A stretch of 37,641 nt of DNA from a virus, in IMG/VR virus record IMGVR_UViG_3300046004_001076, positions 1 to 37,641 of that record; one strand, given 5' to 3'. The notes beneath the pieces were generated by a model. That model had not been told where the DNA came from, ran no database searches, and saw only the letters and a program-made list of their open reading frames with translations. A program made the position numbers and the translations under genes. Shown here piece after piece: positions 1 to 37,641 of this stretch; within the stretch, counting starts at the first letter, position 1; each line of letters starts with the position of its first letter.

Positions 1-1
1 G

Positions 2-34
2 TACCGAGGTAAATAACATAAAAAATATAATCAT
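2..34 (-). CDS. possible 5' end of a small hydrophobic protein, cut by the left edge
   Basis: An ATG at 34 opens a frame that runs off the left edge, reading MIIFFMLFTSV. It lies six bases past the stop of the 46-residue gene, which fits the tight packing of this strand. The visible part is hydrophobic, as in a membrane segment. Only eleven codons are seen and no clear ribosome site, so this may not be a gene. Confidence 0.25.
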   Translation of the reverse strand, partial: MIIFFMLFTSV

Positions 35-40
35 ATAGTC

Positions 41-181
41 TTAGTTTAGTTGTGGGTCAAACGGGAACACCCCGTATCGGTTATAATGGCAAATGGCGTT
101 AAACTCTGCCCAATACGAACCGTAACAATTAAACAATGCTTGGCGGCATTCTCCATCGGTTGCATCGGCTAGAGTTGTCAT
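41..181 (-). CDS. small hypothetical protein, 46 aa
   Basis: Unrecognised protein of 46 residues, starting MTTLADATDGECR and ending FPFDPQLN. It is rich in aromatic residues (W, Y, F) and has three cysteines. Its ATG shares the ATGA overlap with the stop of the upstream gene (178-181), the same coupling used at many junctions in this genome, which is the main support for it. It lies in the region after the terminase and chaperone-like genes, so a small structural or accessory role is possible, but nothing in the sequence shows one. Confidence 0.6.
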   Translation of the reverse strand: MTTLADATDGECRQALFNCYGSYWAEFNAICHYNRYGVFPFDPQLN

Positions 182-399
182 ATCCTATCGGTTGCTATTA
201 ATGCGTTCTCAAATGCTCTATCTCTAAATCTGCCGTTATTTCGTGCGCCACGTTCTTTAAGTTTAGCTAGTCGCAATTGCGCTGCGGCTTCGGCTCTATC
301 CTCATACGGGTATGTCTGCCTACCGTTTACAACATCAAGTTCGGTTATGCCGTACTCGTATGTCCTGCTTTCGGGGTAATAACGCTCAACTATTTTCAT
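178..399 (-). CDS. hypothetical protein, 73 aa
   Basis: Unrecognised basic, charged protein starting MKIVERYYPES, with an alanine/arginine/leucine-rich stretch in its second half (AEAAAQLRLAKLKERGARNN) that should be helical. I start it at the ATG at 399; a TTG two codons upstream at 405 is possible but lies inside the TATATTTG promoter box at 403-410. The next gene downstream starts in an ATGA overlap with this one. The promoter is so close that the transcript would be nearly leaderless. Confidence 0.7.
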   Translation of the reverse strand: MKIVERYYPESRTYEYGITELDVVNGRQTYPYEDRAEAAAQLRLAKLKERGARNNGRFRDRAFENALIATDRI

Positions 400-402
400 G
401 CT

Positions 403-433
403 CAAATATAATTAATTATTAGCTACTTAGCAA
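403..433 (-). promoter_or_regulatory. Bacteroidota-type promoter before the 73-aa gene
   Basis: On the minus strand TTG (431-433), a 20-base spacer, then TATATTTG (403-410), matching the Bacteroidota TTTG / TAnnTTTG consensus. The box ends three bases before the ATG at 399. It overlaps the last codons of the -1 frame extension of the upstream gene. Confidence 0.5.
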
Positions 434-701
434 CTTCACTCATGTAAATCTGCATCTTATATTCCACTTTACCGCTCATTCGTTTATGCATTATGTACGC
501 AAACACTTCATGCACGGGTAATGCTTTAACTATATTATCCTTGCTTATGTCGGGGCTTGCCTCCCTTAGAGTGGCATACCACCCAAACGGGGCTAGTTTG
601 TCTTCACCAGCCCGTTGCCCTGCCGCTTTATGTTTTGCCGTGCGATAGTCACCGCTAGTTGGTTTGATAAATGTGTTGTATATCCACGCCCTAACCTCGC
701 A
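423..701 (-). CDS. -1 frame extension of the chaperone-like gene (T-domain-like), 92 aa
   Basis: An open frame with no usable start runs from the T9 tract to a TAG at 423-425. Its upstream limit is a stop at 717-719, so it opens only at the T9. Read after a -1 shift it continues CEVRAWIYNTF and ends MQIYMSEVAK. The part 'FGWYATLREAS...DISKDNIVKALPVHEVFAYIM' looks like normal coding sequence and resembles the C-terminal halves of Bacteroidota phage chaperone-like proteins (from memory, not searched). Together with the 165 codons before the shift it would give a protein of about 257 residues, arranged like gpG-T of lambda. A homopolymer sequencing error (T10 read as T9) would give the same fused frame. 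Confidence 0.7.
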   Translation of the reverse strand, partial: CEVRAWIYNTFIKPTSGDYRTAKHKAAGQRAGEDKLAPFGWYATLREASPDISKDNIVKALPVHEVFAYIMHKRMSGKVEYKMQIYMSEVAK

Positions 702-1195
702 AAAAAAAAGAACGCACTAGTGGCATCTCTCGCATCCATATCTAAAAACTCGTTAGCCTTTTCGGTAACGTGTCCCTCACCTTCGTACAAGTAAGCTAAC
801 ACCATCGGCATAGCTTTGTGTGTGTGGGTGGTGTTATCCATTATGGTTAGGGCTTCGATGCAGTTGCCAAATTCGATATTGCCGTAAGGTATTCTTACTT
901 TGCCCATCTCCATTAGCAACGGCTCACAAGCGGTGTAGGTTTTGCCGTTTACCTCAATAAATGGCACTTCGTAAGGTGTGGGTACGTATAACCCTTGTAC
1001 GGCTATTTCCAGCATTCCTACGACCTCTGTAACGGGTTTGGCTAGTAGTTCAGCTTCAGTCATATCCGTGCAAGCTAGTAGCACTTTATACGCTTGCTTT
1101 GGATAGCTAACGAGCATATCCGTTCCCGTCATATCGTCTGTTATGTCAACGCCTATTAAGGCATCCATTACTTGTATGTACTGTCGTAAAGTCAT
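593..1195 (-). CDS. tail assembly chaperone-like protein (frame-0 form, 200 aa)
   Basis: Starts MTLRQYIQVMDALIG at an ATG that shares one base with the terminase stop. Residues about 76-150 hold a motif set (FIEVNGKTYTACEPLLM, IEFGNCIEALTIM, MVLAYLY) and a phenylalanine run AFFFF near residue 164. This matches my memory of a protein family in Bacteroidota prophages with a 'YRP'/'ALFFF' layout that sits near tail genes, probably tail assembly chaperones. Chaperones of this kind guide tape measure and tube assembly. The FFFF codons are the T9 run, where a -1 shift leads into the 92-codon extension; unshifted reading ends at 593 with a basic tail. If the genome is permuted, this gene lies upstream of the tail genes at the right edge. 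Assignment is inferred; it could be another conserved phage protein. Confidence 0.55.
   Translation of the reverse strand: MTLRQYIQVMDALIGVDITDDMTGTDMLVSYPKQAYKVLLACTDMTEAELLAKPVTEVVGMLEIAVQGLYVPTPYEVPFIEVNGKTYTACEPLLMEMGKVRIPYGNIEFGNCIEALTIMDNTTHTHKAMPMVLAYLYEGEGHVTEKANEFLDMDARDATSAFFFFARLGRGYTTHLSNQLAVTIARQNIKRQGNGLVKTN
701..712 (-). promoter_or_regulatory. T9 slippery tract, candidate -1 frameshift site
   Basis: The coding strand reads GCG TTC TTT TTT TTT GCG. Both tRNA sites can re-pair after a one-base backward slip. Upstream the -1 frame is closed (stop at 717-719) and downstream it is open to 423. I did not identify a clear downstream pseudoknot by eye. Confidence 0.55.
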
Positions 1196-2421
1196 TAGTA
1201 GTAAATTTGGTTTTTAGGCTGTCCAAGTAACCCCGTAACAGCGTACCTTTTTGCGTCAATTCCGTGATTAAAGGCATCTATTGGCTTGTTCAGCAAGTTA
1301 CCGTTCTTATCCGTTGCCCACGTGTAATTCTTTAACTCCTTCATTAAATCGGGGCTTTGGCAAATTATCAATGGGTATTGTTTGATTAGCTGTATTCCTA
1401 AATTAATGCTATCCGCACCTTTTACCGTTGGCTTGATATTAAAACCTTGACGGTAAATTTCCTCAATGCTTTTCGGTTCAGCACTATCAGCAAATATAAC
1501 ATCGTTTCGTGTAACGCCCAAACCTCGCATCTTATCGCAAATATCTGAATTGGTTAACCCGTAGCCATAAATTAGCTGCTTAACGTAAATTGCGCCCTCT
1601 GAATAGCGTATGTGTACTAAAGCGGTAGGGTCATTGGTAAAACCAAAGTCAAGCCCGTAGGCTTCGCTTGTGAAGTGTTGCGGAAATTCGCCTGTATCGT
1701 ATTTGTCGAATATCTTACCTTGCTTACCGCTACCCCATTCGCCCAACACAACCACCCTGTAATATTCGGGGTCAATTTTCAATAGGCTCTCCATCTTACG
1801 TATGTAGTCGGGGTGCAAGTTCCTAATATTGCAATGGTACGTTGTATGAATAAACTCGCACTCTGAATAGTTAGTATCGTGAAACTTGGTTTTTAACCAG
1901 CAATCCTCATTCTCGGTATTGTAGCTTAAAACTATCTTTAGCTTTTTGCCTTTGGTGGTTCTTAAGGATAGGTCAAACTTGTTGAAGTCGCTGTAACCTA
2001 CCTCATCGGCTTCCTCAACCCATGCGTAGTTTACTTCTGTAATTGATTTCATTTTAGCCGTTGCGCTGCCGCTGCTTGCTCTAAAGCCTTTAGCGATTAT
2101 CTTGTTGCCGTTTAGCTTGCATTCTATTTCCATTGTGTTTTCTCGGATATGAAATAGGTGCTCCATACCTCCGTCATTGATAATATCCTTTATTTGCTGA
2201 AACTGCGAACCTCGAATGTCGCTAAAGTTGGCACGGGCAATAACACAACGGAAATAGTCTTGCTCAACCATGTTAATCACAATGTCTTGTGCTGATGTGT
2301 AGCTTTTAGCTGAACCCCTGCCACCTACCAAACATACATAACGCTTGTTGGTTAGCCTTAGTTGGTTGTATGTGCTGTTAAACTCTAGTTGCATAAAAAA
2401 ACGGTCTCCACGCTGTGGCAA
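1195..2421 (-). CDS. terL: terminase large subunit
   Basis: DNA-packaging motor ATPase and nuclease, acting at the portal of the prohead. Walker A is GGRGSAKS at residues 33-40 and Walker B with the catalytic glutamate is AWVEEADE at 133-140. The C-terminal RNase H-like nuclease has its acidic residues in GLDFG (D258), IFADSAEPKS (D312) and FNHGIDAKRYA (H386, D389). The length of 408 residues is typical of the PBSX/Terminase_3-like group. I use the ATG at 2421; a second ATG at residue 10 (2394) is also possible. The small subunit ends 28 bases upstream and the chaperone-like gene begins on the last base of this stop. Confidence 0.95.
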   Translation of the reverse strand: MPQRGDRFFMQLEFNSTYNQLRLTNKRYVCLVGGRGSAKSYTSAQDIVINMVEQDYFRCVIARANFSDIRGSQFQQIKDIINDGGMEHLFHIRENTMEIECKLNGNKIIAKGFRASSGSATAKMKSITEVNYAWVEEADEVGYSDFNKFDLSLRTTKGKKLKIVLSYNTENEDCWLKTKFHDTNYSECEFIHTTYHCNIRNLHPDYIRKMESLLKIDPEYYRVVVLGEWGSGKQGKIFDKYDTGEFPQHFTSEAYGLDFGFTNDPTALVHIRYSEGAIYVKQLIYGYGLTNSDICDKMRGLGVTRNDVIFADSAEPKSIEEIYRQGFNIKPTVKGADSINLGIQLIKQYPLIICQSPDLMKELKNYTWATDKNGNLLNKPIDAFNHGIDAKRYAVTGLLGQPKNQIYY

Positions 2422-2449
2422 AAGTTGTTTGGGTATTGATTATCAATGC

Positions 2450-2830
2450 CTACTTTTCGGGCTTACTCATATCCACGTGCTTAATCACTATCGTATTGTC
2501 TATCTTATCACCCCCACTAGTAACGTCATTGTGCTGCATACTCATTGCCTTGCGTTCATCTTGGCTGCATATTAGCTTGTATAGGCTTATCTGCAACGCT
2601 GGTGCTTCGCTTTTGTACCACTTGCTACGCATACTCGTTTTGATTTCGACCTTGTTACGTTCCAATAGTTCGTCAATCTCCTTTCTCTCGTTCGTTTCGT
2701 TCGCAAAGTGCTCGTAAAAGGCTGTTTTACCACACGGCAAAAACGCCACAACATCCTCAATAAAGAACAGCTTGTGTTTCTCTATTGCTGCTTTTGCTTT
2801 TGTTAAAAGGTCTTTAGTGTTGTATGCCAT
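2450..2830 (-). CDS. terS: terminase small subunit
   Basis: Protein of 126 residues directly upstream of the large terminase. It has a helix-turn-helix-like stretch at residues 22-42 (FIEDVVAFLPCGKTAFYEHF) followed by charged helices (ETNERKEIDELLERNK), the layout of small terminase subunits that bind the packaging site and stimulate the large subunit. Position and fold pattern make the call; the sequence family is one often seen in Bacteroidota phages. Its start overlaps the end of the cytosine methyltransferase by 17 bases, so methylation and packaging genes are expressed together. Confidence 0.85.
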   Translation of the reverse strand: MAYNTKDLLTKAKAAIEKHKLFFIEDVVAFLPCGKTAFYEHFANETNERKEIDELLERNKVEIKTSMRSKWYKSEAPALQISLYKLICSQDERKAMSMQHNDVTSGGDKIDNTIVIKHVDMSKPEK

Positions 2831-3878
2831 TGTTATCTATTTTGTCTAACCATTGCAATTTGATTTGATTAGCTATTTGCGCTGTCATTACTGGGGGCAC
2901 ACTCATTCCAATTAAATATTTTGGCTCTATGCTTTTGAAATTGTAATCAAGTGGGTAAGTACCAGTATGCTTAAAATCATTATCTGAAAACCATTGCTTA
3001 TCATAAGCTCTAAAGTTTTTACCCGCACTTGTAATTGTTTGTGGCGTTTCTGTATCTTTTACAATACTATCAGTAAACCCAGAATTTTTGCCAGTTCGTT
3101 TTATTTCAATTTCAGCAAGTGTTTTTTCTCCTTGGTATAATTTCAATAATTGGTATTGCCTATCTGTTAACTTTGTTTCATTTCCTTTTGCACTTCTGTA
3201 TTCTCCAAAACTTATTGCAACTTCATTAAAGTCTAATTTTAACTTTGGTAGGTTGTATTCCTTTTTATGCCCAATAAAAAACACCCTTTCACGTTTTTGC
3301 GGCACTCCCATTGATGCAGCATTTAAGCAAAACACTTGCACGTTATAACCTGCATCGGTCATTTTTTTAACTATGTTTTTTGAATAAACTTTTGCATTGC
3401 CTTGTATTATGCCTTTAACGTTTTCAAGTAAAAATACTTTAGGTTGCAGCTTAATGATGGTATCGCAAAACACAAAAACCAAATCATCTAGAGATTGCAT
3501 TTTTTGCCCTTCTCTGAATTGTTTTTCTTTCCCCCATGCTTTTTCTCTACTGCCTGCCATTGAAAATGTTGAACACGGTGGGCTACCGTCTAAAATATCC
3601 AGTTCATACAATTCTTTAGGTAAATCATTCCTTTGATTAAATTGCCTTATGTCTTCATTAAATAAATACTTTGGATTGTGGTTAGCTTTATACACATCTG
3701 CTATCGGTGGGTCTATTTCAACACCGCCAAAATGATTAAATCCTGCGAGCTTGTAGCCCATTGTTGAACCACCACCGCAAATAAATGTTCCAAAAACATT
3801 GTAATTATTTTTTGCAATACCGCTACTTGGATAGCCGTCTGACAAATTCCACTTATAAGGAAATAAATGCTTATTCAT
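2814..3878 (-). CDS. DNA cytosine-C5 methyltransferase
   Basis: Transfers methyl from S-adenosylmethionine to C5 of cytosine in a DNA target; it has no partner restriction enzyme here, so it probably protects phage DNA from host restriction. Motif I is FICGGGSTMGYKLAGF (residues 32-47), a variant of the usual FxGxGG. The catalytic motif IV is GSPPCSTFS with Cys102, motif VI is ENV (152-154), motif VIII is QKRER (194-198), and motif X is near the C-terminus (GMSVPPVMTAQIANQI). All key residues are present at 354 residues. It overlaps the ParB-like gene by 8 bases and the small terminase by 17 bases. The target-recognition part is about residues 210-310; its specificity cannot be read from the sequence. 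Confidence 0.93.
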   Translation of the reverse strand: MNKHLFPYKWNLSDGYPSSGIAKNNYNVFGTFICGGGSTMGYKLAGFNHFGGVEIDPPIADVYKANHNPKYLFNEDIRQFNQRNDLPKELYELDILDGSPPCSTFSMAGSREKAWGKEKQFREGQKMQSLDDLVFVFCDTIIKLQPKVFLLENVKGIIQGNAKVYSKNIVKKMTDAGYNVQVFCLNAASMGVPQKRERVFFIGHKKEYNLPKLKLDFNEVAISFGEYRSAKGNETKLTDRQYQLLKLYQGEKTLAEIEIKRTGKNSGFTDSIVKDTETPQTITSAGKNFRAYDKQWFSDNDFKHTGTYPLDYNFKSIEPKYLIGMSVPPVMTAQIANQIKLQWLDKIDNNGIQH

Positions 3879-4440
3879 TGTTTAATCCTAAAAGGGTAAA
3901 AATAGCTTGTTCAGGTGTTGATGCAATTTTACTTAGCTTATCTTTTACTAGATGGTAATCGCTTTCTGTAAACTCTAGCTTAATAATCATTTTATCGTCA
4001 AAGTCATCAGTATCAATTTCTTTATTTTTTTCAGAGTAATCTACATCACTACCAAAATTAGGCACTTCCAAACCCCACTCGCTCAACTCCTCACTATTCC
4101 ATTCGTTTGCCAGTAATTCCCAATCCCACTCACCAAAACCTACGTTATCCTTCACAATAAACTGCCGTTGCTCATCTTCTGTCAAGTCTTCTGCTTTGCG
4201 TACCCATGTTACAGGTATTTCGGTGTATTTAAGGTGTTGCAGGGCTTTTAAGCGCATATTACCGCCGAGTAGTATATTATCCTCGTTTACCACCATTGGG
4301 CGCAATTCAAGCATCTTTGGGAAGTCTTGAATACTTTTAACTAGCTTGTGAAATTTATCGTCCTTTATTACCCTCGGGTTGTTCGGGTTCGGTTTAATCT
4401 CACTTAGCTTTATTGTTTCACTTGGGTTACTTGCTGGCAT
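3871..4440 (-). CDS. ParB/sulfiredoxin-fold N-terminal domain protein
   Basis: ParB-like protein of 189 residues. The N-terminal half has the ParB/Srx fold signature: IKLSEIKPNPNNPR (9-22), a conserved middle LRPMVVNEDNILLGGNMRLKAL (46-67, with GGNMRLKAL in place of the GERR box) and IPVTWV. The C-terminal half is acidic with no helix-turn-helix that I can see. Such domains are common in phages next to or fused with DNA methyltransferases, and some members cut DNA or use CTP. Here it is coupled to the C5 methyltransferase by an 8-base overlap, so a shared DNA-modification role is likely. Its activity is not known. Confidence 0.8.
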   Translation of the reverse strand: MPASNPSETIKLSEIKPNPNNPRVIKDDKFHKLVKSIQDFPKMLELRPMVVNEDNILLGGNMRLKALQHLKYTEIPVTWVRKAEDLTEDEQRQFIVKDNVGFGEWDWELLANEWNSEELSEWGLEVPNFGSDVDYSEKNKEIDTDDFDDKMIIKLEFTESDYHLVKDKLSKIASTPEQAIFTLLGLNNE

Positions 4441-4500
4441 AATTATTTTTTGTTTAGCTAAGTTAGTGTTAATCTTTGATAATGTTACTTTACGGGTGTT

Positions 4501-4701
4501 TCATTGTGGTTTGGTAATCCAATCGTAAAAATGTTGAGCATCTGCAATAACCATATCGGTTAATACATTCCCCTCTATTGGGAACATCTCACATATTTGT
4601 TTTGCAAGCCAATCAGGAGTAAAAACCACATCATTTTGGTTAACATGTGCATACTTACCAATTAAATAGGGGTTATGTTTTTGTCCTTTAATACTACCCA
4701 T
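4501..4701 (-). pseudogene. shortened DNA adenine methyltransferase remnant, 66 aa
   Basis: The first 45 residues look like the N-terminus of phage N6-adenine methyltransferases: NDVVFTPDWLAKQICEMFP.EGNVL, where a family member would next show the SAM-binding motif DPxxGxG and later the catalytic DPPY/NPPY. Neither motif is present. Instead the frame jumps to TDMVIADAQHFYDWITKP, which resembles the C-terminus of the same proteins (from memory). The simplest reading is an in-frame internal deletion that left a short but still open gene; it cannot be an active methyltransferase. It overlaps the next gene upstream by 8 bases. It might alternatively be a small protein with a reused domain. Confidence 0.5.
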
Positions 4702-5035
4702 TGGTAAGCTTGTTGAATTGCTTGATTGCGTTCTTTAGATTGAGGGCTTGGCAGTAAGCAAACCCATCGACTCTTTTGGCTTGATATGTAAAACCTGCCT
4801 CTGTTTTTAGTTCTTGAAATCCGTTTAGCAAAACAGTTTTGCCAATATGATAGACAGGCTCAAGCAATGCTTTGGTAATTTCGCCCGTATTTAGGTTTTT
4901 CTGCCAAACTGTAAGCCCAGCAATCCTACGCTCAGAATGCAATAGTTTTTGTTCTTTTTCAATTCCAATATTGTAATGAACAGCATCCTTATCTTTTAAG
5001 GCTTCGCTATCAATTATTATTTGAAATGGTTTCAT
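4694..5035 (-). CDS. hypothetical protein, 113 aa
   Basis: Unrecognised. Starts MKPFQIIIDSEALKDKDAV; alternating hydrophobic and polar residues suggest mostly beta structure with a basic, helical end (ALNLKNAIKQFNKLTNG). No cysteine pair, signal or membrane segment. It starts in an ATGA overlap with the 62-residue gene upstream and overlaps the methyltransferase remnant by 8 bases, so it belongs to the small-gene operon before the DNA-modification genes. Confidence 0.7.
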   Translation of the reverse strand: MKPFQIIIDSEALKDKDAVHYNIGIEKEQKLLHSERRIAGLTVWQKNLNTGEITKALLEPVYHIGKTVLLNGFQELKTEAGFTYQAKRVDGFAYCQALNLKNAIKQFNKLTNG

Positions 5036-5220
5036 TTCTGCTTGTTTTCAAGTTCGAGAAATTTATCGACAGATTTTTGCAATCCAGCAAGTTTAATGTC
5101 TAATTCGACCTTTTGCTTAGGGGTCAACTTCATTCTAAGTCGACCCAAAATACCCATCGTTTTAATGCGGCCATCATCTTTGAAGTCTGGTGGAACATTA
5201 TCGTGTCTAATGTCTATCAT
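5032..5220 (-). CDS. hypothetical protein, 62 aa
   Basis: Unrecognised. I choose the ATG at 5220 (MIDIRHDNVPPDFKDDG), one base past the stop of the upstream gene; a longer frame from 5265 would overlap that gene by 44 bases and adds a low-complexity basic leader. The second half is a charged helix (LTPKQKVELDIKLAGLQKSVDKFLELE) that could form a coiled coil. It joins the next gene by an ATGA overlap. Confidence 0.65.
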   Translation of the reverse strand: MIDIRHDNVPPDFKDDGRIKTMGILGRLRMKLTPKQKVELDIKLAGLQKSVDKFLELENKQK

Positions 5221-5221
5221 G

Positions 5222-5428
5222 TTATTGCGTTTGATTTTCAAGTTCAATGATTTGTTTCTTAGCATTCACCCACGCATTGCTTTCAGTTTTACCGCTTGCA
5301 AAGTACATCGTATTCCTACCTTCACGAATTAACCAATACACTTCTTGCAATCCTTTTATCATGCCCCTTACTTGGCGTTCTGCTCGTGCCCGTGGCATTT
5401 TTTCTAAAACAAATTCTTTCGCTGTCAT
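5222..5428 (-). CDS. hypothetical protein, 68 aa
   Basis: Unrecognised small basic protein (MTAKEFVLEKMPRARAERQ), with a central YWLIREGRNTMYFASGKTESNAW segment and a helical end. The central part suggests a compact alpha/beta fold. It sits between other small unknown genes, three bases from its upstream neighbour, and has no recognisable motif. Confidence 0.65.
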   Translation of the reverse strand: MTAKEFVLEKMPRARAERQVRGMIKGLQEVYWLIREGRNTMYFASGKTESNAWVNAKKQIIELENQTQ

Positions 5429-5432
5429 GTGC

Positions 5433-5804
5433 TTATATTCCTGTTTTATCGGTTAGTATTTCAATACAATTATTATAAGCCATACCTAATATAATAGTAT
5501 CTGCGTAAAGCTTCTTCCTAAATTGATTATTCATTTCAGCCTTAGCATCTTTAACCCCTTGCAAAAGTTCTTTGTAAAGGGCTTTATAGTCGGGTTCTGT
5601 TACCTCGTTAGGTGATGTGAGTTTGGTTATTAATTTTTCAATACATTGTTTTGCCTCGAACAAACAATTATTAGGGGTAATTCTATAAGTTTTTCCAGAA
5701 ATGAAAAGCGTTCCCAACCACTCGTTTTGATACAAATGTACTTGCGCCGAAAAGTTGCCACCTCGTAGTAAGTAAATTTCCTTGTTTCGCTTCATCCAAT
5801 TCAT
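5433..5804 (-). CDS. hypothetical protein, 123 aa
   Basis: Unrecognised. The first half is beta-rich (EIYLLRGGNFSAQVHLYQNEWLG) and the second half is helical from residue 70 (EPDYKALYKELLQGVKDAKAEMNN). No catalytic motif, cysteine pair or membrane segment. It lies between two other unknown genes with gaps of three to four bases, so it is part of one transcript with them. Confidence 0.65.
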   Translation of the reverse strand: MNWMKRNKEIYLLRGGNFSAQVHLYQNEWLGTLFISGKTYRITPNNCLFEAKQCIEKLITKLTSPNEVTEPDYKALYKELLQGVKDAKAEMNNQFRKKLYADTIILGMAYNNCIEILTDKTGI

Positions 5805-5807
5805 AAC

Positions 5808-6179
5808 CTAATCTTTAGTTGCGTTAAGTAATCGGGCTACTAGTATAGCCTCGGCTTGTTGTGCAGGGGCGGTGTCGAAGTCTTTAATCAGCCCTTTTGA
5901 TTCGGGAAAATAATCGCTGTAATCAGACCTTACTATGTATTGAGAATTACGCTTGGCGTAAAATTGACCTCTTTCCGATGGGTACAATTCAAGTCCCATT
6001 TCCTTTATCTTAACCTCAACTTGGGCACGGGTAGCAATAGTGGGTGTTCCATCTAACGCATCAGTTGTTTGGTCTAGCCACTCTACATAATACCTGTCAG
6101 TAGACATAGTAGATTTACCATCGTACCAAGCAAGCCCGTGCTCGGTCATTACCAGTGTTCCTTTAGTTAGTTCTTTCAT
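5808..6179 (-). CDS. hypothetical protein, 123 aa
   Basis: Unrecognised. Starts MKELTKGTLVMTEHGLAWYDGK, an N-terminal beta segment, followed by a mixed region with many Y and D residues and a helical alanine-rich end (APAQQAEAILVARLLNATKD). It is the first gene after the 329-base gene-free stretch at 6180-6508, so its messenger probably begins with, or reads through, the hairpins there. Confidence 0.65.
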   Translation of the reverse strand: MKELTKGTLVMTEHGLAWYDGKSTMSTDRYYVEWLDQTTDALDGTPTIATRAQVEVKIKEMGLELYPSERGQFYAKRNSQYIVRSDYSDYFPESKGLIKDFDTAPAQQAEAILVARLLNATKD

Positions 6180-6508
6180 GGGTTAGTTTTTGGGGTTTTG
6201 ATAATAATGCTTTTTAGCTGCCCACTACCCTAACAGCCTTGCACAAATTGATAAAGTAGTGGGCAGCCGTTTAAAAATTTATCCGTTAGCAACACGCCCA
6301 CGGGCGGTAAAAGTATTATAAGGGGTAATGGCTGAAATCCATATGCCAACTAGCAAACAACATTCAATTTTGTAACCATTACCCCCTGTATTATAGGCAA
6401 CCAGCAATTAGAGATTATCTCGTTACTTTGCTCACTCTAAGAGTAGTAACAAATTCTTTAGCATCACACTTTATCGCATTGCTTGGTTGCCCGTATCTTC
6501 AAAGAACT
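6180..6508. other. gene-free stretch with three hairpins; possible regulatory RNA or origin
   Basis: No frame longer than about 15 codons. It holds three separate inverted repeats: a 12-bp perfect stem at 6217-6228 / 6256-6267 (GCTGCCCACTAC), a 10-bp perfect stem at 6322-6331 / 6376-6385 (GGGGTAATGG), and 6422-6427 / 6445-6450 (GTTACT) with an inner ACTC/GAGT stem at 6434-6444. None is followed by a T-run long enough for a standard terminator. In such a compact genome this much non-coding DNA is unusual. A 5' leader structure, a small RNA or a replication origin are all possible. Confidence 0.45.
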
Positions 6509-6685
6509 TTAGGCTAGTATTTCGCAAATAAACGTATCATCCATTGCAGGATCATTTTTGCTGTAAAACTCAACAAAATTTCCGTTTTGGCTTTCAATAC
6601 CTACCCCGTCATTGTAGTTAAAGTTTGCAGAAAAAAATAATTCTGCGCCTTCCATTGCTTCGGTCATGTTCTTGTAAATGTTCAT
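6509..6685 (-). CDS. small acidic hypothetical protein, 58 aa
   Basis: Starts MNIYKNMTEAMEGAELFF and ends DDTFICEILA. Acidic with many aromatic residues. Its ATG sits behind an A-rich leader and a clear promoter at 6720-6752, so it is the first gene of a transcript. Codon use is like its neighbours. Function unknown; small acidic early proteins of phages are often inhibitors of host enzymes, but nothing here shows that. Confidence 0.7.
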   Translation of the reverse strand: MNIYKNMTEAMEGAELFFSANFNYNDGVGIESQNGNFVEFYSKNDPAMDDTFICEILA

Positions 6686-6719
6686 TGTGGTTATTTTTAG
6701 TTGGTTAATTACTACCCTT

Positions 6720-6752
6720 CAAATATACAATTACTTTTTTTAATTACGCAAA
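6720..6752 (-). promoter_or_regulatory. Bacteroidota-type promoter before the 58-aa gene
   Basis: Minus strand: TTTG (6749-6752), a 21-base spacer, then TATATTTG (6720-6727), a full match to the consensus. It gives a leader of about 30 bases to the ATG at 6685. The region is A/T-rich and sits right after the end of the preceding gene. Confidence 0.65.
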
Positions 6753-6769
6753 TTATTAAGCAATTATTT

Positions 6770-7012
6770 TTACGATTTTGCAATCTTTTTTTCTTGCGCC
6801 CGAATTAAAGTATAGTAATCCTGCATAGCCGCTTTGTTTTCCGTCAAATACCACTTAACCCCAAACAATACTGCATCGCTTAAATACTCAAATTCGTTTG
6901 CCTGTGTCCTGCTTTTATCGTTAATTAAATCCTGTATTTCTGCTGGCATCTTTTTAAACCAGTAATCAAAAGGGTATATCACTTCCAATGTCATCGGTAA
7001 AATCTTCTTCAT
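6770..7012 (-). CDS. hypothetical protein, 80 aa
   Basis: Unrecognised, mostly helical, with a W/Y/F-rich N-terminus (VIYPFDYWFKKMPAEIQDLIND). The ATG at 7012 would overlap the end of the helicase by 47 bases; ATGs at residue 7 (6994) or residue 22 (6949) reduce or remove the overlap, so the start is uncertain. Its place after the primase-helicase and before a promoter marks the end of the replication transcript. No motif identifies a role. Confidence 0.65.
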   Translation of the reverse strand: MKKILPMTLEVIYPFDYWFKKMPAEIQDLINDKSRTQANEFEYLSDAVLFGVKWYLTENKAAMQDYYTLIRAQEKKIAKS

Positions 7013-8732
7013 TTGGTCTTGCTATTTTATTTAAAGGTTTATCTAATTCTGTTTTTATGTGCGGTGCTGGCTCATGCAATAGCCTGTATGTTGCGGTGGT
7101 TCTATCGTGCAAAAATTGCACCGTGCCTTGTTTACCTAAAACTCCTTCAAATTTGATTTTCCAAATCATTACATCAATAATCTCTGTATCAAAATTTCGA
7201 TAAATGGTTATACCCATATCCGCTTTATTGTAAAAGTGAGCACTACCCGAAACGTTGTAACCCGTCGGCACTTTGTACGTACCGTTGTCATTCTTTTGCA
7301 TCTTCGTAGGGTGCGCTACTAACAAGGTAGCACAATCAAACCGCTTACTGAATAATTTTAATTTGGTAAGGGCTTTGCTAGTATATTGACCTTCATCCAT
7401 GCCTTTTGGTATTTGGTGGTCAATAGTGTTCCACGGGTCAAGCACTAAAGCATTTACGCCTTTTTGGGCTACTAGTTGTTTGCTAATATCCAAAATGTTA
7501 TCCAATCCAAAATCTTCATTATCGGGCATGATGTAAAAAATACGCTCATTTAACCACCCTAACGCATCTATCATTTCCTGTTCAGTCATTCTGTCGTGTC
7601 CTGTCATCGGGCGCAGCAAAAGCATTCTTAACAATCTATGCAAGTGCATTTGGGGTTCATGCTCGGGTGAATATACGGCAAACTTCCAATTTTCGTTTTG
7701 CATTAGCTTGACTATTATTTGGTCAAGCCATGTTGATTTTCCATGTGAGGGTATGCCCGTAACTATGTACAATAGTCGGGGCATCCAACGAATATGACTA
7801 TCAAGTTCAGAATACCCTACCCCTATGCCATTTTCAAAACCGTTGTGGTAAATATTGCGCATTTCTTCAACAAAGGTATCAACCGTTTGCGCACCCTCAA
7901 TAGGATAGGGCTTTGCGTTGATTATAGCCGCCTGTAAGTACTCAATACCGTCAACCCTACCCAACGTACATAAAACCTCGTTAGCGTCTTTATATTGCCC
8001 TAAATTGATTATACGGCATTTTTCCCTACCTACCCTGCGGCTAAGTTCAGATTGCAAATGTTGCCCAACGGGGTCGTTATCAAGTGATAAATAAATTTCC
8101 TTAACTCCTAACAAAACATCAATATCGTTATCAATGTACTCAAATTTGGTGTCCGAGTAATTAGCCCCTAGCGGTAGTGCTCCATCGGGAACGGATATGC
8201 CATAATTAAACCCTGCTTCTTCCCATGTAAGGGCATCAAATTCTCCTTCGCAAATTATAGCCGTGTCCTTTACATCGTCAATCTTGTAAAAATGTTTTGA
8301 TGCGCCCTTGACTTGGGTAAAATGTTTTTTGGGGCTGCGAAACTTGGTATTAACGTGTTCTTTGTTTTTGAAGTAGTTAAACCAAATGCAATTCATTTCC
8401 TTATTTTCCGCTGGTATGTACCGTGCGCCCTCTGTTATCCTGTTTCGCTTTATGGTAGTGGTGCTTATGTGGCGGCTCTGAAAGTAACTAAACATCTTTT
8501 CCGATAAGTCGGTAGTGTTTAGCTTGGGCATATCCACTATAACAATCTCTTTGGGCTTGTATTCTATTTTTGAGCCTTTTGCGCCACAATGATGGCAGTT
8601 GTATAAACCCCTGTCAATATCTACGCTTAAGCATAAATCTCGCTTGTTCTTTCGTGTAGGGCTACATTCGGGGCAAACAAACTTGTGCGTGCCGTGCGTT
8701 TTATTTTTTAGGTCAATATCGTTCCACTTCAT
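6966..8732 (-). CDS. bifunctional DNA primase-helicase (T7 gp4 / Twinkle-like)
   Basis: Replicative helicase with primase modules, 588 residues. The N-terminal zinc ribbon has C20-x2-C23 and C46-x2-C49. The TOPRIM domain has CEGEFDAL (161-168, E164) and the DxD in SLDND (218-220). The DnaB/RecA-like helicase has Walker A GIPSHGKST (326-334), Walker B LVLDPWN (429-435) and a later VAHPTKM segment. It is thus expected to unwind DNA 5'-3' and make primers at the phage fork. The end DDIGSDIPF is acidic and SSB-like. It overlaps the DUF1376 protein in ATGA, and SSB and ERF lie in the same early region. Confidence 0.93.
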   Translation of the reverse strand: MKWNDIDLKNKTHGTHKFVCPECSPTRKNKRDLCLSVDIDRGLYNCHHCGAKGSKIEYKPKEIVIVDMPKLNTTDLSEKMFSYFQSRHISTTTIKRNRITEGARYIPAENKEMNCIWFNYFKNKEHVNTKFRSPKKHFTQVKGASKHFYKIDDVKDTAIICEGEFDALTWEEAGFNYGISVPDGALPLGANYSDTKFEYIDNDIDVLLGVKEIYLSLDNDPVGQHLQSELSRRVGREKCRIINLGQYKDANEVLCTLGRVDGIEYLQAAIINAKPYPIEGAQTVDTFVEEMRNIYHNGFENGIGVGYSELDSHIRWMPRLLYIVTGIPSHGKSTWLDQIIVKLMQNENWKFAVYSPEHEPQMHLHRLLRMLLLRPMTGHDRMTEQEMIDALGWLNERIFYIMPDNEDFGLDNILDISKQLVAQKGVNALVLDPWNTIDHQIPKGMDEGQYTSKALTKLKLFSKRFDCATLLVAHPTKMQKNDNGTYKVPTGYNVSGSAHFYNKADMGITIYRNFDTEIIDVMIWKIKFEGVLGKQGTVQFLHDRTTATYRLLHEPAPHIKTELDKPLNKIARPNEEDFTDDIGSDIPF

Positions 8733-9532
8733 CCTAGTCTATTTGCGGGTATGCCAAAGTGAGTAATGGTTTCTTTTTCGTCTTTTGCCTTTTGGGCTTC
8801 TGAATTATGCGCCCGTTTTGCCCAATCCAATACCGTAAGATATACCGATACATTTTTTTTATCAATGCCCTTCCAGTTGTGCATTTTTATCAATAGTGCC
8901 GCAAGTTCAGTACCGTGCATTTTTGCCGTTAGCTTTTGGTATTGATAAACGGTTATTTGCTCTTGTATTTTTAAGATATTAGGGGCGTTTGTTTTAAGCC
9001 ATTCATTCAATTTTAAATACCGTGCCCAAACATCGGGTTCAATATCTTCAGGCATAACCAAATTATTCTTTTTAGAAACTTTAGTTTCTTTTTCCTTTAT
9101 GGAATTAGAAGATTGAAGATTGGAAACTGAAGGGCTTTCTTTGGCTTCGGTTTGGGTTTCGCCAAAATAACCCAAGCCTTTATTTTGGCTTTCAGTTGGG
9201 TTTTGTTTGGGTCTACCACCCCTTTTACCGTTATCCGATTGCTTTTCCCTAAATGCCTTTTGTTTGCTTCGTTCTTGCTCTAGTCGCTCGTGGTATAATT
9301 GCCCGTCAATAACCTCAAACATGGGTATAATTGCTTCAGCTATTTCAATAGTGCAACCTTTACCAATAAGCCTAATTAACTTGTTTGGGTCTGCTGGTAT
9401 TGAGCCATGCAACCAACAATAGTCTAAAGCCCTACGGTATGCGCCCTCCTCTTCTAAAGTTAACATTGATAGCCTAATACTACTTAAAGCGTCTTTAGGA
9501 TACCATTGAAATGCTGGTGAAACTTCTGCCAT
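8729..9532 (-). CDS. DUF1376 (YdaU-like) replication protein
   Basis: Protein of 267 residues. Residues 5-95 match the DUF1376 pattern: PAFQWYPKDAL.SIRLSMLTLEEEGAYRRALDYCW followed by IPADPNKLIRLIGKG. A polar linker (NGKRGGRPKQNPTESQ to KETKVSKKNN) joins a helical C-terminal domain with a conserved VYLTVLDWAKRAHN. Such proteins sit beside replicative helicases and primases in phages and are thought to start replication or load helicase. That fits the ATGA coupling to the primase-helicase here. The family fold is related to winged-helix initiators; no enzyme motif is seen. A hairpin lies just before its start. Confidence 0.85.
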   Translation of the reverse strand: MAEVSPAFQWYPKDALSSIRLSMLTLEEEGAYRRALDYCWLHGSIPADPNKLIRLIGKGCTIEIAEAIIPMFEVIDGQLYHERLEQERSKQKAFREKQSDNGKRGGRPKQNPTESQNKGLGYFGETQTEAKESPSVSNLQSSNSIKEKETKVSKKNNLVMPEDIEPDVWARYLKLNEWLKTNAPNILKIQEQITVYQYQKLTAKMHGTELAALLIKMHNWKGIDKKNVSVYLTVLDWAKRAHNSEAQKAKDEKETITHFGIPANRLG

Positions 9533-9533
9533 A

Positions 9534-9590
9534 AAATAAAAATACCCTTGCGCTTTCGGATACTGCCATATCCTACGGCTACAAGGGTAT
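9534..9590 (-). terminator. hairpin with T-rich tail just before the DUF1376 gene
   Basis: On the minus strand ATACCCTTG (9582-9590) pairs perfectly with CAAGGGTAT (9542-9550); inside the 31-base loop GGATA/TATCC pairs again. It is followed by TTTTTATTTTAT and then, at 9532, the ATG of the replication gene. The layout fits a Rho-independent terminator, and since it lies inside the leader it could act as an attenuator of the replication genes. Confidence 0.55.
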
Positions 9591-9668
9591 ATAAAAATGT
9601 CTTAGATACTTCGGTTGCGTTTTGGCAGTCGTCAACCTTAGTTTATTATCTTGGCACTAAATTACAAA

Positions 9669-9881
9669 TTAATCTTCAATATTCCTAATTTCTAGGTTTT
9701 CAAATTTTTGAATAGCACAAGCCCTATCCAGTTCATATTTAAATAGGTTGTTTGCCTGTTTAAGCAAGTTTGCCTGTGCCTTTGCTTCATCAACATCAAT
9801 CGCTTTTGATTTTAGCAACATCATTGTGTCAAACGTGTGGCGCAATAATTCTTTCGTTGTTACGTCTTTTGTGCTTTTCAT
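9669..9881 (-). CDS. hypothetical helical protein, 70 aa
   Basis: Starts MKSTKDVTTKELLRHTFDTMMLLKS and is helical throughout, with DVDEAKAQANLLKQANNLFKYELDRA. It matches a small protein I recall from many phages and prophages of this phylum, without known function. Its ATG shares ATGA with the upstream gene. Helical, hydrophobic faces suggest it forms oligomers. The 136 bases after it hold the hairpin before the replication gene. Confidence 0.7.
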   Translation of the reverse strand: MKSTKDVTTKELLRHTFDTMMLLKSKAIDVDEAKAQANLLKQANNLFKYELDRACAIQKFENLEIRNIED

Positions 9882-10471
9882 TTTGTTAATTGGTTTATTT
9901 CGTTAATAAAATCATCTATACTCGTTACTATTACTGAATCGTTTAATTTTGGCGGTAAATTAGCTTCTGCTAAATCTTGTATTTCCTCAATAAGATAATG
10001 CGGTAATTCATTTTGTCGAACGTATCTAATTGCTTTTGTCATGCTATCCAATAATTTTTCACGAGAAAAAATATAGTCTATAAACTTATACTTTGTTGAT
10101 ATAGACATATCGCCATGAAAATTATTATGGTATAAAAAATGATGTTCGTAAACGTATTCTTTATGCATCATACCTTTAAACCATTCTTTATTCAACTCTT
10201 TAATTTTAACTGCATTTTCGGTAAATACTGCCGCTATATTAGAATTTTTTATTGCTGCCCTTATTAGTTGTAATCTCCATTCAATTTCAGATGGTGCATT
10301 TAAACACTGATTATAAGTTACAAGAAAAAATTTGCCCTTAATTAAAGTAGGGAAATGTACTTTGCAACAAAAATGTCCATCACATAAATATTCTGAATGC
10401 TCCTGTAATACAAAATGCTTTATATCTTGATCTTCCATTTCTAAAAGTTTATAAGGGGTAATAATTTTCAC
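9878..10471 (-). CDS. hypothetical protein, 197 aa
   Basis: Unrecognised protein starting MKIITPYKLLEMEDQDIKHF. It has a cluster of cysteine and histidine (YLCDGHFCCKVHF, residues 28-40), a histidine-rich middle (YEHHFLYHNNFHGD) and an acidic helical end. The Cys/His cluster could bind a metal but fits no family I know. Base composition is more A/T-rich than in neighbouring genes, which may mean recent gain. It overlaps its upstream neighbour by 23 bases and couples by ATGA downstream. Confidence 0.65.
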   Translation of the reverse strand: MKIITPYKLLEMEDQDIKHFVLQEHSEYLCDGHFCCKVHFPTLIKGKFFLVTYNQCLNAPSEIEWRLQLIRAAIKNSNIAAVFTENAVKIKELNKEWFKGMMHKEYVYEHHFLYHNNFHGDMSISTKYKFIDYIFSREKLLDSMTKAIRYVRQNELPHYLIEEIQDLAEANLPPKLNDSVIVTSIDDFINEINQLTK

Positions 10472-10766
10472 CGCTACACAACCACCGAAAAAAGCTAGGG
10501 TTATGCTCTAATGTTTCAACTGCTTTGTGATACTCTGAATGCTTATCGGGAAATGGTGGTAACACTTTTAAAGCCGCCACGTTGTTGTAATAGTGCACGG
10601 GTCTTAGTGATTGTTTACCGCTGCAAGTCTTACAGCAATAGCTTCTAATTTGCCCGTTTTTGTTAAACGTATAAAGGTGGCGTTTTTTATCAATCTCGCA
10701 ATATTTGCACCGTATTAATTCGGGGTATGCCTGTATCTTATACGTTCTTTTCGTTGTGGCGTTCAT
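10449..10766 (-). CDS. zinc-ribbon protein A
   Basis: I choose the ATG at 10766; the frame is open to an ATG at 10799, which would overlap the upstream gene by 62 bases. From 10766 the cysteines are C20-x2-C23 and C45-x2-C48, with the spacing segment FNKNGQIRSYCCKTC. The upstream gene has the same cysteines at nearly the same residue numbers and the same NGxIRSYxCKxC, so the two are related by duplication. Zinc ribbons of this kind bind nucleic acid or proteins; the second half (VHYYNNVAALKVLPPFPDKHSEY) is unrecognised. Confidence 0.7.
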   Translation of the reverse strand: MNATTKRTYKIQAYPELIRCKYCEIDKKRHLYTFNKNGQIRSYCCKTCSGKQSLRPVHYYNNVAALKVLPPFPDKHSEYHKAVETLEHNPSFFRWLCSGENYYPL

Positions 10767-11100
10767 TTTTGTACACTCTCCTATTTTCGATTTGTTCAAT
10801 TAGTGCCGCCCGTTGTTCTTTAGTCGGGTTCATGGGGTGTCCTTTTGGAAACGTGCGAGTTTTTACCACTTCCAATAAAGTCTGTTTCCTTTCGGGTTTG
10901 GGTTCTTTTGCCTTTGCCCTGCTTTCATACAATCGTGCCTTAGTGTATTGGTAATAACACCCTTTACAAACGTAGCTACGTATCCTGCCGTTACTGTTGT
11001 AGTAAAAGTTATCGGGGTTTTTAACAAACGGCAATTTACATTTATTGCACAGGCACGTTTCGCCCTCCGGTATGTCTTGTTGTCCTAATTGTCTAGCCAT
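10738..11100 (-). CDS. zinc-ribbon protein B
   Basis: Protein of 120 residues with C18-x2-C21 and C45-x2-C48 and the segment YNSNGRIRSYVCKGC between them, very similar to the next gene. The C-terminal part is highly basic (KAKEPKPERKQTLLEVV; ENRRVYKNERHNEKN), fitting nucleic-acid binding. It overlaps the HNH gene by 8 bases, so these small DNA-binding genes form one unit. Function beyond zinc and likely nucleic-acid binding is not known. Confidence 0.75.
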   Translation of the reverse strand: MARQLGQQDIPEGETCLCNKCKLPFVKNPDNFYYNSNGRIRSYVCKGCYYQYTKARLYESRAKAKEPKPERKQTLLEVVKTRTFPKGHPMNPTKEQRAALIEQIENRRVYKNERHNEKNV

Positions 11101-11425
11101 GTAATCTTTTTTTACTAAAGCCCATTTTTAGGGCTTCTGTTGGGTTATCTTCAATAAACCTATGGCATACACCACACACGGCTAAAAGGTTATTAGGGTC
11201 TATTAGTAAAGCCCCTAGCTTGCCTGTGATGTGATGACACTGGTCGGCAACAATTAAACACCCTGTTAAATTAGCTTCGCAATATAAATGCTCCGCTAAA
11301 AACTGTTTACGCACTTTTGAATATTCGGTTAGTGCTTTAGCTTGCTTCGTGCTGACGGGTTTAATCTTTGTCTTGGGTTTCTTTGCCCGTGGTTCGGGTT
11401 TCGGTTGTGGTTTAAACTCTCTCAC
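11093..11425 (-). CDS. HNH endonuclease
   Basis: Small HNH-type nuclease of 110 residues. A basic, proline-rich N-terminus (KPQPKPEPRAKKPKTKIK) leads to zinc cysteines C49 and C56, the HH of DQCHHITG (64-65), an N in DPNNLLAVC, and C84-x2-C87-H88. This is the HNH order with a zinc knuckle. The start codon is GTG at 11425, out of frame with the ATG at 11427 that ends the small membrane peptide. In phages such enzymes cut or nick DNA in replication, recombination or packaging; this one sits among recombination genes rather than beside terminase. Confidence 0.85.
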   Translation of the reverse strand: MREFKPQPKPEPRAKKPKTKIKPVSTKQAKALTEYSKVRKQFLAEHLYCEANLTGCLIVADQCHHITGKLGALLIDPNNLLAVCGVCHRFIEDNPTEALKMGFSKKRLHG

Positions 11426-11511
11426 ATTAATACCTCGTTAATACCGTTGGCGGCATCAATAACTAACCACAGTATAACTATGGCTAGTATTATCTTAATT
11501 ATTCTTTTCAT
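11422..11511 (-). CDS. single-pass membrane peptide, 29 aa
   Basis: Starts with a basic MKRIIK, then a hydrophobic segment IILAIVILWLVI and a short polar end NGINEVLM. It is one membrane helix with positive residues at the inner side. The start is in an ATGA overlap with the 62-residue gene upstream and its stop overlaps the GTG start of the HNH gene, so it exactly fills the gap. Small phage membrane peptides can act in lysis or exclusion; no role is shown here. Confidence 0.55.
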   Translation of the reverse strand: MKRIIKIILAIVILWLVIDAANGINEVLM

Positions 11512-11696
11512 TGCTGGCTAGGTTTTGAGAAAATCATTAAACAGTCGCCAGTAATTACGTAGTGTAGCGTACAAGCTGGCATCTTGTGTAATTCATTTAG
11601 CATTTCCTCATTGGTTTTTTGAACGTGGTTAATTGAGCCAAAATAATCATTGTCCCAAATCATTTCCCAAAGTTCTTGTACGGTTGCAGTTTTCAT
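11508..11696 (-). CDS. hypothetical protein, 62 aa
   Basis: Unrecognised; starts MKTATVQELWEMIWDNDYFG and ends IFSKPSQQ, with an acidic, aromatic N-terminal helix. It is the first gene behind the promoter at 11727-11761, whose leader (TTAACCACTAAA...CAAGACA before ATG) is nearly the same as that of the 95-residue gene at 17132-17419, so the two are probably expressed at the same time. Confidence 0.65.
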   Translation of the reverse strand: MKTATVQELWEMIWDNDYFGSINHVQKTNEEMLNELHKMPACTLHYVITGDCLMIFSKPSQQ

Positions 11697-11726
11697 TGTC
11701 TTGTGCTTTAGTGGTTAAGTATAAAA

Positions 11727-11761
11727 CAAAGATAGTCTTATTATTTGAATTATTACACAAA
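11727..11761 (-). promoter_or_regulatory. Bacteroidota-type promoter before the 62-aa gene
   Basis: Minus strand TTTG (11758-11761), a 23-base spacer and TATCTTTG (11727-11734). The spacer is slightly long. A 19-base sequence spanning it also lies in the promoter region at 13857-13875, so it may carry an operator. The leader to the ATG is about 30 bases. Confidence 0.6.
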
Positions 11762-11775
11762 CCATAAAAATAGTT
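11740..11775 (-). repeat. copy 1 of a 36-bp promoter-associated repeat
   Basis: Forward strand: 19 bases ATTATTTGAATTATTACAC, six variable bases, then TAAAAATAGTT. The second copy at 13857-13892 matches in 33 of 36 positions. Both copies cover the spacer and upstream part of a promoter, so they are likely binding sites for one regulator or an UP-like element. Confidence 0.65.
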
Positions 11776-11779
11776 GAAA

Positions 11780-12094
11780 TTATTTTTTGCAGCTACTCAA
11801 TAAGTCTATGTCAGTATAAAATTGCGCCTTATTAATTACCGTGTAGCGTAGTACCTTCCAGCCTACTATTTGCGCTTGGTTGTATTTCTCGCAATCGTTA
11901 GTAAAACCCGTAACGCTTGTATGTCTACTTTTTGCACTCATTATGCCATCGTACTCTATTAACGCCCGTAAGCTGGGTATTGCTATATCTGCTCTCCATT
12001 TTCGTGTATTGTGGAACTTGTATTCCAATTCGTAGGCTATGCCTTTAGATTGCAGATATAGACAATAAATAGCTATTTGTGGGCTTTGTTTCAC
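11780..12094 (-). CDS. PD-(D/E)XK-like endonuclease (Vsr / DUF559-like)
   Basis: Small nuclease of 104 residues. Residues 28-52 read HNTRKWRADIAIPSLRALIEYDG: the acidic residue D36 and the E47-x-D49 strand form a PD-(D/E)XK-like site, followed by RHTSVTGFTNDCEKYNQAQIVGWKVLRYT. This pattern is shared by phage resolvase or mismatch-nick-like enzymes and by some homing proteins. It may resolve recombination intermediates, because ERF and SSB genes are nearby. Substrate is not shown. Its start is in an ATGA overlap with the gene upstream. The lysine normally following the E is replaced by aspartate. Confidence 0.7.
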   Translation of the reverse strand: MKQSPQIAIYCLYLQSKGIAYELEYKFHNTRKWRADIAIPSLRALIEYDGIMSAKSRHTSVTGFTNDCEKYNQAQIVGWKVLRYTVINKAQFYTDIDLLSSCKK

Positions 12095-12369
12095 GCACTC
12101 AATTTACTTGCTCGTTTTTCAAAAAAGCCTTTGTGCTGTGGGTTTCTATCTTCAAACACCCTTGCAAATAATGGCGTAATGTTGTTGTTAATCTTGAATT
12201 CTTTGCCCTCACTTACTGAAGTGTGGTAGCGGATAGCTTCGATAATCGCTTTAGAACCGTAATGCTTTACGCCTTTGTTGATTAATGCTAGTGCCATTTG
12301 TTCAAAGGTTTTGTACACTTCGGGGTGCGCTTCGTTGTATTCTTGAAACGCTTGGTTAACTGTTTTCAT
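12091..12369 (-). CDS. conserved phage hypothetical protein, 92 aa
   Basis: Helical protein with GVKHYGSKAIIEAIRYHTSVSEG and FKINNNITPLFARVFED...HKGFFEKR. I recall this pattern from unrelated phages and prophages, near replication and recombination genes, with no known role. It ends in ATGA with the nuclease gene. Leader is A-rich (AACCACTAAAACCGTAACC), as with several other genes here. Confidence 0.75.
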   Translation of the reverse strand: MKTVNQAFQEYNEAHPEVYKTFEQMALALINKGVKHYGSKAIIEAIRYHTSVSEGKEFKINNNITPLFARVFEDRNPQHKGFFEKRASKLSA

Positions 12370-12386
12370 GGTTACGGTTTTAGTGG

Positions 12387-12893
12387 TTAGATTATCCCAA
12401 CAAACGTAATGTCAAGTGTGTCGCTGTGCCATACATTTGTTGGAAATCTAGCACTTTCACAATTCCATTTGTAAGCAGTTTTGGCAATTACAGGGTTGGA
12501 ACTTACGGTATAATCGAATATTCTAAATTCACCGTATTTTTTTGTTATAAACCCAAGTTCCAACGCCCTATTAAATGCTGCTTGCCTAACGCCCTTCACT
12601 TTATTGGGGGTATCGTTAACAAATATAATTCTGAACAGTTGCTCGCACTCTGTCATTACCTTCGGTTCCAACACCAACGGCTTTTTGTACTCGAACGACC
12701 TACGTTTGCCGCGAAGCGTTTCATCAAAATTAGATGTGCCAGCCTTGACAATAGCTTCATCAAGGTCTTTAGATAGGTTCTTATGGTAGGTGCATGTTAC
12801 CTTATTATACCAAGCACCTAACGCTACATCTACCCGTTCAGATGTTACATCCCAAAGAGTGTAAAATGTTCCTGCAAATCCGATAGTCAACAT
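12387..12893 (-). CDS. hypothetical protein, 168 aa
   Basis: Unrecognised. Starts MLTIGFAGTFYTLWDVTSER, a beta-rich N-terminus, followed by charged helices and DTPNKVKGVRQAAFNRALELGF, ending in beta structure. Promoter TATCTTTG lies 30 bases upstream. No catalytic motif. The N-terminal segment GFAGTFYTLWDV is hydrophobic but too short for a clear signal peptide. It sits at the start of the transcript that continues through the nuclease and zinc-ribbon genes. Confidence 0.65.
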   Translation of the reverse strand: MLTIGFAGTFYTLWDVTSERVDVALGAWYNKVTCTYHKNLSKDLDEAIVKAGTSNFDETLRGKRRSFEYKKPLVLEPKVMTECEQLFRIIFVNDTPNKVKGVRQAAFNRALELGFITKKYGEFRIFDYTVSSNPVIAKTAYKWNCESARFPTNVWHSDTLDITFVGII

Positions 12894-12922
12894 TGGTTAA
12901 TTGTTTAGTGGTTAACGATACT

Positions 12923-12953
12923 CAAAGATACACCTTTTTATTTATTGTGCAAA
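12923..12953 (-). promoter_or_regulatory. Bacteroidota-type promoter before the 168-aa gene
   Basis: Minus strand TTTG (12950-12953), a 19-base spacer, TATCTTTG (12923-12930): a full consensus match. It precedes the gene at 12893 with a leader of about 30 bases holding AACCACTAAA. Confidence 0.7.
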
Positions 12954-12965
12954 TTATTACGTAAA

Positions 12966-13145
12966 TTATTTTACCTTTTGTCTAAATTCAGTCCATAGCA
13001 TATCTATTCTTTGATATTCTGCAACAAGTGATGGTTTTAAGTACGGCTCAATAGTGCTTTGCTTAGTTAGCACTTCTGTATACTTTGCATTAAACATGGA
13101 CTCAATTTGTGCGATAAGTTCGGGGCTAAATTTTATAGATGCCAT
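12966..13145 (-). CDS. small hypothetical helical protein, 59 aa
   Basis: Starts MASIKFSPELIAQIESMFN and ends WTEFRQKVK. Mostly helical and charged, including a proline-containing turn (TIEPYLKPSL). The frame fills the gap between the 161-residue gene and the promoter region, with six bases to the upstream stop. Not recognised. Confidence 0.7.
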   Translation of the reverse strand: MASIKFSPELIAQIESMFNAKYTEVLTKQSTIEPYLKPSLVAEYQRIDMLWTEFRQKVK

Positions 13146-13151
13146 TGGTTT

Positions 13152-13637
13152 TTATTTAGTTGAATAATCAATCTCGTTTGGGTCGGGTATCTCTATACTC
13201 CATTCCTGTATAGCATGGCGTTGTATGTGCTCCTTGATAGCGTTAAACTCCGCCTTGTCAATTCCTTTGCTGCTATTGGATAGGCTTATAGGCACTTTTA
13301 AAGTTGTATCTAGTACGGGGTTATACTCCAATCGGTGTATAAAAAGTTCGTTTAATAATGCCCGTACTTCCTCAACCGTGGTGATAATTCCTTTATCTAA
13401 AAAGCCTAGCCTTATCCTATCCACCACCACCCCAAAAAAATACTTTCTTTGGGCGTGGCTAATGTTATTCGTTTCGGGTTCAATGGTTAGGTTATACCGC
13501 CCATCTTTGCAAGTTGCCAGTAGCAAGCTAAACCGTTCTTTGTTTAGGTCTAACTTGCCACTAGCTATGTTACAGGGTATGTTAATTTTCAAACTGTTGC
13601 CCCCTGTTACGCCTGTCGTATTCGTCAATAATCGCAA
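13152..13637 (-). CDS. conserved phage protein, recombination-region type (161 aa)
   Basis: Middle part ISHAQRKYFFGVVVDRIRLGF and TTVEEVRALLNELFIHR match a conserved phage family found next to recombination and replication genes; it resembles NinB-like proteins in layout only. Location between ERF/SSB and the nuclease genes supports a role in DNA recombination. Start is uncertain: the ATG at 13637 overlaps the upstream gene by 56 bases, while a TTG at 13592 would give MKINIPCNIASGKLD and only 11 bases of overlap. Both are possible. Confidence 0.65.
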   Translation of the reverse strand: MRLLTNTTGVTGGNSLKINIPCNIASGKLDLNKERFSLLLATCKDGRYNLTIEPETNNISHAQRKYFFGVVVDRIRLGFLDKGIITTVEEVRALLNELFIHRLEYNPVLDTTLKVPISLSNSSKGIDKAEFNAIKEHIQRHAIQEWSIEIPDPNEIDYSTK

Positions 13638-13815
13638 AGGCTTCGCCTTGTGCTATGCGTTCTGCATCGCTTAACGGTTCGCTACGTTTAATGGGTATGC
13701 CACTACCGCCACGCCTTTCCAAATAATCGGGGTAATGCCGTTGCATTTTAAAGTCGGGGGGATAGTTGCTAATCATTGCCATTTCTTGTTCCATTTCAAA
13801 AAGTGCTTTGCTCAT
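13582..13815 (-). CDS. hypothetical protein, 77 aa
   Basis: Unrecognised. Starts MSKALFEMEQEMAMISNYPP, with methionine-rich N-terminus, a basic middle (QRHYPDYLERRGG) and an acidic helical end. Transcribed from the promoter-like element at 13844-13878. The overlap with its downstream neighbour depends on which start that gene uses. Confidence 0.65.
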   Translation of the reverse strand: MSKALFEMEQEMAMISNYPPDFKMQRHYPDYLERRGGSGIPIKRSEPLSDAERIAQGEAFAIIDEYDRRNRGQQFEN

Positions 13816-13843
13816 GTTGTGGTTATTGTGGTTAATAATAACG

Positions 13844-13878
13844 CTAAGATACTACTATTATTTGAATTATTACACTAA
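13844..13878 (-). promoter_or_regulatory. promoter-like element before the 77-aa gene
   Basis: Minus strand TTAG (13875-13878), 23-base spacer, TATCTTAG (13844-13851): one base off the consensus in each box but laid out exactly like the promoter at 11727-11761, including the shared 19-base spacer sequence. The 156-base gap it lies in holds only a nine-codon ORF (MSKELYERL, 13923-13952). Confidence 0.5.
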
Positions 13879-13892
13879 TCGTAAAAATAGTT
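13857..13892 (-). repeat. copy 2 of the 36-bp promoter-associated repeat
   Basis: Same 19-base sequence as at 11740-11758, six bases that differ at three positions, and the same TAAAAATAGTT. It covers the spacer of the promoter-like element at 13844-13878. Confidence 0.65.
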
Positions 13893-13971
13893 TTAGGCTA
13901 TTTGAAAGTCTTTAAGTGTTCTTTACAAGCGTTCGTAAAGTTCTTTGCTCATGGTTAGTTATAAGCAAAGG

Positions 13972-14169
13972 CTAACTGAACCTTCCTAATTCAGTTAGGC
14001 ATCTTCTACATTCCCTATTGTGTCTATCACTTTCATATTTTATTGGCGGATAATATCCCTCAGCCGTTTCTTCAAATTCACTTCCGCAATTCTTACAATT
14101 AATTACTATACCGTTATGGTTTCCGTATGGCATTAATAATAATTCTTTTTCGTGTTTATTGTATCTCAT
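13972..14169 (-). CDS. small zinc-finger-like protein, 65 aa
   Basis: Starts MRYNKHEKELLLMPYGNHNG. It has CKNC in its middle and CRRC near the end, a CxxC-x(n)-CxxC zinc site, with basic residues between (YESDRHNRE). Short proteins of this kind are usually DNA- or RNA-binding. It overlaps the 36-residue gene upstream by 14 bases. An ATG at residue 13 (MPYGNHNG) is a second start choice. It does not share the NGxIRSY segment of zinc-ribbon proteins A and B. Confidence 0.7.
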   Translation of the reverse strand: MRYNKHEKELLLMPYGNHNGIVINCKNCGSEFEETAEGYYPPIKYESDRHNRECRRCLTELGRFS

Positions 14170-14266
14170 TTAATTCAGCTTGGCGGTTATAAAAGGTTTG
14201 TTCTTGTGAACGGATACTTTCAATTAGCACCCGTTCACGCTCGCTTGTAAATAGTTCTTGGTTCAT
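14156..14266 (-). CDS. small helical protein, 36 aa
   Basis: Starts MNQELFTSERERVLIESIRS and ends AELNEIQ; charged, Q/E/R-rich, likely one long helix. The ATG is in an ATGA overlap with the ERF stop, and the frame covers almost all of the gap to the zinc-finger-like gene. Unrecognised; too short for a family call. Confidence 0.55.
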   Translation of the reverse strand: MNQELFTSERERVLIESIRSQEQTFYNRQAELNEIQ

Positions 14267-14826
14267 GCTGATGCGGTTTTACAGGCTGCAATAAATTTAG
14301 CGTTCTTTTGTACGGCTGGCGACTGCTTTCTAAAATACAATCCTACTGCTTCTTTTCCGTCACAATCAACTAAACCTGCTATTGCGGTATCTAGTGCGTC
14401 TGCCAGTTGGTGCGTTTCGCTGTCGGGGTCTGCCATACCTTCGTAAGGTATCGTAAAGGTTTGAGTTAATGCGTACTTGTGCGCTACTGCCATTGCTTTG
14501 TTGCTGGCTTTGTCTCCGCTGTCCATACCCTCGCCCCGTGCTTGTGTGCTCACGTTGCTACCGTCAACCGCCCAAAACGTGAATTTAATGTCAATAATTG
14601 AATAGATAACCGTACCACCGCTTTTAGTTATCTTATCCTCACGTAGTGCGTTTATTATCTCGCTGGTGGTAAATACTTCATGCTTAGATAGTATCGGGTG
14701 TAGTGCGTTGTAAACGGCATCTACGCCCCTAAACATAAAGCCCTGCCCTGCGTTCTTTTGGTTTTTACCGATAGCGTCTATATCCTGTTGGATAGCCGCC
14801 ATTTTTTGAAATATCAAATTGCTCAT
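14263..14826 (-). CDS. erf: ERF family single-strand annealing protein
   Basis: Recombinase of the P22 Erf family, 187 residues. It shows GFMFRGVDAVYNALHPILSKHEVF (residues 29-52) and a core GEGMDSGDKASNKAMAVAHKYALTQTFTIPYE (about 98-130), the hallmark of the ERF domain. It anneals complementary single strands during phage recombination and genome circularisation. SSB is encoded two genes upstream, its usual partner. The C-terminal 40 residues are a small variable helical part. Coupled in ATGA at both ends. Confidence 0.9.
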   Translation of the reverse strand: MSNLIFQKMAAIQQDIDAIGKNQKNAGQGFMFRGVDAVYNALHPILSKHEVFTTSEIINALREDKITKSGGTVIYSIIDIKFTFWAVDGSNVSTQARGEGMDSGDKASNKAMAVAHKYALTQTFTIPYEGMADPDSETHQLADALDTAIAGLVDCDGKEAVGLYFRKQSPAVQKNAKFIAACKTASA

Positions 14827-15065
14827 TTTGCGTTGCGTTTGTTTGGTTTAGCTGGTATAGCCTTTAAATGGGTTGCCAATCTTTCGATAGCGGATTGAGC
14901 GTAAAATATTGAACGCCCCTCGTTTTTGGTATCGGTAATTTTAAAATCAAAGCCGTTTCGTTTGGCTTTGGCAACTTTGCCTGTCCAACTTGATAGGCTC
15001 GCAGCACGAACCCCCAATAAGGTAAATAATAGGTTTGCGCTGTCTTGTACTGATAGGTATTTCAT
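14823..15065 (-). CDS. hypothetical protein, 80 aa
   Basis: Starts MKYLSVQDSANLLFTLLGVRAASLSSWTGK, possibly a winged-helix or excisionase-like fold (LSVQDSANLL...), with a basic middle (VAKAKRNGFDFK) and a very basic end (AKPNKRNAK). DNA binding is plausible given this charge, but no family is certain. Located between SSB and ERF with an ATGA to ERF. Confidence 0.65.
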   Translation of the reverse strand: MKYLSVQDSANLLFTLLGVRAASLSSWTGKVAKAKRNGFDFKITDTKNEGRSIFYAQSAIERLATHLKAIPAKPNKRNAK

Positions 15066-15087
15066 AGTTTGTTTTTAGTTGATTAAG

Positions 15088-15435
15088 TTATGACCAAGGC
15101 AAATCGGTGTCAAAATCTTCATTGTCTTTTGTTTGAGCCGTATCGCTGTTTTGTTTGCGCTCCAAAAATTCAAACGAGTTGCTAATAATGTTGGTGTAGT
15201 ATTTACCGTCTTTTTCGCTGTAATCAACACTACCCTCAATGGCAATTTTCGAGCCTTTAACAAGGTTACTTGCAGCTATTTCAGCAGCTTTACCAAGTAG
15301 TACAATGTTATGCCAGTTGGTTTTCTTTTTATCGCCATATCCGTCAGTAGTGGCTAACGAGAAACGGCACATATTACGGCTTTCGTTTAGTTCGGGTGCT
15401 TTGCCTAGGTTCCCGATAAGGATTAGTTTGTTCAT
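15088..15435 (-). CDS. ssb: single-stranded DNA-binding protein
   Basis: SSB of the OB-fold type, 115 residues, coating single-stranded DNA in replication and recombination. I start at the ATG at 15435 (MNKLILIGNLGKAPEL), the normal SSB N-terminus; the frame is open to 15492 but the extra residues do not fit the family. Core motifs are MCRFSLATTD, NWHNIVLLGKAAEIAASNLVKGSKIAIEGSVDY and the acidic tip ending DTDLPWS, a variant of the DDIPF tail that binds partners. It is near ERF, DUF1376 and helicase genes. Confidence 0.92.
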   Translation of the reverse strand: MNKLILIGNLGKAPELNESRNMCRFSLATTDGYGDKKKTNWHNIVLLGKAAEIAASNLVKGSKIAIEGSVDYSEKDGKYYTNIISNSFEFLERKQNSDTAQTKDNEDFDTDLPWS

Positions 15436-15445
15436 TGTTTGGTTT

Positions 15446-15583
15446 TTATAGTACGTATTTACAAATAAGTGCGGTAAGCATAGCAAGCCCAACGGCTGCC
15501 AGCACTGCCCAATCTTCGGGCTTTAGGTCAAACCATGCAAGGCGTTGACCTACTTTTGGTTTCTTGTTAAACGGGTTTCTCAT
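15446..15583 (-). CDS. small membrane protein, 45 aa
   Basis: Starts with a basic MRNPFNKKPKVGQRLAW and then has one hydrophobic segment (WAVLAAVGLAMLTALICKYVL) ending at the C-terminus. It fills the gap between the SSB gene and the next gene. The amphipathic basic part would face the cytoplasm. It is not recognised; inhibitors or lysis-related small proteins of phages look like this. Confidence 0.6.
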   Translation of the reverse strand: MRNPFNKKPKVGQRLAWFDLKPEDWAVLAAVGLAMLTALICKYVL

Positions 15584-15602
15584 AACGCTAAATTAAACTA
15601 AA

Positions 15603-15917
15603 TTATTGATTAAAAGAAATTATTTCATAGTCTTTTTCGTGGAAAGTGTAGCGTAACCCGTCTTTAATAATGGTCAAAACTTTGTGGTCGTCAACCGTGC
15701 CAGTATAGACCGCACCGTGTTTTAGAAAGCCTACGTGCTTTACTCCGCTTTTGATGTATGCTTTTACCGTTGGACTGTCGAAAGTCGCTAGGGTTACGTT
15801 ACAATCGCTTGGCAGCCATATCGTGGGCTTGCCTTGTGGTGTCCATTTACGCCCCCTGTTTCCAAATATGGATAGATAAGCGGAAATGAAGATGTTGAAT
15901 AGTGCGTTGCTGGTCAT
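15603..15917 (-). CDS. hypothetical protein, 104 aa
   Basis: Starts MTSNALFNIFISAYLSIFGN, a hydrophobic N-terminus that may be a membrane anchor or a buried helix, followed by a beta-rich C-terminal part (GKPTIWLPSDCNVTLATFDSPTVK; GAVYTGTVDDHKVLTIIKDGLRYTF). No catalytic motif. The start is in an ATGA overlap with the gene upstream. Confidence 0.65.
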   Translation of the reverse strand: MTSNALFNIFISAYLSIFGNRGRKWTPQGKPTIWLPSDCNVTLATFDSPTVKAYIKSGVKHVGFLKHGAVYTGTVDDHKVLTIIKDGLRYTFHEKDYEIISFNQ

Positions 15918-16153
15918 AGGGCTAACTCTTTAGCTAGTTTGCGTAATGCCTTTGCAACTTCGGGGGTTGCCCCGTCACTAGCCCACAATATCTCACGTTG
16001 CACCCGTGCCTTGCTTACACTTTCGTTTTGTTGCGCTTGCAAGTCTTTGATAGCGTCTAAAAGATAAGGTAGCACTATATTTGCTTGTATTCCGTTATCA
16101 AACCTTTTATTTTCAACAAGCGTTTTGAAGGTATCAGTGTTTAGAAAACTCAT
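15914..16153 (-). CDS. hypothetical protein, 79 aa
   Basis: Helical, alanine/lysine-rich protein starting MSFLNTDTFKTLVENKRFDN, with a C-terminal charged helix (EVAKALRKLAKELAL). It overlaps the 89-residue gene upstream by 20 bases. Unrecognised. Confidence 0.65.
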   Translation of the reverse strand: MSFLNTDTFKTLVENKRFDNGIQANIVLPYLLDAIKDLQAQQNESVSKARVQREILWASDGATPEVAKALRKLAKELAL

Positions 16154-16403
16154 GGTTTAGTTGGTTAAATTTTAAAAAATGTTCAATGGCAAATTCTTTG
16201 TTATCAGCTAACCACGTATCAAATCCAAGTTTAATTATTTCGCCTTTTGTTGGATAGTCTTTATATTCATACAACTCGTGGTCAATACAATGCTGTTTAA
16301 GGTCAATAAACTTAATAACCTTTTTGAGTTCGGTATCTTCGTTAACTGTGTAGTTAACGTGGAACGCTTGTATCGTTTCTCGGAGTGAATAGATTTCAAT
16401 CAT
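16134..16403 (-). CDS. hypothetical protein, 89 aa
   Basis: Unrecognised, starting MIEIYSLRETIQAFHVNY, with several H and Y residues and helical segments (EDTELKKVIKFIDLKQHCIDHE). No motif stands out. It begins in an ATGA overlap with YopX and overlaps the next gene by 20 bases, so it is translated with both. Confidence 0.65.
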   Translation of the reverse strand: MIEIYSLRETIQAFHVNYTVNEDTELKKVIKFIDLKQHCIDHELYEYKDYPTKGEIIKLGFDTWLADNKEFAIEHFLKFNQLNHEFSKH

Positions 16404-16804
16404 TTGCTTAGTAGTTCGGGGTTATCAAAAATGTTGCCTATAACTTCAGACCTAGTTAAATAGTCGTTGCTAATTCCAAAGTCGTAATATTCGCCCTCAC
16501 CTTCAATCTCCCAATTTATCGGTGAATAAGCATTAGCCATATACGTTACTGCAAACCCCCCGTTAATGTAAAGCACTTCCAGGATTGTTTTAGTTGGGAT
16601 ATACTTTACAATATCACCTTCCCAAATCTTTTTGCCGTTCTTGTCGGTTAAGCCCGTGTACTGGCAAACTGTTTCGGGGTCTACTTGGTAAGCAAAAGGC
16701 ATTCCAATACTGTTGCTTATGTAGGTATCGTTTTTTTTCTTAGCTAGTAAGCCAATATGCCAATCGCCGTTAATTGAACGACCTTTAAATAATATCTCTC
16801 TCAT
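16400..16804 (-). CDS. YopX family protein
   Basis: Protein of 134 residues of the YopX type first seen in phage SPbeta. It shows the family pattern at both ends: MREILFKGRSINGDWHIG at the N-terminus, YTGLTDKNGKKIWEGDIVKY in the middle (about 50-68) and SEVIGNIFDNPELL near the end. The family has no proven function; structures show a beta-barrel-like fold. It is common among early genes of phages in Firmicutes and Bacteroidota, as here. It shares ATGA at both ends. Confidence 0.88.
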   Translation of the reverse strand: MREILFKGRSINGDWHIGLLAKKKNDTYISNSIGMPFAYQVDPETVCQYTGLTDKNGKKIWEGDIVKYIPTKTILEVLYINGGFAVTYMANAYSPINWEIEGEGEYYDFGISNDYLTRSEVIGNIFDNPELLSK

Positions 16805-16878
16805 TTGGTTTGGTTTATTGCCTTGTCCAGCTTATGGCAAACAAAGGCGTAAAAAAATAGGGTTAGTGCTAGTTCCAT
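16801..16878 (-). CDS. tiny membrane peptide, 25 aa
   Basis: Reads MELALTLFFYAFVC followed by HKLDKAINQTK: a hydrophobic N-terminal segment and a basic end. The stop overlaps the YopX start in ATGA, which is the main support. Too short to be sure; could be a translation-coupling leader rather than a functional protein. Confidence 0.35.
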   Translation of the reverse strand: MELALTLFFYAFVCHKLDKAINQTK

Positions 16879-16899
16879 TAGTCGTGCTTGTATGGTTTT

Positions 16900-17073
16900 T
16901 TATCCTGTAAATCCGTCTTTAAATCCATCTCTATACCTTAAGCTGCCATACGCTATAATTGCATCAGCTAGGGCTACTTTATCTACATTTTCTGAAAATA
17001 TCATCGTGGATATTTCGCTGAACTTATCAGTTGCCATTTGGCAATAATTTTGCTTTTCAATTTCGGTATTCAT
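16900..17073 (-). CDS. hypothetical protein, 57 aa
   Basis: Starts MNTEIEKQNYCQMATDKFSE at 17073, the first ATG behind a typical A-rich leader; the frame is open to 17178 but that part would overlap the next gene. Acidic N-terminal half and a glycine/arginine-rich end (RYRDGFKDGFTG). Unrecognised. Confidence 0.6.
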   Translation of the reverse strand: MNTEIEKQNYCQMATDKFSEISTMIFSENVDKVALADAIIAYGSLRYRDGFKDGFTG

Positions 17074-17131
17074 AATAGGTTTTTTAGCGGTTAAGTTATT
17101 GCAGTGTAGGATGCTGCGCCCCGTGTTTTGG

Positions 17132-17419
17132 TTAGATGTTATCTTTTGCAATAAAGGCTTTAGACAACCAAACTTCACAAGCTATTGCAGCTACATAAGT
17201 TGAATACTCACAAGTAGCTAATTTAGCTTTTGCATACGCATTAGAAACCTCTTGCGAAGACATGCGGCACATAAAGCTTTTTGTATTAATAAATTGAGAA
17301 GCTTGCAATTCAAACATATCACAAGCAGCTAAATAAGCAGCTGTTTTATTTGCGTTTGGTGTATTGCAAATAGTTTCAATCGTATTAAAATTTGAGTTGA
17401 TTGCGGCTTGAGTTTTCAT
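17132..17419 (-). CDS. hypothetical protein, 95 aa
   Basis: Alanine-rich helical protein starting MKTQAAINSNFNTIETICNT, with five cysteines and many N, S and T residues. It is the first gene behind the promoter at 17450-17480. Its leader up to the ATG is nearly identical to that of the 62-residue gene at 11508-11696, and both proteins start MKT. It has no recognised motif. It starts the long early transcript that runs left from here. Confidence 0.65.
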   Translation of the reverse strand: MKTQAAINSNFNTIETICNTPNANKTAAYLAACDMFELQASQFINTKSFMCRMSSQEVSNAYAKAKLATCEYSTYVAAIACEVWLSKAFIAKDNI

Positions 17420-17449
17420 TGTCTTGTTGTTTAGTGGTTAAGTATAGAA

Positions 17450-17480
17450 CAAATATACGGCTACTTATTTTATTGTGCAA
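17450..17480 (-). promoter_or_regulatory. Bacteroidota-type promoter before the 95-aa gene
   Basis: Minus strand TTG (17478-17480), 20-base spacer, TATATTTG (17450-17457). It lies downstream of a terminator, so it starts a new transcription unit. The -33 side reads TTGCACAATAA, shared in part with the promoter at 12923-12953 (TTTGCACAATAA). Confidence 0.7.
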
Positions 17481-17580
17481 TAGTTAGCGCAAAATAAAGT
17501 GCTAATTTTATAGCCTATTTTTGCAAGTTTTTATAACTAGTTGATTATCAAAGCCTTTATTTTTAGTTAGCGCAAATAAA
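17481..17580. repeat. two direct copies of TAGTTAGCGCAAA(A)TAAA
   Basis: Forward-strand copies at 17481-17498 and 17564-17580, differing by one A. They lie upstream of the promoter at 17450-17480 and downstream of the terminator, in a 212-base gap without genes. They may be paired operator sites for this early promoter. Confidence 0.5.
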
Positions 17581-17608
17581 AAGCCCGACGGTAACCACTC
17601 CGTCGGGC
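17574..17608 (-). terminator. Rho-independent terminator after the spanin-like genes
   Basis: Perfect 9-bp stem GCCCGACGG (17600-17608 with 17583-17591), 8-base loop, followed on the minus strand by TTTTTATTTG. It ends the transcript of the metallophosphoesterase and spanin-like genes. Confidence 0.88.
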
Positions 17609-17631
17609 AAACTAACCAACTAAACAAAACT

Positions 17632-18063
17632 TCAATTCGATAATAACCCAAACACTAGTCCAACTATTAACCCTGTTATTGTAGTGCTGCCACCAATTAA
17701 CAGTAGTCTTTTTCTAATTGCACGTTTTTCAATCTTGCAACTATCCTCACTAGCGTTTAAAATTACGTTCTTTTTCGCAATTATGCTATCTTTTGCAATG
17801 ATAATTTTATCCTTTTCGTTATTCTTTGCCTGCAAAGCCATTATCAGCGTGTCCTGTTTAACCTTTGCCAACTTTAAGTCGTTCACGTTCATTTGCATGA
17901 GCGATGCGAATTGCTGGCACGTTTCTAATTGTAGCAACCTAACACTAATGGTGTCCATTTGCGCTACGCTAATTACAATGCTATCACTTGATAAGCTTTG
18001 TGAACTCACGTTTGCGCTGCTCAATATCCATATCAAGATACCTATCAATAGTCTTTTGTCCAT
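17632..18063 (-). CDS. secreted/anchored coiled-coil protein, candidate second spanin-like subunit
   Basis: Protein of 143 residues. The N-terminus MDKRLLIGILIWILSSANVSSQ is a signal peptide or anchor, the middle (residues 50-110) is a charged coiled coil, and the C-terminus has a membrane segment (LLLIGGSTTITGLIVGLVFGLL). It overlaps the upstream membrane protein by 80 bases in another frame, as Rz1 does with Rz. It has no lipobox cysteine at the signal end, unlike a true o-spanin. A role in lysis is inferred from layout only. Confidence 0.55.
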   Translation of the reverse strand: MDKRLLIGILIWILSSANVSSQSLSSDSIVISVAQMDTISVRLLQLETCQQFASLMQMNVNDLKLAKVKQDTLIMALQAKNNEKDKIIIAKDSIIAKKNVILNASEDSCKIEKRAIRKRLLLIGGSTTITGLIVGLVFGLLSN

Positions 18064-18361
18064 AATTCTTTGCTTTCAATATTTGTACTTCCCGTTGTTC
18101 AACTTGCTCCACTAATTCAACTACTTGTGGTTGTAGTTCCTGTATTTTGCCGTCTAAAACCTTAATACGGGCATTCCTAGCGGTTATCTCGTTGTTTAGG
18201 ATAGATATGGCGGCTTGCTCTTTTGCTATCGTTAAATTAAGCGTTTTGTTCTTTTCCTTTAGCACACCCAAACGGTAAAAGAATACCGCACTTGTTATAG
18301 TGAGGGCAAGTATTACCCCTGCGGCTATGGCTATCCAATATTGTTGTTTCATTTCATTCAA
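17984..18361 (-). CDS. membrane-anchored coiled-coil protein, i-spanin (Rz)-like
   Basis: N-terminal membrane helix (YWIAIAAGVILALTITSAVFFY, about residues 8-29), then a long charged coiled coil from residue 34 to the end (LKEKNKTLNLTIAKEQAAIS; QELQPQVVELVEQVEQ). This is the layout of inner-membrane spanins, which join the outer membrane in phage lysis of Gram-negative cells. Size fits. It lies ten bases after the metallophosphoesterase. No sequence match is claimed; a tail or other membrane coiled coil is the alternative. Confidence 0.6.
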   Translation of the reverse strand: MNEMKQQYWIAIAAGVILALTITSAVFFYRLGVLKEKNKTLNLTIAKEQAAISILNNEITARNARIKVLDGKIQELQPQVVELVEQVEQREVQILKAKNYGQKTIDRYLDMDIEQRKREFTKLIK

Positions 18362-18370
18362 AGTTACGGA

Positions 18371-19783
18371 TTAAATAGTATAATCTATCGTTACGGGGTA
18401 CTGTCCTAATCGGTAAGATAGTAAAAAACCAGCGTTCCCGTTGTAGCCTAACCCGTCCGAATGAGAATTACCTGTAAACATTGCAGGGCAACTTAGATAA
18501 CGGTACATGATACTATCACACCTAGTTATACGGCTATGCCAATGACCACCTAAAACAAGGTTAAACATATCCTGTTTGCCATTGTTAAATACTAATTCTG
18601 CTATCTTACTGTCCTTTGAAAACCCTTTATCACCGTGTTCTAACATATAGTTTAAACCATCGATTACTTGGGCATTCAATGTGTGTTTGTATGTAAATTT
18701 AATCGTTGGCAAAGACTTTTCAAGCACCCAAAATATTAGTTCAGCTATTTCGCCATTGCTCTCCTCTTTGTTTGATGCCGTTGGGCGGTCGTGGTTGCCA
18801 CCTACCCCGTTAACTTGTGCTAAGTTGTGTATTGAGCAAAGAAATTCAAGTAGTATTAAATGCGATTCCTTTACAACCGTAACTCCGTACATACCGTATT
18901 GCATAGACTTCCAGCTATTCGGGTGGTTTAAGCCTGTAAATGATTCGATAAGGTCGCCCAAAATATTAACGTGCACCTCTTTTGCCCCGTGTCCGTTAAT
19001 CAATTCTGCCGCACGTTTAAGATAACCCCTTAGTATTTCGTTGTTATAGTCTTTAGTTGCCCGTAAACCCTCCACAAATGCCCCTATGTGCAAATCTGTA
19101 ATGGTTGCTACTATGCACTCCTGTAAATAGGGTTCGGGAGTTCGTGCTATTCTGTACTTTTCAATCGTTGGTAAATGGTCAAGTAATTGTGCTTTTAGTT
19201 CGTCACCAAAAAACTTTGCCTTATTCGATTTTTCAATTTCTACCTTGTAAGCCTTTTGAATAGCCTTTTGGTATTGGTCGGTAACAACGTGTCCGCTATC
19301 TTGCAGCTTGTGGGTTATTTTAGCCGCTACCATGCCCTCACGTTCACTTAGTGGAGTGTTATCCCATGTGTAAGGTGAAAAGATGTTAGCATTCTTATAA
19401 AGCTGTAAACGGGACTTTATGCTATTCCATTCCCACGGCTTTAGGTTGTGCTTGTTTCTTATTCGGGTGCTATCGTAATTCCGCCCGTGCTCGGAGTATT
19501 CAAAAAATAGTTGGTCTATAAATTCAACCGATAAGTTTATTAGCCCTTGTTTGGTTTGCCAAATGTAGTTGCCGTTTTTTACTTCCCACGTTTCACCGCC
19601 CTCAACTTCTACTTGTACGGTCTGTTTATCACGTTCCCGATAATACACCATCTTAACGTACTTATCGGTAGAACCTACTAGGTCGGCTATAATCCTAAAT
19701 TCTGCGGCTTTCGGGGCTTCGTATTTAATCAGTTGCGCCCGTATCTTATCAGTTACGTTTTGCTTTTCAAATGCAAATTCCAT
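18371..19783 (-). CDS. calcineurin-like metallophosphoesterase with long N-terminal region
   Basis: Two-metal phosphoesterase of 470 residues. All family motifs are present in order: DLH (D230, H232) in ITDLHIGA, GD (D277) in NILGDLIES, GNHD (N330, H331) in GVGGNHDRP, H383 in LEHGDKG, and GGHWHS (H414, H416). The first 200 residues are a separate, helical part with W-rich, winged-helix-like segments (NLKPWEWNSIKSRLQLYKNANIFSP). The substrate may be nucleic acid or a nucleotide. It lies with DUF3310 between the lysis genes. The ATG at 19783 sits behind an A-rich leader. Confidence 0.88.
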   Translation of the reverse strand: MEFAFEKQNVTDKIRAQLIKYEAPKAAEFRIIADLVGSTDKYVKMVYYRERDKQTVQVEVEGGETWEVKNGNYIWQTKQGLINLSVEFIDQLFFEYSEHGRNYDSTRIRNKHNLKPWEWNSIKSRLQLYKNANIFSPYTWDNTPLSEREGMVAAKITHKLQDSGHVVTDQYQKAIQKAYKVEIEKSNKAKFFGDELKAQLLDHLPTIEKYRIARTPEPYLQECIVATITDLHIGAFVEGLRATKDYNNEILRGYLKRAAELINGHGAKEVHVNILGDLIESFTGLNHPNSWKSMQYGMYGVTVVKESHLILLEFLCSIHNLAQVNGVGGNHDRPTASNKEESNGEIAELIFWVLEKSLPTIKFTYKHTLNAQVIDGLNYMLEHGDKGFSKDSKIAELVFNNGKQDMFNLVLGGHWHSRITRCDSIMYRYLSCPAMFTGNSHSDGLGYNGNAGFLLSYRLGQYPVTIDYTI

Positions 19784-19809
19784 TGGTTAGTGGTTTAAAT
19801 GAAAATAGC

Positions 19810-20067
19810 CTACAAATGTAAGCTATCACGCAATTCCTTTGCCTTGTCAAGATACCAGCGTTCTTTTGCTAGGTCGTCTGCAATGCTCTCGCCTTGTTTC
19901 TTACCCATTCTCATGCGGTATTTAAATGCGTTGCACTCGCAATATGTGGCTACCTTTTCAGCACCGTAAATCGCTACCATCATTTCGATAGTTTCCTTAG
20001 AATAGCCTTTATAATGGCTCGGATTAACTTTATCGCTGCCAATACTACTAGTGTGGTTATCACTCAT
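19810..20067 (-). CDS. DUF3310 protein
   Basis: 85-residue protein with the DUF3310 core: KVNPSHYKGYSKETIEMMVAIYGAEKV and CNAFKYRMRMGKK...DDLAKERWYLDKAKEL. The DUF3310 domain is also found in the T7 gp1.7 nucleotide kinase, but this short copy has only the conserved core, so kinase activity cannot be assumed. Its ATG overlaps the DUF5675 stop in ATGA. The HY, CN and Y/R pattern of the domain is intact. Confidence 0.85.
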   Translation of the reverse strand: MSDNHTSSIGSDKVNPSHYKGYSKETIEMMVAIYGAEKVATYCECNAFKYRMRMGKKQGESIADDLAKERWYLDKAKELRDSLHL

Positions 20068-20498
20068 AAGTCGTTGTATGTAATGAATACTTTTTTACCT
20101 TCTACTAAAGCCTTTGCAATAGGTGGGTATATCTTTTTGTAAGCCGCCACACTTTGCCCGATTGCTTTGCCTGTTTTGGTTAACCCTACCAATAAACAAC
20201 CCATCGTGTCGCCTTCATCGTTGCCAACGTGGATAAGGATAAATTGGAAGTTGGGCACACCCGTAACGTGTAACATACCTTTGTGAATATCTGCAAACCT
20301 TTTAGCGTAGTTCATATGAAAACCACCTTCACGCCTTAATTTGACTTCGTAACGTGCTGCTGGTATGCGTGTATCACCTTTTACTTTTATTTCACGATGC
20401 TCATCTTCTAGGGTGTAGCATTGGTACACTCCATCAATATAAAACCTTCCAATAGTTTCGTTTTGGTTGTGTTGGTATCGGTCAACGGTTAGTTCCAT
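20064..20498 (-). CDS. DUF5675 protein, candidate cell-wall or lysis enzyme
   Basis: 144 residues covering the whole DUF5675 domain: RIPAARYEVKLRREGGFHMNYAKRF, HKGMLHVTGVPNFQFILIHVGNDEGDTMGCLLVG. The H-x-G...(D/T)xGC pattern (IHVGN...DTMGC) recalls the His/Cys site of L,D-transpeptidase-like enzymes; this is inference. No other endolysin candidate is seen in the window, and holin-like genes lie upstream, so a role in wall breakdown is plausible. The ATG follows a TATCTTTG box by four bases (20503-20510), which if used gives a nearly leaderless transcript. Confidence 0.8.
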   Translation of the reverse strand: MELTVDRYQHNQNETIGRFYIDGVYQCYTLEDEHREIKVKGDTRIPAARYEVKLRREGGFHMNYAKRFADIHKGMLHVTGVPNFQFILIHVGNDEGDTMGCLLVGLTKTGKAIGQSVAAYKKIYPPIAKALVEGKKVFITYNDL

Positions 20499-20522
20499 GT
20501 ATCAAAGATAGTCAATATTTAG

Positions 20523-20557
20523 AAATAAAAAAGGGGTGTCGGTATTTCCGACAACCC
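20523..20557 (-). terminator. Rho-independent terminator before the DUF5675 gene
   Basis: Minus strand GGGTTGTCGG (20548-20557), 5-base loop, CCGACACCCC (20533-20542) with one mismatch, then TTTTTTATTTC. It stops any transcript coming from the gene-free stretch at 20558-20980. Confidence 0.85.
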
Positions 20558-20980
20558 ATAAGCTAGTGACTAAGTAATAATACTTAATAAGTTAGGGGTT
20601 TATATTGAATAAACAAATACCTTAAAATATAGATTGTTTTAAGTAGTTGACATAGCAACCCTATCAGTCATCCCTTATAAATAAGAGTATAACTGGAATT
20701 AGGCTAGGTAATAGTAAACGCCTAATTCATTGCTCAACTATGTTCACCTATCATGCGGCTACTCTAATACACAAATACGCTCATTACACGTATCTTTTCG
20801 ATGGGAATTTTTGATGACTGTCAGGGTCGTATGTTGCTTTGCCGTAGCCCTGAATACATCGTTTGTGTACGTAACATAAAGAACATTTAGTTTTTGTTCA
20901 AGCCCTTATTTACCGTTAGGCTTATTCAGTACCAAGTATATCAACTGAACTATGTACGGTAAAGATACAAAATATTTGGA
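20558..20980 (-). ncRNA. gene-free stretch, candidate structured non-coding RNA
   Basis: About 420 bases with no frame above roughly 21 codons, flanked by two strong minus-strand terminators. A promoter-like TATCTTTA box lies at 20960-20967. Inside are an enclosing stem 20644-20650 / 20734-20740 (TAGTTGA/TCAACTA), a 9-bp hairpin 20696-20704 / 20720-20728 (GAATTAGGC), a 5-bp hairpin 20674-20685, a 6-bp stem 20821-20826 / 20848-20853 and 20900-20904 / 20919-20923. Together they fit a multibranched RNA made as its own short transcript. The promoter has no clear -33 box. An origin of replication is the other possibility. No tRNA signature is seen. Confidence 0.4.
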
Positions 20981-21015
20981 ATAAAAAAGCCCCGTATCGG
21001 TAAAATACAGGGCTT
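20981..21015 (-). terminator. Rho-independent terminator after the holin-like genes
   Basis: Minus strand AAGCCCTGTAT (21005-21015) pairs with ATACGGGGCTT (20987-20997) over 11 bp with one G-T pair, 7-base loop, then TTTTATT. It ends the transcript of the fibre and holin-like genes. Confidence 0.88.
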
Positions 21016-21069
21016 AAATAATTTGAGGGTAATGACTCCTCTCTGACAGTCTCGAAATCAAAGATAGTA

Positions 21070-21309
21070 TTATTCCTTTGAATTGTGCATTGCTTGTTTG
21101 GCTTTCTTTTCGTTATACTCCATTATCTTTAGCCGTAACGTAATCGCACCAATCATTAGCCCGATTATCAAGGCAATGAATTGAAGTATAGGGGTTAGCG
21201 TGTTCATAAACGGTTGCACGAATGCCCACAAACTAGTTACAAACCCTAACGTAGGATGTTTGCGTAAAAAATCTTCCACTTTTTCCATTGTTGCGCCCCC
21301 CAAAGGCAT
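21070..21309 (-). CDS. small membrane protein, second holin-like subunit
   Basis: 79 residues. One strong membrane segment (LTPILQFIALIIGLMIGAITLRL, about 38-60) and a weaker hydrophobic segment before it (LGFVTSLWAFVQPFMNTL), with a charged C-terminal tail (KIMEYNEKKAKQAMHNSKE). Layout fits holin or pinholin-type proteins. Start is the ATG at 21309 or at residue 8 (21288); the second has a GGGGGG just upstream. Lies next to the other membrane protein and ahead of the terminator and the DUF5675 gene. Confidence 0.55.
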   Translation of the reverse strand: MPLGGATMEKVEDFLRKHPTLGFVTSLWAFVQPFMNTLTPILQFIALIIGLMIGAITLRLKIMEYNEKKAKQAMHNSKE

Positions 21310-21315
21310 TGTTAA

Positions 21316-21597
21316 TTAATCTTTATTCTTGCTCTCAATATACTTTGCTGCGTTCTTCCCACCGTAGGCAAATATCCATAAACCAAATACCAATGTTACA
21401 TAGTCATATCCTATGGTGGTGCTGTTTAATACGGTGGCAACGTCACAAGCTGGCACACTCATGCACTTCCACGCCAATACAAACATAATACTCGAACCGC
21501 TTATCGTTACCCATGAAGCTACCAACACGTTAATAAATGACATTAGCCGTGTCATGCTGTAATTGTTGGGGCTTTCTTGAAAAAATCCTGTTTTCAT
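21316..21597 (-). CDS. two-helix membrane protein, holin-like
   Basis: 93 residues with two membrane helices, about residues 18-45 (MSFINVLVASWVTISGSSIMFVLAW) and 62-80 (IGYDYVTLVFGLWIFAYGG), and a charged C-terminus (KNAAKYIESKNKD). The N-terminus MKTGFFQESPNNYSMTRL is polar. I recall similar proteins in Bacteroidota phages near lysis genes. Position after the fibre genes and before a DUF5675 protein supports a holin role, which remains inferred. Confidence 0.65.
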   Translation of the reverse strand: MKTGFFQESPNNYSMTRLMSFINVLVASWVTISGSSIMFVLAWKCMSVPACDVATVLNSTTIGYDYVTLVFGLWIFAYGGKNAAKYIESKNKD

Positions 21598-21603
21598 AGC
21601 TTA

Positions 21604-21762
21604 TTATTTTGTTTCGATTAATCCGTTAACGTACTTGTATTTGTTTTCTGTATCGCCACAATCTATAAAGTCATCGGGCGCATCAACTTCAATAGCCCCG
21701 TCTTGTGCTGAAGTATGCACCAATAAAATTGTTTCGTTATCCGTTACTATCCAAAAAGTCAT
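21604..21762 (-). CDS. hypothetical protein, 52 aa
   Basis: Acidic protein starting MTFWIVTDNETILLVHTSAQ. I start it at 21762, where the ATG makes an ATGA overlap with the fibre gene stop; the longer frame to 21819 would run 61 bases into that gene. It has a D/E-rich beta-like sequence ending KYVNGLIETK. Unrecognised; likely a small virion accessory protein linked to the fibre. Confidence 0.65.
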   Translation of the reverse strand: MTFWIVTDNETILLVHTSAQDGAIEVDAPDDFIDCGDTENKYKYVNGLIETK

Positions 21763-23507
21763 ACGATTAAATTTATAGCTGTTGCCAACTGTGAACACGG
21801 TAACACTAATGTAGGGCAATTAGCAGGATTATACGCCACGCCCCATAAGTTAGTGCCGTTTATGCAAGTGTTTTCGCTTCGTTGCAATGCGTAGCTTAGG
21901 TTGTATTCGTACACAAATAAGGTAGTGCTATTGCCCGAACCTTTTAAAGCACATAGATAAGCACTACTGCCTTCAATGGTTATTGTTTGCACCGTGCCTA
22001 TGGTTGTTACCGTGCCTAATGAGTGCGTTGATTGTTCGGTGTTGGTGGCGAAGTCCATAACCCTTACACGTTGTGTACTTGCGCCTGCTGTGCCTGTGGC
22101 AGTCAATACGTGGTAATTTAACCCTACTCGCCTTATTTCCAATATACGCCCGTCAAAACCCGATACCGTTCCTAGTGACGTTCCCGATAAATTATATCTT
22201 GTTAGTGTGGTAGCTGTGATAGTGGAAATATACAACTCCGTGCCTGCCGCATTATACGATACTGTCCACGGGCTTGCTATGGTGGCGAAACTAGCTATTT
22301 GAGTGTTGGTAGCGGTGTCCATTATGCGAACCGTGCTGCCGCTAAAATTAACTACCGCATATTGCGTACCATCGGGACTCATTGCCAACTCTGCCGCCCC
22401 ATTAAAGCCCGTTACCGTTGTCTGTAATGCGTAGGTAGTGGCGTTGTAAATTAATACGTTGTTTAGGCTAGTAATGTAAATTAAGCCATTATACACCATT
22501 GATGCTCCGTTTGAGCCTGTCAACGTGCCGAATGAGCCAATAGATGCAAACCCTCCCACTTTGTAACGGTCTAATAACAAACTTTGCACATCGCACTCCT
22601 TACCAGCGGTTGTAAGGGCGGTAACAATTTGTGTGCCCGTGCTTGCGTCTACGTTATCCTGTAATGTTAATTGGTTAGGCACTTGTATCGTTGCGCTACT
22701 TGCCGCTTTTACGTTGGTGTTGCTTATTAGCGTTCCGTCTAGATATTCAACTCTTACAGGCGTATCAGCTACCGTGTATGGTACTGTTGCTGGTGTGGTT
22801 GCTATTGTGGTGGCATCTGAACGCAATATACTACTATCTCCTACACTTACGTTAGCCGTTGCACCGCTTGGTATGACTGCCGTGCCTACTGTCGTGTTTG
22901 CGCTATTCTTTGCATTAGCCGTTCCGTTAGGTGCTGTTATTGTGGTTGCCTTATCAGCTAATACGTTTGTAGTGCTTAGTGTGGTGGGTACGGTGTTAAC
23001 CAATGTTACCACGCTATCGGCTACGGTGTAGTTAGTTTCCGCTGGCACACTTGCGATGTTAGTCAAGTCTGAACGCTTAATAGTGCTGTCTGTTATTGAC
23101 ACATCAACATTTGCCCCACTCGGTACGTTAGCGGTGTCTATTGTACTGTTAAGGCTGTTTTTAACGGTTGCTGTGCCGTTTGGTGCGGTTATGTCAACAC
23201 TACTAGCCGCCTTTACGTTAGTAGTGCTTAAAACCGTTGTAAGTGAGTTTTTAAGAGTTACGGGGCTATCTGCTATGGTTGCCGTGCCTTCTGCTAGTAT
23301 GGTGGTAATTAAGGTTGCATCGCTGCGGTTAATTGTACCGTTTGTTATAGTGATGTTTTCGGTTTGCCCTGCTGGTATTTGTTCAGTTTTTAAAGTAGTA
23401 CCGTTGGCATCTTTAATAACGGCAGTAGCATCAGCACCACCGCTTACGATGTTCTTTGCGCCTACTTCAATTTGGAAGTTATTATCTACTATCTCAATCG
23501 TTATCAT
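21759..23507 (-). CDS. putative tail fibre with three tandem repeats and a propeller-like half
   Basis: 582 residues. The first half holds three tandem units of about 84 residues, each with RSD (61, 146, 229), YTVADS-like (77, 162, 246) and NVxA (98, 181, 265) landmarks, rich in T, S, N and V. The second half (about 290-582) has a repeated beta motif including MSPDGTQYAVVNFSGSTVRIMDTATNTQIAS, typical of YVTN-like beta-propellers. Repetitive virion fibres use such parts to span and bind the host surface. I infer adsorption; the enclosing gene group supports it. Linked by ATGA overlaps at both ends. Confidence 0.65.
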   Translation of the reverse strand: MITIEIVDNNFQIEVGAKNIVSGGADATAVIKDANGTTLKTEQIPAGQTENITITNGTINRSDATLITTILAEGTATIADSPVTLKNSLTTVLSTTNVKAASSVDITAPNGTATVKNSLNSTIDTANVPSGANVDVSITDSTIKRSDLTNIASVPAETNYTVADSVVTLVNTVPTTLSTTNVLADKATTITAPNGTANAKNSANTTVGTAVIPSGATANVSVGDSSILRSDATTIATTPATVPYTVADTPVRVEYLDGTLISNTNVKAASSATIQVPNQLTLQDNVDASTGTQIVTALTTAGKECDVQSLLLDRYKVGGFASIGSFGTLTGSNGASMVYNGLIYITSLNNVLIYNATTYALQTTVTGFNGAAELAMSPDGTQYAVVNFSGSTVRIMDTATNTQIASFATIASPWTVSYNAAGTELYISTITATTLTRYNLSGTSLGTVSGFDGRILEIRRVGLNYHVLTATGTAGASTQRVRVMDFATNTEQSTHSLGTVTTIGTVQTITIEGSSAYLCALKGSGNSTTLFVYEYNLSYALQRSENTCINGTNLWGVAYNPANCPTLVLPCSQLATAINLIV

Positions 23508-23833
23508 CCTAAGTCTTCAATTTTAAAGATACCGTTACCCCACGGCACTACGTTACCATTAGCGTAAGATGCGGTAATTTTCCAAATAAAACTGCCAGCA
23601 CGTTTAGTGTTAGCCAAAGTCAGTAAGAATTGAAACGTACCATTAGCTGCATCGGTTATGGTGCACACCGTACTGAAAATAAGGTTAAGACTAACATTGC
23701 TATCGTAAACGCTAAACGTAATGGTTGCGCCTGTGATGTCAGATGGCACGGTGTTACCGCTACTGTTTTGTTCAGTAGCTGCAAACGTTAAAGTATATTG
23801 CGTTCCCTTTTGGCTTGTTATCTGTCTACCCAT
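23504..23833 (-). CDS. Ig-like baseplate/fibre adaptor protein (BppU-N-like)
   Basis: 109 residues, all beta: DITGATITFSVYDSN, a FQFLLT strand and AGSFIWKITASYANGNVVPWGNGIFKIEDLG. The layout matches the N-terminal domain of BppU/DUF2479-type baseplate proteins, which join receptor-binding parts to the tail tip. It sits among fibre genes. The family link is by pattern only, no motif is catalytic. Confidence 0.6.
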   Translation of the reverse strand: MGRQITSQKGTQYTLTFAATEQNSSGNTVPSDITGATITFSVYDSNVSLNLIFSTVCTITDAANGTFQFLLTLANTKRAGSFIWKITASYANGNVVPWGNGIFKIEDLG

Positions 23834-25179
23834 TATCGTATCTTGTTAATCGTTAGTTTGGCACTAATCAAATCCACATCATCATTACTAGCGGTGTTCA
23901 TTAGCACCAATCGCAACCCATCGCCACTAGTTAACGGTGCTATGTCATTGTAGCTAATTTGGATTATACGATTGTTTAGTAGCTCCGTTTGCCCTGTGCA
24001 AGTACACATCAAAACCCCGTTTTTAAATATACCAAATTCAACTACTGAACCGCTAGTACCATCAACTGAAATGTTAGCGGTTATTAAGTAAGTACCGCTA
24101 CTGTCTATCTTAAGGCTATCTGCTTGATAGGTTACGTTGTGCAAGCTACTAGCACCTTCGCTTAATAAATTTTTAGCGGTGTTGGTTACCACACTCCATA
24201 CGTTTTGAGTTAGGGCTAAAGTACGGGTGCTATCTCCAAAACCCATTTCACCGTATGCCGTGTGGTCTTGCCATGTAGCGTTACCGCTTGCATCGCTTGT
24301 TAGTACGTAGCCATCGGCTTGTGTGCCATCAACTAATTTAAATGATGATTCCCCGCCACTTGCTTCGCCAATTACTACATCACCTACAAATTGATGTTTT
24401 ACGCCAGCTTGATATTTAATAATACCATCTACATTAGTTCCAGCAATTTCAACTTGGTTGCTTGGATTGCTTAGATTAAAACCGACAAACTCAAAGCCGC
24501 CTTTATTAACTGATATTTGCCCCATAATGCTAGGATTTGTTGTGTCATATCCTGCAATTCTATAATCAAATTGAGAATTTGCATTTTCCCACATCACCCC
24601 ACTATAAACTAAATCGGCATTGGTATTTTTTCTACCTATAATAGCCATTCCATCTAGCAGTTCACTTTCCCTACTTAACAAAATACCATTGCCCGTTTTA
24701 AATGTTGCGTTTATTGTGCTCCCTATGTTATCGGTTTTAACTAATATACTACCAACACTATGCAACTTAGCAGTAGGGTTACTAGTGCCAATGCCTACGT
24801 TTTCCGTACTATCTTTTAAAACCGTTTGCGCCCCATTAATAGTTTTCCATCGTATGTCATCACAAGTTGCAGCGCACCCCTTAACTATACTGTCACTACC
24901 CAAACTCATTATTTGATTGGTAAAAGACGACCTTATGCGTATGGTGTTAAAACTGCCTGTATCGTAAACCCCCGTGTTGATACTGTCTTGAAACGCTGAA
25001 AAGTACTGCCAACGAAAACGCCCGTTACCGTCTATGCTCGTTGCTATCTTGTTTGCAGCAGGGTTGCCAGCCTTGATAGTCAAACTGTCATTAACCGTCA
25101 ACTGTTTAATAGTTTGCTTTGTTTGCCCGTAACTTGCTACGCTAATAAATGCCAATAAAATAAAAATTAATTTTCTCAT
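23833..25179 (-). CDS. tail fibre-like protein with N-terminal signal peptide
   Basis: 448 residues from the ATG at 25179, which makes an ATGA overlap with the upstream gene; the frame is open to 25281 but that part covers the upstream gene. The first 19 residues MRKLIFILLAFISVASYGQ are a typical Bacteroidota secretion signal. Inside are NVGIGTSNPTAKLHSVG, a motif common in fibre and surface proteins of this phylum, and a beta-rich C-terminal part ending LISAKLTINKIR that looks like a C1q-type jelly roll. A signal peptide on a virion fibre is odd. Confidence 0.7.
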   Translation of the reverse strand: MRKLIFILLAFISVASYGQTKQTIKQLTVNDSLTIKAGNPAANKIATSIDGNGRFRWQYFSAFQDSINTGVYDTGSFNTIRIRSSFTNQIMSLGSDSIVKGCAATCDDIRWKTINGAQTVLKDSTENVGIGTSNPTAKLHSVGSILVKTDNIGSTINATFKTGNGILLSRESELLDGMAIIGRKNTNADLVYSGVMWENANSQFDYRIAGYDTTNPSIMGQISVNKGGFEFVGFNLSNPSNQVEIAGTNVDGIIKYQAGVKHQFVGDVVIGEASGGESSFKLVDGTQADGYVLTSDASGNATWQDHTAYGEMGFGDSTRTLALTQNVWSVVTNTAKNLLSEGASSLHNVTYQADSLKIDSSGTYLITANISVDGTSGSVVEFGIFKNGVLMCTCTGQTELLNNRIIQISYNDIAPLTSGDGLRLVLMNTASNDDVDLISAKLTINKIR

Positions 25180-25970
25180 ATCAAATAGTTTGCGACAACT
25201 AATACCGTTCCAGCCGTTACCGTGTTGCCTGTGATTAATAACTTCAATGAATACCCACCGCTTACTACCTCGCCATTGCACCCGTACTTAAACAGTATGC
25301 CGTTTAACTCTGCCGTGCTTATGCTAGGCATTATCTCCACGTCATTAGCTGGCGTACCGTCATGCAATACTACTTTAATTAACGTGCTGCCGTTGCTTGG
25401 TAGTAGTCCCGTGCTTTTGATTAATACCGCTTCAAACATCTTACCCACCGCTGGCGTAAACAAATTAACGTAGTTATTTATTAACCCGTTGTTTGCACCT
25501 CCGTTTAGTGTTACGGTGGCATTGTCTTTGTCTGTCGGGTTTATGCCTGCTGCTAAATCCTTCCATATTGCCCCGTCATAATAGTAAAACGTGTCTAAGC
25601 TAGTGGCGTAAATCAAAGTGCCTGCCTGTGGTGCTATAAAGTCCCATGAGTTGTAATTAAGCCCGTAGCTGTCAACCGTTAAATAGCTTACTATCGAATT
25701 GGTTGTCGCACCGCCAAACTCTGCACTACTTCCAACGCCCGTGTAAATGTATCTATCCCCGTCACTAGGTGCGCTACTCGCTACGCTTGTAAACCCGATA
25801 ACGGGTTCTTGATAGTATTTAAACTGCCATTCTAGTTCAGCGTGTACGTTCCTAACGGGGTAGCTTTCACGCCCTGCCAACGTGTAGCCTTTAGGGTAAT
25901 GTAGTTCACCCTCAGCTAAGTCTTTGTGGTCGTTTAATAAGATTGTCCGTACTGGTGGTATTACTGGCAT
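25176..25970 (-). CDS. tail fibre protein with DUF2793-like domain
   Basis: 264 residues. Residues about 55-140 fit DUF2793: VIGFTSVASSAPSDGDRYIY, then SWDFIAPQAGTLIYATSLDTFYYYDGAIW, a small beta domain of phage fibre proteins. The C-terminal 110 residues are beta-rich and end in a hydrophobic VLVVANYLI. Probably part of the receptor-binding apparatus with the next three genes. It starts one base past the connector stop. Confidence 0.65.
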   Translation of the reverse strand: MPVIPPVRTILLNDHKDLAEGELHYPKGYTLAGRESYPVRNVHAELEWQFKYYQEPVIGFTSVASSAPSDGDRYIYTGVGSSAEFGGATTNSIVSYLTVDSYGLNYNSWDFIAPQAGTLIYATSLDTFYYYDGAIWKDLAAGINPTDKDNATVTLNGGANNGLINNYVNLFTPAVGKMFEAVLIKSTGLLPSNGSTLIKVVLHDGTPANDVEIMPSISTAELNGILFKYGCNGEVVSGGYSLKLLITGNTVTAGTVLVVANYLI

Positions 25971-25971
25971 C

Positions 25972-26472
25972 TTATCGGTTTTTGTCTAGAAATACTTGTG
26001 AATTGCTATCGCCCAAATACAAGCCAAAACCGCCACTAATTTTATCGGTGCAAGTGTATAACGGGTACAAACTAGCATTTTCCCGTAAAAAGTCTTTGGC
26101 GTACTTAACAAGGCTTTCGGCTGCTGACAATATGGCATTGGTGCTTAGTCCTATTTGCTCTTGTGTCGGGTTTTGCCCAAATTCGGGTAAGGTTTGTAGG
26201 ATACCGTTTGCCGCTGGTTCAGCCCTACGTATTGCTAGTCCACTATACATAGCGTAGTGCGCTATAATCGGCTGTAGATAATCTTGCATGAACTCTTTGT
26301 TTGCGGTCGTTAGCGTGTCCGTATTGTATTGACTCAACAACTCGTTGTAAAAGCTAGCACCTAAAAACGGGCGTATGTATTGAACGTAAACAATCGGCAA
26401 CCTACTTGTAAAAAATGCAGGGTCGTCTGACTTGTTCGGAAAGTATGCAAGTATCTGTTTAACCGTTATCAT
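25972..26472 (-). CDS. head-tail connector / DUF6712-like protein
   Basis: 166 residues. Helical N-terminal and central parts (VQYIRPFLGASFYNELLSQYNTD and DYLQPIIAHYAMYSGLAIRRAEPAANGI) match a Bacteroidota phage family that sits after the portal (DUF6712), seen as a head completion or adaptor protein that binds the portal ring. It starts in ATGA with the portal stop, which fits. The family name is my best recall. Confidence 0.65.
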   Translation of the reverse strand: MITVKQILAYFPNKSDDPAFFTSRLPIVYVQYIRPFLGASFYNELLSQYNTDTLTTANKEFMQDYLQPIIAHYAMYSGLAIRRAEPAANGILQTLPEFGQNPTQEQIGLSTNAILSAAESLVKYAKDFLRENASLYPLYTCTDKISGGFGLYLGDSNSQVFLDKNR

Positions 26473-27932
26473 ACCGTAGGGGTTAAAGGTGGTAAAATAC
26501 TGTTTATTTGTTCCGCATTGAGATTAAACGCCACCGTCAACAATCCACGTTTAGTAGCATCGCTTAGGTTAACATCTGCTATAATATCTTTCATAGCTGT
26601 TAAACCACCTACCCCGATTATCTCGGCTAGTGTTTTGGTTTGCCCTTGCTCTGTTTCCAAAGGTGCATAGCCTAACTCCTCTCTAATCTCGTTTATGCTT
26701 AGTATATTCGATAGGTCAATGTTATTCAACAAAGAAATAGGGCTGTTATTCGCTATTTCCAATGTGTATTCACCAAACCCTGCATAGTCTAGTATCGTGT
26801 CCCACGTTTTCAAAACTGAACTTTGATAACCTGCAATTACGTTTTTGTAAAACAGTTCAAAGATGGTTTTTAATTCGCTTGCCTGTCCTAAGCTGCCAGC
26901 GGTTGCCATTAGTATACTAGGGTGTAGCCTATGCGCCCTTAACACGCTTTCGGTTGCTAACGTACTTAGGCTTTCAAATATACCTTCGGGCGCATCGTTA
27001 AATATCTCTATTATCGGTGCGGCTTCTTTTTGGTCAACTATACTAACTACTAGCGAACTGTTATTACCTTCGCCTGTAAACCTATTCTGAACTTCGTTTG
27101 CATATTCATCAGCATCTTTACCTTCGGGCGGTCTGCCTATCAAGGTCATTGAGCCACTAGGTCTGAATTGGTTTTCTATTCTACTATGGTTGTAAGTAGG
27201 GATAGCGTAGCTAATATCTGCCCACCGTTTGAACTCTAATGTAAAGTAGTCGGGTATAGCGTAGTAATACGTTCCCGTTTCGTAGGTGGTGCTGTAAATA
27301 ACTGATTTTGCGTAGTCTTCACCGTCAAACAACGGCAAACGCTCTGCAAACTCCATTAGCTTCTTTTGCTCGTACTTAACTAGGTCGGTAGTCCAACGGT
27401 AACTTAGATAACATTCCTTTAGTTTGTTTTCGATTGGCTTGCCTAAACGAAACGTACTTATGTCTTCATGCGTTACCGATAATTCTTCTCTAATAACTTG
27501 CTGTTCTTCACCTTCGCCAACCGTTTGCAATGTAATCGCTACCGTGTGCATACGGGTCATTATCTCATCGAACAACATTTTCTGAATAACATCTTCCGCA
27601 CTTTCGTTTTTGTCGTTCACCTTCGCTAAAAACGCTTCTAACGCTTCGTTAGTTACGTATTGTTCACCGTCTTTGCGCTTGATAATTACACCGTCACCAC
27701 AAGCGATAACGTGCTTAATCAAGATACAAGCCTTATGCATTGCGCTACGGTCTTTTATCTGTATCAACGTGGTCATAAACCCGTTGCCATCTTCCTTGTA
27801 ATACGGTACTATCGGTAATTTGTCATCAAAAGCCGCCACCGTTGGCATAACACTTGTATTATTGTACCGAGATAACGCTAATATCTGCGGCATCTTGGCT
27901 TGTACTGATGGAGTGCGTCTATTTCGTGCCAT
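26469..27932 (-). CDS. portal protein
   Basis: 487 residues, the dodecameric ring at the capsid vertex through which DNA passes. Pattern fits Bacteroidota phage portals: SAMHKACILIKHVIACGDGV at the start of the clip/wing region, PIVEIF-like AAPIIEIFNDAPEGIFESLSTLATESVLRAHRLHPSILM, and a C-terminal SINEIREELGYAPLETEQG, a motif common to portals. Size and gene position before the connector support it. A TATATTTG box lies seven bases upstream of the ATG (27939-27946). Confidence 0.85.
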   Translation of the reverse strand: MARNRRTPSVQAKMPQILALSRYNNTSVMPTVAAFDDKLPIVPYYKEDGNGFMTTLIQIKDRSAMHKACILIKHVIACGDGVIIKRKDGEQYVTNEALEAFLAKVNDKNESAEDVIQKMLFDEIMTRMHTVAITLQTVGEGEEQQVIREELSVTHEDISTFRLGKPIENKLKECYLSYRWTTDLVKYEQKKLMEFAERLPLFDGEDYAKSVIYSTTYETGTYYYAIPDYFTLEFKRWADISYAIPTYNHSRIENQFRPSGSMTLIGRPPEGKDADEYANEVQNRFTGEGNNSSLVVSIVDQKEAAPIIEIFNDAPEGIFESLSTLATESVLRAHRLHPSILMATAGSLGQASELKTIFELFYKNVIAGYQSSVLKTWDTILDYAGFGEYTLEIANNSPISLLNNIDLSNILSINEIREELGYAPLETEQGQTKTLAEIIGVGGLTAMKDIIADVNLSDATKRGLLTVAFNLNAEQINSILPPLTPTV

Positions 27933-27949
27933 ACGTTACAAATATAACT

Positions 27950-27978
27950 AAATAGCCCCACAAATTGCAGGGCTATTT
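27950..27978 (-). terminator. hairpin between tail tube and portal genes
   Basis: 9-bp stem AAATAGCCC (27950-27958) / GGGCTATTT (27970-27978) with 11-base loop; T-rich sequence follows only weakly on the minus strand (AGTTATATTTG). It may be a weak terminator or processing site; the portal has its own box downstream. Confidence 0.5.
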
Positions 27979-28005
27979 TAGATTGGTCTAAAAATATTTT
28001 TAGCC

Positions 28006-28557
28006 TTAGCTAATAACCACTGGCGAACCGCTTACAAGTATAGTTCCCTCGAAATTGTAAGGCAATTCAACTTGCTGTCCTGTGAAGGTCAAAGTATATT
28101 GGTTCGGGTCGCCCAATCCTGCACCTACTGTGGTGTTGACTTGTGTACGTAGTGCGCCCTTTTCCTCTACTCGGTCATCCCAACCATACACAAAAGCGTT
28201 ACCTTCGTTAGTAACCGCTATCACCACCACTTTGCAACACTCTTTAAGTGCGTTCAATTGGGCTGATTTGGTTTTGTCAATCTTAGGTACGGTCAAGGTC
28301 AATGAAGTGTTCACGAAATTCGGACCATTATCGCTAAGTTCGTTAGTCGCTTCTAAAGCTATCGTATAATCTTTGCTGCCGATTTCGTGCCATTGGTCAC
28401 CTACTGCGGTACTAGCCATACTTACGGCATCGTACAAGTGCAACGCACCTTTAGTGAACGAAACCACGCTATCACGGCTGGCAACGTATAGGTTCTTAAA
28501 CCCACCTACTGCGGACTCATCCGCACATAGTATTGTAATACTCGCTGTTAAGCACAT
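28006..28557 (-). CDS. major tail tube protein
   Basis: 183 residues of beta-rich structure: GGFKNLYVASRDSVVSFTKG near the N-terminus, WHEIGSKDYTIALEATNELSDNG..FVNTSLTLTVPKIDKTKSAQLNALKECCKVVVIAV in the middle, YTLTFTGQQVELP near the end. This pattern matches tail tube proteins of Bacteroidota phages. The tube would form with the tape measure protein and chaperone. A terminator hairpin separates it from the capsid gene upstream. Confidence 0.75.
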   Translation of the reverse strand: MCLTASITILCADESAVGGFKNLYVASRDSVVSFTKGALHLYDAVSMASTAVGDQWHEIGSKDYTIALEATNELSDNGPNFVNTSLTLTVPKIDKTKSAQLNALKECCKVVVIAVTNEGNAFVYGWDDRVEEKGALRTQVNTTVGAGLGDPNQYTLTFTGQQVELPYNFEGTILVSGSPVVIS

Positions 28558-28568
28558 ATTTGTAAGTT

Positions 28569-28596
28569 TTTAAAAGGGGGCTATTACACCCCCTTT
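28569..28596 (-). terminator. terminator-like hairpin between capsid and tail tube genes
   Basis: 8-bp stem AAAGGGGG (28573-28580) / CCCCCTTT (28589-28596), 8-base loop, then TAAAA on the minus strand with a short T-run. It would lower, not block, transcription past the capsid gene. Confidence 0.65.
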
Positions 28597-28606
28597 AATT
28601 ATTTAA

Positions 28607-29560
28607 TTAACCACGTCCGTAAACAATCAACTCTGCATGAGTGTAATTCACACCCAAATCAAAGTTGGCTTTGAAGTAGTATTTTTCCTCAAGTTCGTCA
28701 AAGAACAATTTAGCATCGCTGCCAGGATTGGCAATGTCAGTACCAACGTGCAAGTTCTCAAGGTTACCAAAGAACATACGTTTTTCGTTAGCCAAAGAAT
28801 AATCGTTGATAGTTACCGCCCAAGTTGTTTCTTCGATAACAGGTATGCCACGGTAAGTAAGTGCGCCACCGTTAGACAAACGAGTTAGACCGTAGTCGGT
28901 GTTGCTGTTTTCAAACGTGCTCAAAATGTTGTAGTACATCTGAGGGGTAACGTGGATAGCTGGTGTACCAGTTTGACGTATCAACTGTCCCGTTGCGCTT
29001 TCGTAAGCTGTTTTCAAGGCTTCAACACCGTAATCACCCGTTGAGCCGATAGAGATTTTAGATACGTTAGCATCGGCTTCAAAGCGTGGAAACCAACCTT
29101 GTATTTTGCTCAAAAATGCGGTAGTCGCTAGTGAAGTGTTACCGAACCATGCCAAAGCAAAGGTATCGTTAACCAAAGCACGTTGATAGTTTTCAACGAT
29201 GTAAGGAACGATAATAGTACCGCTCAAATCGGTAACGGCTGTACCTTTTTTAAGTTCTTTTTTGAACACGGTATCGTAAAAAGTAGCGGCACATTGCTCA
29301 ACGTTGATTGCCAACGGCTCGGTGCTCAATACTACTTCTGATAGGGCAAAAGTACCAACGGGGTTAAATCCGCAAGTTGATTTCTTTTGTACGATGCCTT
29401 TCATTTCTGAACCCACATAAACGGTCTTTGATTTGTTAACCAACGGGTCAACATCATAACCGCCATTAAATAACCCGTTCGATACGAGTGCTGGAGTAAG
29501 AAATACTTCTGCAAAGTATTCACTTGTCCATGTTGATACGATTGTAATTGCGCTTGCCAT
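28607..29560 (-). CDS. major capsid protein (HK97 fold)
   Basis: 317 residues. N-terminal SEYFAEVFLTPALVSNGLFNGGY, central EPLAINVEQCAATFYDTVFKKELKKG, and a C-terminal IEETTWAVTINDYSLANEKRMFFGNLENLHVGTD with end VNYTHAELIVYGRG fit HK97-type major capsid proteins of Bacteroidota phages. The gene is right after the ClpP-type protease/scaffold gene. The protein starts directly with the mature fold, without a long scaffold region of its own. Followed by a terminator hairpin. Confidence 0.82.
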   Translation of the reverse strand: MASAITIVSTWTSEYFAEVFLTPALVSNGLFNGGYDVDPLVNKSKTVYVGSEMKGIVQKKSTCGFNPVGTFALSEVVLSTEPLAINVEQCAATFYDTVFKKELKKGTAVTDLSGTIIVPYIVENYQRALVNDTFALAWFGNTSLATTAFLSKIQGWFPRFEADANVSKISIGSTGDYGVEALKTAYESATGQLIRQTGTPAIHVTPQMYYNILSTFENSNTDYGLTRLSNGGALTYRGIPVIEETTWAVTINDYSLANEKRMFFGNLENLHVGTDIANPGSDAKLFFDELEEKYYFKANFDLGVNYTHAELIVYGRG

Positions 29561-29584
29561 AACTTTAGCTTTTTCTTTTTCTTG

Positions 29585-31015
29585 TTAGTTAATTTTGATG
29601 TTTTTCTTTGCCATTACCGAACGGAAGTGATTAGAAACCACATCAATACCGCTTTGCACTTTAACCGTTTTGTCCAATGATGGGTCGGCTGCTGGTGCTT
29701 TAGCTGCAATCGTTTGGGCTACCCTACGGGCTACTGGTGCGGCTGCTGCTACTGGTGCTGGTGCGCCTTGTGCTTTGATTGTAGCTAGTTCCTCACGGAT
29801 AGCTTTCAATTCTTCTGCGAACATTGTAAGCACGTTTTCCATTTCGGGGGTCGTGTCTTTCATGGCTTCAACTTCCAATTCTTTTAGTTCGGTAATTTTA
29901 CCGCCCTCTGTTACAACAACGGTTTTGCCGTCACTCAAAAGGTGTTCACCGTTTGGTGCTGGCACTTCGCCATCTTCTGTTAATACGGCTACCAAATCGC
30001 CAATAGCGATAGTTTCACCGAATGACTCAATACGGATTTTAGTCCCGTCTTCAAGTTCACCGTCAATCAATTTAGATTGGATGCCTTGGATTGTGTTTTT
30101 CAACTTTGTGAATAGACTCATGTCTGCGTTTTTGAATAGATTAATAAAATTTGTTATTGTGTTTGATTTTTCGATTGCCCAATTTACGCCGCTTGTACCG
30201 CCCCACATTAGCCATGCTACATACCCTCTATCCTTCCACGGTTCATCTTTAAATTCGGGTGCTACTTCGCTGTTTTGTTTGTGGCGGTTAAATGATGCCA
30301 TACGTTTTACCGTGTCATCGCTTATCGGCTCTTTGTTGGCTAACTGCCTTGCTCGTGCTAGTCCTACCTCAGTACCTGCATCTACTATGTCCCTGCCGTA
30401 TTCCTCAATCCAATCCAAAGCCTTGCGTGCGTTGTTGCTTGCGCTTTCGGGGTAGTCGGTAAATGTCCTATCTTCAATCAGTAGTTTCCATTCGGCTATT
30501 TGGTCAACTGCTTTAGCTGCTATGCGTACTTGGGTGTTGATGCCTTTTACAAAGCCCAACTCCATCGCACCATCGGCATCCATAAACGTTTCGGCTTTCA
30601 TTAGAGCACGAACCCTGTTTATTTCTAAACCCGTATGCAAACAATACAATGAAGCTAAACGTGCGTTCATTGTTTCCAATATCACTAACTCGCCCGTGTT
30701 GGGGTCGTATTCGGGATAGTAAGCATCGTGGATTAGAAAACCGCTATTTTCGCCAATCTTTGCGTTACAAGCCAATGCGATAACAGTAGCGGCACTTGCC
30801 GCCATACCTACTATATTCGCTTCAAACTTGTAATTTTTACCGCTAGGGGTCTGTAAATAGTCGTAAATAGAAAAGGCATCAACTAAGCTGCCACCGTTGC
30901 TATTGATGTTTACCGTAATTGGAAGTGAATAGCCATAGGCTTGCAATTGCTCAATGAACATCTTACTAGTGATGTCACTGCCAATATCGCCCATAACGTT
31001 TATTACACGTTCCAT
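29585..31015 (-). CDS. ClpP-type prohead protease fused to scaffold-like region
   Basis: 476 residues in three parts. Residues 1-170: serine protease of the ClpP/SppA type with NSNGGSLVDAF (38-48), GMAASAA (S74) and FLIHDAY (H96). Residues about 200-290: a separate segment GLARARQLANKEPISDDTVKRMASF and GYVAWLMWGGTSGVNWAIEKS, seen in other phage head proteins. Residues 300-476: an acidic, helical coiled coil, then an alanine/proline-rich stretch and a basic end, as in scaffolding proteins. It should cut the scaffold during prohead maturation. One gene thus covers protease and scaffold, both used by the capsid gene next to it. Confidence 0.8.
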   Translation of the reverse strand: MERVINVMGDIGSDITSKMFIEQLQAYGYSLPITVNINSNGGSLVDAFSIYDYLQTPSGKNYKFEANIVGMAASAATVIALACNAKIGENSGFLIHDAYYPEYDPNTGELVILETMNARLASLYCLHTGLEINRVRALMKAETFMDADGAMELGFVKGINTQVRIAAKAVDQIAEWKLLIEDRTFTDYPESASNNARKALDWIEEYGRDIVDAGTEVGLARARQLANKEPISDDTVKRMASFNRHKQNSEVAPEFKDEPWKDRGYVAWLMWGGTSGVNWAIEKSNTITNFINLFKNADMSLFTKLKNTIQGIQSKLIDGELEDGTKIRIESFGETIAIGDLVAVLTEDGEVPAPNGEHLLSDGKTVVVTEGGKITELKELEVEAMKDTTPEMENVLTMFAEELKAIREELATIKAQGAPAPVAAAAPVARRVAQTIAAKAPAADPSLDKTVKVQSGIDVVSNHFRSVMAKKNIKIN

Positions 31016-31063
31016 AACCCAAAATTGAGCATAGAACGGCTCATAATATGGGCAAAATGAATA

Positions 31064-31252
31064 TTACTTAACGGTGCGCCTTACCGTGCTTTCGTCAATA
31101 CCAAACTTATTAGCGGTGGTTAGTACCGCATCTTTAATGGTGTGGGTAATCGGCAACAAAGCCCGATAATAAGCCTTGATAGCTTTTACCCTTGTTGCTT
31201 TGCTTAATAGCCCTTTGTCGGCTAACTCTATCAATTCCTTATCTGTTGCCAT
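31064..31252 (-). CDS. small helical protein, 62 aa
   Basis: Starts MATDKELIELADKGLLSKATRVKAIKAYY; the C-terminal part (FGIDESTVRRTVK) looks like the end of a helix-turn-helix. Lies between tail and head modules with a 14-base overlap upstream. It may be a DNA-binding regulator or a small structural protein; unrecognised. Confidence 0.6.
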   Translation of the reverse strand: MATDKELIELADKGLLSKATRVKAIKAYYRALLPITHTIKDAVLTTANKFGIDESTVRRTVK

Positions 31253-31451
31253 GCTCTGTTATGTACGCCCTCCAAAATTTAATAATGTCCACCATGCAAC
31301 TAGGGCAACTAGTAGTTTTAGGGTATTTAAAACCCATTGCCTTATATGCTTGGTACGCCGTGTTTAATTGTGCTGCGTTCCAACTATTTGCAAACACGAA
31401 ACCCCGTAAATTCTCTACCACTTCCCTACTGGGCAACTGCTGAATTTCCAT
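31239..31451 (-). CDS. hypothetical protein, about 70 aa
   Basis: I start it at the ATG at 31451 (MEIQQLPSREVVEN); a second ATG at 31475 is possible but overlaps the CPVGKW gene by 61 bases. It holds VFANSWNAAQLNTAYQAYKAMGF and a CPSCMVDIIKFWRAY segment (CxxC). It resembles small proteins seen near tail genes in other phages. Not assigned. Confidence 0.6.
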   Translation of the reverse strand: MEIQQLPSREVVENLRGFVFANSWNAAQLNTAYQAYKAMGFKYPKTTSCPSCMVDIIKFWRAYITEHGNR

Positions 31452-31594
31452 GCTATTTTTGGTTTTAGAAAACACCTACATTGATTGCATTGCGGAAACA
31501 AATTTACAATTGGCACAACGTATTCTTTGTGCTCGCACTTATCGCATAGTTTTTCACGGATAGCCTTAGTCTGATTGTCTGTTTTAACCTCCAA
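31415..31594 (-). CDS. small Cys-rich zinc-ribbon protein with CPVGKW end
   Basis: A 59-codon frame with no ATG, starting at TTG 31594 (in the last codons of the tape measure gene) and ending at 31415. It has CDKC and CNQCRC pairs and ends SSCPVGKW. The CxxC-CxxC plus C-P-x-G-K-W ending is a pattern I recall from small proteins next to tape measure genes in Bacteroidota phages. It fills the gap between two annotated genes. The start codon is uncertain. Confidence 0.6.
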   Translation of the reverse strand: MEVKTDNQTKAIREKLCDKCEHKEYVVPIVNLFPQCNQCRCFLKPKIAWKFSSCPVGKW

Positions 31595-34577
31595 TGGTAG
31601 TTTGGTTTTGAATTTGAATAATACTGCTTTGCTGGCTAGTGGTATCCACTACGTTGTTCAATACTTGTATAGGTGGTATATCAAACGTAAAGCCGCCACC
31701 TAAGTTTTGCTCACTAGCTGCCAAACTCGCACCTGCCGCACTAAACACGGGGGCAACAATACCACCCGTCTCAAACTTTTTGCCGCCTGTCATGTAATTC
31801 ATTTGGCTTATTGCACGTACAAAGTCGGGTCGTTTCTGTATGCCTTTGTTAACGATTATTTCGCCTCCTTCGGCTTCCATTAACCTACCCCCTGCGGAAA
31901 ACTTAACCCCTCCGTTGGCGTGTGAATTGCCTGTAATAAACCCACCGCCCATTGGTATATTGCCACCTTCTGCGAATTTACCTATTATGCCACCGTATTG
32001 AAATTTTGGTGCGCTTTTTAGTGCCGCGGTTGCTTGTGCGACTGCACCTAATATCGTAGTTATGGTAGTCGCAATAAACAAAGGGGTTGCTACAAACGCA
32101 GCAGGACCCGTTGCGCTTGCCGCTGTGGTTGCGCCCGCAATACCAGCACTTATTGATTTAGCCGTATCAACACCTATTTGAAATAAAGTTGCCGCCTTTT
32201 GTAATGCTGCATTTTCTTTGAATAGTCCAGCTAACGAACCAAATAAACTACTGTAACTTTGCGCAATTTGTAGGTTGAATTGCGTTTGTGTTTGAACTTG
32301 CGTTTGTAATAGCTGATTCCTTTGCTGCGCTTGTTCAGCTAAGAATAGCGTTTTTTCTTCTTCTGTGCCTTTAAAACTTGCAAGCTCTTCGGCTTGTGTT
32401 GATAGTAATAACTCAAAAGCAAGGGCATCACGTTCTTTTTGTGATTCTGCATTTAATATTTCAGTTTCAATACGTGCTTGCTCGTTATCAAATTTTTGCT
32501 GCGCTAGCAATGCATCGTTCTGTTTAATTAATGCGTTACGGGCGTTTAATTGCTCTTGAAGCAATACGTTTTTTTCTGTTTCTGTACCAACAAATGCGTC
32601 TAATTCTTGCTTTTGTTTTTCTTTTAATCCTTGAAGTTCAAGTTGTCCTAAAATTACTTTATCGGTAATAAATAGTTTTTCACCTTCTAATATAGACTGA
32701 TTAAGTTCAAATTGTGCTGCTGTTTCATTGTCTAATATTTCTTTATTTAACTGCTCAATAGCTATCTTATATTGTTCATTATATGCATCTCTAGTATCTT
32801 GTTTTAATTTTTCAGAAACCTTTAGTAATTCAACACTTGCTAAATCGGCTTTCTTTTGATTCTCTAATCGTTGGCGTTCACGGTCAAACTCATTATCAAT
32901 AAGTGCAAGGTCATTTTCTTGTTGCAGTTTTAGTAATTGCCCTTGCGCTGCCGTTTCGTTTTGTATACGATTATCGTTGTATTTCTTTTGGTCTGCTAGT
33001 TTCTTATCGTTGGCATCTTTTTGGCTTGCTATCCTGTTATTCTCAATAACCGTTATTTCGGTATTTAGGTTATCAAGTTCAATACCTATCTCTCTTAGCC
33101 TTTTGGTTTCTTCGGCTGTATTGGCATTGATTAGCCCTTTTGCTTTTATTATTGCTTCGGTAACCTTCAACTCCTTTTCAAATGATAATTGGATTTGCTT
33201 ACGCTTTTCAATTTCTAAATCCGTAACATCTTTGCCTAAAGACTTTTGTATTGCTATTTCTGCTTCAATAGCCCGTATTTTATCCTCGTTGGCTTGCTCG
33301 AATGCTAGTTTATCCGCATTGTATCTTTTTAAGGCATCTTCACTTAGTTTCTTAGCTTCGGCATCGGCTTTAAAAGATGTTATACCAATGGCATCGCTAA
33401 AGTTCTTAACGCCTTGAATTACGCCATTGATAGTTGAGCCAATCGCATCGAACGCATCTCCGATTATTTTTATTTTGTCTTTTAGCGCAAACAAGGCTAT
33501 GCCAACCGCTGCCACTACCGCTGCGAATAAAAATATCGGATTGGATAATAGTACTTTGCCGAATGCAGTAAACGAACTAGCCGCACCCTTTAACCCGTCT
33601 TTTAAGCTGCTAAAAGTTAAGCCTTTTAAGGTTGTGCCTAATTGCGCTATACGTTCATTAGCTTGCTTAAAATCAAGGTTTCCGAGTGATTGCCCAACGC
33701 CCCCTAACTGCTCTCTAAATTTCTCAAACTCCGTGCCTTTCTCTTGTTTGATAGCTTCGTTGGCATCTTCTATTTTATCCTGTAATTTACCAGCTTCGGC
33801 GGTTAATCTTTTAAAGTCTTCTGTACCCTCACCAGCCACGGCTGCGGCTTCTTTTAATGCCCTTAGTTTGCTTTTTAGGCTTTCGGCTGATGCGCCTGCT
33901 TCGTTTTCAGTTTGGGTTAACGCCTTTAACTGATTATCTACTTCCTTTTCGGATTTGGCTAATATCTGATATTCTTCTGCTAGTGCTTGGATTGCTGCTT
34001 CGTTGGCAACGAATACAGCGTTGTTTTCCTGTCCGCTTTTACGGGCTGCCGCTTGCGCTTGTAATAATTGTTTTAGGCTTGTTTCGAGTTCGCCTAATGC
34101 CTCTTTGTAGTTACCTACGTTCCTGCTTGTGTTACCTACTGCGCTTTCAAGTTTCTTTAGTTCATCGCTAATCGCTTTGGCTTGGTTTTGTACGTCTTTG
34201 CCTTTTGCGCTTTCACGTTCCGCCCGGGTTAAATTGTTATATTCTTTGGTAAGGTTCGATAATTGCGCCCGTAAGGAAACAATGCTACCCTCGTTTTCGT
34301 TTAGTACTTTAGCTTCGTTTTGCGTTTCACGAATTAAGTCGCCTTTGGCTTTAGTTAGGTTGCGTTGTTGAACAATGTTCCTGCCAAGTTCATCGGTTAA
34401 ATCTCTGTATTTAGCAGTACCTTGGTCGTTCAACTCTGTTAGGTTGACTAAGTCCGCCCTATTTCTTTTGATAGTTTGGTTCAGAGTCGTTAACTCGTTA
34501 TCAACCTTACCAATAGCAGCGGCTTGGGCTTCAAGTCCGTCAAAGTTAATCCGATATACTAATGTTTTTTCAGCCAT
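31584..34577 (-). CDS. tail tape measure protein
   Basis: 997 residues; sets tail length and is ejected with DNA. Residues 1-290 are coiled coil (QTIKRNRADLVNLTELNDQG; LSNLTKEYNNLTRAERESAK). A membrane segment lies near 343-366 (LLSNPIFLFAAVVAAVGIAL), a long E/K/Q-rich coiled coil follows (about 420-790), and a second hydrophobic stretch is near 805-850 (AFVATPLFIATTITTILGAV). The end is glycine-rich (GGIIGKFAEGGNIPMGGGF). Length, coils and two hydrophobic patches are typical. The tail tube gene lies downstream, not upstream. The gene overlaps the baseplate-like gene by 8 bases. Confidence 0.9.
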   Translation of the reverse strand: MAEKTLVYRINFDGLEAQAAAIGKVDNELTTLNQTIKRNRADLVNLTELNDQGTAKYRDLTDELGRNIVQQRNLTKAKGDLIRETQNEAKVLNENEGSIVSLRAQLSNLTKEYNNLTRAERESAKGKDVQNQAKAISDELKKLESAVGNTSRNVGNYKEALGELETSLKQLLQAQAAARKSGQENNAVFVANEAAIQALAEEYQILAKSEKEVDNQLKALTQTENEAGASAESLKSKLRALKEAAAVAGEGTEDFKRLTAEAGKLQDKIEDANEAIKQEKGTEFEKFREQLGGVGQSLGNLDFKQANERIAQLGTTLKGLTFSSLKDGLKGAASSFTAFGKVLLSNPIFLFAAVVAAVGIALFALKDKIKIIGDAFDAIGSTINGVIQGVKNFSDAIGITSFKADAEAKKLSEDALKRYNADKLAFEQANEDKIRAIEAEIAIQKSLGKDVTDLEIEKRKQIQLSFEKELKVTEAIIKAKGLINANTAEETKRLREIGIELDNLNTEITVIENNRIASQKDANDKKLADQKKYNDNRIQNETAAQGQLLKLQQENDLALIDNEFDRERQRLENQKKADLASVELLKVSEKLKQDTRDAYNEQYKIAIEQLNKEILDNETAAQFELNQSILEGEKLFITDKVILGQLELQGLKEKQKQELDAFVGTETEKNVLLQEQLNARNALIKQNDALLAQQKFDNEQARIETEILNAESQKERDALAFELLLSTQAEELASFKGTEEEKTLFLAEQAQQRNQLLQTQVQTQTQFNLQIAQSYSSLFGSLAGLFKENAALQKAATLFQIGVDTAKSISAGIAGATTAASATGPAAFVATPLFIATTITTILGAVAQATAALKSAPKFQYGGIIGKFAEGGNIPMGGGFITGNSHANGGVKFSAGGRLMEAEGGEIIVNKGIQKRPDFVRAISQMNYMTGGKKFETGGIVAPVFSAAGASLAASEQNLGGGFTFDIPPIQVLNNVVDTTSQQSSIIQIQNQTTIGG

Positions 34578-37131
34578 TGCCTAATTTATGTACTGTTTCG
34601 TAATTACCGTCTATTGTGGCGTAAACGTCCTGTATCGTGCTGTTTACTATTGTCCTTACCGTACCCCCGTGTACTTTAAATACGCCTGCTGGCGTTAGCT
34701 GCAAACCGTTGTATCGTGCATCGTCTCCCTCACCTATGCCAATAATCCAAACGCTATCATTGCCAAAATTATAGTTACCAAAAATATGTTGGTTGCTTTC
34801 GGTTTGGTAGTTGCCATTGCCTAGCACCGTACCGCCACCACGAATAATACCCACGTTACCGCTGCCGTTAAACCCTACCAAACTTTCAAAGGACTGTTTA
34901 CCGCCTGCCGTTAACGTACCACCACCTATTGCGCTTAATTGCCTTGTACCGCCTTGTATGGTGGGTATCTCGGTAACTATCGGTCTGTCAAACGGCAAAG
35001 TATCGTAAGCCTTTACCAATTCGTAGATAGTGGTTTTGTTTTTGTTTGGGGTAAAGTCTATAACTTGGTTCACATAATACCACCCCTGTAAGTTCACGTG
35101 CTCAAGATAAATAGGCTTGAACAAATCAAGGTTTTTGAAGTCTAAGCCCGTAATTTTAAAATAGGCTTTATGCACCCGTCTATCGCTTATTACGGCTACA
35201 TCACCATTGTAGTATGTCCTTACTAATCCGTTGCGGTTCGTGCTGTCATTGTATAACAGATTAACATCAACGGGTGCAACCGTATCGGGGTCAATCATGA
35301 AACAACTAGGCATAGTGGTTAGTATAACATTTAACCACTTCCAACTAGCCTTAACACCTCCCGATTGGAATACATCTACATAACCTTTGTAGTATAGTAT
35401 TCGCGGAAGGAAATCAAAAGACTGTGGGGGGCTTGGTGCGTTCACGTTCCACATAACAGGGATAGGGCAACCGCTTGGACTCCACGGGTGCACATTGTAG
35501 CTTACCGTTGCTGCAAAAAACTTAGTGCCTAAATTAGTTACTCCGTCTTTGAAGTTGCTGCCTAAATCGTATAAGGCACTACCAAAAACACTACCTTGCT
35601 CTTGGTTGTAGTTTTGCTGCCATTTATCGTTGCTGTCACTTGCGTACTGAAACTGTAAGTTACGGTTGTATGCTTGGATTATATCGGTTGTGATGCGATT
35701 GTCAACATCTAGTTTATCCGTCAAGTCCTCGCCTTGTGTTAATGGTTTGAGTAAAGCGGTTTTAGGCTCAATCCTAATTACACGGTCATCATTATTGGTA
35801 TCAAAGTAAAGGTTAAATATATTTTGCATACCGCCTAAAATATCCAATACCTTAATATCCTTTAAGACACTAGATAAAACATAGGTGCGCCCTGTGGTAA
35901 TGTTTCTTTGAAATGTTTGGGTAAACTTTGACTCGTTCAGCATTGTAACGGTCAATAATCCACCTAAAGGAGTAGAATAAGCATATTTTAGTATTATCTC
36001 GTATTGCCCTACTGCTATGCTTTGTATTGTACTTTGGCTGCTAAAAACTATTGTGTTTTGTGAAAATGGGTTTGTTGTTTGTACTACAACGGGAGGGTCT
36101 AAAGGCAAATCTATAACCTCTTGCAACGTGTTTACATCACGGAGAATAATATGAAAATCGCCTATGTTAAAACTATTGCTAGCATCAAAATTTATTTCAG
36201 CTTCAACTCCGTATTGATAATCTCCTTGCTCTGTAATTGTTATTATGCCTGTGGTATTATTATACACGTTGCTTTGGTCATCAAATTCTACGTTAGGTAT
36301 TAGCCTACTATAAATATACGGACTAGTTCCTACTGGGCTTGTTGGGAACGTATTGCTACTTACAATCACGTTACCACCAGCCCGAATATCGAAATCGAAT
36401 AAACCGCCTTTATTAAAACCACCGCCCGTAAAAGGAAGTATTAACTTACTACCTACACCCGTACTAAAGAAGTCACTCTCTAAAGTGTAGCCAATACTCG
36501 CAAAGGCTTTAGTCAACATCTTACCTAAGTAAATAGCAGGGCGCATATCCGTTTCAGCTACGTAGTTCCCGTTAACAGGTTGCCCGTAACTAATCAATGG
36601 ATACAAGTAATCGAATAAACTTGGAAACCTCCAACTAGCTTCGATATACGCACGGCTCAATGTGGATTGTGTGGTGCTTGCTGGCAACACACCGCTTAAT
36701 TGTCCGTTGCTCATGCCAAAACTAGCGACTTCCAAATTGCCGTAATCGTAGCTGTTAATAGTTGCGCCACCTAACAAGGTGTACCAATCCACGTTATCGC
36801 TGTAAATCCTTAAAGTGTATTCATCTGCTTGGTTGCGTTGCCCTACGTTAATAGCGAATATCAAACCCGTTAAAATAGGCATACCGTTGTAACTAATGGA
36901 ACAATCTCGCCCACCTATTGCAGTAGCATTAGCGTTGTAAATGTACTTTAGGAAGCGGTTGTTTTTAGCCGTTGCCAGTACTTTGAAGTCCTTTGTATAA
37001 ACGCCTTGCCTTTTCGTAATATCTCTAATGTCACTATTCGACTTGGTTAATGACAAAGGGAACGTATCACTATCGTTGATTTCAATAGTGCCAATATTCG
37101 CATCGTTTTCGTACAAAGTTACCTCTATCAT
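34570..37131 (-). CDS. baseplate / hub-like tail protein
   Basis: 853 residues. The N-terminus IEINDSDTFPLSLTKSNSDIRDITKRQGVYTKDFKVLATAKNN fits a Bacteroidota phage tail family (LPFT...DI.KR.G.YSK...IPAT.NN). The middle has many beta strands and the C-terminal third is glycine-rich (TRQLSAIGGGTLTAGGKQSF), ending in a small part that may bind the tail tube. Upstream is the distal-tail-like gene with ATGA overlap and downstream the tape measure, so it likely forms the tail tip hub or fibre base. Confidence 0.7.
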   Translation of the reverse strand: MIEVTLYENDANIGTIEINDSDTFPLSLTKSNSDIRDITKRQGVYTKDFKVLATAKNNRFLKYIYNANATAIGGRDCSISYNGMPILTGLIFAINVGQRNQADEYTLRIYSDNVDWYTLLGGATINSYDYGNLEVASFGMSNGQLSGVLPASTTQSTLSRAYIEASWRFPSLFDYLYPLISYGQPVNGNYVAETDMRPAIYLGKMLTKAFASIGYTLESDFFSTGVGSKLILPFTGGGFNKGGLFDFDIRAGGNVIVSSNTFPTSPVGTSPYIYSRLIPNVEFDDQSNVYNNTTGIITITEQGDYQYGVEAEINFDASNSFNIGDFHIILRDVNTLQEVIDLPLDPPVVVQTTNPFSQNTIVFSSQSTIQSIAVGQYEIILKYAYSTPLGGLLTVTMLNESKFTQTFQRNITTGRTYVLSSVLKDIKVLDILGGMQNIFNLYFDTNNDDRVIRIEPKTALLKPLTQGEDLTDKLDVDNRITTDIIQAYNRNLQFQYASDSNDKWQQNYNQEQGSVFGSALYDLGSNFKDGVTNLGTKFFAATVSYNVHPWSPSGCPIPVMWNVNAPSPPQSFDFLPRILYYKGYVDVFQSGGVKASWKWLNVILTTMPSCFMIDPDTVAPVDVNLLYNDSTNRNGLVRTYYNGDVAVISDRRVHKAYFKITGLDFKNLDLFKPIYLEHVNLQGWYYVNQVIDFTPNKNKTTIYELVKAYDTLPFDRPIVTEIPTIQGGTRQLSAIGGGTLTAGGKQSFESLVGFNGSGNVGIIRGGGTVLGNGNYQTESNQHIFGNYNFGNDSVWIIGIGEGDDARYNGLQLTPAGVFKVHGGTVRTIVNSTIQDVYATIDGNYETVHKLGNG

Positions 37132-37641
37132 AAGCGTTGGTTGCGGATATTGTTAGCCAATCGGATTGCTAATGTTAAGCTACCTAGTTTATTTTGATTG
37201 TCGTAAACAAACCGCTCATCGTCTATCGTTATGGGTATTAGTTGCCCTGCGGTTTCCATGTACGCCACGGGGCTACCTACCAACTCCGCTAACCACTCGG
37301 ACTCATCTTGTGACAGTATGTCACTGTTTAAAGTCATTGTTTGTACTACATCTCTGTATTGCGCCTGTGCGCCCCTGTCTTTAGGTGTAAATCCGTTGCG
37401 TAAATACTTTTCGTATTGAGTGCTGCTTGGTTTTACTGAACTTGTGTTGAACCCTGTGAAGGTGTAGCTATCGTAACCGCCCCACCTATTTAGAAAATGT
37501 ACCCTAACTGCGCCATCGCATTGTGTCACTATCCTAAAAAATACCACTTCGCTTGACAGGGCAAAATTTATATTCGGCGGTGTGCCCGTCTTAACGCCAA
37601 CGGCTACCACATAGTAAGCCGAACCTGCTGGCGGTGTTATG
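37128..37641 (-). CDS. distal tail-like protein, N-terminus beyond the right edge
   Basis: The frame is open to the window edge: in-frame codons before the GTG at 37610 read ITPPAGSAYYV, so the gene is cut, not started, here. The visible 170 residues have VRVHFLNRWGGYDSYTFTGF, a motif I recall from Bacteroidota tail proteins, and a second half with ESEWLAELVGSPVAY. Together with the next two genes it forms the tail tip. It stops in ATGA with the 853-residue protein. Confidence 0.75.
   Translation of the reverse strand, partial: ITPPAGSAYYVVAVGVKTGTPPNINFALSSEVVFFRIVTQCDGAVRVHFLNRWGGYDSYTFTGFNTSSVKPSSTQYEKYLRNGFTPKDRGAQAQYRDVVQTMTLNSDILSQDESEWLAELVGSPVAYMETAGQLIPITIDDERFVYDNQNKLGSLTLAIRLANNIRNQRL

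Follow-up and report, generated by a model that had tools for sequence, protein, structure and literature searches.

The window, that is, the whole stretch of 37,641 nucleotides of viral DNA analyzed here, carries on its minus strand a 200-codon open reading frame (ORF) at 1195-593, which directly follows the terminase gene and contains a run of nine T's (T9) at 709-701. The codon context of this run in frame 0 is AGT GCG TTC TTT TTT TTT GCG AGG, with TTC TTT TTT TTT forming codons 162-165 of the ORF. Past the joint, the -1 frame reads TGC GAG GTT AGG and continues for 92 codons to a stop at 425-423, and a slip at the T9 would thus yield a 257-residue fusion with its last 92 residues derived from the -1 frame. 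Only five codons (TGC GTT CTT TTT TTT), none of them a start codon, lie between the -1 stop at 719-717 and the joint. The original prediction had placed the T9 inside the 1195-593 frame, the -1 stop at 717-719 and 92 open codons down to 423, and these coordinates and counts are correct to the base. The run at 709-701 is the sole A or T run of nine or more in the whole window, and by our own arithmetic about 0.1 coding-strand T9 runs are expected from base composition. The features of the locus are as follows (clade 1 comprises the window and its close relatives, clade 2 the more distant ones).

593 to 1195, minus strand: frame-0 ORF of 200 amino acids (unshifted product), the last 35 codons past the T-run; conserved in eight contigs
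701 to 709, minus strand: T9 run, putative slip site; exactly T9 in 9/9 clade-1 sequences and T9 to T12 in 140 clade-2 sequences
701 to 707, minus strand: in-phase heptamer T TTT TTT, from coordinates and codon table
423 to 701, minus strand: -1 extension of 92 codons plus stop, C-terminal domain of the predicted 257-residue fusion; dN far below dS, joint aligned to clade 2 by profile comparison
593 to 700, minus strand: overlap readable in two frames, with selection on the -1 frame (changes between the window and relative L002)
690 to 694, minus strand: TTAGG motif, 6 nt past the heptamer, giving a TAG stop in the +1 frame; spacing common to clade 1 and most of clade 2
717 to 719, minus strand: -1 frame stop that closes the extension upstream, with no own start before the joint
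1195 to 2421, minus strand: terminase large subunit gene, directly upstream with a 1-base overlap (PF04466, 2.2e-34; PF17288, 1e-17; PHROG terminase, 2.9e-46)
178 to 399, minus strand: gene for a 73-aa protein that follows the frameshift gene in clade-1 relatives (clade-1 conservation)
31584 to 34577, minus strand: tape measure gene (PHROG tape measure, 1.5e-05)

The gene adjoins the terminase gene rather than the tape measure gene, as had been predicted; in the three relatives that contain both in one stretch (G003, G006, and G008), the tape measure gene is located 11.6-12.1 kb downstream on the same strand. In both clades, the frameshift gene stands first in a same-strand series that comprises neck-like genes, gp10-like genes, and two large tail genes and leads towards the tape measure gene; the neck-like and gp10-like names derive from position, size, and weak profile matches. 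The 853-aa protein of the window and its clade-2 counterpart are homologs (E 1e-08); the clade-1 series is interrupted by a block that includes glycosyltransferase-like genes. The window is not a closed circle: joining its ends would place the frameshift gene 4.3 kb from the tape measure gene, compared with 11.7 kb in the near-identical G006, and about 7.4 kb are therefore missing between the window ends. The window end removes the start of the gene at 37640-37128. Two relatives (L017 at 2467-3750 and L008 at 2716-4001) possess a visibly different terminase beside the same frameshift gene, as if it had been swapped just upstream. L017 has an additional 108-aa gene (4798-5124) that separates the frameshift gene from the conserved 73-aa gene; it is absent in L003 and L008.

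Searches conducted with each half of the gene separately retrieved the identical seven contigs; the eighth, L017, came from a profile search. These eight contigs carry eight different metagenome numbers, and the identity of their N-terminal protein part to that of the window ranges from 57 to 100%. The window and all eight relatives have exactly T9 at the identical codon, with the second half in the -1 frame (9/9); this conservation, like the substitution pattern of the overlap, goes beyond chance. L008 shows two more one-base differences outside the slip site, which are probably assembly errors. Two scans of bacterial genome contigs did not detect a clade-1 relative.

A more distant clade was reached through a weak Foldseek match of a poor AlphaFold model (E 0.098; I6R9M9 of Nonlabens phage P12024S), which pointed to gp38 of that phage. 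The gp38 gene adjoins the terminase gene directly and carries a T9, and the -1 frame past this run proceeds through the separately annotated gp39. A gp38-based search identified 63 viral contigs, and a profile truncated upstream of the slip site yielded 80 more, the collection containing at least 571 relatives. Readable slip sites were tabulated for 62 contigs of the gp38 search and 78 of the truncated-profile search, giving 140 clade-2 sites; some of the patterns behind the first 62 touch the slip site, whereas those behind the 78 lay upstream. L112, L118, and L160 were left out, being too short at one end or outside the range of the script, although L112 also shows a T9. In 140 of 140 readable clade-2 sequences, the run comprised between 9 and 12 T's, the heptamer T TTT TTT was in phase, and the downstream half was in the -1 frame. 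The T-run at the joint, the conservation of which in homologs had been proposed as a check, was thus found at 149/149 readable sites (9 from clade 1 and 140 from clade 2), with T9 in 115, T10 in 31, T11 in 2, and T12 in 1. The fusions of the two clades could be aligned end to end by profile with their joints matched (hhalign, 97.5%, E 3e-11), while the C-terminal halves alone gave a weak match (E 0.015). The only cultured relatives are the Nonlabens phages P12024S/L, with a flavobacterium as host, and this kinship supports the prediction of a polyU-type shift in a Bacteroidota phage.

Pairwise comparisons within clade 1 showed a frame-0 pattern of evolution for the N-terminal part and a -1 pattern for the part past the overlap, the latter with a dN of 0.015-0.20 and a dS between 0.8 and saturation. 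Within the overlap, dN was 0.00-0.19 in the -1 frame versus 0.07-0.37 in frame 0. The seven overlap changes between the window and L002 were all synonymous in the -1 frame (7/7) and all non-synonymous in frame 0 (7/7); the comparison with L004 gave 12 synonymous and 0 non-synonymous changes in the -1 frame, and that with L003 gave 10 and 1. Selection thus acts on frame 0 up to the T-run and on the -1 frame from exactly there on.

The unshifted tail past the run differs between the clades. In clade 1 it showed no constraint of its own (openness P 0.33; frame-0 changes mostly non-synonymous), and we therefore claim no function for this tail in the window. In clade 2 the unshifted frame is open for 55-84 codons in most members, compared with an expected median of about 6, and it was open longer than expected in 19 of the 21 genes tested (P 0.000-0.044). 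The unshifted reading in this clade (L068-L111 and L113-L192) continues for 50-84 codons past the T-run in a similar form, for example ...GINQFTHSLKEILDDLKISLN. The similarity of these tails suggests that clade 2 keeps both frames. Synonymous-codon conservation in clade 2, expressed as the excess over random usage, was 0.05 upstream, 0.50 at the run, 0.71 and then 0.39 in the next two ten-codon blocks, 0.59 just before the frame-0 stop, and about 0.24 past this stop. A TTTAGG sequence (TTAGG in clade 1) located 6 nt past the heptamer, or 9 in some sequences, is nearly invariant in both clades, synonymous sites included; the only causes identified for this invariance are dual reading and the +1-frame stop.

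We have high confidence that these features reflect programmed recoding at the T-run. The prediction of a real -1 event at this site is supported by the two halves being kept in the -1 relation in 149 sequences, and the predicted two-product layout is, as judged from the sequences, maintained by selection across a large set of related phages. T-runs are among the most mutable sequences, and a single insertion or deletion would suffice to merge the two frames into one ORF. No such merged frame was seen among the 149 readable sequences, in which run length varies but always with compensating codons, and we therefore argue that both products are needed. Relatives with an unbroken frame and no T-run, the outcome that the original prediction had named as speaking against it, numbered 0 of 149. 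That prediction had also offered a homopolymer read error (T10 in place of T9) as the alternative. Homopolymers are indeed error-prone, but a read or assembly error does not account for a -1 relation kept in 149/149 sequences, including an isolated phage genome, although the run varies from 9 to 12; a decayed gene, in turn, is at odds with purifying selection in both parts, and we consider error or decay extremely improbable. Scarcely more probable is that the -1 half forms a gene of its own, initiated independently. Nonlabens gp39 is annotated in this way, as an ORF of its own, and PHROGs hold the two halves as separate families, but an ATG upstream of the joint in the -1 frame is absent in 149/149, and 126/149 lack a start codon of any kind upstream or within the first 30 -1 codons, which makes an independent start unlikely; moreover, the T-run is the very point from which the -1 frame is under selection. 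The P12024S gp38 and gp39 are thus probably one gene joined by a -1 frameshift at T9 (NC_018271, 23136-23830; L049 in our set).

The run, its phase, the reading frames, their conservation, and the selection on the -1 frame are read directly from the sequences; the slip itself, its mechanism, the ratio of its products, and the chaperone role are inferences. Most products would stop at 593, giving the 200-residue protein, and a minority would slip back one base on the T9 (U9 in the transcript) and give the 257-residue protein. The slip would most simply be a tandem -1 ribosomal slippage on the in-phase U UUU UUU, with both tRNA-Phe re-pairing with UUU. RNA polymerase slippage is a close rival: some transcripts would have ten U's (-1, giving the fusion) and some eight (+1, stopped at once by the UAG in TTAGG). 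The in-phase T TTT TTT was present in 149/149, though any T9 contains one, and together with ribosomal slippage being the usual route in tail chaperones it counts for the ribosome. No conserved downstream RNA structure was predicted by RNAalifold at 80 anchored sites, and a Shine-Dalgarno-like stimulator was present in 2/149 only, so that a ribosomal shift would be unaided. A stimulator is frequent but not necessary in -1 ribosomal frameshifting; its absence lowers the ribosomal claim without excluding such a slip. In Escherichia coli, U_UUU_UUU is less slippery than A_AAA_AAG (PMC5009743).

For the polymerase speaks that the run is never shorter than nine in 149 sequences; it is from nine onwards that many bacterial genomes show selection against A/T runs prone to slippage (PMC1088944). 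In addition, the codon before the heptamer was TTT, which keeps the run at nine or longer, in 5/5 cases in which the following codon lacks an initial T, versus 12/54 otherwise (Fisher p 0.001, uncorrected for relatedness and representing about 3 lineages plus clade 1). Runs of T10-T12 are tolerated, and a +1-frame stop occurs within 4 codons in 149/149. However, the encoded hydrophobic residues impose most of the run length (NTT TTT TTT TAY gives nine automatically), and the +1 stop follows easily from conserved F/V-R codons. Since any run of nine has an in-phase heptamer and the amino acids dictate most of the length, the run-length and preceding-TTT evidence is suggestive only. On balance, we lean slightly towards a ribosomal slip, polymerase slippage being somewhat less probable but a serious contender. 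We regard as unlikely the far-reaching scenario that, throughout a very large set of Bacteroidota phages, polymerase slippage at a T-run that must be at least nine long determines the proportion of two tail assembly proteins, with one clade keeping both frames past the run to give products with different functional ends.

As to function, a role like that of the gpG/gpGT tail assembly chaperones appears reasonably likely. By analogy with lambda gpG/gpGT, the short form would coat the tape measure protein and the rarer long form would recruit tail tube subunits. The layout suggests a -1 frameshift that fuses two overlapping ORFs into the predicted products, and the gene lies on the same strand upstream of the tape measure gene within the tail module; its opening of the module that leads towards the tape measure gene in both clades supports this role. 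It does not lie between the major tail protein and tape measure genes. Comparisons by hhalign with lambda G, T, and GT, HK97 gp13, and TP901-1 ORF43/44 remained at the level of controls with one exception, an 11-column match to TP901-1 ORF43 (E 0.0015) that we judged too short to use. Searches of Pfam, PHROGs, and solved structures returned no function. AlphaFold models built on shallow clade-1 alignments were poor (pLDDT 53 and 47); searches of the Protein Data Bank for their fold gave nothing useful, and their Foldseek matches to proteins named tail assembly chaperone were insignificant (E 0.49 and 2.3). Of the earlier identification with gpG/gpGT, the two-frame -1 layout thus stands, similarity to known chaperones was not found and the standard position is not occupied, leaving the identity plausible. 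Because of the lack of similarity to characterized chaperones and of the standard position, we refer to the gene as chaperone-like and not as a family member. It is possible, but less probable, that this is a real frameshift gene encoding a neck or other tail-module protein with a C-terminus swapped by the slip. Its place directly past the terminase and before the neck and gp10-like genes, the missing similarity to known chaperones, and the clade-2 unshifted tail, which also looks constrained, unlike that of lambda, would fit such a protein. Against it, the common -1 pair in tailed phages is the chaperone pair, as is well established (PMC5009743), and beside the tape measure gene of the window we noticed neither another frameshift pair nor any other candidate. 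Two-way decoding of the 1195-423 gene, probably with a chaperone-like role, is our preferred reading, to which we assign a probability of about 0.7.

That phage tail genes use programmed -1 frameshifts is well established. The novel elements in this case are the gene family, whose halves PHROGs hold as two families of unknown function, a slip site made up solely of T's and at least nine long, the position directly past the terminase, and a tail that in clade 2 is apparently dual-coded; a search of the open literature found no description of a frameshift in these phages. The T-run slip would be a real and widespread device, probably for phage tail building. For a family annotated as two separate ORFs of unknown function, the analysis provides one gene model and a likely role, covering more than 500 uncultured phage contigs. 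The C-terminal third of the protein escapes ordinary gene calling, as happened in the Nonlabens record. The family also provides many natural sequences for asking whether a phage sets the ratio of two proteins by ribosome or RNA polymerase, and Nonlabens P12024S is an isolated phage in which the mechanism is testable.

Among known systems, the chaperones lambda gpG/gpGT and HK97 gp13/14 share with this gene two overlapping frames, a -1 shift late in the first ORF, a short and a long product, and location in a siphovirus-type tail region. They differ in that sequence similarity is undetectable, the slip site is of the GGGAAAG type instead of an all-T run, the gene described here adjoins the terminase, and its unshifted ORF continues for 16-84 codons past the slip. 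Genes with programmed transcriptional slippage, such as Thermus dnaX and insertion sequence elements with A9/T9, have a homopolymer of at least nine at the frame change, as does the window, whereas the in-phase U UUU UUU of the window also fits ribosomal slippage and the case made here is one from sequence. A third counterpart is gp38 + gp39 of Nonlabens phages P12024S/P12024L (phrog_32199 and phrog_38404), annotated as two unrelated hypothetical proteins and divergent in sequence from the window, with a T9 that sits on codons with a one-base difference; they nevertheless belong to a homologous family with the same T9 joint, the same -1 relation, and the same place directly past the terminase.
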